A DNA stretch of 64,000 bases, taken from assembly GCA_002869925.2 (NCBI GenBank), contig NEWT02000035.1, forward strand, positions 364,475 to 428,474, in the 5' to 3' direction. The DNA is from Nitrospira sp. CG24A (lineage in GTDB: Bacteria > Nitrospirota > Nitrospiria > Nitrospirales > Nitrospiraceae). Shown one piece after another: positions 1 through 64,000 of this stretch; within the stretch, counting starts at the first letter, position 1, and each line of letters begins with the position of its first letter. The notes beneath the pieces were generated by a model. It saw nothing but the letters and a program-made list of their open reading frames with translations, had not been told where the DNA came from and did not search any database. The translations under genes were made by a program, and so were the position numbers.

Positions 1-1655
1 CAGGTAAAGGCCGTTGCAAGCATGATTAACGCATATTGCGATCGAACAGAGATCTTTCCCCATTCAATCGCCCCCATCTGTTTGGCGCCCTTCATCATGG
101 CTGCGTTCAACGGAAACATGAAGAAGAGACAGGACAGCGTTGTGGCGACCTGCGGTACTGAGAGACCCACTCGCACGTTTGCCGGGATGTAATACCCATA
201 GATGGCCAGCCAGATAATGTTCACATAGGCGCATGCGAAGAAAACGCCCATGAAAATGTTACCGAACTTCGACCAGGATACCGTCGAAACCTTATTCCCT
301 CGCATGTACCAGACGAAGCTCAGAATGGTGGTGGTGATGATCACATTAATTCCACCGTTCTTAGCCGACATAACCCCGTAGTTTCCAAGCACCGGATGCT
401 GTTGACCACCCATCGCTTTGAGTTCCGCTGGAGTCATGACGATCGTGTGGGGGGTAATGAACACGAGGTAGCCGCAACAGAGAATAAATACGAGATACTT
501 AATGTAGCGTTGATATTTCTCAGCCCCGCGCATCCGACCCAGCGCCTGCCAGAGATAATAGTTTGTACTCAAGAAGAGAATGCCGATCATGGTGGCCTGA
601 ATAATGAAAAGCCACGCCAGGAGGCCTCCCATGAGCGTAATCCCCATCTGTTGGCGATAGGCATACACCTCGCGCATCAACCAGTAGCCGGCAAACGGCA
701 AGGGAATTAAGAACGCCACACCAAGCGCCATCGCGATATACCCCATCCAGTCATAGTGCGCACGATCCTCGTCTGTCTTGGAGGCCAAGAACTTATATGC
801 TGCGTAGGCAGCCACGACACCGCCGCCAAATGCCATATTTCCCAAAATGCGATGCACATTGAGCGGGTTCCATAGGGCAGTATGAATGACGTGCCAGATG
901 TTCCCCAGATAGCGACCCTGCTCATCGACGCCGGCAGGCGACATCATAAAGCCGATCCATGAATTCGCCAGGAACATGAGCAAGGTACCGATGACGTTTA
1001 AGATTACGGACATGCTCAAGTGAATCCACTTGAGGAACCCGTCTCTCATCTTGTCCCAACCGTAATAGTAGATGTAGAGCGTTCCACTCTCCGCCACAAA
1101 CATCAACGCATAGATATGCATGACCGGGCGGAAGATACCGGATAAATAGCCGAAAAATGCGGGGTACAGCGTCAAGAAAGTGAAGATGAGAATACCACCC
1201 AGAATTGCGGTCAGCGAATAGGCCGTCAGACTGATTTTAATGAAGTCATAGGCGAGCTGATCGTACCGCTTCGCCATCGCCTTATCCTTCGTCACCACTC
1301 CCATAAATTCGATCACCATGCAGAAGATCGGCACTGCGAGCACAAAACTCCCGTAGTAGAGATGCTGCTGGTTGGCAAACCAGAGCAATACACGGCTCTC
1401 AAAGTTGTACCGCGGATAGTCCCGAGGGCCATCGACAGTCTTCGGAGCAGGGGCGCCGACGACAATACCCTCCGTCTTATAATAGACGTCTCGTCCCTTC
1501 TCGACTTTCGCCTCACCCTCCTTCTTCACCGCATCAGGGGCATCCGCGCCCATAGCCAGTGATGGAAGCGATACAGCGATGGGGAGCAGGAGAAGGCCAA
1601 CCATCGCGCAAAGCGCCATGATTGAAAAAATCTTCTTCCCGGCTACACGTCCCAT
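1..1655 (-). CDS. bd-like terminal oxidase large subunit (Nitrospira-type, truncated by window start)
   Basis: Open frame on minus strand from ATG at 1655 (MGRVAGKKIFSIMALCAMVGLLLL...) running off the window edge, so absent from the ORF track; multi-TM; shares 'HPV.GNYGVMSAKNG' and 'AGYWLMR.VY' with the 5190..7085 paralog. Confidence 0.85.
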   Translation of the reverse strand, partial: MGRVAGKKIFSIMALCAMVGLLLLPIAVSLPSLAMGADAPDAVKKEGEAKVEKGRDVYYKTEGIVVGAPAPKTVDGPRDYPRYNFESRVLLWFANQQHLYYGSFVLAVPIFCMVIEFMGVVTKDKAMAKRYDQLAYDFIKISLTAYSLTAILGGILIFTFLTLYPAFFGYLSGIFRPVMHIYALMFVAESGTLYIYYYGWDKMRDGFLKWIHLSMSVILNVIGTLLMFLANSWIGFMMSPAGVDEQGRYLGNIWHVIHTALWNPLNVHRILGNMAFGGGVVAAYAAYKFLASKTDEDRAHYDWMGYIAMALGVAFLIPLPFAGYWLMREVYAYRQQMGITLMGGLLAWLFIIQATMIGILFLSTNYYLWQALGRMRGAEKYQRYIKYLVFILCCGYLVFITPHTIVMTPAELKAMGGQQHPVLGNYGVMSAKNGGINVIITTTILSFVWYMRGNKVSTVSWSKFGNIFMGVFFACAYVNIIWLAIYGYYIPANVRVGLSVPQVATTLSCLFFMFPLNAAMMKGAKQMGAIEWGKISVRSQYALIMLATAFT

Positions 1656-1738
1656 GAAATACCTCCTTGATGCATTCTGAAAAAGACTCATAACGATCCC
1701 CTGCAAGCTCGACTAAAGACGGAATGAACGCCTAAGGC

Positions 1739-1861
1739 CTACTTCCGGAATAAATACCAGAAGTCCAGTCCCTGCGAGTCCATCAAGAAGTGGTCAACTG
1801 CGAGAAAATAGGTAATGCAAACTGCCAATGACACCACCACGTATACGACTGTCATACCCAT
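1739..1861 (-). CDS. 40 aa single-TM microprotein
   Basis: Read by eye: MGMTVVYVVVSLAVCITYFLAVDHFLMDSQGLDFWYLFRK*; upstream GGAGGG ribosome-binding-like sequence; directly upstream of the bd-like oxidase gene, same strand. Confidence 0.65.
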   Translation of the reverse strand: MGMTVVYVVVSLAVCITYFLAVDHFLMDSQGLDFWYLFRK

Positions 1862-1921
1862 TGCACTCCCTCCCTAAACCTTGCCAACATCCAAGAAGCT
1901 ATAGCGCTGTATCGGCCCCGC

Positions 1922-2044
1922 TTAACAGGGGCACTGAATTCCAGCAAACCAATAAAAAAACCACAGCCCCACCGCACACGTAATGTAAAAAATCATCTTT
2001 CCGACTCTGACCTTTATCTCGCTATCTGGTGCTGCCGTAGCCAT
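1922..2044 (-). CDS. 40 aa single-TM microprotein
   Basis: Read by eye: MATAAPDSEIKVRVGKMIFYITCAVGLWFFYWFAGIQCPC*; GAGAAGGAGA upstream; same strand as the oxidase. Confidence 0.6.
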   Translation of the reverse strand: MATAAPDSEIKVRVGKMIFYITCAVGLWFFYWFAGIQCPC

Positions 2045-2168
2045 TACGTCTCCTTCTCTCGTGATGCAGTCAATACATCCAGACCCAACTCAGCGAGTTT
2101 CTTGACACACAGATATCCGTGTGTTATTCAAAATTCCTTGCAGAACACCAAAAATCAGGGGACACTCA

Positions 2169-2273
2169 ATGGCAAAAAAATCAAAAGTGTTCGACATTAT
2201 AGTTTTGGCCGGAATGGTTGTCAATATACTTTTGGCCGTGTTTCTCATTCTCTACTACTTTGATTTCTTGTAA
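2169..2273 (+). CDS. 34 aa single-TM microprotein
   Basis: Read by eye: MAKKSKVFDIIVLAGMVVNILLAVFLILYYFDFL*; AGGGGAC upstream of ATG; K-rich N-terminus then one hydrophobic helix. Confidence 0.5.
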   Translation: MAKKSKVFDIIVLAGMVVNILLAVFLILYYFDFL

Positions 2274-2293
2274 GTTTCACAGGGTCTTCCCGT

Positions 2294-3184
2294 TCATTTT
2301 TTCTCTGATTTCACACCAGAAACCGCGCAACGAAATCCAATCGTTTCATCGCGAAAATCCTGAACCATCTTGCTCCGGCTGGTAATGCGAATATCCGCTC
2401 CAGTAGTCGCGTAGCCTCCTCCACGAAGCACCCGAAATACACCATGATCAGGGCTGGGGGGGTTCTGATCCGGAGCCTCTTCGTAGTAGCGTTCCGCATA
2501 CCAATCATCTACCCACTCCATGACATTACCTGCTCCATCCATCACACCGTACGGACTCGTATCTGTCAGAACCGTCCCGACAATTGCGGAGACTTCATGG
2601 CCATCCTCTACCCTCGCCCAATTGGCTCCGTTGGGCTGCTCAACATTACCCCAAGGCCACAGGCGTCCATCAGATCCTCGCATCGCTTTCTCCCACTCAG
2701 CCTCAGTCGGAAGTCGCTTTCCTTTCCAATGACAATAGGCCTCCGCATCCTCCCATGACACATAGACCACAGGCTGATTGATGCTTAACATCTTGCTCAT
2801 ATTCTTGGCGTAACGAGCAGGAGGACCGGACTTGCGATGCCCGGTCGCATCCACAAATTGCTGGTACTGAAAATTAGTCGTTTCGTACCGATCAATAGCA
2901 AAGGCACCCAACATCAGCGTCCGTTGCGGTCGCTCGTCGAATCCACCATGATCGGTCCCGCGGATAAAGGGTCCTGACGGAATTGAAACCATTTCCTCCG
3001 AGACCGGCTCTTCATGAGCTGCCTGAGACGGAGCATGCGACTCAGATGGGGTTGAATTTATGGAATCCGCAGGCGGCGCTTCAAATGGAGTCAACGTGGT
3101 ACCTCGAAGGATTCCCATGATAGGAATCGCAGCAAATGCAAGGACGGCAATGAGAAACATGACCTTGAATTTGGTTTCAAGCAT
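2294..3184 (-). CDS. SUMF1/FGE-sulfatase-fold domain protein, membrane-anchored
   Basis: MVSIPSGPFIRGTD..., RLPTEAEWEKA, GNVMEWVDDWY, VLRGGGY, GFRC motifs; N-terminal TM. Confidence 0.85.
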   Translation of the reverse strand: MLETKFKVMFLIAVLAFAAIPIMGILRGTTLTPFEAPPADSINSTPSESHAPSQAAHEEPVSEEMVSIPSGPFIRGTDHGGFDERPQRTLMLGAFAIDRYETTNFQYQQFVDATGHRKSGPPARYAKNMSKMLSINQPVVYVSWEDAEAYCHWKGKRLPTEAEWEKAMRGSDGRLWPWGNVEQPNGANWARVEDGHEVSAIVGTVLTDTSPYGVMDGAGNVMEWVDDWYAERYYEEAPDQNPPSPDHGVFRVLRGGGYATTGADIRITSRSKMVQDFRDETIGFRCAVSGVKSEKK

Positions 3185-3189
3185 GTCGG

Positions 3190-4113
3190 TTATGACGCCA
3201 CGGGACTGTCGCTGGCCTCCATATCACTTGCACAACGAAACCCAATCGTAATATCCGTCCGCCAGGCTTTCGCGGCAAATCGCTTGGACAGCCGCGCAGT
3301 ATGTTCGGTCTCCCGCCACGACCCCCCACGCACCACTTTCAAATCTGCACGGTCCGGACCTTTCGGATCACGAAAGGGCGCCTTCTGGTAATAATGCTCA
3401 TCGTATGAATCGGCAACCCATTCCGCGACATTCCCTGTCATGTCGTAAATGCCATAGGGACTTCTCCCCGACTCGAAGGACCCGGGAGGCGCAAGATATC
3501 GATAGCCATCTTCGTTCCCATCCAGGTTCGCATTAGCCCGGCCATTCTTGACGGTATCACCCCACGCATATTTCCGTCTTCCCTCACCGCGGCCGGCCTT
3601 TTCCCATTCCGCCTCCGTAGGAAGACGCTTTCCGGCCCATTTACAATAGGCCGCCGCCTCATCCCAGGTCATGCTCATCGCCGCAAACTCAGGCTTCAGT
3701 AGCTTAGATTGATCGTCTTCAAACACTTCGATCTTGGGTAGCTGCCGCTTGGTCATTTTGGCGAACCGGGCATACTCCTCTTGCGACACTTCTTTTCTAT
3801 CGATATAGAATGCGCCTAAAAACACTTGCCGTTCCGGCACCTCATCTGGATCACCATCTTTGCTCCCCATAATGAACGGGCCATCGGGAACCTGCACCAT
3901 CTCTCGCCCTTCATCTCCTATTTTCGTCTTATACATAGAATAATCCAGAGAGGGCGCGCTGGTTGGCGCAAGCCGAGCCTCGGTCTTAATCGACGCGGCC
4001 AGTGCCTTCATCTGCTTCGCCTTATAAGACTCATAGACCAGCAAGCTGATCATGAGGATGAACGCCCCAAAGACAAATACGATCGAGCCGACAAGCACTC
4101 CCTTATTTTCCAT
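3190..4113 (-). CDS. SUMF1/FGE-sulfatase-fold domain protein, membrane-anchored
   Basis: VQVPDGPFIMGS, RLPTEAEWEKAGRG, GNVAEWVADSYD, VVRGGSW, GFRCAS; N-terminal TM. Confidence 0.85.
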   Translation of the reverse strand: MENKGVLVGSIVFVFGAFILMISLLVYESYKAKQMKALAASIKTEARLAPTSAPSLDYSMYKTKIGDEGREMVQVPDGPFIMGSKDGDPDEVPERQVFLGAFYIDRKEVSQEEYARFAKMTKRQLPKIEVFEDDQSKLLKPEFAAMSMTWDEAAAYCKWAGKRLPTEAEWEKAGRGEGRRKYAWGDTVKNGRANANLDGNEDGYRYLAPPGSFESGRSPYGIYDMTGNVAEWVADSYDEHYYQKAPFRDPKGPDRADLKVVRGGSWRETEHTARLSKRFAAKAWRTDITIGFRCASDMEASDSPVAS

Positions 4114-4119
4114 CGAGCC

Positions 4120-4491
4120 TCATACTCCTCCGGGTGCAGATTTTTTCTTTGCCGCTCTCATATCCAGCAGCATCGAAATCTGCACACCGAGAAATCCACC
4201 CATCGCAGCACCAGCCCCCGCTCCCACGGATATTCTCTCTGGTCCGGCAATAAGCCAAGCGAGCGCCCCACCGAGCAGAGTGCCCACTAAAATACTCGCT
4301 AAGAAATGCCGCCCCCCCATAAACCCAATCACACCACCGAGCACCAACCCTACCCCACTCGCCAGCGGCATGATGCCGCCCCCCATAATCATCCCGATCA
4401 GCGTCCCGACAGTTCCCATCACGGCGACACCGAACAGGATATCGATCACCTTCTTGAGGGGCGCAACGTATTCCGTGCCGGATTTGGCCAT
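4120..4491 (-). CDS. glycine-rich membrane protein, hypothetical
   Basis: 123 aa ORF with [22 protein letters not shown] hydrophobic Gly-rich segments; in operon-like spacing. Confidence 0.6.
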
Positions 4492-4511
4492 GCTGACGAC
4501 CGTCCATTTCT

Positions 4512-5168
4512 CTAATGTCCGGCGCTCGCCACGATCGAACCAAAATCGATTTCAACACCGGATGCGGCAATGATCGAGATGCCCCAAGCTTTGGCAGCCG
4601 GTTCGTGCTTGTGAATCCTCTTGAAATCCTCATAGACGTTCACACGTTCCTCGAACCACTCCCCAACAGCCTTCGTACCGCTTTGCACGACGATCTCTGA
4701 GCCGCTGAAGATCCCTCCCTCGGTAAGCGTGCCATCAGGCTTGGTCGCACTCCAGACATACTTCGTAAACACCGGAATAAACATCAGATCGGTATCCAGC
4801 GACGCGTACATCGCCGCAATCGGCTCAGTGTCCGTCGTGGCTTTTTGTAGACGCCAACGCCAGGTGAGGACGGGAAAGGCCTTGGGATCCCAATCGATCT
4901 TCTTTTTCTTGATTCGCTGTCCCGCGTCCTTTACGGCCAGAAAGCTCACACCAGCTTCCGTCTGAACCTTATACGCATCCCGCCCCTTCGACTGGCTTCG
5001 TTGATTTTCATGTTCCCAATTCAATGGGAATCCTTCTGCATCTTTCGTCTGAAAATCCTCCAGAACCAGGGACTGACTTTGGGCCGTGACCGCGCCCTGC
5101 ATCACCACGCTTCCACACACGACCAATACGACCGTTAGGTATCTCAGAATCATCATCCCTCGCCTCAT
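4512..5168 (-). CDS. DUF3047-like secreted protein
   Basis: Signal peptide; '..[12 protein letters not shown]', '[10 protein letters not shown]', '[25 protein letters not shown]' resemble the DUF3047 family. Confidence 0.7.
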
Positions 5169-5189
5169 ACTTCCTACCCCTTTCGGATG

Positions 5190-7085
5190 TTAGGCCTCTT
5201 GCGACGACGACGGCGGCGGCGCCAAGACCCTTGCATTTCCCTCGGCTAACTCTTCTCCGATCGCAGGCGATTGATCACGCTGAGACATCCAGAACAGGAC
5301 GAGTACCGCCCCCCAGAATACCATCATGTTGAGCGTCACCATCTTCGCCGCAAACGCAAAATCCGGTGTGAAGGCCCAAGGAGAGACATCCGCCATCAAC
5401 TCGCTGACATGCCAGGCCAGCCGCCCGGAAGAACGGATATAACCCATGAGACCCATCACCCATGTGAAGGCTGCGGCCAGTCCAAACAACCCCGCCATGC
5501 CCCTAAGAGAAATCTTTCCCCACTGAACCGGCCCGTGAAGAACCGCCCCCTTGAGCATCATGCGATTGATGATGATTCCAACCACAAGAACCGTCAATGT
5601 TGTTGCGGCCTGCGGCGACGACAGCCCGACACGGAGCTTCGCCGGCAGGTAGTACCCATAGACTGAGAGCCAGATAATGTTGAGCGACCCCAAGAAAAAC
5701 AGCGCGCCGATGAGGAAGTTCCCTTTCGTGACCCAGGGCACAACCATCGTTCGATTGGCGCGGCGGTAATACAGAAAGCTCATGGTGGTCACGAGAATCA
5801 TGATGTTGACCGCGCCGTTCTTTGCCGACATCACTCCATAATTGCCGACCACGGGATGCGACGCTCCACCCATCGCCTTCACTTCGCTGGCCGACATAAA
5901 GACGGTATGGGGTGTCAGCCACACAAACAATGCCACCATGAACACCGAAAGCAGCACCTGGTAATAGGGCTGATACCGTTCCCCACCGCGAAGGCGCGCC
6001 ATGCTCTGCCAGAGGTAAAAGTTGACTCCCAGAAAAAGGACGCCGATTAAGATGGCCTGCACGACGAAAAGCCATGTGAGCAATCCGCCCATCATGGTCA
6101 CACCCATACTCTGGCTGAATGAGTAGACCGATCGCATCAACCAGTAGCCGGCAAAGGGCATGGGCAACAACGCGATAACCGTGACAAATAAAAAGATATG
6201 CCCGACCCAGTCGAAATAGGCGCTCTCTTTTTCTGACTTGCTCGTAAAGAATCGATAACACGCGTAGGCCATCACCACCGCGCCGCCGGACATAATATTG
6301 GCCAGGAAACGATGGACATTCAGTGGATTCCACAAAGCCGAATGGAGCAAATGCCATCCATTCCCCAAAAACTGCCCCTTTGCATCGACACCAGCTGGCG
6401 CCATCATGAAAGCCGACCAAGCGTTTGCCAACAGCAGCAGTGCCGTCCCGAAGAGATTGCTCAACAGACCGATCGAGGCATGAGCCCACTTCGAAGCCGG
6501 CGCAGCCAGCCGATTCCAACTATAGTAGTAGGTGATGAGTAGCAGCGATTCTCCGAGAAACACGAACGCGTAGACCGGCATAAACGTTTTGAACGTCCCC
6601 CCCATGTACTTCATGAAGCTGGGATAGAAATAGAGAAAGATCCCCAGCATGCAGCTCCCGACCACGGCCGTCACCGACAAGGCGAGGAGAGCGACTTTTG
6701 CCAGATCCCGCGCAAGGCCGTCGTAGCGAAGGGCGAGTTCGGGGTTTTTGCTCCTGAGCCCAAGAAATTCCAGCAACACACAAAAAATCGGCAACGCGAG
6801 AACAAATCCACCGAAGTAGGTGTGGAGCTGGGTGACGAACCACACGAGTAGTCGACTATCCATTTCCCCAAAACGCGAGTAGACCGTCTCTTGAGGAGAA
6901 GGGGCCGGCGGCCCCTCGGGAGTCCCTGGTGTCTTGAAATACAGGTCGGTGGCCTCCTCGGCAAATGATTGGCTCTGAAGCCCCCAACCAATCCCCAAGG
7001 CCGCGAGCACAACCATCAGCAGGACGGAAAGCCCGATGACTCTGTACGCTCTCTTCTTCATAACCATATGCTTACCTGACAGCAA
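5190..7085 (-). CDS. bd-like terminal oxidase large subunit, second paralog
   Basis: 631 aa multi-TM; paralogous to 1..1655 (SHPVVGNYGVMSAKNGAVNIMI, AGYWLMRSVYSF). Confidence 0.8.
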   Translation of the reverse strand: MLSGKHMVMKKRAYRVIGLSVLLMVVLAALGIGWGLQSQSFAEEATDLYFKTPGTPEGPPAPSPQETVYSRFGEMDSRLLVWFVTQLHTYFGGFVLALPIFCVLLEFLGLRSKNPELALRYDGLARDLAKVALLALSVTAVVGSCMLGIFLYFYPSFMKYMGGTFKTFMPVYAFVFLGESLLLITYYYSWNRLAAPASKWAHASIGLLSNLFGTALLLLANAWSAFMMAPAGVDAKGQFLGNGWHLLHSALWNPLNVHRFLANIMSGGAVVMAYACYRFFTSKSEKESAYFDWVGHIFLFVTVIALLPMPFAGYWLMRSVYSFSQSMGVTMMGGLLTWLFVVQAILIGVLFLGVNFYLWQSMARLRGGERYQPYYQVLLSVFMVALFVWLTPHTVFMSASEVKAMGGASHPVVGNYGVMSAKNGAVNIMILVTTMSFLYYRRANRTMVVPWVTKGNFLIGALFFLGSLNIIWLSVYGYYLPAKLRVGLSSPQAATTLTVLVVGIIINRMMLKGAVLHGPVQWGKISLRGMAGLFGLAAAFTWVMGLMGYIRSSGRLAWHVSELMADVSPWAFTPDFAFAAKMVTLNMMVFWGAVLVLFWMSQRDQSPAIGEELAEGNARVLAPPPSSSQEA

Positions 7086-7151
7086 GAAAACGACGTTGAA
7101 TCATGAAAACTTCGGGGATCCGCACAGGTAACACAACAGAAGACCAGCCCC

Positions 7152-7388
7152 GCAGGATGCTCAAAACGTTCAGGCTTCTCACCCGCCCAACCCCGTCGCG
7201 CCAAGACGCGCCGTTCCGCGGGCAAGGCCGCAGCGAGTGAAGGCCCGAGGCGTACCCTCTGGGGCGCACGGTGCGACGAATAAGGAGCATCACGTCTGTG
7301 CGCGCCGCCGAGTGGTGAGGCGGCCGGGTCCCCGTTGAGGGTCTGAACGATGCGAGAACGCCGCTGGCGGACTTTTTCAGCATCCTGA
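7152..7388. mobile_element. REP/MITE-like non-autonomous repeat, copy A
   Basis: Ends are inverted copies: GCAGGATGCTCAAAACGT... and ...GGCGGACTTTTTCAGCATCCTG; related to 42580..42750 and 39338..39463. Confidence 0.7.
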
Positions 7389-8444
7389 TTAGACCTTCGA
7401 GCCGGAACCAGCCTGCATTGGCACACCTGCTCCCGTTGACTTGCCAAGAATGCCCATGACGAAAGGACATCGGAGCAAGGCACTCGACATCGTGTGTCCC
7501 TGCTGCTCTTCTACCTGCCGGCGATACCCAAGATAATAACAATACAGCGCCATCATCCCTGTGACGAATCCGCCACAGACCATCGCATAGGCAGTGGGAA
7601 TTCCTGGCTGCCTCAAGAAAAAAATTACACAGCCCGCCGCCACGAGATAGTATGTCGCAGCAAAGGAAAGCCCCGGCCACCACCAATACTTGAGCAATTC
7701 ACCCGGCTTTGTGTGCGACAGCCCTTGAGTCCATGACGATTGAGGATGAAGCCCGCCCAAATAGGCACAGAGCGCAACCCCGCCCCCCAACAACGCGACA
7801 GCAGACAATTGCACCAAGGCTGCAACCTGATTCGTCTCTACCAAATATCCCAGGGACGCACCCATCGCCCCCACGATGAGACCAACTGCGACCCAAGGGC
7901 CGAATTGCATCGCATGGCTGCCCACCATCGTCCGGAGTGCCACCCCATCGGGAAATGTCGGAAATGGACGGCCCATGAGGGTGACTTTCCGCACATGACC
8001 GATCTCGAACGCATCGCGCGCGACCGACGTGCAGGAAATGATGATGGCCATCATGGCCGGCCCATCTGGATGTTTAAGATAGTCGTACCCGACAAGCCAG
8101 AGCAACGCCAAGACCAACAGAGACAACTGGACCCCATACACAAACCCGATCCAGCCACCAAGCCACGTAAGTAACCGGTTACCGTCCTCTCGCACGATGT
8201 TCCCCCACCCAGTGGCCCGACCAACTCGATACGCGAGCAAAGCCGTCACCAATGAGACAAGGCCGCTGACCGCTAACAGCACGATCGGTTCAGAAAGCGG
8301 CAACAGCAGCTTGGTTATTCGATAGACCGCAAACGCCACCAACCCAGGCACAAACATCACGATCCGCTTTTTTTTACGCACTGAGTATTCAGTCACAGCC
8401 AGACTGAGGCTGGGCAACACTCGTAATGCCATTCGGTGCAACAT
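7389..8444 (-). CDS. multi-TM membrane protein, hypothetical
   Basis: 351 aa with many hydrophobic helices; between oxidase and PCP_red genes. Confidence 0.6.
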   Translation of the reverse strand: MLHRMALRVLPSLSLAVTEYSVRKKKRIVMFVPGLVAFAVYRITKLLLPLSEPIVLLAVSGLVSLVTALLAYRVGRATGWGNIVREDGNRLLTWLGGWIGFVYGVQLSLLVLALLWLVGYDYLKHPDGPAMMAIIISCTSVARDAFEIGHVRKVTLMGRPFPTFPDGVALRTMVGSHAMQFGPWVAVGLIVGAMGASLGYLVETNQVAALVQLSAVALLGGGVALCAYLGGLHPQSSWTQGLSHTKPGELLKYWWWPGLSFAATYYLVAAGCVIFFLRQPGIPTAYAMVCGGFVTGMMALYCYYLGYRRQVEEQQGHTMSSALLRCPFVMGILGKSTGAGVPMQAGSGSKV

Positions 8445-8521
8445 GATTTGCCCGTTAAACGTGAACGGTGAAACGTGAAACGACGGAGGCTCTTCTCATT
8501 TTACGTTTCACATCTTACCTT

Positions 8522-9055
8522 TTACGCCTTCTGTGCGCCCATCCCAAAGTAACGCGCCTTCACTTCTTCCATCAGTGCAACGGTAATGCGCGTGCCGCCG
8601 CGATCTACCGCAGTCCGTTCTAACTCAATGCGTGCCATGGCACGTACCGGCGCCGGCACCTTGTCCAATCGCCGTTCCGCTTCTGGCTCCCACTCGATGC
8701 GTTCGCCGGTCCTTGGGCGGAGCACAACATCATAGGTGACCACTCGTTCTTTTCTCATCCGCATATCCTGCTCGATTTCACTTCGCACAAGTGGGGCGAG
8801 ATACGGAGGCATGCGATCCAGTCGATGGATGGCGTCATCGGTCCACATCATCCGGTCGATAAGCCCGCTGGGTTGACCGGCAGGAACATCAACCCCGACT
8901 CGCAGCCCACAGCCTCGACATTCCGTTCGTATAAACCACTGGGGAGTTCCATCCCCATACGACCGTTCTTCAACTCCTTCGGTATGCATCCAGCGACCGC
9001 AACCGCAGGTCAACATGGTACAACACCGTGAAGTGTGACACGTGACACGTGACAC
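8522..9055 (-). CDS. PCP_red (protochlorophyllide reductase C-terminal-like) domain protein
   Basis: IEWEPEAERRLDKVPAPVRAMARIELERTAVDRGGTRITVALMEEVKARYFG matches the PCP_red pattern; a second related copy (WTDDAIHRLDRMPPYLAPLVRSEIEQDMRMRK) precedes it. Confidence 0.75.
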   Translation of the reverse strand: MSRVTCHTSRCCTMLTCGCGRWMHTEGVEERSYGDGTPQWFIRTECRGCGLRVGVDVPAGQPSGLIDRMMWTDDAIHRLDRMPPYLAPLVRSEIEQDMRMRKERVVTYDVVLRPRTGERIEWEPEAERRLDKVPAPVRAMARIELERTAVDRGGTRITVALMEEVKARYFGMGAQKA

Positions 9056-9125
9056 GTCTCGGAGCGCGTAACTATCTGCCTTCTCCGCATTATGTGCGCA
9101 TCACTCATCACAGATTACCCATCAC

Positions 9126-9842
9126 TTACCCAATCTTCCCCGGATACAAGAGATAGAGCATCGTGTAGGTGGTGGTCCCGGTCACAAACAGAACGCAATA
9201 GACGACCATCGTGAACAGCCCGAGCGCCCGATGGCGGCGCGCGCCGTTGGGCCAGATCCGTTGAATCGTCATCTCGACTGAGAACACGACCGCTATGACA
9301 GCCAGCAAACCGAGATACACTTCAAATTTCCGCATGGAGAAATCGGCGGTGGCGATGCGTGATAAGAACAACAGCATGATCAGCGCCGTCAGTGTACCGA
9401 AGATGATCCCTATCTTCTTCCACGTCGTGAGCAACAATGTCTCCCTGAGCGATCGGACACCATCAATCACTTGTTGCGCGCGGAAGCCGAGCACGATCAT
9501 ATAAATCGCCATAACTAATCCGAGAATGACCAGAATAATGTGCACGGTCAGCACAGGAATGAAGACATAATCGTAGAGCGCTTGCGATCCACCGAAGCCC
9601 TCTTTCCCTTCAAATGCCAACACGCCTAATTGGCGAAAGAGGTAGTAGCTGATGAAAAACGCCACCATCGCGATCATCCCGCCAAACATCATCCAGTGAT
9701 GCACATCCGCACGGTGTCTCTTCGCTTGAATCCAGCCGATCACGAAGAGCCCCGTAAAGAACGTCGCCATGAGTTGGCTCATATCTGCCCCAACCGTGGC
9801 ATGGGTTCCAAAAAACCCTGGCTCTTTCAGCCACTCAAGCAT
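9126..9842 (-). CDS. DUF420-like membrane protein
   Basis: Multi-TM; 'HIILVILGLVMAIYMIVLGFRA', 'GTTTYTMLYLLYP' C-terminus resembles DUF420. Confidence 0.6.
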   Translation of the reverse strand: MLEWLKEPGFFGTHATVGADMSQLMATFFTGLFVIGWIQAKRHRADVHHWMMFGGMIAMVAFFISYYLFRQLGVLAFEGKEGFGGSQALYDYVFIPVLTVHIILVILGLVMAIYMIVLGFRAQQVIDGVRSLRETLLLTTWKKIGIIFGTLTALIMLLFLSRIATADFSMRKFEVYLGLLAVIAVVFSVEMTIQRIWPNGARRHRALGLFTMVVYCVLFVTGTTTYTMLYLLYPGKIG

Positions 9843-9903
9843 TCAACTCCTAGTGATCACTCGTGAAAGGTTTCGGACGAACATCACTTGGCTGTCCTAC
9901 ATT

Positions 9904-10893
9904 TCACGGCAGTTGAGAACGAATGCCCTGCACAACCGCTGACGGTTCCAATTCTGTCACCGTTGGAAAACCCGCCTCCCCCATCCAGCGAATCGCATCT
10001 GCCGTCTTGTAACAGCCGCCTTGCTCGGTGTTCACGAGAATATGGACCGCAAATGCGGTGGTCCAGGCCGGACCGGTTCCGGCCTCATTTAAGAATCGGT
10101 CCTTGATGACCAACCGGCCACCAGGTGCCAAATGGGTCCAGACTCTCTTCACCAATGCTGCATTCGTCGAAAAGTCTTGATAATGCAAGATGTCGGACAT
10201 CAGAACGACGTCGTAGGGTCCACCAAGTCCATCTTTGTTAAAGTCTCCTGGACGCAACGCAATCCTCGCTTCCAAACCAGCCTCTTTCACCGTTCGTTCA
10301 GTGAGTCGGAGCGTCGCGGGCAAATCGAACACTGTGGCAGTCAGCTCCGGATAGGCCTGACAAAAAGCAATTGCATTTGTCCCGGCCCCACCTCCCAAAT
10401 CCAGGAATCGTACCGGCCCGCTCAACTGCAGCCGCTTAGCAAAGTCCGGCCCGCTCTGTTGCCCAATCCTATGAAGAACCGCCAATACGTTACTGCCTAA
10501 TTCGGGGTCGGTCTCAAAGACGTGCCGGTCAACCGACCGCTGCCCCGTGCGAATCGTCTGCTCCAGCTTGCCCCAGTTGTCCCATTCTGCATCGTGAAGC
10601 AGCAAGAGATGCCCGATATATTGGGAGGAACTGCGGACCAGATGCGTGACTGCGGCAGCCGAATTTCCATAAGAATCCCCTTCTTTCACCAACAGTCGCA
10701 TCGCGACGAGAGCATTCAACAGCAATTCCAGCTGCTGCCCATGGGCGCTAAGACGGTCGGCCATATCATGGAGAGTTTTCCGCTTTTCATCCAAGACGGA
10801 AAACACATCCAGCTTAATGGCTGTGAGCAGAATTTTTGTCTCCCAGTAGTATCCCAGCTGGAAGATTTCCGCGAGCGAGAGTTCTCGTGACAC
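9904..10893 (-). CDS. class I SAM-dependent O-methyltransferase (acetylserotonin OMT-like)
   Basis: FLDLGGGAGTNAIAFCQAYPELTATVFDLPATL, MSDILHYQ, GGRLVIKDRFL. Confidence 0.85.
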   Translation of the reverse strand: MSRELSLAEIFQLGYYWETKILLTAIKLDVFSVLDEKRKTLHDMADRLSAHGQQLELLLNALVAMRLLVKEGDSYGNSAAAVTHLVRSSSQYIGHLLLLHDAEWDNWGKLEQTIRTGQRSVDRHVFETDPELGSNVLAVLHRIGQQSGPDFAKRLQLSGPVRFLDLGGGAGTNAIAFCQAYPELTATVFDLPATLRLTERTVKEAGLEARIALRPGDFNKDGLGGPYDVVLMSDILHYQDFSTNAALVKRVWTHLAPGGRLVIKDRFLNEAGTGPAWTTAFAVHILVNTEQGGCYKTADAIRWMGEAGFPTVTELEPSAVVQGIRSQLP

Positions 10894-11175
10894 ACCACAG
10901 CCCTCAAGGAAATAGCTTTGAAACTCGGCATCTTACCTAGATCGGAAACTGAAAGGCAAGGCGGCAGAAGTGGTATGCCTGGTGGAAGAAATACAAGGAT
11001 TCCCCCCCTATGATTTAAGACGCTACTGTGGCTATTGAGGTCCGAGAAAAGTCGATTCGATCGCGTATGGAAAATTGTACTTGTCGAAGCGCACGGTCAC
11101 ACAATGCCCTGTGACGGCTGCGCGCCAAGTGGTGTCTCCCCACAAGCAAAGCCGCACTCGCATCCCGACGGCTGG

Positions 11176-11409
11176 TCACGCAATCTCCAACTCCACATGC
11201 ACGAGCCGGCCAAGCGCTGTGGCAATATTGACCAGAGCATCCGGAGAGAACCGCGACACGCGCCCCCGTAACAGGTCATTCCTGCGAGGCTGGGTGACAC
11301 CGCAATGGATTGCAGCATCGGCCTGCTTCCAGTCCTTGGCTTTGATAATAGCCGCAAGCTGGCATGCACGAGAAGGAGAAGTCAGGGAAGAAGATGGAGC
11401 CATCTCCAC
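11176..11409 (-). CDS. XRE/HTH antitoxin-like protein, probably N-terminally truncated
   Basis: LAAIIKAKDWKQADAAIHCGVTQPRRNDLLRGRVSRFSPDALVNIATALGRLVHVELEIA, typical of XRE antitoxins; no toxin ORF recognised beside it. Confidence 0.55.
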   Translation of the reverse strand: MEMAPSSSLTSPSRACQLAAIIKAKDWKQADAAIHCGVTQPRRNDLLRGRVSRFSPDALVNIATALGRLVHVELEIA

Positions 11410-11525
11410 CTAGCATGCTCGGCTGTACCTACATCATCTGCCGGGATGGTATGATACAGCCAGTGATACGACGAACACTGCTATCGCTCTATCCCGATAA
11501 GTCTGTAGCTCGTAAATGGCCCAGA

Positions 11526-11939
11526 ATGAAAAATGAAATATTTCAAGACAGACCTTCGCGATACCTATATGGCGCCATTCTGCTTCTGCTCTTGCTATCA
11601 GGGTGTGGCGCCATCCTCCATGGTGGGAAGCAAGAGGTGACCTTCGACTCAAAACCGCCTGGTGCCACCGTCACACTCGACAATGCAACCCAGTTTTTCA
11701 CTCCTCACACGATGCTACTATCACGATCATCAAATCATCACGCGATATTTAAAAAAGACGGCTATGATCCGCAACGAGTGATGATCCAGCATCACTTCCT
11801 CGTGGGACCGTCCATCATCGGTAACATCCTCCCGCTCTTTCCTGTTGGCTTCACCATCGATGTCGTCACTGGATCGGCATGGGGTTTTGAACAGGACTAC
11901 ATCGCCGTCGACCTCACGAAAGCAAAGTCGCAGCCATGA
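11526..11939 (+). CDS. PEGA-like lipoprotein, hypothetical
   Basis: In-frame ATG at 11526 gives MKNEIF...LLLLLSGCGAIL lipobox; 'VTFDSKPPGATVTLD' PEGA-like; the longer ORF start at 11364 lacks a signal peptide. Confidence 0.65.
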   Translation: MKNEIFQDRPSRYLYGAILLLLLLSGCGAILHGGKQEVTFDSKPPGATVTLDNATQFFTPHTMLLSRSSNHHAIFKKDGYDPQRVMIQHHFLVGPSIIGNILPLFPVGFTIDVVTGSAWGFEQDYIAVDLTKAKSQP

Positions 11940-12640
11940 ATAGATGCTCGATCACGCAACGCCCCATGTTGTGGACTTGGCTGCTCGGGCTGGCAGGTCT
12001 GGCATTCGCTACATCAAGTTGTACTGGGCCGATCGTGAATTCTTCAACAAACGAGCCGCCGCTCGAAACTAGCTTAGATCACCATGGTGTGCAGTTCGAT
12101 ACGACGACATCTCGCCCAATCCCGTTCAGCCTAGCCACCGGATCAAAACTGGGACTCCTCCATGATGACCGCGATGAAGGAGAACGGCATGTGCGCGTGA
12201 CTCTCGAACAGGCAATTTTCTCTCTGAAGGCGTCGATCCCAAGCCTCGTTGTGGTGGAACGGCGCAGCATAGACGATCTCCAAAAAGAGTTTCAGTTCCA
12301 GGCGAGAGGATTGGTCAAGGATCAAGATCTGGCAAAGATCGGACATTTCCTGGGATTGGACTATGTCGTGGTCTTCGATCCGATCTATCACGACCTGAAC
12401 GAATTGTACGGGCTCAAGAATCAGATCGACACATGGAACGTAGTGCTCCCCCTGAAGGTCATTGCCGTAAACACGGCAGAAGTGAAACTCCATTGTCTGG
12501 CAACTGTCAAGGCCAAGGTGGGAAGACAGATGAAGGCATCGGAAGTACGTCTCCTCAATCAGGAAGCCCTCAGCGTCGCAGCCACTCTCGCCAGCCAGTG
12601 CCTATCCTCCTCGCTTACTGACGCGACTCCCCACTTCTAG
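11936..12640 (+). CDS. lipoprotein, hypothetical
   Basis: Signal peptide with 'SSCTGP' lipobox; 4 bp overlap with the preceding gene. Confidence 0.6.
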   Translation: MNRCSITQRPMLWTWLLGLAGLAFATSSCTGPIVNSSTNEPPLETSLDHHGVQFDTTTSRPIPFSLATGSKLGLLHDDRDEGERHVRVTLEQAIFSLKASIPSLVVVERRSIDDLQKEFQFQARGLVKDQDLAKIGHFLGLDYVVVFDPIYHDLNELYGLKNQIDTWNVVLPLKVIAVNTAEVKLHCLATVKAKVGRQMKASEVRLLNQEALSVAATLASQCLSSSLTDATPHF

Positions 12641-12774
12641 CCAAAACAAGGATCCAGTCAGCAGCGTAGAGTCTGCCCAAAGAAAATCTGCCTGTTGTTG
12701 CACTACAGAACACAGAGGCGCGCTGAGGGAGGAGAGAAAAATTTCCTCCCCCCCAGCGGCATACTGCGCAGAAA

Positions 12775-13134
12775 CTAATATCCGTAGTAACGCCCGTAAT
12801 AGCGGTAGTAGTGGTTACAGTTCCGATACTCATAGTAGGAATACATTAAGTTGCCACAAGTCCACCCAGGCTGCCAATTCGACGGCGGCCTTTGCTGAGG
12901 AGGAGGAAGCCCATTCTTGAGTGCTTGCGCAAGATAGGCATCCAGCGCGGCTTGGTCCCCAGCATTAAACGGCCTGTCCATCGTTTGTTGGTTCAGGGCC
13001 TTCTGCATAGCCTCCATTTCTTCCTTTTCCCCTGCGAGAACCATGCTGCAGGCCGATGCCACGATCCCAATGGTAAGGAAACCGCGCAGCATACAATTCA
13101 ACGCCCCTTTCATCATGTTGTGTCGCATGCTCAA
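12775..13134 (-). CDS. secreted hypothetical protein with Tyr-rich C-terminus
   Basis: Signal peptide; YYEYRNCNHYYRYYGRYYGY C-terminus. Confidence 0.55.
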   Translation of the reverse strand: MSMRHNMMKGALNCMLRGFLTIGIVASACSMVLAGEKEEMEAMQKALNQQTMDRPFNAGDQAALDAYLAQALKNGLPPPQQRPPSNWQPGWTCGNLMYSYYEYRNCNHYYRYYGRYYGY

Positions 13135-13249
13135 CCTCGCCTGATTAATGTGTTGCCGTCAACCAGGAGGGAACGTGTTCTCCCTATCTGGCACTCATTG
13201 CGTAACCTGATCATCACGAAAGGAATACCTGCCCCGACTCACCGATCCC

Positions 13250-14035
13250 TCAAAATAATCCAGACAGCGACTTCGTCAGTCCTTGCGTCAGCGCTGAGGC
13301 CGCTTCTTCGTAATCAAGATTCGCCTTGTTGGCCGTGCTGACAACCCTGGTGCGATACTTCCTGAACTTCGTCACCTCGGAAGAAGATTGAGATGACGAT
13401 CCCCCGATGCCTTGCTTCAAGGTTTGTTGATTATCCTGCCGCACAATTACTCCCTCGGGAGCTTTTTCAACCAACTGAATGTCAGTCACGACCATGAACA
13501 GCACATCCTTCACAAAAGCGCCCGTCACGGTTTCCGTGAGGCCTCCGACGGCACCTCCAATAAGCCCCCCGCCAACGGCACCTCCATATCCTCCGGCTGC
13601 ATAACCGACCCCGCCGCCTGCCACCGCGCCAAGCGCAATCGCCCCACCATACCCATTGTTCAAAGCCGCTGCAGCGGCTGTCGGATCGGTTTTGGCCACG
13701 CTGAGGACATTGGCTTGGAGCCGATAGTACGCCTTATCGGGACTATCCGTGATGCGATAACCTTTCTTGATCATCGCTTCCTTAAGCGGCCCCGCAATAT
13801 CAAAATTGTCCTTATCTGAGGTATTCCGAACCTGGATATGCATGACCATCTTTTCCGGCTCGACAGGATCGAGAAAGACCGTCTCGCTCATTTTCGTTTG
13901 CACATCAAGGTTTCGTTTGCTAATCATCACTTCTGTCGCAGCGCACCCGGACAGAAACATGAGGGCCACCCCTCCCACAGCTGCACGTAACATAACCAAC
14001 GATTGCAAACCCCTATTATTCCCATCCATCAACAT
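13250..14035 (-). CDS. TraT-like complement-resistance/surface-exclusion lipoprotein
   Basis: Lipobox FLSGCAAT; 'SKRNLDVQTKMSETVFLDPV', central Gly-rich segment, 'ALTQGLTKSLSGLF' as in the TraT family. Confidence 0.8.
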   Translation of the reverse strand: MLMDGNNRGLQSLVMLRAAVGGVALMFLSGCAATEVMISKRNLDVQTKMSETVFLDPVEPEKMVMHIQVRNTSDKDNFDIAGPLKEAMIKKGYRITDSPDKAYYRLQANVLSVAKTDPTAAAAALNNGYGGAIALGAVAGGGVGYAAGGYGGAVGGGLIGGAVGGLTETVTGAFVKDVLFMVVTDIQLVEKAPEGVIVRQDNQQTLKQGIGGSSSQSSSEVTKFRKYRTRVVSTANKANLDYEEAASALTQGLTKSLSGLF

Positions 14036-14877
14036 TCTCCTTTATAAAAGGTTATCGCACGGCTACAAAATGCTCTTCTACTCCCACAGGGAATGATTGC
14101 GACCCGTAATCATCATATCGGCTTGAGCATGCCCTCTCCCCATGCAGGGCCATTCTCAATTCGGCCTTCTCGATGAACTTCATGTGCGCCTCGGTCAGCT
14201 ATACGCACGAAAGGCCTCGCTGGGATTCAGTCTCGAACACCTCGTGAGAGCATGCATGAAAAATCCTGACTCCGAAAAATACAGGCAAGTTACGCACCTA
14301 ATCTGAACTGCCTGTGATCGTTGGCATTATCACGGTTTTGCCCTGAATTGCGCCTGAACGGAAACGCCTAGAGTGCGCACACCACAGTCTATGTGAATCG
14401 AAAAGGATTCAGTCCTGAATCTAAAGAGATACAGGGAGTCTTCGTTTCCCGAATAGGCGATGCTAGTCTGACTTCAGATGGAACCACGCATGCACATGAG
14501 GACTGCCAGGCGTAGACACTCCTCATCGCGTCAACCATCGCTCCACCGCGTAAGGAAAACGACGGGGGCATTCGGGGCACTGCCGGTGCCCGGTATAATT
14601 GGAGTTGGCCAGAAGCCGTGAACGCGGAAAGTGTCCCATAGACGTTGGCATGTAGACATCCAACACTCATGCCAGATTTCCAGACCCCGTAGAATGCAGA
14701 ATGCATGCTCCTATCCCCTCTAGGGTACCGTCTCTCGCGATGCGTACCTCCGCTCATCAAAGCAGAAGAGTCTAAAAATAAGCACTGAACAATATAAAAA
14801 ATGCCTCGCTGCACCTGAATCTCTCAGCATGCACTGCATCGGCAGACCTCGCGTGGGCAAGATCTGTGATCCGACTT

Positions 14878-16980
14878 TTAGAATGGCGTAAATCTCAAGG
14901 TTCCGTTCAGCGTAATCGGTGGCACGGTGAACCCTGAACTCGACGGTACCACCACACCCGAAAATACTGCCGTCCCTGCTGACCTGTTGACCGTGACAGT
15001 ACCCTGGCAACTTATATTCAACGCAGAACCGCAGGCCCAGTGGTTCGTTAGCACTCCGGCGCTATAGTCTTGGAAGCTCAGCGCCGTGAGCTCGCCAGTT
15101 GTTCGATCGGAATATAAGACGACACCTTCACCATGCGTGCTGAAAATATCCCCTTCGATCCAAGCACCACCTATAGTATTGCCTGAAATAGATACAGAGG
15201 TTTGCGGATTCGCCTCAAACTTCCCGCCGATTTCAGATGGGGCATTCGACACTGTCAGCGTGCCCCCACCACCGCCGACACCTCCTCCCCCACCACCGGG
15301 AATGATCGCGAGGGTGAATGCCTTCTGATGAGACTGTTGCGGCGTGCCGCTGTCCAGCACGCGGATCGTGAAGGTCGAAGTTCCAGCACTCGTCGGAATA
15401 CCGCTGAGCTGTCCGGTAGATGGATTCAGTGTGACCCCGACCGGCAAGGACCCAGACACGACACTCCACGTGAAAACCGGGGTCCCACCCGATGCGGCCA
15501 ACGTCGTGCTGTACGCCGTGCCGACCGTTCCCACTGGCAAGAGCGAGGGACTGGTGATCGTCACTGGCACCACGCCAGAAGGACTGATCGTCAGGCTCAA
15601 CTGCTTGGTCGCTGTTCCTCCCGCCGAATCGGTTACTTTAACGGTGATGATTGTCGTCCCTGCCGTGGTCGCGACCCCGGAGATGACGCCTGAGGGATTC
15701 AACGATAGGCCCACCGGCAACGGACTCGATCCTGGATTCAGGCTCCACACATAGCCAGGAGTGCCTCCAGTCGCCGCCAATGTCTGGTTGTAGCTAACCC
15801 CAACCGTCCCTCCAGGCAACGTCAGCGTGCTCACCTTCAATAGGCTTGCCTTTTTCACTAAACAGTTCGGCACTGAGAAGTCGATTGCTGAGGGACCGAC
15901 ATTGACCACGTCGGTCACTAGCGTGATCGTGAATGTCTGAATATTAAACTCAATTGCGCTCAACGTGGCCACACTGTTCCGGCGCATCCCCACACGGAAC
16001 GTCCCATCGGCGGCAGTGACAGCAAAGTCCTTTCCAGAGTAATTGGTCCCGTTCGTTTCCACGAACAGATTTGCCACCGGCTGATTGTTGGCATCTCGAA
16101 CACAGCCTGAAATGAAGACGGTGTCAAACACTTGATCCGCATTCCAATAGCTAAAATGTGTCACGATTCCTTCGTAGTACCGGTTGGGTGCCGTCCCCTG
16201 GAGTGTTGCGCTCCCTTCTTCCTTCCATAGTCCGGTGCTCTCATCGAAGAAGAATAACGGAATGGTGGCGGGTGGAGCTGGGGAGAGCGTGCCAAGCGGG
16301 ATACGAATCGTCGCGGTCTTGCCCGTTGCCAGGTTATAGCGCGTCCCACTATTGTCGCGAATGTCGATCAGCAAGGCGCCAAAACTCTCAATCGGCACCG
16401 GAGATCCGTCTCCAGCAGAGACCCCGTTGAAATCCCCCGGCATCAGGTTGGCATCGACGGCCGGATTGATCGGGGTAACGGCTACATTGACGGTGCCAGC
16501 GGCGGCGCCGCCATTCTTGGGAACGAGCCCATCGGCAGGCAGATTGACCCGCGCAGTCGAGTTCGGCACGGTGACGATTCCGCCAGTCGCAACGGTCACC
16601 GGTGTGACCACGCCAGTCGGCAGGAGCCGCACTCTCAGGCTCGTGGTTTGCCCTTCCGTCACGCGGGCAACGGGAAACGCTTCGGCAAAGCCGGTGGCTT
16701 CGACATGCACGACCGCACGGTCACCGACAGCGGCCGCAACGGTGAAACTGCCGTTTGCGGCTGACGTGGCAGATCCAGCGGTCGTACTCACTGTGGCACC
16801 AGCCACCGCCGAGCCATTCGCTGCGGATACCACCTGGCCTGAGACCGTACCTGTTTGCACCGTAGCTGGGGGAGCCCCTCCGCCACCGTCCTCACCGCAT
16901 GCGGCGAGGACGCACAAGAGTGGAAGTGCACACATGAACTGCATCAGCCTGTTACCGGCACGTAAGAACGCCATATTCAT
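14878..16980 (-). CDS. putative Ig-domain lipoprotein with carboxypeptidase-regulatory-like segment
   Basis: Lipobox LAACGEDGGGG; repeated 'LPVGLSLNPSGVISGVATTAGT' / 'LPVGVTLNPSTGQLSGIPTSAGT' putative-Ig (He_PIG) repeats. Confidence 0.8.
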   Translation of the reverse strand: MNMAFLRAGNRLMQFMCALPLLCVLAACGEDGGGGAPPATVQTGTVSGQVVSAANGSAVAGATVSTTAGSATSAANGSFTVAAAVGDRAVVHVEATGFAEAFPVARVTEGQTTSLRVRLLPTGVVTPVTVATGGIVTVPNSTARVNLPADGLVPKNGGAAAGTVNVAVTPINPAVDANLMPGDFNGVSAGDGSPVPIESFGALLIDIRDNSGTRYNLATGKTATIRIPLGTLSPAPPATIPLFFFDESTGLWKEEGSATLQGTAPNRYYEGIVTHFSYWNADQVFDTVFISGCVRDANNQPVANLFVETNGTNYSGKDFAVTAADGTFRVGMRRNSVATLSAIEFNIQTFTITLVTDVVNVGPSAIDFSVPNCLVKKASLLKVSTLTLPGGTVGVSYNQTLAATGGTPGYVWSLNPGSSPLPVGLSLNPSGVISGVATTAGTTIITVKVTDSAGGTATKQLSLTISPSGVVPVTITSPSLLPVGTVGTAYSTTLAASGGTPVFTWSVVSGSLPVGVTLNPSTGQLSGIPTSAGTSTFTIRVLDSGTPQQSHQKAFTLAIIPGGGGGGVGGGGGTLTVSNAPSEIGGKFEANPQTSVSISGNTIGGAWIEGDIFSTHGEGVVLYSDRTTGELTALSFQDYSAGVLTNHWACGSALNISCQGTVTVNRSAGTAVFSGVVVPSSSGFTVPPITLNGTLRFTPF

Positions 16981-17772
16981 GCTCCTGGGTGAAATATCTA
17001 AATCCTATTCGGTCTGAGTACCTACACCTATTCACGCCCGCATCATGTCGTATCCACACGAAGACAAACCAAACCCTCGCCCGTCATGCTTCAAGCCAAT
17101 ACGGACGTGCTTGCCTGTGCCGATGCCAGACAGACGATCGACTGCTGTTCGATAAAAACGAGATACAGGGAGGAGGAGAACAGAGACGCGACTAGGTAAG
17201 GAGACTATGCGTGCGTGCAAGCTCGACACCAGGGTACAAAGAGGGAGAGTAATGCCTCGCCACGTACAGGCCACAGTTCCCTTCATGCGCTTCCTCGTTC
17301 CAGCCATGATCGCACCATTAAGGATCGCGAAACGACGCCGCACTATAGTGATGCCCATACACGCAGTCAATATCAAATCCGGCATTTGGGAAGTATTTCG
17401 AAAATAAATATGTTAACCATAACTACTTGCACAGTAGCCCACACGCAAACGGTATACCTGCGTAGTAAAACAGAATTAGTCTGAACCACGTATAGGCTGA
17501 ACGACGAGTCGGCAGGCCCTTAATCGAGAGAAATGAACTACTGAGGAGTCAGTGGACGCATAGTTAATTCAAGTGGTTGCGAGATGATTGTGTTGCAATC
17601 AATCGCACCTCCGGCGACCACATCGTTGACCTCACTCTCTCATCCGTCGGCTTACGCTTGCCTGCATGCGCTCTCGACGCTCTGCTCCTGGGCGCTAAGT
17701 AGCCTCACCCTGAGGCGTTCTTGATGTTCACATGAAACGTGAAGGGTAAAACGTTAGGCATACGGGGCACGG

Positions 17773-17886
17773 ACGGTTGGTCGGGTCTATCTCGTTCATC
17801 TTGCCTATCCCGTCTATTCGGTCTGTCTTGTTGGATAGACAACCCACCAGACGAACCAAAGGAACCAGACGAGCAAGAGAGGCGAG
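17773..17886. repeat. pentamer-period imperfect inverted repeat, copy P1
   Basis: TTGGTCGGGTCTATCTCGTTCATC...CCAGACGAACCAAAGGAACCAGACGAGC; arms approximately complementary. Confidence 0.5.
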
Positions 17887-18060
17887 CGTGCTGGGGTAAA
17901 CCGCAAGAGGGGGGAAATTTATGGAAGGAGGGCTGCAAAGAATGGGTGCGGGCTAGGCAGGCTTTTAGAAGAACATGGCGATCAGGTTCAGCACTTGCTT
18001 TATACGGTAGCGACTCCCATTGTGAGGCAGTTCCTCTCGGTGCAATTCGAATAACGCTGG

Positions 18061-18460
18061 CTAATCGGCTCCGAACAGATCGAGATCCAATGGGGCCGCG
18101 GCGACAATTCGTTTATAATCGGAAGGTCATGCAGAAGCGCGGTGGCGGCGATCAGGAGGTCTGGCAGCGGAACGCTTTGACCTTTTCTGGCAAGCTGATG
18201 GCCCAAGCGGGCTGCCCGATCCCATGTCTGGTCCAAGATTGGGGCCTGTTCGAGCGCCGCCAGTTGTTCATTAAGGATCGCCATCCGTTCCGAGGCTTTG
18301 ACACCGATGAGCAGTTCTGCTCGAATCGGCCAACATATCCACACGGAACCTGCTATGAGGAGTTCTTTCAGTCGATCCTTCAGAGCGTCATGCCCTTGCA
18401 ATCCGCCAGAATCCAGACGCTGGTGTCAATGATGCACGGCCCGATATCAGGAGCGGGCAT
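18061..18460 (-). pseudogene. vapC-like PIN-domain toxin with two frameshifts
   Basis: ATG at 18460 gives MPAPDIGPCIIDTSVWILADCKG, then frame change to HDALKDRLKELLIAG..., then another near 18119-18126 to DYKRIVAAAPLDLDLFGAD*; 400 bp, i.e. 402 bp minus two single-base deletions. Confidence 0.75.
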
Positions 18461-18677
18461 GCGTGCAACGGCGGAGAGAACGGAACTCGGCTTCGGTAGC
18501 TTCAAAGACTCCTGTGCCCAAAGCGTGTGCCAACGCCTTGCGATGCTCTAACCTCACCAGTTCCTCAAGAGCTTTCGCGATGGTCTCTCGCTTGGTTCGC
18601 AAGCGGGTCAATCGCCTCGCTTCAGCCAGCAGTTGGTGATCCAGCGCCACGGAAAGTCGTTTTGTCGTACCAGCCAT
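18447..18677 (-). CDS. VapB-type antitoxin
   Basis: MAGTTKRLSVALDHQLLAEARRLTRLRTKRETIAKALEELVR; overlaps the start of the broken vapC. Confidence 0.75.
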   Translation of the reverse strand: MAGTTKRLSVALDHQLLAEARRLTRLRTKRETIAKALEELVRLEHRKALAHALGTGVFEATEAEFRSLRRCTHARS

Positions 18678-18794
18678 AGGCAGCACAATATTTTGATTGT
18701 GATGCCAAGTCAACAAATCGGAAGTCTGAACTTCGTTTGGAGGTGGGGGTCAAGAAAAGACAAAGAGCAAATAGCCGATAGCTCGGAGTTCATG

Positions 18795-18832
18795 ACAAAG
18801 GGCTCAACGAGTTGCCTCGCTGAGCCCTTTGT
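18795..18832 (-). terminator. intrinsic terminator hairpin
   Basis: ACAAAGGGCTCAACGAG-TTGC-CTCGCTGAGCCCTTTGT stem-loop just downstream of the 18865..19659 gene. Confidence 0.7.
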
Positions 18833-18864
18833 GTGCGGGTTACCCCGCTCAAATATGTACGAGC

Positions 18865-19659
18865 TTACTTGATTTCAGCCTTGAGGTTAGCAGTCCCACC
18901 ATCGGCTACATCGACATCAAACTCCACTTTCTTACCCTTGGCGGCAAACGGATGCCAGGCAACCACTTTGTGCTTACCGGCCGGCACATCCTTGATCTCG
19001 AAGGAGCCATCATCCTTCACGACCGCAAAGTGCGGGCTCGACACCGGGAGGAAGAAACCCTGCATAAACTCATGCTGGTCGCACTGTAAACGATAGAATC
19101 CATCCTTTTCGGCTCCACCGCGGAACACCACTGGCTTGTCGAGCTTGTCACCCTTCTTGGCCAAACCGATATTGAAACCGGTGGCCGAGCTGGTGCCCTT
19201 CACCACAAAGCTGTGTGGATTATGGAGCACGCCTTGAACCGACTTGGGATCATCCGGATCGGCGTCATGGTTCTCAACCTTGAAGGACTTGTTATTTACC
19301 ACCACACCGGCAAACGGCATAAACTCGCAGAATTCCGCAACTATCTCAGTGCCCTGATACCCATCGACGAACGCCTTATCTTCGACATCGATGACGGCAA
19401 CCACCGCGTTCTTCAGACCACCATCCTTACCGACTTCGATGGTCTTCAAGAACCGCTTATCCCCATCCATCAATTCCTTGTGAGGATTCTTCGGACAGAA
19501 CTTGGGATTGGGGAACTTCGAAAACAAAAACTCCTTTTGCTCGGACTTTCCGGCAAAGGTCACCTTGCCGGAAATCGTTCCGCCTGCAAACGAGGTGAGA
19601 GGCGCCGCGACGAACGCGACGGCTGCCACGCCAAATATGATTGATAATGCACTCTTCAT
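18865..19659 (-). CDS. secreted cupredoxin/carboxypeptidase-regulatory-like protein (paralog 1)
   Basis: Signal peptide; C-x2-H-x2-M (CDQHEFM) type 1 copper-like motif plus upstream His (LHNPHSF); paralogous to 22875..23648 and 30487..31275. Confidence 0.75.
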   Translation of the reverse strand: MKSALSIIFGVAAVAFVAAPLTSFAGGTISGKVTFAGKSEQKEFLFSKFPNPKFCPKNPHKELMDGDKRFLKTIEVGKDGGLKNAVVAVIDVEDKAFVDGYQGTEIVAEFCEFMPFAGVVVNNKSFKVENHDADPDDPKSVQGVLHNPHSFVVKGTSSATGFNIGLAKKGDKLDKPVVFRGGAEKDGFYRLQCDQHEFMQGFFLPVSSPHFAVVKDDGSFEIKDVPAGKHKVVAWHPFAAKGKKVEFDVDVADGGTANLKAEIK

Positions 19660-19906
19660 GGGACTGCCTCCTTGTGATTAACGATAGACCCTGATTCCTA
19701 GCTCGCTGTACCCTTCCTGTATCCACCGGCCTGATGAGAGAAAAGTGGGAACGGCTTCCTCTCTGGTGTGCTCGATCGACGACATGCTGGCGAGGCTGGT
19801 CTGGGACCGAGTATATATATAAAATCCTACCGTATCCTGTCAATCTGAAGCAAGTGGGTGAAAATCCTCCTCAGTGGAACACGGTGGACTGTCACTACCC
19901 GATAGC

Positions 19907-20359
19907 CTAGCCTTTGTTCGTTCTGGTCAACCCAAGCAACTTTATCGACTCCTGCGCAGCGGTACGGGCTTTAGTCGCGGGATTAAGAAGCTGTCCTGGA
20001 TCGGCATGGATTCCGATATCCGACACACGACTGCACTGCCGGATCACTTCGTTGAGAGAAGCCATGGCATCGGTTCCATGTCCATCTGACAGTGGAAGCT
20101 GTTTGATAATCGCTTTGGCAAAGCGCGCTGCCTCTCCGCAATGATGAACAATGGCCTTGGCATCTCCCATGCCACCATGCGCCACCATGTCTTCAACGTT
20201 CTGCATCAGACCATCGCCTTGCTCTCGCAGATTGGCACTGGATGGTTCCACTGCGCGTGCTTGGCCCCCATCTGGAGGAGTGGGAAACCACAAGCCTGCA
20301 ACGCCTACCAATGCGACGACCAGCAAACTTCTGCTCTTGATCATCTGAAATGGGTTCAC
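19907..20359 (-). CDS. small secreted His-containing protein, SmbP-like (paralog 1)
   Basis: VEDMVAHGGMGDAKAIVHHCGEAARFAKAIIKQLPLSDGHG, shared with 22448..22864. Confidence 0.55.
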   Translation of the reverse strand: MNPFQMIKSRSLLVVALVGVAGLWFPTPPDGGQARAVEPSSANLREQGDGLMQNVEDMVAHGGMGDAKAIVHHCGEAARFAKAIIKQLPLSDGHGTDAMASLNEVIRQCSRVSDIGIHADPGQLLNPATKARTAAQESIKLLGLTRTNKG

Positions 20360-20788
20360 ACCCCTCCTTAATCCACATGACTCACAAAGGTTTCACTGCA
20401 AAAAAACTAACGGAGAGTCAGCCTCATGCTGAGGCGACACCCCTGATCGTTGACGACCTGCACGAACTCCTGCGCGGTGAGCTGGCGCCTTGATCGATGT
20501 TCACCATTTTGGGTTTACCCTGATGAGTTACCGGCATGTATAACACATCAACGGCTGACAGATCTCCAGCGCGATAGCGATCTTCGCTGCCAGCACCGTC
20601 CGGCTGGCCCAGCTTACAACGGCGATCAGGCATACAACCACCTTGGCCATCGAGATGTACGTCGTATCCCGTGCCACACCTGGTTGGCCTTGTTGATGCT
20701 CAACCCGCACAGCACGTAGTCTGAACCTTGTGCTGATGATGGCCTCGCATTATAGTGGACCACCTCTAATTCACGGTGTTCGATCGTC

Positions 20789-21700
20789 ATGCAGGACAGC
20801 CGCCACACCACTCGACACAGCAACCAACTTCCCAGACCTCTTCACGCCTTGAGATATATCCTCATGGCGATACTCATAGGTGCATCGCTGCTTCGCACTG
20901 CATCGGCGGCGGCGATCGATCCTGTCGAAGCCATTGCCGCGCTCGCCAGCAGCGCTCCCATGCTGACGGTCGCCGAAGGCCCCTTTATCATGGGCACCGC
21001 CCGCACAAGCCACGAACCGTTCAGCTTCGATCTCCAGTACGACGACACAGAACAGCCACAGCGTCGCGTCTGGCTCAGTCAGTATGACATCGATCGGAAC
21101 GAAGTAAGCCTGGGAGAGTATCTGCTGTGGCTACGACAGCAACAGCGCTCCCTTCCCGGTGAACTGCGGAAACTGATTGAGCATGTCACAACGATCCATG
21201 CCATGCAGCCCGAGACACTGACACGTTGGCCGGCACTCTACGTCACCTGGCCTGAGGCTTCGGACTATTGTCGCGCACGTGATAAGCGGCTGCCGACGGA
21301 AGCCGAGTGGGAGAAAGCGGCGCGGGGGGACAGTGGCAAGCTCTTTCCTTGGGGACAGAGCCCCCCCACGCCGGCGCTCGCGATGTTCGGGCAGTATCAC
21401 GCTCACGAGATTCCCATCGTGGCTTCTGTGGACAGTGGAGAAGAAGGGCGAAGCCCCTATGGCCTGCATCATATGGCGGGAAACGCGGCCGAATGGGTCG
21501 AAGACTGGTTCGGGATCGACTATTATGCGACCATGCCGGATCGCAACCCCCACGGACCTGCCAATGGCCGATACAAGGTGGTGCGCGGAGGATCGTGGAA
21601 AAGCGCGCCGGCGTTGCTGCGAACGGCTACCAGAAGCGGAGCATCGCCGGATCGGCGCGCCTCGACCATTGGATTTCGCTGCGCACGATCCGTGCACTAG
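20789..21700 (+). CDS. SUMF1/FGE-sulfatase-fold domain protein
   Basis: VAEGPFIMGTAR, RLPTEAEWEKAARGD, GNAAEWVEDWFG, VVRGGSW, TIGFRCAR. Confidence 0.85.
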   Translation: MQDSRHTTRHSNQLPRPLHALRYILMAILIGASLLRTASAAAIDPVEAIAALASSAPMLTVAEGPFIMGTARTSHEPFSFDLQYDDTEQPQRRVWLSQYDIDRNEVSLGEYLLWLRQQQRSLPGELRKLIEHVTTIHAMQPETLTRWPALYVTWPEASDYCRARDKRLPTEAEWEKAARGDSGKLFPWGQSPPTPALAMFGQYHAHEIPIVASVDSGEEGRSPYGLHHMAGNAAEWVEDWFGIDYYATMPDRNPHGPANGRYKVVRGGSWKSAPALLRTATRSGASPDRRASTIGFRCARSVH

Positions 21701-21719
21701 CAGGAGGTGACGGGAACTC

Positions 21720-22340
21720 ATGAGAACGCAGATGGTGTGGGCTGGCTTTTTGATTGCGATAGTGATGGGTCTTTCCATGACGACCCACGCCTCCCTTGCC
21801 GCTGCGTCGGACGATGACATACGCGCATGGAAAGTCTATACGAATGCACGCTTCGGCTTTTCCGTCCGTTACCCCGAAAACTGGCGGCTTGGCAATCCGA
21901 TATCGGACGGGGTCGGCGTCATGCTCCACCCGCCAATCGACAACAGCCTTGTGGCATTATCCGGCCACATGAATGTCTTGGAGGGCAAGAGCCAGGACGG
22001 ACGACAGACACTCGATGAATTTGCCATGGCCCATCGCCGAATTATCACGGAACTCTTCGGCAAGAAAACGATCACGGTGACGTGGCGGAAGGATCAGGAG
22101 ATGTCGCTGGCCGGATTCCCCGCGAAACGATTGACCTTCACCTATTCGAATGATAAGCAGGCCAAGATGATCGAACACCACATCTTTTCACTCGGCCGCA
22201 ACGAGGGTCGCGGGATACGAATCAAAGTACCTCTCTCGGCAGAAGCACAGGTGCTTCCACTGGTCACCAGAATGCTGGAGACCTATCAGCCGGGGCGAGA
22301 CCAGAATGCAGTCAGCCCTCTCGTGCCAGCCCCGCGATAA
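21720..22340 (+). CDS. secreted hypothetical protein, PsbP-like
   Basis: Signal peptide; 'YTNARFGFSVRYPENWRL' start typical of PsbP-fold proteins. Confidence 0.55.
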   Translation: MRTQMVWAGFLIAIVMGLSMTTHASLAAASDDDIRAWKVYTNARFGFSVRYPENWRLGNPISDGVGVMLHPPIDNSLVALSGHMNVLEGKSQDGRQTLDEFAMAHRRIITELFGKKTITVTWRKDQEMSLAGFPAKRLTFTYSNDKQAKMIEHHIFSLGRNEGRGIRIKVPLSAEAQVLPLVTRMLETYQPGRDQNAVSPLVPAPR

Positions 22341-22447
22341 GGCTCGTGAAACGTCGTTTGTGAAGCGTGAAGCGCGGTACGGGTGAAGCAGGCTGAAGGC
22401 TGAAGTGTTCGGATCTTCAGCTTCTAGCCTTCAGATCGCGCCCGTTA

Positions 22448-22864
22448 CTATGCACCACTATCTCTTAGCGCATTGAGATGCCTCACTGCCTCCCTGACTG
22501 CCGCACGGGCTTTGGCGGCAGGATTCAAACTGGCTCCGGGATCGACCTTATCGCCCATCTCAGCCACCCGCGTACACTGTTTGATGGCTTCCTGCAAATG
22601 AGGCACGGCGTCCTTGCCATGCTCATCGGTGAGCGGTAACGATTTGAGAATCGCGTCCGCATGTTTCGCCACTTCACCGCAGTGATGCACGATGGCCTTC
22701 CCATCACCCATCCCTCCGTGCATGACCATGTCTTCGGCATCTCGCAGCATCGCTTTCCCGCGGTCCTGGAGATTCTTCGGCGACTCCGCATGAGCGAAGG
22801 ACATCGCAACTAAGAGAGACAGTGCGACGACGCTGAGGGCTTGAACGGTTCTATTTTTTACCAT
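22448..22864 (-). CDS. small secreted His-containing protein, SmbP-like (paralog 2)
   Basis: AEDMVMHGGMGDGKAIVHHCGEVAKHADAILKSLPLTDEHG; same architecture as 19907..20359. Confidence 0.6.
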   Translation of the reverse strand: MVKNRTVQALSVVALSLLVAMSFAHAESPKNLQDRGKAMLRDAEDMVMHGGMGDGKAIVHHCGEVAKHADAILKSLPLTDEHGKDAVPHLQEAIKQCTRVAEMGDKVDPGASLNPAAKARAAVREAVRHLNALRDSGA

Positions 22865-22874
22865 GAGTCTTCGG

Positions 22875-23648
22875 TCATTTCGCGTCGAATTGGACGTCGA
22901 CCGTGGCGGTACCGTTCGGCTCGACCGTCAATTCCCGTTCCTGGACACCCAGAATCGGGTGCCAGGCCTTTACGCGGTAGGTGCCTGGCGGAAGGTCCCC
23001 GATGGAAAATGCGCCGGCCGCGTCCGTCACGGCATAATAGGGATTGTCGATCGCGTACCCCCAATTCTGCATGTAGGGATGCACGCCGCACTGCATCGTG
23101 AAGACTCTACGCCCCTTCACTAAATGTACGATATCGGTGGTCCCGGTCGCTTTCAGCGAAGGCCGATGCAGGACAATATCCACCCCAGCCTGGTCGTAGG
23201 CATAGCCCTGAATATCGTGCGACACAGGATCTCGATTGGTCACGGTCAGTTGTCGCTTATCGCTCACGACCGTGACGAAGGGAAGAAACTGGCACACGTT
23301 GGCTTCGACCTGGGCCTCCGTAAAGGTGAAGGGTTTCCCGCTCCGCACCCCTTCCACGACGATCACCACATCCTTGAGACCGCCGCTTTGTCCGACATGC
23401 ACTTCCTTGAGCAACCGATGGCCGTCACCATCGGAAAGGGCGCCACAGAACGTGCTGTCCGGGTATCGGCGCAACTCGAATTCTTTGGGCTCCGGTGCAG
23501 TCCCTTGAAACGTCACCCTGCCCCGCAATACCGCTCCGTCAGTCACGACCACTGTGTCATACGCGCGTGCCGGTACAAGGGCTCCGAACCCCATACTGAC
23601 TTGCACAACCGCGCCAAGACACAGGGCCGTCACGATCGACCGTTTCAC
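22875..23648 (-). CDS. secreted cupredoxin-like protein (paralog 2)
   Basis: MQCGVHPYMQNWGYAIDNPYYAVTD (C-x2-H-x2-M) with DPVSHDIQGY; signal peptide. Confidence 0.75.
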   Translation of the reverse strand: MKRSIVTALCLGAVVQVSMGFGALVPARAYDTVVVTDGAVLRGRVTFQGTAPEPKEFELRRYPDSTFCGALSDGDGHRLLKEVHVGQSGGLKDVVIVVEGVRSGKPFTFTEAQVEANVCQFLPFVTVVSDKRQLTVTNRDPVSHDIQGYAYDQAGVDIVLHRPSLKATGTTDIVHLVKGRRVFTMQCGVHPYMQNWGYAIDNPYYAVTDAAGAFSIGDLPPGTYRVKAWHPILGVQERELTVEPNGTATVDVQFDAK

Positions 23649-23676
23649 TGATACTCCCTCCTCACGTGTTGCGCCG

Positions 23677-24273
23677 TTACTGTTGTATCTCTCCCGGCGG
23701 ATTGGCCCAATCCAAACGTCGCGGGAGTTCGAATAAGAACGGAGATTGCTTCGTAAAGATCAACCGTTGAAACTCCTCGGACCAGTTCCCCTCTTTACTC
23801 ACCGTCTTTACGGGAAACCGCTGCACCTTGGTCACCCACTGATAGTAGTGCCGCTCGCCTCCATCTTCAGAAACCGTCACTTCGAACAGTTCAGTGGGAT
23901 AGCCGTTGAGTGTCTGATCACCGACGAGTTCGCGCGAAAGTTCCCCTTCCATCGTCTCACTCACTGCCAATTGATGGTCTCTCGTTATCGGGACCTCGAG
24001 ATATTGCCGACGCTTGGACAAAATGAGCCAGGAGCTCTGGCGGTCCATCCGCACAATGATGATACTGGCATCCCCCTGCGGTCGAGCGAACTCGAACCGC
24101 CAGCGATCATCCGTGGCATTGACATGAGCCGTCACCACAGACTTCCCGCTCTTCACAATTCGCTCAGCGGAGAAATCGAGTGCGGTTGCGTCATCAGCTA
24201 TGATGGCGAGTGCGAATGATATCAGCCATCCCAGGCACCGCTGAGACTTTTCTCTCTGCCCCCTTTTTCCCAT
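23677..24273 (-). CDS. secreted protein, DUF4412/LolA-like
   Basis: Signal-like N-terminus; 'SSWLILSKRRQYLEVPI', 'GYPTELFEVTVSEDGGERHYYQWVTKVQRFPVKT'. Confidence 0.5.
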   Translation of the reverse strand: MGKRGQREKSQRCLGWLISFALAIIADDATALDFSAERIVKSGKSVVTAHVNATDDRWRFEFARPQGDASIIIVRMDRQSSWLILSKRRQYLEVPITRDHQLAVSETMEGELSRELVGDQTLNGYPTELFEVTVSEDGGERHYYQWVTKVQRFPVKTVSKEGNWSEEFQRLIFTKQSPFLFELPRRLDWANPPGEIQQ

Positions 24274-24402
24274 GTGGTGGTTCTACCGCACGGTCGAGCC
24301 TCCATTCAAGACGCTTTCCCATCCCCTCTGCAAAAAGGAACGGGGGAACCCGGACTTCACTCTGTCGGATTCCCCCGCACCATTCCTCGTATACGATCTC
24401 AG

Positions 24403-27400
24403 CTAGTTGGCCTTCATGGATACCGGCATGGATTGCGCCGGGACCTGTTCCTCGGCCTGCTGTGTAGCCGGCGCCTGCCCGCTCAACGGCAAGATCGCAC
24501 GACTGTTGCGGTCGAGCACCGTCAGCGTTCCCCACTGACCAGCATCCAAATACCCTGGCCGCTGGTTCAGCCACAGATAGCTGCCAGGAATCCCGTTGGG
24601 ACCTCCGGCCCCACCATGCAGCCAGGCATTGATGACCTCGGTGCCGCCGAACTCCATGGTGCTCACGAGGTCCGCTCCGCTCAAATACGGCTCGTGCTTC
24701 CACTCATGGCCCGATACGCTGAACAACTGTATCTGCTCGCTAAACGCACCCAGCACATGAATCACAACCGGGTCGCCCACATGCGCCGCGATGCTCGGGG
24801 TCACCGGCTGGTCGCCCGCCTTGACACAGACGAGCACCTCGCTATACGCACAGCCCTTCTCGACCCGGTAATCGGTCGGCTCTGACCGGTAATTCACCGC
24901 CGTCACGCCGGCCACTTTTTGAATATAGGGCATAAAGCTGGTGCCGATGATGTTGTCTTCGTCCTGGAACAGGAGGGCAAAGGACCGATAGTTTTGTCGA
25001 GTTTCGTTGCCTGGAAGTTTCCGATCCACGATCACGTCCGCCCGCCAGGAACTCTTCTGGCTCAGATCTTCGCCGGTGGCCGGATCGCGATACTGCGATC
25101 CCCTTGGGCCGATGATGATCGCTCCAAAGAGCCCGTTCCGTGGATTTTCAATCACATTGCCCCAATCCTGAATCAGGGCGGCATTCTCCCCGAACTCCGG
25201 ATGGGCGAAGAACGTGTAGGCTCGGCTCTGCCCCGGCGCCACCGTCTGGTCGCCTGGATTGTTCCCGGCGTTGATTCCCATCGATTCTTTGGGATCGAAC
25301 GCCACATGGTCCACGTGGAACCCGGCCCGATCCTTCGCCATCTCGTTCCTGAGATTCACCTTGATGCAATCACCCACGTTCACATGCAGGGTCAACGGGC
25401 TCGGGTCAACCGTGCCCGCCGCGACCTTGGTCTTCTCGCCTTCGAGCACATACATCTTACCGGTCTCGTTACCCAGCACCATCTTTCGCTCCATATCCAC
25501 TTCCATCACACCAGGCGTTCCCTTGTTGTACCGAATCGCCTTGTCGATCGCTGCCACGTTGAAAGTCTTCACCGGCGCGTTGGCCGGGCAGACGGATTTA
25601 GCCGACTGCGGAATCTCTTCCCGGCCCGGCAATGGCTTCAGTGTCGCATCCGCTTTATCGAGCACCCGGAAGAGGCCCCAGCTGCCTTCCGCGAAGTGCG
25701 ACGCACGGCCGCTGTAGTAGGGATAGTCACCCGCCATCTGTTGCGGTCCTCCTGCGGCAGGAATGGCCGCGTCGTACCGTTCTCCGATCACCACGTGCAG
25801 CGAACTCCGAGGAATCGAATCCTTGCTGTACCGCTCCATTGGGAACCAGTGGCCGCTGATGTGCCAGGAATGCACTTCATTGGCCGATCCTTCGATTAAT
25901 CGGACCACGATCGGATCACCCAAGTACGCCCGCAACATCGGGGTTTCGGGATCGCCGTGGATCAGACTGCTAAACAGCTGCGACGGATCTGGATTGTTCG
26001 CCAGCCGCACAGACAGGGGCTCTACACGCATGTTGTAACCGCCGCCCGTTGTCGCTTCGCCACCGTTCAAAAACTTCAATGGCGACATGTTGAGTTTGGC
26101 CGGATAGACTGCAGTCGGAGTACCGTCCACCGAAATGGCTCCCACTCTCGCCTGTGGATTATCGGCCGTGATAAGTTCCGAGGTCCGGGGATTGGAATCC
26201 ATAACTTGGGTCACAATTTCACGGAACGACCCTTTGATATGCGCGGATACCGGTTCGAGGGTGTGAATATCCGCCACCGGCCCGCTGCGGACTTCTTTGC
26301 CGGTCACCGGGTCATGATAGGTGGAGCGAGGCGGTTCGGCAATGAACGTGGAGTAGAAACCATGGCCCCACCCGTCCAATCCAAACACATGATCGTGCCA
26401 GAAGGTGGTGCCGAAGTCGGCATCCACATACCACCGCTCACGGATCCACTCCACCGACACGATCTCGCCCTTCTTATGGTTATACTTCAGCGGCCGCTCG
26501 AACGTGATCTGGTTACCTTCTATTTTACTGATGCGCGCAGACTCGAACCCACCCACTTCGTCCATCCCCACGCCTAACTCAGTCTTGAGGTGATAGCGTG
26601 AGGCGTCCTTCACCTTGATACTGGTCGCCCCCTTGGCCACATCGGCCTCCACCGTCGTGTTCATCGGCACGGGCATGCCCTTGCCGGGATGCTCGTCCTT
26701 CAGAATCGTGAACGGCCGCAACGACATCTCATACGAGAAGCCGATAATCGGTCCGTCAGACGCTTGCGTGTCAAACTGGAACATGTGCGGATGCAGGTTC
26801 GTCTTGCTGGAGAACCCTTGCCGCACATCGTCTTTCAACTCGCTCTTATATACGACATCGATACAATCCTGTACGTTGCCACGAATCACCAGCGGCATCT
26901 GCTTGGCAGGATTCTTCCGGACTTCCTGCTCTTCTTCATGCAGCACGTAGAGCAATCCTCCCGGATCCACGATCGCCGGCGTCTTGGCCGTCGCTTTTTT
27001 CAATGTGATCGGCAACGCAATTGCATGGATATTGAAGTACTTCTGCGGCGCCCCTTCCGGACACAGGCTCCAGGGCCCTTGCTCGCCTGGTTTCGGCGGC
27101 TCAGTGGAGTTGCTACCGTCGTCACGGCGATGGATCGGCTCCAGCCATGGCGCACCACTGTGGCTTGGAGAGAACGGTACACGCCGGCCCAGGTGCGGAC
27201 GTAACCACGGCCAGGCGATCTTGCCGGATTGCGGATCGAAGAGAATCTCCTGCCGCTTACCGGGTGTCGCCGACTTGTAGTTGACCCATTCATACGTCGT
27301 CTCGGGTTCGCTGAGCGCCTTGCGACCATCCCAGGCCCAGTCGTTGACGGTCGAGTCGTAGGCCAAGGTCTGCTCTTTCTCGCTGTTCTTCTTGCCCGGC

Positions 27401-29175
27401 TTGCCTTGCGGCGTGAGCATCATCTCCACCCAATCCTTGATGGAAACCTTCACCGGATCGGATTTCCAATCGGTCTTGTCCTGGGTAATCTCGTACTTCT
27501 TGCCGCCGTACCAGTCCACCGTCGTGCCGACAAGCTTGTCCGACGGAGTGCCTGTCTTGATCTTGCCGACACGATCCGGCAGTTCGACCAGCGGCTTCAT
27601 CACGTCGGTCTGGAAACCCGCCTGCTGCAGCGTGTTGTACACACGCCAGAAACCCCACATGCCCGTCACATAATGTTGCGGGATGTGGCAATGGAACACG
27701 AACTCACCGGCAAGAGCCTGCAGGCCTCCCGAACCACCCTCAATTACCTGATCGTAAACTTCTGTCGGCCCGATGGACTGTACGTCCAAACGGTCTGAGG
27801 GGTCGCTGATCGCAGGAAATTTCACCGGCCCGTTCTTCGACAAGGCAAAGTCAAGGTTGCTGTTCCCTGGCTGGCGTGCCCAGCGAATTGAGCCGCCATG
27901 GAGGTGATGCGAATGCACGATTTCCGACCCGCCCGCCATCCGGAACTTGGCTGGATCGCCGAGATAGGATCGAGGAACAGTTGTGGCCGGGTCACCAAAC
28001 GTATAAGACCCATAGGCCATGGACTCGTCGCCGTAGAAGCCCATATGGGCCTGAAGCTCGATGCGCGTGCCATGCGGTTCGCTGCGATAATTCAATAACC
28101 GCGCGCCAGGCCGGTAGGAATCGGTATGTGGATCCCGCTGGGGCAGCATTTCGCCCTTCTTATTCAAGAGGCGAAACGCTTCGTCGCCGGCCTCATGATA
28201 GAAAATCGCGAATTCTCGGAAGTCCGCGCCCTTCGGATCTTCGATCATGGCCTCCCAGCCGCTCGCCATCGGCTTGCCGTCGAAGGGGCTGAGATAGCGT
28301 GAGCCGCGCGGCTCCACGACGAGCATGCCGATCAAACCCTGGTTGAACTGTTCGCGCGATGCATGCGACCGGAAAAATCGCGCACCCTCCTGAGTATCCG
28401 GATTGATATACCACTCGAAAGCCTGCTGCCCGCCTGGTGCAATCGTACCTTCTGGATTTGAGGGGGTTGCGGGCTTGCCGTTAGACGCGACCACCATGGA
28501 GGAACCGTTGACAATCAAGTTGGTCGGTTCATCTGTGATTTCGTTGTGGAGGGTAAGCTTGAGACAATCGCCCTGGTTGGCCCGGATTACGAGCGGCTGA
28601 ATGGCATCGCCCTGCAACCCGTTTGACACGGCGCCGGGATCGTTCTCCTTCTCCCGCGCTTCCCTGTTCGCGACTTCTTCGCCACGGACCTTTTCAACGT
28701 TTTCCTTCAGCGCATACATGTAACCGGGGAAGTAGTCGAGAAACCGGCTCAGCGTGATTTCGACGTTGATCGCCGAGACGTGATATTCCTTCACCGGCGC
28801 ATTCGCCGGGCAACGCTGCCCGGCCGTGACGGCGATTTTTGTCGGATCCTCCGCTACCAGCAGAACACCCTGCTGCAGCATGTGACTGTTCGCGCCGGTG
28901 CTATATCCACCTTTCTGCCCGATGGATTCCTGTTGACGCTTTATCTCCTCCATCATGCGGTCGTGCAGGACCGCTCCGCCTTCGCGATAGATGACCTTCT
29001 CCGTCGATGCCTGCCCTTCCTCGCCTTGATGGTTGTGCTGGTCTGCTGCCAACCCCATCGGAGCTGTCAGCAGGCTGCTGACGAACAGCACAACCGGCAG
29101 ACTTGCTGCCATGCGATACGCGCGGCAGCTGCGCGAACTCAATACCATTTTCATGCCTCGGCCTCCTTCTTCCAC
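24403..29175 (-). CDS. giant secreted multicopper oxidase (1590 aa), MCO1
   Basis: Signal peptide; HSHHLH, HCHIPQHYVTGM, NLHPH and WHDH copper motifs; threefold repeat of CPxxAPxKxFN and PRGSxYxDPxTG modules. Confidence 0.85.
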   Translation of the reverse strand: MEEGGRGMKMVLSSRSCRAYRMAASLPVVLFVSSLLTAPMGLAADQHNHQGEEGQASTEKVIYREGGAVLHDRMMEEIKRQQESIGQKGGYSTGANSHMLQQGVLLVAEDPTKIAVTAGQRCPANAPVKEYHVSAINVEITLSRFLDYFPGYMYALKENVEKVRGEEVANREAREKENDPGAVSNGLQGDAIQPLVIRANQGDCLKLTLHNEITDEPTNLIVNGSSMVVASNGKPATPSNPEGTIAPGGQQAFEWYINPDTQEGARFFRSHASREQFNQGLIGMLVVEPRGSRYLSPFDGKPMASGWEAMIEDPKGADFREFAIFYHEAGDEAFRLLNKKGEMLPQRDPHTDSYRPGARLLNYRSEPHGTRIELQAHMGFYGDESMAYGSYTFGDPATTVPRSYLGDPAKFRMAGGSEIVHSHHLHGGSIRWARQPGNSNLDFALSKNGPVKFPAISDPSDRLDVQSIGPTEVYDQVIEGGSGGLQALAGEFVFHCHIPQHYVTGMWGFWRVYNTLQQAGFQTDVMKPLVELPDRVGKIKTGTPSDKLVGTTVDWYGGKKYEITQDKTDWKSDPVKVSIKDWVEMMLTPQGKPGKKNSEKEQTLAYDSTVNDWAWDGRKALSEPETTYEWVNYKSATPGKRQEILFDPQSGKIAWPWLRPHLGRRVPFSPSHSGAPWLEPIHRRDDGSNSTEPPKPGEQGPWSLCPEGAPQKYFNIHAIALPITLKKATAKTPAIVDPGGLLYVLHEEEQEVRKNPAKQMPLVIRGNVQDCIDVVYKSELKDDVRQGFSSKTNLHPHMFQFDTQASDGPIIGFSYEMSLRPFTILKDEHPGKGMPVPMNTTVEADVAKGATSIKVKDASRYHLKTELGVGMDEVGGFESARISKIEGNQITFERPLKYNHKKGEIVSVEWIRERWYVDADFGTTFWHDHVFGLDGWGHGFYSTFIAEPPRSTYHDPVTGKEVRSGPVADIHTLEPVSAHIKGSFREIVTQVMDSNPRTSELITADNPQARVGAISVDGTPTAVYPAKLNMSPLKFLNGGEATTGGGYNMRVEPLSVRLANNPDPSQLFSSLIHGDPETPMLRAYLGDPIVVRLIEGSANEVHSWHISGHWFPMERYSKDSIPRSSLHVVIGERYDAAIPAAGGPQQMAGDYPYYSGRASHFAEGSWGLFRVLDKADATLKPLPGREEIPQSAKSVCPANAPVKTFNVAAIDKAIRYNKGTPGVMEVDMERKMVLGNETGKMYVLEGEKTKVAAGTVDPSPLTLHVNVGDCIKVNLRNEMAKDRAGFHVDHVAFDPKESMGINAGNNPGDQTVAPGQSRAYTFFAHPEFGENAALIQDWGNVIENPRNGLFGAIIIGPRGSQYRDPATGEDLSQKSSWRADVIVDRKLPGNETRQNYRSFALLFQDEDNIIGTSFMPYIQKVAGVTAVNYRSEPTDYRVEKGCAYSEVLVCVKAGDQPVTPSIAAHVGDPVVIHVLGAFSEQIQLFSVSGHEWKHEPYLSGADLVSTMEFGGTEVINAWLHGGAGGPNGIPGSYLWLNQRPGYLDAGQWGTLTVLDRNSRAILPLSGQAPATQQAEEQVPAQSMPVSMKAN

Positions 29176-29293
29176 CGCTATTCCTCTTTCGAACAGCGGG
29201 CTGAGTTTGATCCTGCCCCTCTATGATCATCCATCGTGTGTAGCCGGCCTCTAACGCTTCCAGCGGATACTTACTCGCCCCAAGATCAATAAG

Positions 29294-39542: not shown

Positions 39543-41051
39543 ATGCTCCCAAATTCCTTCAGTGATCGACTCAATAAAATGATGGAAATAAAATTAGAGG
39601 AAATCGCTCAGGAAACACAGGAGGCGTTTTCCAGAGACAGTGCGGAAGCCGCCAGCAGGGGATTGATTCATTCAAGTAATACTCTTGGCCTTTACCAACG
39701 AAGGCGAGTTCGACAGATAGAGCGGCGCGTAGAAGCTGTACTTTTATGTCAAAAACGTCTCATCTCCGCTGTGCGCCTTCCTTTCAACGAGACCTTAGCT
39801 TCTGCGCTTAAAGCACAGTCAGAGGAATGGGTAACTCCGGAGTGGTGCGAGCAATCTGTGCAATCCGACCCCGACTTGGGCTTGGTTAAAGACTACAAAA
39901 CTGACTTTCGAAAAGAAACTCTACAAGCCAGAAACAGCGCCCTGAAAAAAGCCTCCATCGAAATTGATCTCCTCATCGATGAGTTGCGCGCACAGTCAAC
40001 CATTCAGGCTCCAGTGAACGCTAAGGAGTTGGACCAAAAATTCAAGATCCTTTTGAGTCCTGACCAGGCAAAGAAAGACTTCAATGAATGGGTAGAGAAA
40101 CTAGGCCCAGTCAATGGATCCGTCGCTGTACTTTTTCTCGACCTCGATAACTTTAAAGCGCTGAACACGAAATACACTGAGCCAAGAATTGATCAGGACT
40201 TTCTGCCTGATGCAATGAATCTTGTTGAAGGCTTCGTCCGAGTCAGGGGAGAGGCAGCAAAACATGGAGGAGACGAGTACGTCATCATACTTCCGAACCA
40301 TGACGCGACAGAAGCTGTAGTGTTTTCCGAGAAGCTTCGGCGAGCATTCGAACAACACAAATTTTCAGTGGCAGGAAATGATGTTCGCATTACAGTATCT
40401 ATCGGTGTGGCTATGTGGCCACTTCATGGATCAACCTATGAAGAAGTGCTCACGAAATCGAGTGCCGCAAAACAAATCGCCAAGGCGAATCGCAACAAGG
40501 TCGTTCTTGTTCAAGCTGCAACGGAGCAAGAACTTCCTCTCCCGAAAAGCGGGTTATCCCCTGCAGGACAAAAACTCGCTCTGTTTCTGAATCAACAATC
40601 CCAGGCAGCCGAGGAGGCAGATCCCTTACTTGGGCCTGAGATAATCTCGGCTAATGGACAGCTTACAGAGGAAGAACTAACGATTGCGGCAGACGAACTA
40701 CGTGCGCGAGGCTGGCTCACGACCGATGTGGACGGAAGCAAGATCGGTTTTCGCTATATCCAGCCAACTCCTTTTCTTTTCTTTGAAACCGATCCCGACC
40801 TGAGAGGATGGGACCCTCGCCAGGATGCGAAAACGGTAGCAATGGTTGCTGTCGGAATGGAGGAAGAATCACTTTCACCTCGGAAAATTGGCGAGAAACT
40901 TGGATGGGAGCCTCGGCGTCTTAACCCAGCTATGAGTTGGCTCGAAAATCAAGGTTTTGCAAAACTCTATAGTACAATGGGTTCATCGCCCTATCGATTC
41001 ACCGTGATGTTCGTTACGCCTTCAACCCGCCGCCTAGCTTCAGAGACCTAA
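39543..41051 (+). CDS. GGDEF-domain protein with C-terminal winged-helix-like region
   Basis: FLDLDNFKALNTKY...RGEAAKHGGDEYVIILPNHDATEAVVFSEKLRRAFE; N-terminal helical region, C-terminal EEELTIAADELRARGWLT / SPRKIGEKLGWEPRRLNPAMSWLENQGFAKL. Confidence 0.75.
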   Translation: MLPNSFSDRLNKMMEIKLEEIAQETQEAFSRDSAEAASRGLIHSSNTLGLYQRRRVRQIERRVEAVLLCQKRLISAVRLPFNETLASALKAQSEEWVTPEWCEQSVQSDPDLGLVKDYKTDFRKETLQARNSALKKASIEIDLLIDELRAQSTIQAPVNAKELDQKFKILLSPDQAKKDFNEWVEKLGPVNGSVAVLFLDLDNFKALNTKYTEPRIDQDFLPDAMNLVEGFVRVRGEAAKHGGDEYVIILPNHDATEAVVFSEKLRRAFEQHKFSVAGNDVRITVSIGVAMWPLHGSTYEEVLTKSSAAKQIAKANRNKVVLVQAATEQELPLPKSGLSPAGQKLALFLNQQSQAAEEADPLLGPEIISANGQLTEEELTIAADELRARGWLTTDVDGSKIGFRYIQPTPFLFFETDPDLRGWDPRQDAKTVAMVAVGMEEESLSPRKIGEKLGWEPRRLNPAMSWLENQGFAKLYSTMGSSPYRFTVMFVTPSTRRLASET

Positions 41052-41065
41052 ATCATTCTTAGAAG

Positions 41066-41150
41066 CTACGCCTTGCTCAGTCGTACCCGCCTCTAAGTTT
41101 GGCAGGCTTGCTGGAGTTCTTTCACATGGCGGCGGGTTGGTCCCAAGGGT
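41066..41150 (-). pseudogene. 3'-terminal fragment of HExxH-type gene, copy 1
   Basis: Minus translation EGKPLGPTRRHVKELQQACQT aligns with FGPALRRHLKELQQARQVYGPVRLGKV of 42750..44315. Confidence 0.7.
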
Positions 41151-41228
41151 TTGCCCTCGCGAGTTCCTTCCCCTATAACTAAACTACCCCCTCACAAGAC
41201 GGAGCATCCTTACGCAAAGGAGCCGATC

Positions 41229-41425
41229 ATGGCAACGGTCATGATCTCCCTCTCAGAGAAGAAATACGGCGACTGGAATCGCTGGGTAAGCGCGAGGGCC
41301 TGACCGTGGAGCAGATGGTGCGGCTCGGCATCCACGACTTCATTGGCCAACCTGATGACGCGTTCCATGCCGCTGCCAAGCGGGTGATGGAGAAGAACGC
41401 CAAGCTCTATCGGCGTCTTTCGTAG
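41229..41425 (+). pseudogene. frameshifted antitoxin (Doc/Fic-partner-like)
   Basis: MATVMISLSEKK then after a one-base shift RRLESLGKREGLTVEQMVRLGIHDFIGQPDDAFHAAAKRVMEKNAKLYRRLS*. Confidence 0.6.
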
Positions 41426-41437
41426 CCCATCAACTCA

Positions 41438-41560
41438 TTACTCTGCTAGCCACTTCAGCATCGGCCCGTATTGTTTGCGCAGCTCTTTGATCACCACTTT
41501 GATTCGTGACGAGCCGACCCCAACCTTCGCTTTCTGCTGCCTCACTCTTTTGGCTTTCAT
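41438..41560 (-). CDS. 40 aa hypothetical basic peptide
   Basis: MKAKRVRQQKAKVGVGSSRIKVVIKELRKQYGPMLKWLAE*, read by eye. Confidence 0.35.
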   Translation of the reverse strand: MKAKRVRQQKAKVGVGSSRIKVVIKELRKQYGPMLKWLAE

Positions 41561-41605
41561 AGTTCGATAATAGCGAGAACCTGAGGGAAGAACAAATTTG
41601 GATTA

Positions 41606-41675
41606 CGCCTTGTTCCACCGCACTGATCCATGGGTCTGGCGGGCTTACTGAGGTTCTTTCACGTGGCGGCGGAGA
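41606..41675 (-). pseudogene. 3'-terminal fragment of HExxH-type gene, copy 2
   Basis: Minus translation VNPLRRHVKEPQ*ARQTHGSVRWNKA aligns with ALRRHLKELQQARQVYGPVRLGKV. Confidence 0.65.
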
Positions 41676-41687
41676 GGGTTGACGCTG

Positions 41688-42128
41688 CTAACGGATTTCG
41701 CCGAGGGGATGTACGACCCACTTACCAAATTGGCGAAAGTCTTCGTCAAACGCAAACGCAGTTCCGATACCGAGCCGCTTCATGATCGCGAAGCTGGTAC
41801 AATCCGTGAAGCTGAATCGCTTGTCCGGATACTGACGGAAGATGACCCAAGCTTTTTCTTCGTCGGCTGGAGTGACCCGGATAACGGGCGTCGTGGTCTC
41901 GCCCAGCAAACGGAGTCCAAATTGCAAGGCCGGTTCATACCCGAGTCGCATGCGAAGGAGAGTGATAGTTTCGTGAACGATCACGCTGCTGGTGACGAGG
42001 AGCCGATCCGTGGATTGCACATACTGTAGAGCCTGATGATGCAATCGATCGGTCTGATCCGCGAGAGCAAAGAAGGCCGAGGTGTCAACGAAGACCGAGG
42101 TACGGAGAGAATGGGCAGACAGGCTCAA
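41688..42128 (-). CDS. PIN-domain toxin (VapC-like)
   Basis: VFVDTSAFFALADQTDRLHHQALQ ... DKRFSFTDCTSFAIMKRLGIGTAFAFDEDFRQFG. Confidence 0.85.
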   Translation of the reverse strand: MSLSAHSLRTSVFVDTSAFFALADQTDRLHHQALQYVQSTDRLLVTSSVIVHETITLLRMRLGYEPALQFGLRLLGETTTPVIRVTPADEEKAWVIFRQYPDKRFSFTDCTSFAIMKRLGIGTAFAFDEDFRQFGKWVVHPLGEIR

Positions 42129-42319
42129 GGTTTCTCGTGCAGGTAGGTGTCATGCTCAACGCTGATATCGGTAAACCCACTGGCCCCGATGCCGGCGAGG
42201 GATAAAAGGGCTTTCTTCTGACGAGCCACCCGACTTTGCAGACTCATCCGCTGGACGGTCACAGTTCGTTTGGCATGCGGTTTTCGTTGTTTACGACGAA
42301 GTGCCATGGTTGCCCTCAA
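42125..42319 (-). CDS. short basic ORF in PIN-toxin operon, possible antitoxin component
   Basis: 64 aa; overlaps PIN toxin start by 4 bp. Confidence 0.5.
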   Translation of the reverse strand: MRATMALRRKQRKPHAKRTVTVQRMSLQSRVARQKKALLSLAGIGASGFTDISVEHDTYLHEKP

Positions 42320-42534
42320 TGCCGCTCGATAGCCACCTGTCTCAGACGCTGAACCATACGGGCCGCACGGCGTCGAGCCGTCCGTCGCCGTTCAGACTCG
42401 ATGAATAGCACATTGCCCTGCCGCTGGACAGAAACGAGACCCGTCAACCCTTTCAATAGGGAAGAGGGAATCAATAATCCTTCTTTGGTCCGCCGCAGCT
42501 TACTCAAGACTCTTACCTCCGAGCATAGCTTCAA
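42316..42534 (-). CDS. putative antitoxin-like DNA-binding protein
   Basis: 72 aa; 4 bp overlap with next gene; basic, operon position. Confidence 0.4.
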   Translation of the reverse strand: MKLCSEVRVLSKLRRTKEGLLIPSSLLKGLTGLVSVQRQGNVLFIESERRRTARRRAARMVQRLRQVAIERH

Positions 42535-42579
42535 GAATATCTGAGTTTCTTGTCGAACACAACCTGCTCGACTTCCCTC

Positions 42580-42750
42580 GCAGGATGCTCAAAAAGGCCA
42601 GACTTCTCACCCTCCCAACCCTGGCGCGCCGAGACGCACCTTGTCCCAAGCAAGGCCGCATGGAGTGGGGCGACTGAGGCGTACCCGGAGGGTACGTCGC
42701 AAGGAGACACACGACTGAGAACGATGCTGGCGGACTTTTCAGCATCCTGC
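42580..42750. mobile_element. REP/MITE-like repeat, copy B
   Basis: GCAGGATGCTCAAAAAGG ... GGCGGACTTTTCAGCATCCTGC terminal inverted repeats, same as copy A. Confidence 0.75.
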
Positions 42751-44315
42751 TAGACCTTGCCAAGTCGCACTGGCCCGTAAACTTGGCGGGCTTGCTGGAG
42801 TTCCTTTAAATGGCGGCGAAGGGCTGGGCCGAATTGGGAGGCGAGGACTGCTTTTCTGTGGGGCGCGATGTTGTGCTCGACCTGTCCGATCGTTTCTGCC
42901 AACTGCTTGACCAACCGCTGACCTGAGCCGGTGAGCCACTTGAGATGCCAGCTGGCGTACTCTAAATCTTGGATCGAATAGCGGACGGATTCCACTTCCT
43001 CAAGACAGCGAAACCTGGCTCGCTGCAGATCGCGTTGGGTCAGTCCTGCTCGTGTCCATCGAACCGATCCACCCCGCTCAGACGCCCACGTTGAGAGTCG
43101 TTCGAAGAGCATCGCTCCCATCGTAAATGTAAATGCCGCATGGAGAATGCCTCTGAGTGGACGCAGGCTGCGGCGCCAGGGAGAGTAGAAAATCTGCTGA
43201 TTATGGTCACCGTGATACATCACGTGCTTGCGGAGCAATAGATTCAGATGATGATGGCTGTTTTCATGGATCAGATCGTCGATCAGATCGAGATTGTCCC
43301 GGTCGAAACAGTTGATAAAGGAGAGCCCTGGCCGGTGGCGATAGCTGAAACTGACGACGCCCTTGGCTTTAAGCGGGACGATCCTGGCGGTCAGCAATGC
43401 CAGAACTTCCTGTCCTTCTGGCCAGGCCTTTTGAATGGTCGTCCAGGCCCGACCGATTCGCGCAACCTGATCAGGTGAGGTGCCAGCGACCGAACGAGGT
43501 TGACGGTCCTTCCCATAGACGAGCGTTGGCCCAGCAGTAATGACGCCTGAACGAGTCTCGATTGCGACGACTGGCGGTCGGTGCGTCCATCTCCACTCCA
43601 ATCGATTACCTCGCCTCATGCAGAGAGACGTCACGGTTCGCTTAATTTTCAGGGACAGCTCGTGCGGCTCGACCAGAACCATGGCATGTCCGGCTGATTG
43701 TTTCAGGGCCCTCTTCACCGAAGGAGGGGCTTCATACATATCGCCCTCCATCCCTACGGCCATTGCTCCAAACAGCTCTGCCCGTTCGACATTGTGTTCA
43801 AGCTGTATCTCGATCGTCCAGGACGGAATCTTGCGAGAAGCGCACCACAGCATCGGAAGTCCCGGCACGAGGCAGAGCGATTCCTGTGTCAGCTCTTGCG
43901 TGAGGCGGACGCACAGTTCGTTGAGTCTCCGTTCGAGCCCCGAGGCTTGTGAGACTCCGCGCGGGAACAGATCGTCCAGGTAGCTGTTCTCAAAAAACTT
44001 CTCTTCGCACTCGGCATACAACTCCGCCGCAAATTCACGAGGACTCCGTTCATCACGGACTTGTTTCAACAGGTCGATGAAATACACCAGGTCGTTCAAC
44101 GCTTCGATCCAGCCAACGACTTTCCAGTGAGCATACCCATCCCGTTCGAGTGCTTGGCTGAGGAACCGAAAGTACGCCACAGGCAGGGCCAACGACTTCG
44201 CGACATCGGCATATTGGCTTTCCAAGTCAAGGCAGAGATCACTCAACAGTCGTTTCATCGATAGACAAAACTCTTCCTGAAGACGAACCAGCGATGGCAC
44301 ATCGAGCAACGGCAT
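42750..44315 (-). CDS. HExxH-motif protein, putative aKG-HExxH-type peptide beta-hydroxylase
   Basis: DLIDDLIHENSHHHLNLLLR contains HExxH; 521 aa helical context consistent with HExxH peptide-modification proteins. Confidence 0.6.
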   Translation of the reverse strand: MPLLDVPSLVRLQEEFCLSMKRLLSDLCLDLESQYADVAKSLALPVAYFRFLSQALERDGYAHWKVVGWIEALNDLVYFIDLLKQVRDERSPREFAAELYAECEEKFFENSYLDDLFPRGVSQASGLERRLNELCVRLTQELTQESLCLVPGLPMLWCASRKIPSWTIEIQLEHNVERAELFGAMAVGMEGDMYEAPPSVKRALKQSAGHAMVLVEPHELSLKIKRTVTSLCMRRGNRLEWRWTHRPPVVAIETRSGVITAGPTLVYGKDRQPRSVAGTSPDQVARIGRAWTTIQKAWPEGQEVLALLTARIVPLKAKGVVSFSYRHRPGLSFINCFDRDNLDLIDDLIHENSHHHLNLLLRKHVMYHGDHNQQIFYSPWRRSLRPLRGILHAAFTFTMGAMLFERLSTWASERGGSVRWTRAGLTQRDLQRARFRCLEEVESVRYSIQDLEYASWHLKWLTGSGQRLVKQLAETIGQVEHNIAPHRKAVLASQFGPALRRHLKELQQARQVYGPVRLGKV

Positions 44316-44393
44316 GGAGAAGTCAGTCTCCGGGGTGAAGAAGCCAGACTCTACCGGAGGAGGGAGACCGCTGCAAGAAGGAGTGTGGAAGAA

Positions 44394-45047
44394 CTAGGAA
44401 AGTTTCTTCGGGAAGTAGCCGAGTTCATCTAGACGCAGTTCTTTGACGTGCCGCATGACATGGTGGGCGAAATCGACTTGTACGGATGCTTCCAACTGCG
44501 GGGTTCCGCCTGTTACCAGCGAGAAGGGAAGCTGGTCCTTCCAGAGCAAACGGCCATCGTGATTCACGAGATATAAATAAAGACGGCGTGAACCCTCGGC
44601 TTTCCATCCCCAATCGCTTGGATGAGAAGGTGAACCGGTCACGCGACTGATGAGAACGGTATCGACACCCAGGTCCCGGGTGATTTCCTTGGCCAGGGTA
44701 CTGCGATCCTTATCATCGGCTTGTGCCGAACGCGAGTCAGTTTCAGCCACTACGGCCCTGACGGTCAATGGAGACTCGACGCGCAACGTGGTTTCTTGCT
44801 GCAATACAGCCGCAAGCCGCGCGCTCATCTCCGGGTCACCCTCAACCGGAAGAACCGCGATGCTGGTCACCTGTGGATTGCGCATCGCATTGCTTGATCG
44901 ATCCCGTGGAGCCACCCACGATTGCTCAAACGGCCAAAACGTAATATGACTGCTCTTCATCGTATCCACTGCCATCGCTGCCATCCAAGCCCCTGCGGCA
45001 CACCCTTGCAGGAGGAGAGCCCCCGTCACAACCAGTGAGACAGTCAT
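44394..45047 (-). CDS. lipoprotein, hypothetical
   Basis: Internal start MTVSLVVTGALLLQGCAAG gives a lipobox; ORF track extends to 45173. Confidence 0.6.
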   Translation of the reverse strand: MTVSLVVTGALLLQGCAAGAWMAAMAVDTMKSSHITFWPFEQSWVAPRDRSSNAMRNPQVTSIAVLPVEGDPEMSARLAAVLQQETTLRVESPLTVRAVVAETDSRSAQADDKDRSTLAKEITRDLGVDTVLISRVTGSPSHPSDWGWKAEGSRRLYLYLVNHDGRLLWKDQLPFSLVTGGTPQLEASVQVDFAHHVMRHVKELRLDELGYFPKKLS

Positions 45048-45351
45048 GACATGCGTCCAACTAGACCGGTTCCCAGTTCGGGCCGCCGTCAAATCGAAGA
45101 TGTGCGTCAACGTGGTGAATGACATACAGCGATAGGGGAGCAAAAGAAGTGCCGCGCGAAACCAGCCTCGCATAATTTCCGTAACTTAGCGAGTTATTTA
45201 TTGTGATCCACAAACCGGTGCCATAGGGTTCCACCAGCTCCACTGAATACGTGACTCCTTTTGGAACATCGCGAACTGCCATGCACATGGCACACCAGAT
45301 CTTTTCTCAACTTTCGCGTTTCGGGAAGGAAGGGAATTGGTCGTGAGTCAG

Positions 45352-45801
45352 CTAAAACGGAATGCGGACGCCCAGTTGGAATTCATTCGGGGACACGCTT
45401 TGTCCAAACTGACTTCGAAGCCCGAAGTCGTTCTGCGAGGGAGGAACCACCGCTAAGGAACGACCGAACTCTGTGCTGTAGCCTCCAGAAAATCCTGCCC
45501 CGATGTAGGGCAACAGCGTTCTCCCACCAATGGAGTAACGACCACTGATCGAGGGAATGTCTCGAACGTCTGCAGAGGCAGCTTCGGTTGAAGGCGCCAC
45601 AATTGGAGATTGGCTTGGGGCGGTGATCTTCGGCGTACTCGAAGAAGGTTGGTTATTCGGCTCCGCAAAGACAGGAGAGTCGGCGACGACAAGATCCGGT
45701 GCGGCAATGCCCTGGATGGAGACAGCAAAAGCCGCAACCAATACTATCACTATGCCCGCACTGGATTGCTTCATGCTGTCATCATACAAGTGAACCCACA
45801 C
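45352..45801 (-). CDS. secreted hypothetical protein
   Basis: Signal-like N-terminus; 'YIGAGFSGGYSTEFG..LGVRIPF' C-terminal aromatic, outer-membrane-like. Confidence 0.5.
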   Translation of the reverse strand: MWVHLYDDSMKQSSAGIVIVLVAAFAVSIQGIAAPDLVVADSPVFAEPNNQPSSSTPKITAPSQSPIVAPSTEAASADVRDIPSISGRYSIGGRTLLPYIGAGFSGGYSTEFGRSLAVVPPSQNDFGLRSQFGQSVSPNEFQLGVRIPF

Positions 45802-45956
45802 CTAGACAAGCTCACTTGCTGACAGGTGGCTCACCCGCTCTGATCCACCATGCTCCGCGTATCGAACTGAAGGACGTGCCTCGCCTGCCATCACAGCACT
45901 CGAGCCCACCCTGCGCGTCCGCCATCATGTGTTCATTTCGAAAGGAGATCCTCTCT

Positions 45957-46691
45957 CTATCTGACGTCCCGAAAGAAGGATCGCGGCAGCACCGGCAGAT
46001 GGAATTCGACGTGGAGAATGATGAGGAGCACACGCAGGAAGCTGCGCCAGACTCCCATCTTCAGAAACTTGCGGGCATCGGTCACGACGGAGGTCGAGAG
46101 CAGAAGCGGCGTGGTCACGGCGATAAGGCGCTCGCAAAAGGCCACATCTTCAAGGATGGGCCGATTAGGAAATCCACCGAGCTGCTCGAATAGTGTACGG
46201 CGGACAAAGAGAGCTTGGTCGCCGTAAATGATCCGGCTGCGGATGCAGCGGAAATTGTCTAAGAACGAGATCAGTTTGAGCCGCCAGTCGTCGCCGGAGA
46301 ACTGGTGCATGAACCCGCCGGCTTGAATGGTCTGGTCTGCTTCCATCTCGTTGAGCCGCTGAACTGCGCCCGATGGCAAGACCGTATCGGCATGAAGGAA
46401 AAGGAGCCACTCACCTGTGGCCTGCTTGGCCCCGGCGTTCATCTGGGATGCGCGGCCCTTCGGAGCGTGAAATGTGAAACGTGAAACATGAAACGTACGA
46501 TGCGACGCGTCGGGAATAAATCCGAACTCCTTGAGTACGTTCATGGTGCGATCGGTGCTGCCGCCGTCGACGACGATGACTTCGAAATCGCCTTGTTGCG
46601 TGAACAGCGCGCGCAATGTATTCGGCAGCGCCTTTTCTTCGTTGTATGCCGGCATAATGACGGAAATCACACCGGCACCTCCGTCAACCAC
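45957..46691 (-). CDS. family 2 glycosyltransferase (TIGR04283-like)
   Basis: ISVIMPAYNEEKALPNTLRAL, VIVVDGGSTDRT, GRASQMNAGAKQATGEWLLFLHADT. Confidence 0.85.
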   Translation of the reverse strand: MVDGGAGVISVIMPAYNEEKALPNTLRALFTQQGDFEVIVVDGGSTDRTMNVLKEFGFIPDASHRTFHVSRFTFHAPKGRASQMNAGAKQATGEWLLFLHADTVLPSGAVQRLNEMEADQTIQAGGFMHQFSGDDWRLKLISFLDNFRCIRSRIIYGDQALFVRRTLFEQLGGFPNRPILEDVAFCERLIAVTTPLLLSTSVVTDARKFLKMGVWRSFLRVLLIILHVEFHLPVLPRSFFRDVR

Positions 46692-47311
46692 GGAGGCAAA
46701 AACTTCCGTACATCCTGCGCCCAGGCCGTGGGATCTTCGGCGATCGATTCGAACAGGTCGCTCAATGTCAGGACCATCCGATCGGTGAATGCGAGGTAGT
46801 CCTCCGCACGACGGCGTAAAGTTTCCGCATCGGTTCGCCCTTCGGCCATCGCCCGTTCAAGCATGCGCCGACCGAACCCATGATGAGCCTCTTCTTGTTG
46901 AAGTAAAATTCGTCGCAGTCGGCCAAATGGCGCCGCACGTTTGGCCAGTCCTTCTTCGATGCGTGTCAGAATCGCTTCGCCCAGTCCTTCGAGGATAACC
47001 TGCTCAGCAAGAATTGTTTCGAGCAGGTCTTGTCTGCCCAGGGCATCGTTGAGTTTTTTTCGATATTCTTCTAACGCCGGCAGAAACGGCGCATCGCCGA
47101 GATGCCTCGGTGCCAGCCAGGCAATGGCGCCCTGAAACACCACGGCATGCGCAGCTTCTTGTCGAGCCTGGCTGAGAAGGAAGCGACGCGAACCGGAATC
47201 CGGCACCAACGAAGCCTGCGCCTTGGCACATTCATTCGCCATGCGCTCGCCATGCTCAAGAAACGTCAGCAGACGTGCGATCGGAATTTTTTCGTGTGTA
47301 TGGACCAACAT
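46667..47311 (-). CDS. ferritin-like di-iron protein
   Basis: RQEAAHAVVF and QQEEAHHGFG carboxylate/His motifs in an all-helical sequence; overlaps the GT gene by 25 bp. Confidence 0.6.
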   Translation of the reverse strand: MLVHTHEKIPIARLLTFLEHGERMANECAKAQASLVPDSGSRRFLLSQARQEAAHAVVFQGAIAWLAPRHLGDAPFLPALEEYRKKLNDALGRQDLLETILAEQVILEGLGEAILTRIEEGLAKRAAPFGRLRRILLQQEEAHHGFGRRMLERAMAEGRTDAETLRRRAEDYLAFTDRMVLTLSDLFESIAEDPTAWAQDVRKFLPPWLTEVPV

Positions 47312-47317
47312 GACGGC

Positions 47318-48109
47318 CTATTTCGGTGGCGTCCCGTTCAGGCTCCAGTCGTAATCGAGGAATTCGATCCGGTATGGCGTGGCCGTGAGGTCATGGGCCA
47401 GGTCCGGATCGGCCACGTACTGCGCGACATACCGAGACAAGGACCCAGCCTGGGCCTCGAAATCTGCGGCAAACCATTCGAAGATCTTTGAGAGGTAGAC
47501 AATCTTCTTTTCGCGATCGAAATGATTCCTTACCGGATCATTGATGAACCCGCGGGCGGCATGATCTAGTTGCCTGTTCAGCTGCGCCCCTTCATACACC
47601 CAGGACTGCAGCTTAGGACATGACGTCGACGCGCAGACGATTGCGAAGTGGATGCGCGGTTCATGGAACTGGGCGATGAGAATCTTCCGCTCCAAGTCAT
47701 AGAGATTGACGAACTTCCCGCCGATACGGTAATCGCGCCCAATAAAGTAACGATAGCGGCCCATGAGAGTGCCGGGGGTAGCGCCATCCAGAATGCCCTT
47801 GATCGCATAGGCATTGTAGGCGTTGATCCAGAACGCCAAGCGATCTTCACGAGACAGGCTATTCGGGTCGACGCGATCCAGCTGGTCGAGATACTGGGTG
47901 AAGCGCCGGTCCACCTGGATGACGGGATAGTTCACCTGTCCATTGCGCACGTAGGCCCGCACCACAGCGTCGAGACCCTGATGTGAGAACTCGCCGGGGA
48001 TCAGGGGTCGTAACGGGCTGAATGCTGTTGGCACAGTCGAGCAGCCGACCAGAACCGTCACCAACGCCATTGCCATCCACCACATTTTCATATGTCCGCC
48101 TCTTACCAA
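47318..48109 (-). CDS. DUF547 lipoprotein
   Basis: LVGCSTVP lipobox; RLAFWINAYNAYAIKGIL, EPRIHFAIVCASTSCPKL, FEWFAADF. Confidence 0.85.
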   Translation of the reverse strand: MVRGGHMKMWWMAMALVTVLVGCSTVPTAFSPLRPLIPGEFSHQGLDAVVRAYVRNGQVNYPVIQVDRRFTQYLDQLDRVDPNSLSREDRLAFWINAYNAYAIKGILDGATPGTLMGRYRYFIGRDYRIGGKFVNLYDLERKILIAQFHEPRIHFAIVCASTSCPKLQSWVYEGAQLNRQLDHAARGFINDPVRNHFDREKKIVYLSKIFEWFAADFEAQAGSLSRYVAQYVADPDLAHDLTATPYRIEFLDYDWSLNGTPPK

Positions 48110-49098
48110 GAGACCGGTGTGCGCAACGCGGTGATCGGATGGCGAAGGAGCGACCCAACCACCCGGCCATCCAGTCTGTTACATGACGACCGATCAGAAC
48201 AGTCTTGAATCGTTTGTCGATCGAATCGAGCCAATATTTCACCGAGCGACGATTCGAGCAGATTCCCCGCGGATGGGAACGCCAAGCAGGGAGACACGTT
48301 CCCCGATGCATCGATGGCAATGCTATACCGCCCCGCATCGCAGGGTTCCAGTTTCTCTCCGCGCAACCAGCTGACATTGTCCTCGACAAATTTTCTGAGG
48401 TACCCAGGGGGAATCAGCTTGTCGTCGAGGAGTCCGCTGAATACAGCAGCAACACTCGATCGATCGTACATGAGCAGCTCGTCAGGCCTACCATACGTTC
48501 CAACGTTCCAGTGGTAAGCCCCTACCACCGGTAAGAATCCCTGCTCCCGCGCAAACCGCACGACCGCCGGCGCCTCCGCGCGATTGACTTCACTTACAAT
48601 GCAGGTGAGAAATTTCGGCTGAGGGAACTCTTTCAACAGCGCGATACCCTCTAAGACCTGGAGCAGCTGATCGGCGCCGCGAATCTGCCGATACTGCTCT
48701 CGATCCAACGTATCCAGGCTCACCGAGATGGCCAGCGGCAGCCGGCCCAGTCTCTCGACCAACGACGCCGTGATCTTCGTGCCGTTTGTAATCAGCGTGA
48801 GATGAAACCCAATCGCCGAGAGGTCTTCGAGAATCTCCGGCAAGTCGCGCCGCAACAAGGGCTCGCCCCCTTGCACCAGCACGAATCGCACACCGTCACG
48901 ATAGAGACCGGAGAAGACCCTCTTGATTTCTTCTCTGGTCATCTCATATCGACCGACATTAAGCGGAAGGTCGCAATACCCGCAGGCCGAATTGCATCGG
49001 AGATTGACCTGAAATGTCGCCAACACCGGCCGACCCGCCATGAGGTTGATGACGGGTGTGAGCGCTTGGTTCAAAAGCGCCAAAGGGGCGGCCATCAT
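48103..49098 (-). CDS. radical SAM protein with SPASM-like C-terminus
   Basis: LRCNSACGYCDLPL (CxxxCxxC), LVQGGEPLLRRDLPEIL, C-terminal Cys cluster CDAGRYSIAIDASGNVSPCLAF...CSDRSSC. Confidence 0.85.
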   Translation of the reverse strand: MMAAPLALLNQALTPVINLMAGRPVLATFQVNLRCNSACGYCDLPLNVGRYEMTREEIKRVFSGLYRDGVRFVLVQGGEPLLRRDLPEILEDLSAIGFHLTLITNGTKITASLVERLGRLPLAISVSLDTLDREQYRQIRGADQLLQVLEGIALLKEFPQPKFLTCIVSEVNRAEAPAVVRFAREQGFLPVVGAYHWNVGTYGRPDELLMYDRSSVAAVFSGLLDDKLIPPGYLRKFVEDNVSWLRGEKLEPCDAGRYSIAIDASGNVSPCLAFPSAGNLLESSLGEILARFDRQTIQDCSDRSSCNRLDGRVVGSLLRHPITALRTPVSW

Positions 49099-49298
49099 CT
49101 AGCCTCACATCGACACAAACGGCCATATTTGCACAGGATCACGCCGTTTTTTCCCTGTCTCCATTGCATGCGCACGCCCCTATCTCATCGGCTCCTCTAA
49201 CCTATTGATCCTTCTCATCAATCTCGCACTATCCTCCGGCACAGGCCTTGCTCACGAGTCTGGATTGACATCGACTCTTCGTCCTCTGAAGGAGGTTC

Positions 49299-49679
49299 AT
49301 GATGCAGAAGACACATATAAACATGTTCCTGATTCTGGTGAGCACCGTGACCTGTATCGCCATGGCGATCACCCCGGCATTGGCCAAAGACTCAGAAAAG
49401 AAGAAGTCCACTCACTTGTCCGCGAAAACAGCCGGTCATGCCCCTCATCAGATCGATGGACCCAAAGCCAGCCATGATAAGAAGCCGGGCCCGGCCTGGA
49501 TGACGTTCGGTGGCACCGTCAAGAAGATCGAGGGCAACACCTACACTGTGGAAGACTACGAAGGCAACCACGTCGATCTGTACGTGGGCCAGGGCACGAA
49601 ACAGATCAGGCAAAAGAAGGTCGGGGACACCCTTCGCGCAGAAATTACGCGGAGCGGCTTCGCGAATTCCATTCAGTAA
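49299..49679 (+). CDS. secreted hypothetical protein
   Basis: Signal peptide; 'GGTVKKIEGNTYTVEDYEGNHVDLYVGQGTKQI'. Confidence 0.6.
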   Translation: MMQKTHINMFLILVSTVTCIAMAITPALAKDSEKKKSTHLSAKTAGHAPHQIDGPKASHDKKPGPAWMTFGGTVKKIEGNTYTVEDYEGNHVDLYVGQGTKQIRQKKVGDTLRAEITRSGFANSIQ

Positions 49680-49835
49680 CCCTTGCGTGAATCGGCGCAC
49701 CCGCTTCACACGCGGTGACGGCTACAAACGAGCCTGCTCTGTGATCAAGTCGGCACGTTCATGATGTGCCGCCACCTGGCTCAGAGTCATCGAGCCGACG
49801 CCTTCACCCTATGCCGTGAGGTTATACAGTCGAAG

Positions 49836-50432
49836 CTAGCCTTGTCCTTCCTCTTTCAATAGCGTTTGGATCATGCGCTCTGTCTCCCGATATCCTCCTT
49901 CGCCAACTCGAACGTATCGGATCACACGATGCTTGTCGATAAGGTACATGGCTGGCCAGTAGCGATTCCCATACTTGTTCCACGTCGAAAAGTCGTTGTC
50001 GATGGTGACGGGAAACCGAATCTCATGCTCTGTGACATAATCCTGAACACGATCGACATCCCGTTCGTGAGAAAACTCAGGCGAATGAACGCCGATGACC
50101 ACAAACCCTTGATCGGAATACTGCCGATACCACTGCTTCACGTAGGGCTCAACATTACGACAGTTGTAGCAGCCGAATGTCCAAAACTCCACCAAGACGA
50201 CCTTCCCTTTGAGATCGGACTCATCAAGCGGAACGCTGTTCAGCCATGTTTCATTCGTAATCGTCGGAGCCTTGCCGCCGGTCTCCGCAGAGACCGGCGG
50301 CCATCCGATCAGTGCGCTGAGAGTTATGATGCCCGCGAGGATTCGAGTCAGAACTATCATCCCGCATTCCTTCCACGTCGTATCCTGATCGAATGATGAT
50401 ATGGCCCGTCGAAGCAACTCATCTTCCGTCAT
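49836..50432 (-). CDS. TlpA/redoxin-family thioredoxin-like protein
   Basis: GKVVLVEFWTFGCYNCRNVEPYVKQWY with CxxC. Confidence 0.85.
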   Translation of the reverse strand: MTEDELLRRAISSFDQDTTWKECGMIVLTRILAGIITLSALIGWPPVSAETGGKAPTITNETWLNSVPLDESDLKGKVVLVEFWTFGCYNCRNVEPYVKQWYRQYSDQGFVVIGVHSPEFSHERDVDRVQDYVTEHEIRFPVTIDNDFSTWNKYGNRYWPAMYLIDKHRVIRYVRVGEGGYRETERMIQTLLKEEGQG

Positions 50433-50694
50433 TCACTGATTGGCTTGATGACAATTCCGGTGACGGGGCGTCTCCAATCTCGATTGCTTAGCTTGAAGCT
50501 CCCAACCCTATGGATGCCGAAATGGATATGTACAAACCTTTCTTCCTGTCCGACTCAGGCCCCGCCATCATTCCCCACATCCATCACAGAGGGGCGGTTT
50601 CATATTCCCAGTGCCCCGGGTGAATAATGGGAGCCTCGCGCGGGCGAGGCTCCACGGCTCATGGTGCTGACGAGGCGGACCGCACGGCGAGCCG

Positions 50695-51795
50695 TTACCT
50701 GGCCACCAGACCGTTTGCCCCTGCGGGCAGACCGGACACGCTCGTCACGGGGGTGAGCTGCCCATTGCCTCGCTCAACACGAAACACCTCGATGGAGCCT
50801 GCGGTGGCATTGAGGACATAGAGGAATTTACTGTTTCCCCTCAATGCCATATCGATAGGGGCAGCTCCGGTCGAGGCGGCCACGGTCGCCAGCAAGGTCA
50901 GCGTCCCGTCTCGCCCAACACGGTAACTGGAAATGTTGTTGCTGCCGGTGTTGCTCGTGTAGGCAAATTTGCCATTCTTGGTGATCACAATCCAACAGGC
51001 CGCCGATTGAAAATCGGGGATCGAGCCGCTGAGGAGCGTCAACACACCCTTTCGGAGCGCGTAGGAAGACACCGCACTGGCGTTGGGAGCACCGCCGAAC
51101 GCCTCGCTGACAATGAGGACCCCCCGTTTATTGAACGAAAATCCGAACGGGGTGACACCGTTCGAAGGTTGAGAGACTGGGCCAGTCGCGATACCATCAT
51201 CATCCACCGTATAGGTGTCGATGATCTTGGTAGCTTTTTCCGTCACCACCAGCGTATCTCCCTCGGGATTAAATTCGATTTGCGCGGGCGCCGTTGCCGG
51301 ACCGCTGAGCGGGCGGGTCGATCCAGGAATCGGCTTCAACGTCTCGCGACTCGTCAAGACGAATCCGGTAATATTACCTGTTCCGCTTCCGCCCGCATTC
51401 AACACGTAGACCCAGTCCTCATGCACGGCAATGCTGATCGGGCGCACCCCACCCGAACTCACCTTATCGGCTAGTGTTAAGCCATCGGCTTGGACACGAA
51501 ACACCGACACCTCGTTGCTTCCGGCATTGACGGCCAGGAGCATTTCCCCATCGTCACTTAAGACGATGGCCCCTTGATTGCCAAGCCCACCCCCTGACCC
51601 AGTGCCTTGCGTGGGAAAGCTCCCGGCAGGAACCAACGTGTCGCCACGCTGCTCAAACGCCAAGACAGCATTCCCGGACGTGGCATTCGACAGGGTGTAC
51701 ACCACCCGCCCGTTCTGGTCGGCGAAGACGGTGCCGATCAACCCTCCGGACAAGGCCAATACGAGCGCCATCACACGCACCCAATTCTTTCTCAT
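50695..51795 (-). CDS. secreted lactonase-type beta-propeller protein
   Basis: Repeated 'GRVVYTLSNATSGNAVLAFEQRGD', 'YTSNTGSNNISSYRVGRDGTLTLL' blades. Confidence 0.75.
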   Translation of the reverse strand: MRKNWVRVMALVLALSGGLIGTVFADQNGRVVYTLSNATSGNAVLAFEQRGDTLVPAGSFPTQGTGSGGGLGNQGAIVLSDDGEMLLAVNAGSNEVSVFRVQADGLTLADKVSSGGVRPISIAVHEDWVYVLNAGGSGTGNITGFVLTSRETLKPIPGSTRPLSGPATAPAQIEFNPEGDTLVVTEKATKIIDTYTVDDDGIATGPVSQPSNGVTPFGFSFNKRGVLIVSEAFGGAPNASAVSSYALRKGVLTLLSGSIPDFQSAACWIVITKNGKFAYTSNTGSNNISSYRVGRDGTLTLLATVAASTGAAPIDMALRGNSKFLYVLNATAGSIEVFRVERGNGQLTPVTSVSGLPAGANGLVAR

Positions 51796-52045
51796 GTCTT
51801 ACCTCCTGTGTGTACCGAGTGGGTCGTTAGAGAGACACCCCCACCGTAACCAGGAACTATCACGAAACTCTCACGCATGGATCACATGTTCGTCACAAGA
51901 TGGAGAACGGCCTGTTATGAAATGAGCGGGGAGCAGTAGGCACTATCCCGTGGGTTGATCAGTATGTCGTTCGGTGTGACACCGACTGATTTTTTCTGAA
52001 ACAGCGAGCGAATGATGTCCGTTAGCCTAAACCCGAGCCTCACCC

Positions 52046-52690
52046 TCACCCCATAGCACTCTCGACCGCCTCTCGCACTCGCTCCCGAGCCCGGTGTAAC
52101 CGCACATAGAGGTTGGTTTCGGTGATGTTCAGCCTCTTGCAGACGTCCTTGGTCTTTACTCCGTCCGCAGCACGAAGGATCAGGACTTCTTTGAGGATGA
52201 CCGGCAGGGCGTCGATCGCCTGCTGCATACAGTCTACGGCCTGCTTCGACAATAAGAGTGTCTCTGGTGTCCGGTCGTCCCAAGGCTGAGGAGGGAAGGC
52301 CCAGTGCCCGGCCCACTCGCCGCTCTGTTTGAAACGAGATGGGTCGACGGCTTCATCATGGTCGTCGTCATAGAACTCGAAGTCCGAGAAGGTTGTATGG
52401 CGCTTCTCGCGCACACCGCGATCCTTGGCCTTATGGATCAGAATCCCGCAAATCCAGGTGCGAAGGGACGACCGGCCTTCGAACCGATTCAGGCTTTCGA
52501 TCACCGCCATCCAGGTGTCTTGCACGACCTCTTCAGCTACTTCTCGATCGGCCACATAGGCCAGGGCCATTCGAATGAGCGCGCCATGCTGTTGGCTGAC
52601 CAGTTCATCGAAAGCCCTCTCCTCACCAGACCTGAGTCTCGCGATGAGTCCGCCCTTGGGCTTCGCAAGATGGGGTGACTTGATCATCAT
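52046..52690 (-). CDS. ECF RNA polymerase sigma factor
   Basis: AEEVVQDTWMAVIESLNRFEGRSSLRTWICGILIHKAKDRG; VKTKDVCKRLNITETNLYVRLHRARERVRE; start placed at internal MMIKSP to avoid overlap. Confidence 0.85.
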   Translation of the reverse strand: MMIKSPHLAKPKGGLIARLRSGEERAFDELVSQQHGALIRMALAYVADREVAEEVVQDTWMAVIESLNRFEGRSSLRTWICGILIHKAKDRGVREKRHTTFSDFEFYDDDHDEAVDPSRFKQSGEWAGHWAFPPQPWDDRTPETLLLSKQAVDCMQQAIDALPVILKEVLILRAADGVKTKDVCKRLNITETNLYVRLHRARERVREAVESAMG

Positions 52691-52710
52691 CGACCTCCGG
52701 CTGGCCAACG

Positions 52711-53238
52711 TCACATTCCTTTGTTCGATCCGCCCATGAACGTCCCGTGACCGATTTCGACCCCGAACTTCTTGCACCAAATCACCACACCATCGTAGTC
52801 ATCAATATTGGTTCGCTCTGGAATCATGAATGTCACCGCACCCTGAAACACCGTCAACTTTCCTACTTCGACGCCTTTCGCATAGTCACCGTGCTGAGCC
52901 AAGTACACACGGCCATCCGGCACCCCATCCATATCGAGGCCCGAGAATGTCAGCAAGGACGTGCCTGCCTCACCCTTTGTAAGGGCGGCGGTACCGGAGG
53001 CATGATGCCCTGCCGCTCCGACTAATGTAGCCTGGCGTAGCTTCGCACCCATCATCGATTCCGGTTTAACTTCCATGCTCTGTTCCTTTTTCATCATCAT
53101 TCCACCTGGTTTCTCCATCATGGCTTTGTCTTTGTCCAATGCCTTTTCTTTATCCATCATGCCGCCACAGGCCGGCAACCACACAAGTACGAAGATCACC
53201 AACAACGCGGACAACCCGGCGGCAAATACGTCTCTCAT
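52711..53238 (-). CDS. DM13-domain lipoprotein
   Basis: VWLPACGG lipobox; FSGLDMDGVPDGRVYLA, DDYDGVVIWCKKFGVEIGHGTF. Confidence 0.7.
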   Translation of the reverse strand: MRDVFAAGLSALLVIFVLVWLPACGGMMDKEKALDKDKAMMEKPGGMMMKKEQSMEVKPESMMGAKLRQATLVGAAGHHASGTAALTKGEAGTSLLTFSGLDMDGVPDGRVYLAQHGDYAKGVEVGKLTVFQGAVTFMIPERTNIDDYDGVVIWCKKFGVEIGHGTFMGGSNKGM

Positions 53239-53547
53239 TGTGCGCCCTCCTTCAGTGATGAGTGCATGATGGACCCACGGACATGTGGCGTCGCGATCGC
53301 CTGGTGATCATCGCAGTCTCCGATCACGAAACGCTCACACAACAATCACATTTTGGTCACGAGGCACCGAGCGCCTTGGTCAGACCGGGATATCAGGTCA
53401 CCGCATCAAGGTGGTGCGGGCACCGTCTGGTCCAGAGAGAGGTTGGACTGCGGAGATGTTGGCAACCGACAGACCCAGCAGATGAGATCACTACCGAGCC
53501 ACACCCACAAGAAGGGCTGCGCTCAACAGCATGAGTCCTTGCAGAGA

Positions 53548-55809
53548 TCACGCTCCACGCATGCCACGTGTCACGACACGATCAGTCCCTTCAATGAACA
53601 CCTCCGAAACCTGCTCGGGACACTGAGACGTCGCCAACTGCCCGGTCTTCGGATCGATGGCGCGAACGACGACACCCGGCGGCGCCACAAACGCGGAAAC
53701 CGTGGGTGGAATGATCCGGCTCGCAAGATCCATCCAAATGGGCAACGCCGCCTGCGATCCTGTAAGACGCAACGGTCGTTCATCGTCGAACCCCACCCAC
53801 ACCCCAATCACCACGTCGGGCGTGTAGCCGACAAACCATGCGTCACGATACCCGTCGGTGGTGCCGGTTTTTCCGGCCACTGAACCTTGAAATCCCAGAA
53901 CGTTGGCTTTTCTCGCCGTGCCTCGCTGGATGACGCCTTCAAGAATGGAGGTCAACACATAGGCCGCTTGAGGCGATGCGGCCTGTTGCCGATCCTGCAC
54001 GCCATTCCACACCATGTCTCCTTGTCGATCCCTGATTGAGCGCACCGCCGTCGGCCTGACAGCAATCCCTCCGTTCGCAACGGCTCCATACGCCGAGGTG
54101 ATCTCCATCAACGACACGGACGAACTGCCCAAGGCCACTGATGAAAGATCGTCGCCGATAACGCTTGTGATGCCAAGACGATGCAGCAGCTGTACGATCG
54201 GCTTCGCCCCCAGCATCTTGGCTGCGCGTACCGCCGGCACATTGAACGACTGCTCCAACGCGCTCCGTACCGTCACAGGCCCATGAAATTGTTTATCGTA
54301 GTTCTGCGGAGACCACGGACCGGCCTCCGATTCAAAGGTGACCGGCTCATCCGACAACAAACTCGCCGCGGTCAGCTGCCCCGCTTGACTCTCGCGAGCC
54401 GCTTCCAACGCGGCAAGATAAACGAAGGGTTTGAAGAGCGAACCCGGTTGCCGCCGTGCCTGAACCGCACGGTTGAATTGACTCCGTCGGTAGTCTCGCC
54501 CCCCCACCAACGCCAGCACAGATCCGGTCTTGGGATCGAGCACCACGACCGCCCCTTGCACGACCGATTCCAGTGACGGTGTGAGATGGGAATGCGCGGC
54601 CTCTAATTTGGCCAGCCCCTTCTCCAACGATTGAGCGGCCGCCTGCTGAATCATAGGATCAAGTGTGCTGTTGATCCGCAAACCTTCCGGCAAGTGGGCC
54701 TCACCAGCCTCTTCCACCTCCCGAAGCACCGCATCGACGAAGTAGGGCGCATCGGTCAGAACTTCCTCTGACGGAGTCACGCGCACCGGTTTATGTGTGG
54801 CGCGGGTCCAGGTTTCTTCCGTCAGAATGCCGGTCTCCCTTAGCCGCCGCAACACCACATCGCGCCGCTGCTTCGCCGACTCAGGATGTTTTGTCGGCGC
54901 ATAGCTATTGGGGCCTTTAACCAGACCTGCGATCATCGCGACCTCTTCAACCGTCAACTCCTGAAGGGTCTTGCCGAAATAGCGATGGGCCGCCTCGCTC
55001 ACTCCATAGATCGACACGAATCCCGCTTGCCCGAGATAGATTTCATTCAGATAGCTTTCGAGGATCTCCTGCTTCGTATACTTCACCTCCAAGACCATCG
55101 CGGCCAACGCCTCCTTGAATTTTCTCCCCATCGTCCGCTGCGGTGAATAAAACAAATTCTTCGCCAGTTGCTGGGTGATTGTACTGCCGCCCTGCACCAC
55201 CCCACCCTTGATGACATTGGCCCAGAGCGCCCGCCCGACCGCAATCGGATCGATGCCGAAATGGGAATAAAATCGGCGATCTTCGATGGTGAGGATCGCC
55301 TCGACGATCGATGGAGGGATCTGTGCGAACGGAACCCATTCGCGTACCTGGCGCGACTCGCCACGTACTCCGCTCAGGAGTTCCGGTTCCAAAAAAATAG
55401 GAAAGAGCGACGATCCATCGAGTGGAGAAAGCACATCCGTCACTCGCCCCTGATCCAGCGGCAACATCACCTTCGTCGCATCGGCATGACCTTCCGGTTG
55501 TGGATGGAGATAGATGGTCAAGGCGGAATCAGTCAGCTGATAGTGGCCGGGAGACTCCACTGGAGCATTGACTCGTCGATAGCCCAGCCGCTGCAGCCGC
55601 TCAAGTAGCTGGCTATGCACAATCGAGAGATTGGGTTGCAACAAGAACGGACCACTGTACAGACGCAGTGGAGGATGCTCGTCGCTTTTGGGCAAAGCGA
55701 GAAACGTGGCCAAATACGCGCCATAGGCCACAACGATGAGGCCGAGCACGGCAAGAATGCCCGCGAAGGCGACGCTCGAATATTTCACCCATCGGGTAGA
55801 TCTATTCAT
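53548..55809 (-). CDS. mrcB: penicillin-binding protein 1B-type transglycosylase/transpeptidase
   Basis: ILTIEDRRFYSHFGIDP, GGSTITQQLAKNLF, RRQPGSLFKPFVYLAAL, GKTGTTDGYRDAWFVGYTP; N-terminal UB2H-like region. Confidence 0.85.
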   Translation of the reverse strand: MNRSTRWVKYSSVAFAGILAVLGLIVVAYGAYLATFLALPKSDEHPPLRLYSGPFLLQPNLSIVHSQLLERLQRLGYRRVNAPVESPGHYQLTDSALTIYLHPQPEGHADATKVMLPLDQGRVTDVLSPLDGSSLFPIFLEPELLSGVRGESRQVREWVPFAQIPPSIVEAILTIEDRRFYSHFGIDPIAVGRALWANVIKGGVVQGGSTITQQLAKNLFYSPQRTMGRKFKEALAAMVLEVKYTKQEILESYLNEIYLGQAGFVSIYGVSEAAHRYFGKTLQELTVEEVAMIAGLVKGPNSYAPTKHPESAKQRRDVVLRRLRETGILTEETWTRATHKPVRVTPSEEVLTDAPYFVDAVLREVEEAGEAHLPEGLRINSTLDPMIQQAAAQSLEKGLAKLEAAHSHLTPSLESVVQGAVVVLDPKTGSVLALVGGRDYRRSQFNRAVQARRQPGSLFKPFVYLAALEAARESQAGQLTAASLLSDEPVTFESEAGPWSPQNYDKQFHGPVTVRSALEQSFNVPAVRAAKMLGAKPIVQLLHRLGITSVIGDDLSSVALGSSSVSLMEITSAYGAVANGGIAVRPTAVRSIRDRQGDMVWNGVQDRQQAASPQAAYVLTSILEGVIQRGTARKANVLGFQGSVAGKTGTTDGYRDAWFVGYTPDVVIGVWVGFDDERPLRLTGSQAALPIWMDLASRIIPPTVSAFVAPPGVVVRAIDPKTGQLATSQCPEQVSEVFIEGTDRVVTRGMRGA

Positions 55810-55929
55810 CGTTCAGGAACCTCGACACAGCATAACCGACACACAGGCACGTTCGTCTGAATTATCTGGTTAGTCGGTCCAATCACATACACGAGACACA
55901 CCAAACACACCGGAAGAACCGATTGGTTT

Positions 55930-57429
55930 TTAGGCATCATGCGCTCCGATCTTCTGAGGCAAAAGCGAGCCGACTACCATCCCCACCGCTGCCATAAGAA
56001 GCCCAACCAGCTGAGGATGCCAGATCGAACCTGACGGGCTGAACAGTCCCAACCCTATCCAGGTTGTCAGCCCGGCCGCAAAGGCGCACAAGGCCCCTTG
56101 GGTCGTCGCCCGGGACCAAAAAAGCCCGGCACAGAGTGGAACGAACGCTGTGACCAGCGTCACCTCATACGTCCCCACCACCAACTGGTAGATGCTGGAG
56201 TTGGAGGTGAGCGCGATCGTCAAAACCAGGACGGCAAAGATCACCACAACCAGCCGCATGACCCGAAGGAACTCCCGGTCACTGAGGTGAGGCAGCAGCC
56301 CTTTCATCACGTTCTCGCTCAGTATCACTGACGGCGCCAACAGCGTCGCGCTGGCGCAACTCATCACTGCCGAGAGGACGGCCCCGAAAAACAGGATCTG
56401 TGCGAAGACCGGTGTGTGGCGCAGAATCAAAGTCGGCAACACCAGCTGAGAATCCTGGTCGAGCAGCGTAGTGAACAGAGCCGGATCGATCAGCGTCGCC
56501 GCATAGGCCAGAAACATCGGCACAAAGCAGAAACAGAAGTAGAGTGTGCCGCCCAGCAACGATCCACGGACAGCTGTGCGTTCGTCTTTCGCCGAGGTGA
56601 TGCGTTGAAACACGTCTTGTTGGGGAATCGACCCCAACATCATCGTGATCCAGGCCCCGATGAAGGGTACCCATGCCGCGAACGTAGCCGGCGGAAATAA
56701 ATCCAGCTTGCCGGCTTGGGCGGCATGGCTGATGACCACGTCCACGCCTCCCGCTAGCCCGCTCACCACGGAGGCGATATAGAGCAGCCCTCCCATGATC
56801 ACAGAGATTTGGACAAAGTCAAGAATGGCGACGGAGAACATGCCGCCGAACGTCGTATAGACCAGGACGATCACTGCGCCGATGACCATCCCGACCGGCT
56901 GACTCACGGCGCCCTCGGTGACCGTATTCAACACAAGTCCAAATACTTTGAACTGCGCAGCCACCCATCCGAGATAGGACATGGCAATACACACGGCACA
57001 GAGAACCTCGACGACGCGGTTGTACCGCAGACGATAGAAGTCGCCGACCGTCAGGAGGTTCAGCCGATAGAAACGGGGGGCAAAAAACAACCCAACCAGA
57101 ATCAGGGCAAGGCTCGCCCCAAAGGGATCGGCGACAACGCCGCGTAACCCTTCCTTCACAAATGTGGCTGAAATCCCGAGAACGGCTTCTGCGCCGAACC
57201 AGGTTGCAAAGACCGTGGCGATAACAATCGGCAGCGGTAAGCTTCGACCGGCTACCGCAAAATCCTTCGCGGTATGGACTCGCCTGGCGGCAGCCAGTCC
57301 GATCCCCACCGAGAGGAGCAGATAGAGGATGACGAACCCGAGAATCATGCAGACGGTTTCGGCATAAGTGTGGGAGAATTCTAACGAGGCTTTAGCAAGG
57401 GCGCAACGACAGATGCAAAATGAAGCCAA
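55930..57429 (-). CDS. sodium:solute symporter family protein
   Basis: RRVHTAKDFAVAGRSLPLPIVIATVFATWFGAE; ~13 TM. Confidence 0.85.
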   Translation of the reverse strand: MASFCICRCALAKASLEFSHTYAETVCMILGFVILYLLLSVGIGLAAARRVHTAKDFAVAGRSLPLPIVIATVFATWFGAEAVLGISATFVKEGLRGVVADPFGASLALILVGLFFAPRFYRLNLLTVGDFYRLRYNRVVEVLCAVCIAMSYLGWVAAQFKVFGLVLNTVTEGAVSQPVGMVIGAVIVLVYTTFGGMFSVAILDFVQISVIMGGLLYIASVVSGLAGGVDVVISHAAQAGKLDLFPPATFAAWVPFIGAWITMMLGSIPQQDVFQRITSAKDERTAVRGSLLGGTLYFCFCFVPMFLAYAATLIDPALFTTLLDQDSQLVLPTLILRHTPVFAQILFFGAVLSAVMSCASATLLAPSVILSENVMKGLLPHLSDREFLRVMRLVVVIFAVLVLTIALTSNSSIYQLVVGTYEVTLVTAFVPLCAGLFWSRATTQGALCAFAAGLTTWIGLGLFSPSGSIWHPQLVGLLMAAVGMVVGSLLPQKIGAHDA

Positions 57430-57538
57430 GGGTATGGTTGAATCGTCATCAGGCTTTTCAGCCTCCTGCTCGCACCCCCTATTCCTTTGAACGATTGCAT
57501 GTTAGTCTAATATTCGTTGCTCTCAAGACAGGAAACCT

Positions 57539-58030
57539 ATGAGGGATCTTCCAATCTATCGGCTGAACTCTCCTCAGAACAGTGTAGGGCTGTGGTCCCA
57601 GCTCTTCATCGGAGCGATAGGACTGGGAATCGTGTTGGCTGGACTACCGGCTCAGGCGGACGAGTCACACACACCGTGGGAATGTTCAAGTTATACCGGT
57701 GACGCCCACACGCGCTGTGTGGAGACCTTCGCGGAATGGCAGCGCGACCAGATCACGGCACTCCAAGGAAAGTTACAAGCACAACAAGAGACCCTCAACC
57801 TCTTAAAAGGTCAGCTCGACCGCCAGGCTTCCACGACTGCCGAGCTGCAACGTCAACTGGCACGACCGCCCATCGTGGTGCAAACGCTCCCTCCTCTTTA
57901 CACGTATCCCTCTGTAGGACTCAGCTTTTCCTTGGGGAGTCCCTGGATCTACGGATCTCCATTTTTTGATCGCCCATACATCTTCGGCCCACGCTACTAT
58001 GGACCGCGCTACTGGGGCCACCACTGGTGA
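57539..58030 (+). CDS. secreted hypothetical coiled-coil protein
   Basis: Signal peptide; ITALQGKLQAQQETLNLLKGQLDRQASTTAELQRQLA; Tyr/Arg-rich C-terminus. Confidence 0.6.
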   Translation: MRDLPIYRLNSPQNSVGLWSQLFIGAIGLGIVLAGLPAQADESHTPWECSSYTGDAHTRCVETFAEWQRDQITALQGKLQAQQETLNLLKGQLDRQASTTAELQRQLARPPIVVQTLPPLYTYPSVGLSFSLGSPWIYGSPFFDRPYIFGPRYYGPRYWGHHW

Positions 58031-58122
58031 CGACTGGTTTGTTTCGTTTATTTAGTTGATTTGGTTCATCTGGTAGTTTCGTCAACCAAAAAACCAGACA
58101 AACCGAACAAACCAAATAACGG
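58030..58122. repeat. pentamer-period imperfect inverted repeat, copy P2
   Basis: ACTGGTTTGTTTCGTTTATTTAGTTGATTTGGTTCATCTGG ... CCAGACAAACCGAACAAACCAAATAACGG. Confidence 0.6.
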
Positions 58123-58263
58123 TCTCCTGATACTGGCGGACTTTTTCAGCATCCTGCCAAGCATAATTGTCTTGAGCCGGACCGCAATATCGCATACCCT
58201 ACAGCAGTTCAAGCCCTGATGATATCAATCCATCGCAGTCACACATCAAAGAAAGGGAACCTC

Positions 58264-58953
58264 ATGCGCGTTATTGTCTCCTGTTTGATCACCCTGCTCT
58301 GCCTTGGGACCACTACGGCATTCGCGACGGCCCAGGAGCCCACAACCGACGAACAAAAAACCCTGTATGCCTTAGGATTAGCTATCAGCCAATCGCTCGG
58401 AACGTTCAGCCTGAACGAGTCTGAACTCGAACTTGTAAAATCCGGCATTGCCGATGGGGTCTTCAAAAAGACCCCCAAGGTAGACCTCCAGACGTTCGGC
58501 CCCAAAATTCAACAGCTGCAACAGGCCCGCGCCTCGGTCGTTGCAGATGCGGAAAAGAAGGCGGGGGCCGCATTCCTCACGAAAGCCGCAGCAGAATCCG
58601 GCGCCAAAAAAACCGAGTCTGGCGCAATCCTTACGACCATCAAGGAAGGGAAGGGCGCGACCCCGAAAGTCACGGATACCGTGAAGGTGCACTATCACGG
58701 AACGCTGACCGACGGGACAGTGTTCGACAGTTCCGTCAAGCGGGGCGAGCCGGCCACGTTTGGATTGAATCAAGTGATCAAATGTTGGACGGAAGGGGTC
58801 CAGCAGATGAAAGTCGGCAGCAAAAGTAAGTTAGTCTGCCCATCCAGTATCGCCTATGGCGACAAAGGCGCGCCCCCTATGATCAAGCCCGGTGCGACGT
58901 TAGTGTTTGAAGTCGAACTCCTTGAAATCGTGACCAAGGACGCCCCCCACTGA
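58264..58953 (+). CDS. FKBP-type peptidyl-prolyl isomerase
   Basis: [62 protein letters not shown]; signal peptide. Confidence 0.9.
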
Positions 58954-58959
58954 AGTCTT

Positions 58960-58999
58960 CACAAGGCCGAGCGGGAACATATCCCGCTCGGCCTCGTGC
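58960..58999 (+). terminator. stem-loop downstream of FKBP gene
   Basis: CACAAGGCCGAGCGGGA-ACATA-TCCCGCTCGGCCTCGTG. Confidence 0.65.
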
Positions 59000-59184
59000 C
59001 CCTTTCCGCGCGCATCAAGCAACCAGCTCCTGCCACCTTCTCTCTTGATGGCGAGCGAGCAGCCTTCGCGTCCCCAGACTGTCAAATTTGTCTTGATCCC
59101 CATGCGCAACATCGCATATCTTGTAGAGCTTAGGATCTTGCGATATCGAATTCATCGTCGTCACATACAAAGAAAGGGCAGCTC

Positions 59185-64000: not shown

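Follow-up and report, generated by a model that had tools for sequence, protein, structure and literature searches.

The two giant multicopper oxidases (MCOs) encoded in a 64,000-nucleotide stretch of Nitrospira sp. CG24A, hereafter the window, are in our firm judgment MnxG-type six-domain enzymes, built from three fused two-domain units and retaining their trinuclear copper site at the interface between domains 2 and 3. Both genes lie on the minus strand as intact open reading frames: MCO1 (24403..29175) encodes 1590 aa and is assigned by its PDB and NCBIfam matches, and MCO2 (31399..36162) encodes a paralogue of 1587 aa that is ~70% identical and alike in motif order. The N-terminal hydrophobic stretch of MCO1 resembles a Sec signal as judged by eye, and the two proteins are probably secreted.

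Along both chains the copper-ligand motifs follow the order HxxHxH, HCHxxxHxxxxM, HxH and HDH, and with HxxHxH, HCHxxxHxxxxM and two HxH motifs the full ligand set for a type 1 and a trinuclear site is present. In MCO1 these are HSHHLH at 27898..27915, within VHSHHLHG at 27918..27895 (H421 type 1, H424 type 2, H426 type 3); HCHIPQHYVTGM at 27658..27693 (H495 type 3, C496 type 1, H497 type 3, H501 and M506 type 1); NLHPH at 26785..26799 (H795 type 2, H797 type 3); and WHDH at 26389..26400 (H927 and H929, both type 3), all on the minus strand, with the copper type of each ligand assigned by analogy with CueO. A motif scan located the MCO2 counterparts, also on the minus strand, as HSHHLH at aa 417 (34897..34914), HCHIPQHYVTGM at aa 491 (34657..34692), NLHPH at aa 789 (33784..33798) and WHDH at aa 922 (33388..33399). 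An earlier note on this DNA had reported the four motifs in this order in both proteins, as we also find, and its positions for VHSHHLHG and WHDH (26400..26389) are exact; two of its end coordinates needed correction, since 27673 closes only the 7-mer HCHIPQH (27693..27673) whereas HCHIPQHYVTGM as a whole extends to 27658, and since NLHPH, correctly started at 26799, ends at 26785 and not at 26782. The ordered motif set arose in none of 20,000 shuffles of MCO1. The layout of three-domain laccases, CueO and CopA, with HxH motifs N-terminal and HxxHxH and HCH C-terminal, is absent from MCO1 and MCO2. That the order differs from laccases, as the note had said, is borne out within the same genome, where a three-domain MCO encoded elsewhere has the usual order (HWH at 106, HSH at 148, HPLHLH at 553 and HCHLLLHMEAGM at 601), and the order in MCO1 and MCO2 is therefore no quirk of the organism.

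All 12 ligands, and thus all four MCO1 motifs at their ligand positions, are strictly conserved in a set of distinct relatives from Nitrospiria (160/160), drawn from Nitrospira genomes and other members of the class, including one Manganitrophaceae protein and 39 Pseudomonas-type MnxG proteins from Nitrospira genomes. The same was true of a smaller set of full-length relatives (99/99) and of all six plasmid-borne MnxG-type homologues, which represent other phyla and come from Streptomyces, Bacillus, Priestia, two haloarchaea and Indioceanicola; the complete set holds down to ~25% identity.

Above its cut-offs, Pfam recognized two MCO domains only in these proteins, Cu-oxidase_3 and Cu-oxidase_2. 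Comparison of domain profiles with HHalign divided the MCO1 chain into six domains that fall into two groups, D1, D3 and D5 (E 1e-37 to 1e-48; D1-D3 E 1.9e-37, D1-D5 E 1.6e-48) and D2, D4 and D6 (E 1e-30 to 1e-40), with weak or no similarity between odd and even members; two such clean groups indicate that the chain consists of three tandem odd/even units. Domain 2 (aa 316-540, 27556..28230, minus strand), an even domain that aligned to D4 and D6 and contains the Pfam Cu-oxidase_2 match at aa 396-511, holds the ligands of the type 1 site and one half of those of the trinuclear site, and the odd domain 3 (aa 700-965, 26281..27078, minus strand) holds the other half. The full ligand set occurs at this 2/3 interface only, and type 1 ligands occur only in domain 2. 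The earlier note had placed the site between an early and a later module, which agrees with ligands sitting in domains 2 and 3.

The remaining domains, all on the minus strand, are in various stages of ligand loss. Domain 1 (aa 118-305, 28261..28824) is a cupredoxin of the odd type with degenerate HxH motifs (I221/N223 and R269/H271); aligned to two-domain laccases, its HxH corresponds to IVN in MCO1, from which it follows that this half-site was lost. Both HxH motifs of domain 1 are complete in 11/99 relatives, though not in MCO1 or MCO2. The even domain 4 (aa 980-1185, 25621..26238) no longer has the Cys and Met of a type 1 site but partly keeps its histidines, as judged from HHalign and conservation (H1102 in 91/99 relatives, H1105 in 86/99, H1109 in 99/99 and H1160 in 90/99), and its HSWHISGH stretch (25849..25872), which holds the first three of these, is what remains of a copper site that this even domain once had. 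HHalign places the odd domain 5 at aa 1190-1385 (25021..25608), where H1287 is the only ligand left, and the even domain 6 (aa 1390-1575, 24451..25008) is without ligands by both HHalign and conservation. The histidines left in domains 1 and 4 are traces of lost copper sites.

Two-domain laccases form trimers in which each trinuclear cluster is shared by an even domain and the odd domain that follows it. Applied to a fused ring, this rule gives three possible interfaces, 2/3, 4/5 and 6/1, and where 2/3 is the one kept, as in MnxG-type proteins, the HxxHxH/HCH half comes first in sequence. The earlier note's term "permuted" does not hold on this arrangement, in which two neighboring domains, 2 and 3, of a regular three-repeat chain carry the motifs with no permutation within the fold. 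A true circular permutation or domain shuffling, in which laccase-like motif-bearing domains were swapped, would account for a linear motif order reversed with respect to laccases, but none of the six domains is missing from the regular odd/even series, relic ligands persist elsewhere in the chain, the order needs no rearrangement if one of three interfaces was kept, and MnxG-type proteins across phyla share the order; we consider it very improbable, and motif permutation was rejected on the regular repeat seen in the domain profile comparison. Slighter still is the chance that the protein has no single trinuclear site and plays a structural role or binds copper at several separate sites. The loss of sites from domains 4-6 would fit such a protein, but the invariance of the 12-ligand set down to that ~25% identity, and its presence in the characterized oxidase MnxG, argue against it.

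The closest relative of solved structure is MnxG of Bacillus sp. PL-12, and the similar motif order in MnxG that the earlier note had mentioned is confirmed. This protein (PDB 9bxa, the Mnx H340A complex) was the top PDB match of MCO1 (E 5.7e-101 with the single sequence, 5.5e-266 with a profile), is likewise six-domain with the order HxxHxH, HCH, HxH and HDH, and aligns over most of both chains; the similarity is significant over the whole length, at ~30% identity. Counted along the alignment, the 9bxa ligands are H281/H284/H286, H334-C335-H336, M345, H529/H531 and H575/H577, with an Ala at position 340 that is explained by the H340A in the entry title. The NCBIfam MnxG model matched MCO1 at E 2.3e-31; scores of 107.8 and 135.9 bits for MCO1 and MCO2 fall far below the 3100-bit cut-off of the MnxG equivalog NF041487. 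MnxG of the Pseudomonas putida type, to which NF041487 refers, shares the motif order, and none of the 12 ligands is missing from the 39 examples in Nitrospira genomes, but these proteins are longer (1.8-2.4 kaa), ~25% identical to MCO1 and encoded by a separate gene, which was found in 25/200 sampled class members.

An AlphaFold2 model of domains 1-3, calculated in the apo form from an 88-row alignment, reached a pLDDT of 85.1 and a pTM of 0.88, with moderate mean pLDDT (~71-83) in the ten-residue blocks that hold the ligands. Foldseek searches with this model placed 9bxa at the top (E 1.8e-44 over 866 columns, with a moderate TM of 0.59 by query length and an rmsd of 6.7), followed by ceruloplasmin and trimeric two-domain laccases. 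An earlier model of domains 1-4 from 32 rows, with a pLDDT of 63 overall and <50 in domain 2, was set aside for the site. From homology, we infer that the ligands would converge at the 2/3 interface.

Ceruloplasmin, hephaestin and factors V/VIII also have six cupredoxin domains arranged as three two-domain repeats, and ceruloplasmin matches the fold. In ceruloplasmin and hephaestin, domains 6 and 1 share the trinuclear site and type 1 sites occur in domains 2, 4 and 6 (PMC3600357), whereas in MCO1 and MCO2 the one trinuclear site would lie at 2/3 and type 1 ligands are in domain 2 only; domain 6 has no ligands and the domain 1 HxH pair is incomplete in both proteins, which sets them apart from the ceruloplasmin family. 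Trimeric two-domain laccases (SLAC type) have an odd/even unit homologous to that of MCO1, but form three active clusters from three separate chains, whereas MCO1 would have one cluster in one chain. Vasin et al. 2013 (PMC3600357) placed the trinuclear site between domains 2 and 3 in the bacterial and green-algal six-domain MCOs that they analyzed, with the mononuclear site in domain 2 only for the bacterial ones, and proposed a three-site ancestor. Lucker et al. 2013 (PMC3578206) described an MCO of Nitrospina and N. defluvii that resembles the MCO of Bacillus SG-1 and is encoded within the nitrite oxidoreductase cluster. They suggested for it a role in defense against reactive oxygen species (ROS); likened by description, the MnxG-like MCO of N. 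defluvii and Nitrospina gracilis probably belongs to the same family as MCO1 and MCO2. Given the published 2/3 location and an MnxG-like MCO in Nitrospira, the motif order itself was already known: it is a signature described for the bacterial MnxG family, to which MCO1 and MCO2 add members and not a new order.

Members of this family are widespread in the class. At E <1e-20, 117/299 sampled Nitrospirota genomes had a match, all of them in class Nitrospiria and most with at least two matches, in a count that scored two candidates per genome and may include fragments. In a tree of 44 proteins, obtained by a quick method and with long outgroup branches flagged, MCO1-like and MCO2-like proteins formed sister clades with the Manganitrophaceae protein beside both. 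Two further partial sequences, weighed as a possible split MnxG, occur in the same genome. A third MnxG-like gene (C29, ~568-573 kb; L132:3459-7850) has an ORF of 1464 aa covering domains 3-6 with HIH and HDH present; its N-terminal HxxHxH/HCH region falls at a 100-N scaffold gap and was probably cut by the assembly. A 404-aa lipoprotein-like ORF on the minus strand (C29:195775-196749; L133:4219-5430) matches the MnxG model only up to position 267 and is a fragment of domain 1, with no domain 2 found downstream.

Several genes near MCO1 and MCO2, each on the minus strand, recur with them in other genomes. Downstream of MCO1 lies a gene for a secreted-looking 257-aa protein (22875..23648) with a C-x2-H-x2-M motif and a carboxypeptidase regulatory-like C-terminus (Pfam CarboxypepD_reg), a candidate copper partner in which C187, H190 and M193 are conserved in 69/69 proteins; a 262-aa homologue, supported by Pfam and conservation, is encoded directly downstream of MCO2 (30487..31275). 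In 45/61 testable cases, a gene for such a 257-262 aa C-x2-H-x2-M protein follows the MCO at a distance of no more than 3 kb on the downstream side. A PDB search with the partner returned carboxypeptidase-regulatory-like matches only; with no copper-protein match from that search, its label as a copper protein rests on the motif. Next to it, 22448..22864 encodes a His-rich small metal-binding protein of the SMBP family (Pfam PF16785, E 4.2e-8), and SMBP-like genes were within 4.5 kb of the MCO in 37/61 cases. A 198-aa protein with a weak DUF4412 match is conserved immediately downstream of MCO1 (23677..24273), as judged from Pfam and neighbor conservation, and a 170-aa protein with no Pfam match is a conserved MCO2 neighbor between the two oxidase genes (29972..30484). 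This recurrence suggests a functional partnership between the MCOs and their CxxHxxM and SMBP neighbors.

Several other features of the window are recorded here. It encodes three related proteins that combine CxxHxxM with a carboxypeptidase-regulatory-like part (18865-19659, 22875-23648 and 30487-31275), and no protein of solved structure resembles their copper-motif half at the sequence level. The small proteins at 19907-20359 and 22448-22864 are similar, both with HGGMGD and IVHHCGE stretches, and the second is the SMBP family member. Genes of the FGE-sulfatase (formylglycine-generating-enzyme-like) type lie at 2294-3184, 3190-4113 and 20789-21700, the third being a conserved neighbor of the MCO cluster. 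At 5190-7085 there is a match to cytochrome bd oxidase subunit I, and at 13250-14035 a strong match to the TraT family (E 2.6e-70).

In the mechanism that we propose, an outside reductant would deliver electrons one at a time to the type 1 copper in domain 2 (H421, C496, H501 and M506), and the Cys-His bridge from C496 to H495 and H497 would carry them to a trinuclear cluster held between domains 2 and 3 by H424, H426, H495 and H497 together with H795, H797, H927 and H929, where O2 would be reduced to water. For MCO1 and MCO2, the order of the motifs, the invariance of the ligands, the three-fold repeat and the kinship with MnxG are shown by the analysis, and copper loading, ligand convergence, this electron path and activity are what we infer. 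The reductant could be a metal ion, Mn(II) for example, to which we give a little less than an even chance, or, with somewhat lower probability, an electron carrier such as the neighboring CxxHxxM protein.

What the enzymes do physiologically is a related question, on which two possibilities deserve to be weighed, each of which we hold only tentatively. MCO1 and MCO2 might be Mn(II) oxidases like Bacillus MnxG, which is their closest characterized relative; small metal-binding protein genes are nearby, and a 60%-identical protein is encoded in a genome of Manganitrophaceae, a family that oxidizes Mn(II) and in which every member has two "novel MCOs" (PMC9040806). The authors of that study, however, prefer Cyc2 and PCC_1 for Mn(II) oxidation (PMC9040806), their scores of ~108-136 bits are far below the 3100-bit equivalog cut-off, and the proteins are widespread in nitrite-oxidizing Nitrospira lineages without a known need for Mn(II) oxidation. 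Bacillus MnxG moreover requires MnxE and MnxF (PMC5622069), whereas MnxE/F-like partners were not found in the Nitrospira genome, which had no match to two Priestia neighbors used as queries, chosen by position only and searched without a positive control. Alternatively, and with about the same tentativeness, the oxidases might exchange electrons with an adjacent periplasmic small copper protein and serve respiratory flow or defense against oxidative stress, not mineral oxidation. The CxxHxxM gene lying so often within 3 kb downstream (those 45 of 61 cases), the invariance of its C, H and M in 69/69, the cytochrome bd-like oxidase gene in the same window, and the placement of the Nitrospina and N. 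defluvii MCO in the nitrite oxidoreductase cluster with a suggested role in ROS defense (PMC3578206) are consistent with this, but the CxxHxxM partner matches no solved cupredoxin by sequence and gene neighborhood alone is weak evidence.

More speculatively, and on balance unlikely, the two MnxG-type paralogues, the CxxHxxM copper proteins and the SMBPs might together form a conserved periplasmic module of Nitrospiria in which the type 1 copper of domain 2 trades electrons with the small copper protein and metal or nitrogen lithotrophy is tied to O2, with H1102, H1105, H1109 and H1160 of domain 4 serving as a repurposed metal site. Which interface retains the trinuclear site can differ among six-domain MCOs, and this supports an origin in a trimer of two-domain enzymes whose chains became fused. 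For the biology of Nitrospira, the finding poses the question of what role two conserved MnxG-type oxidases and a candidate copper protein play in nitrite oxidizers and their manganese-oxidizing relatives.
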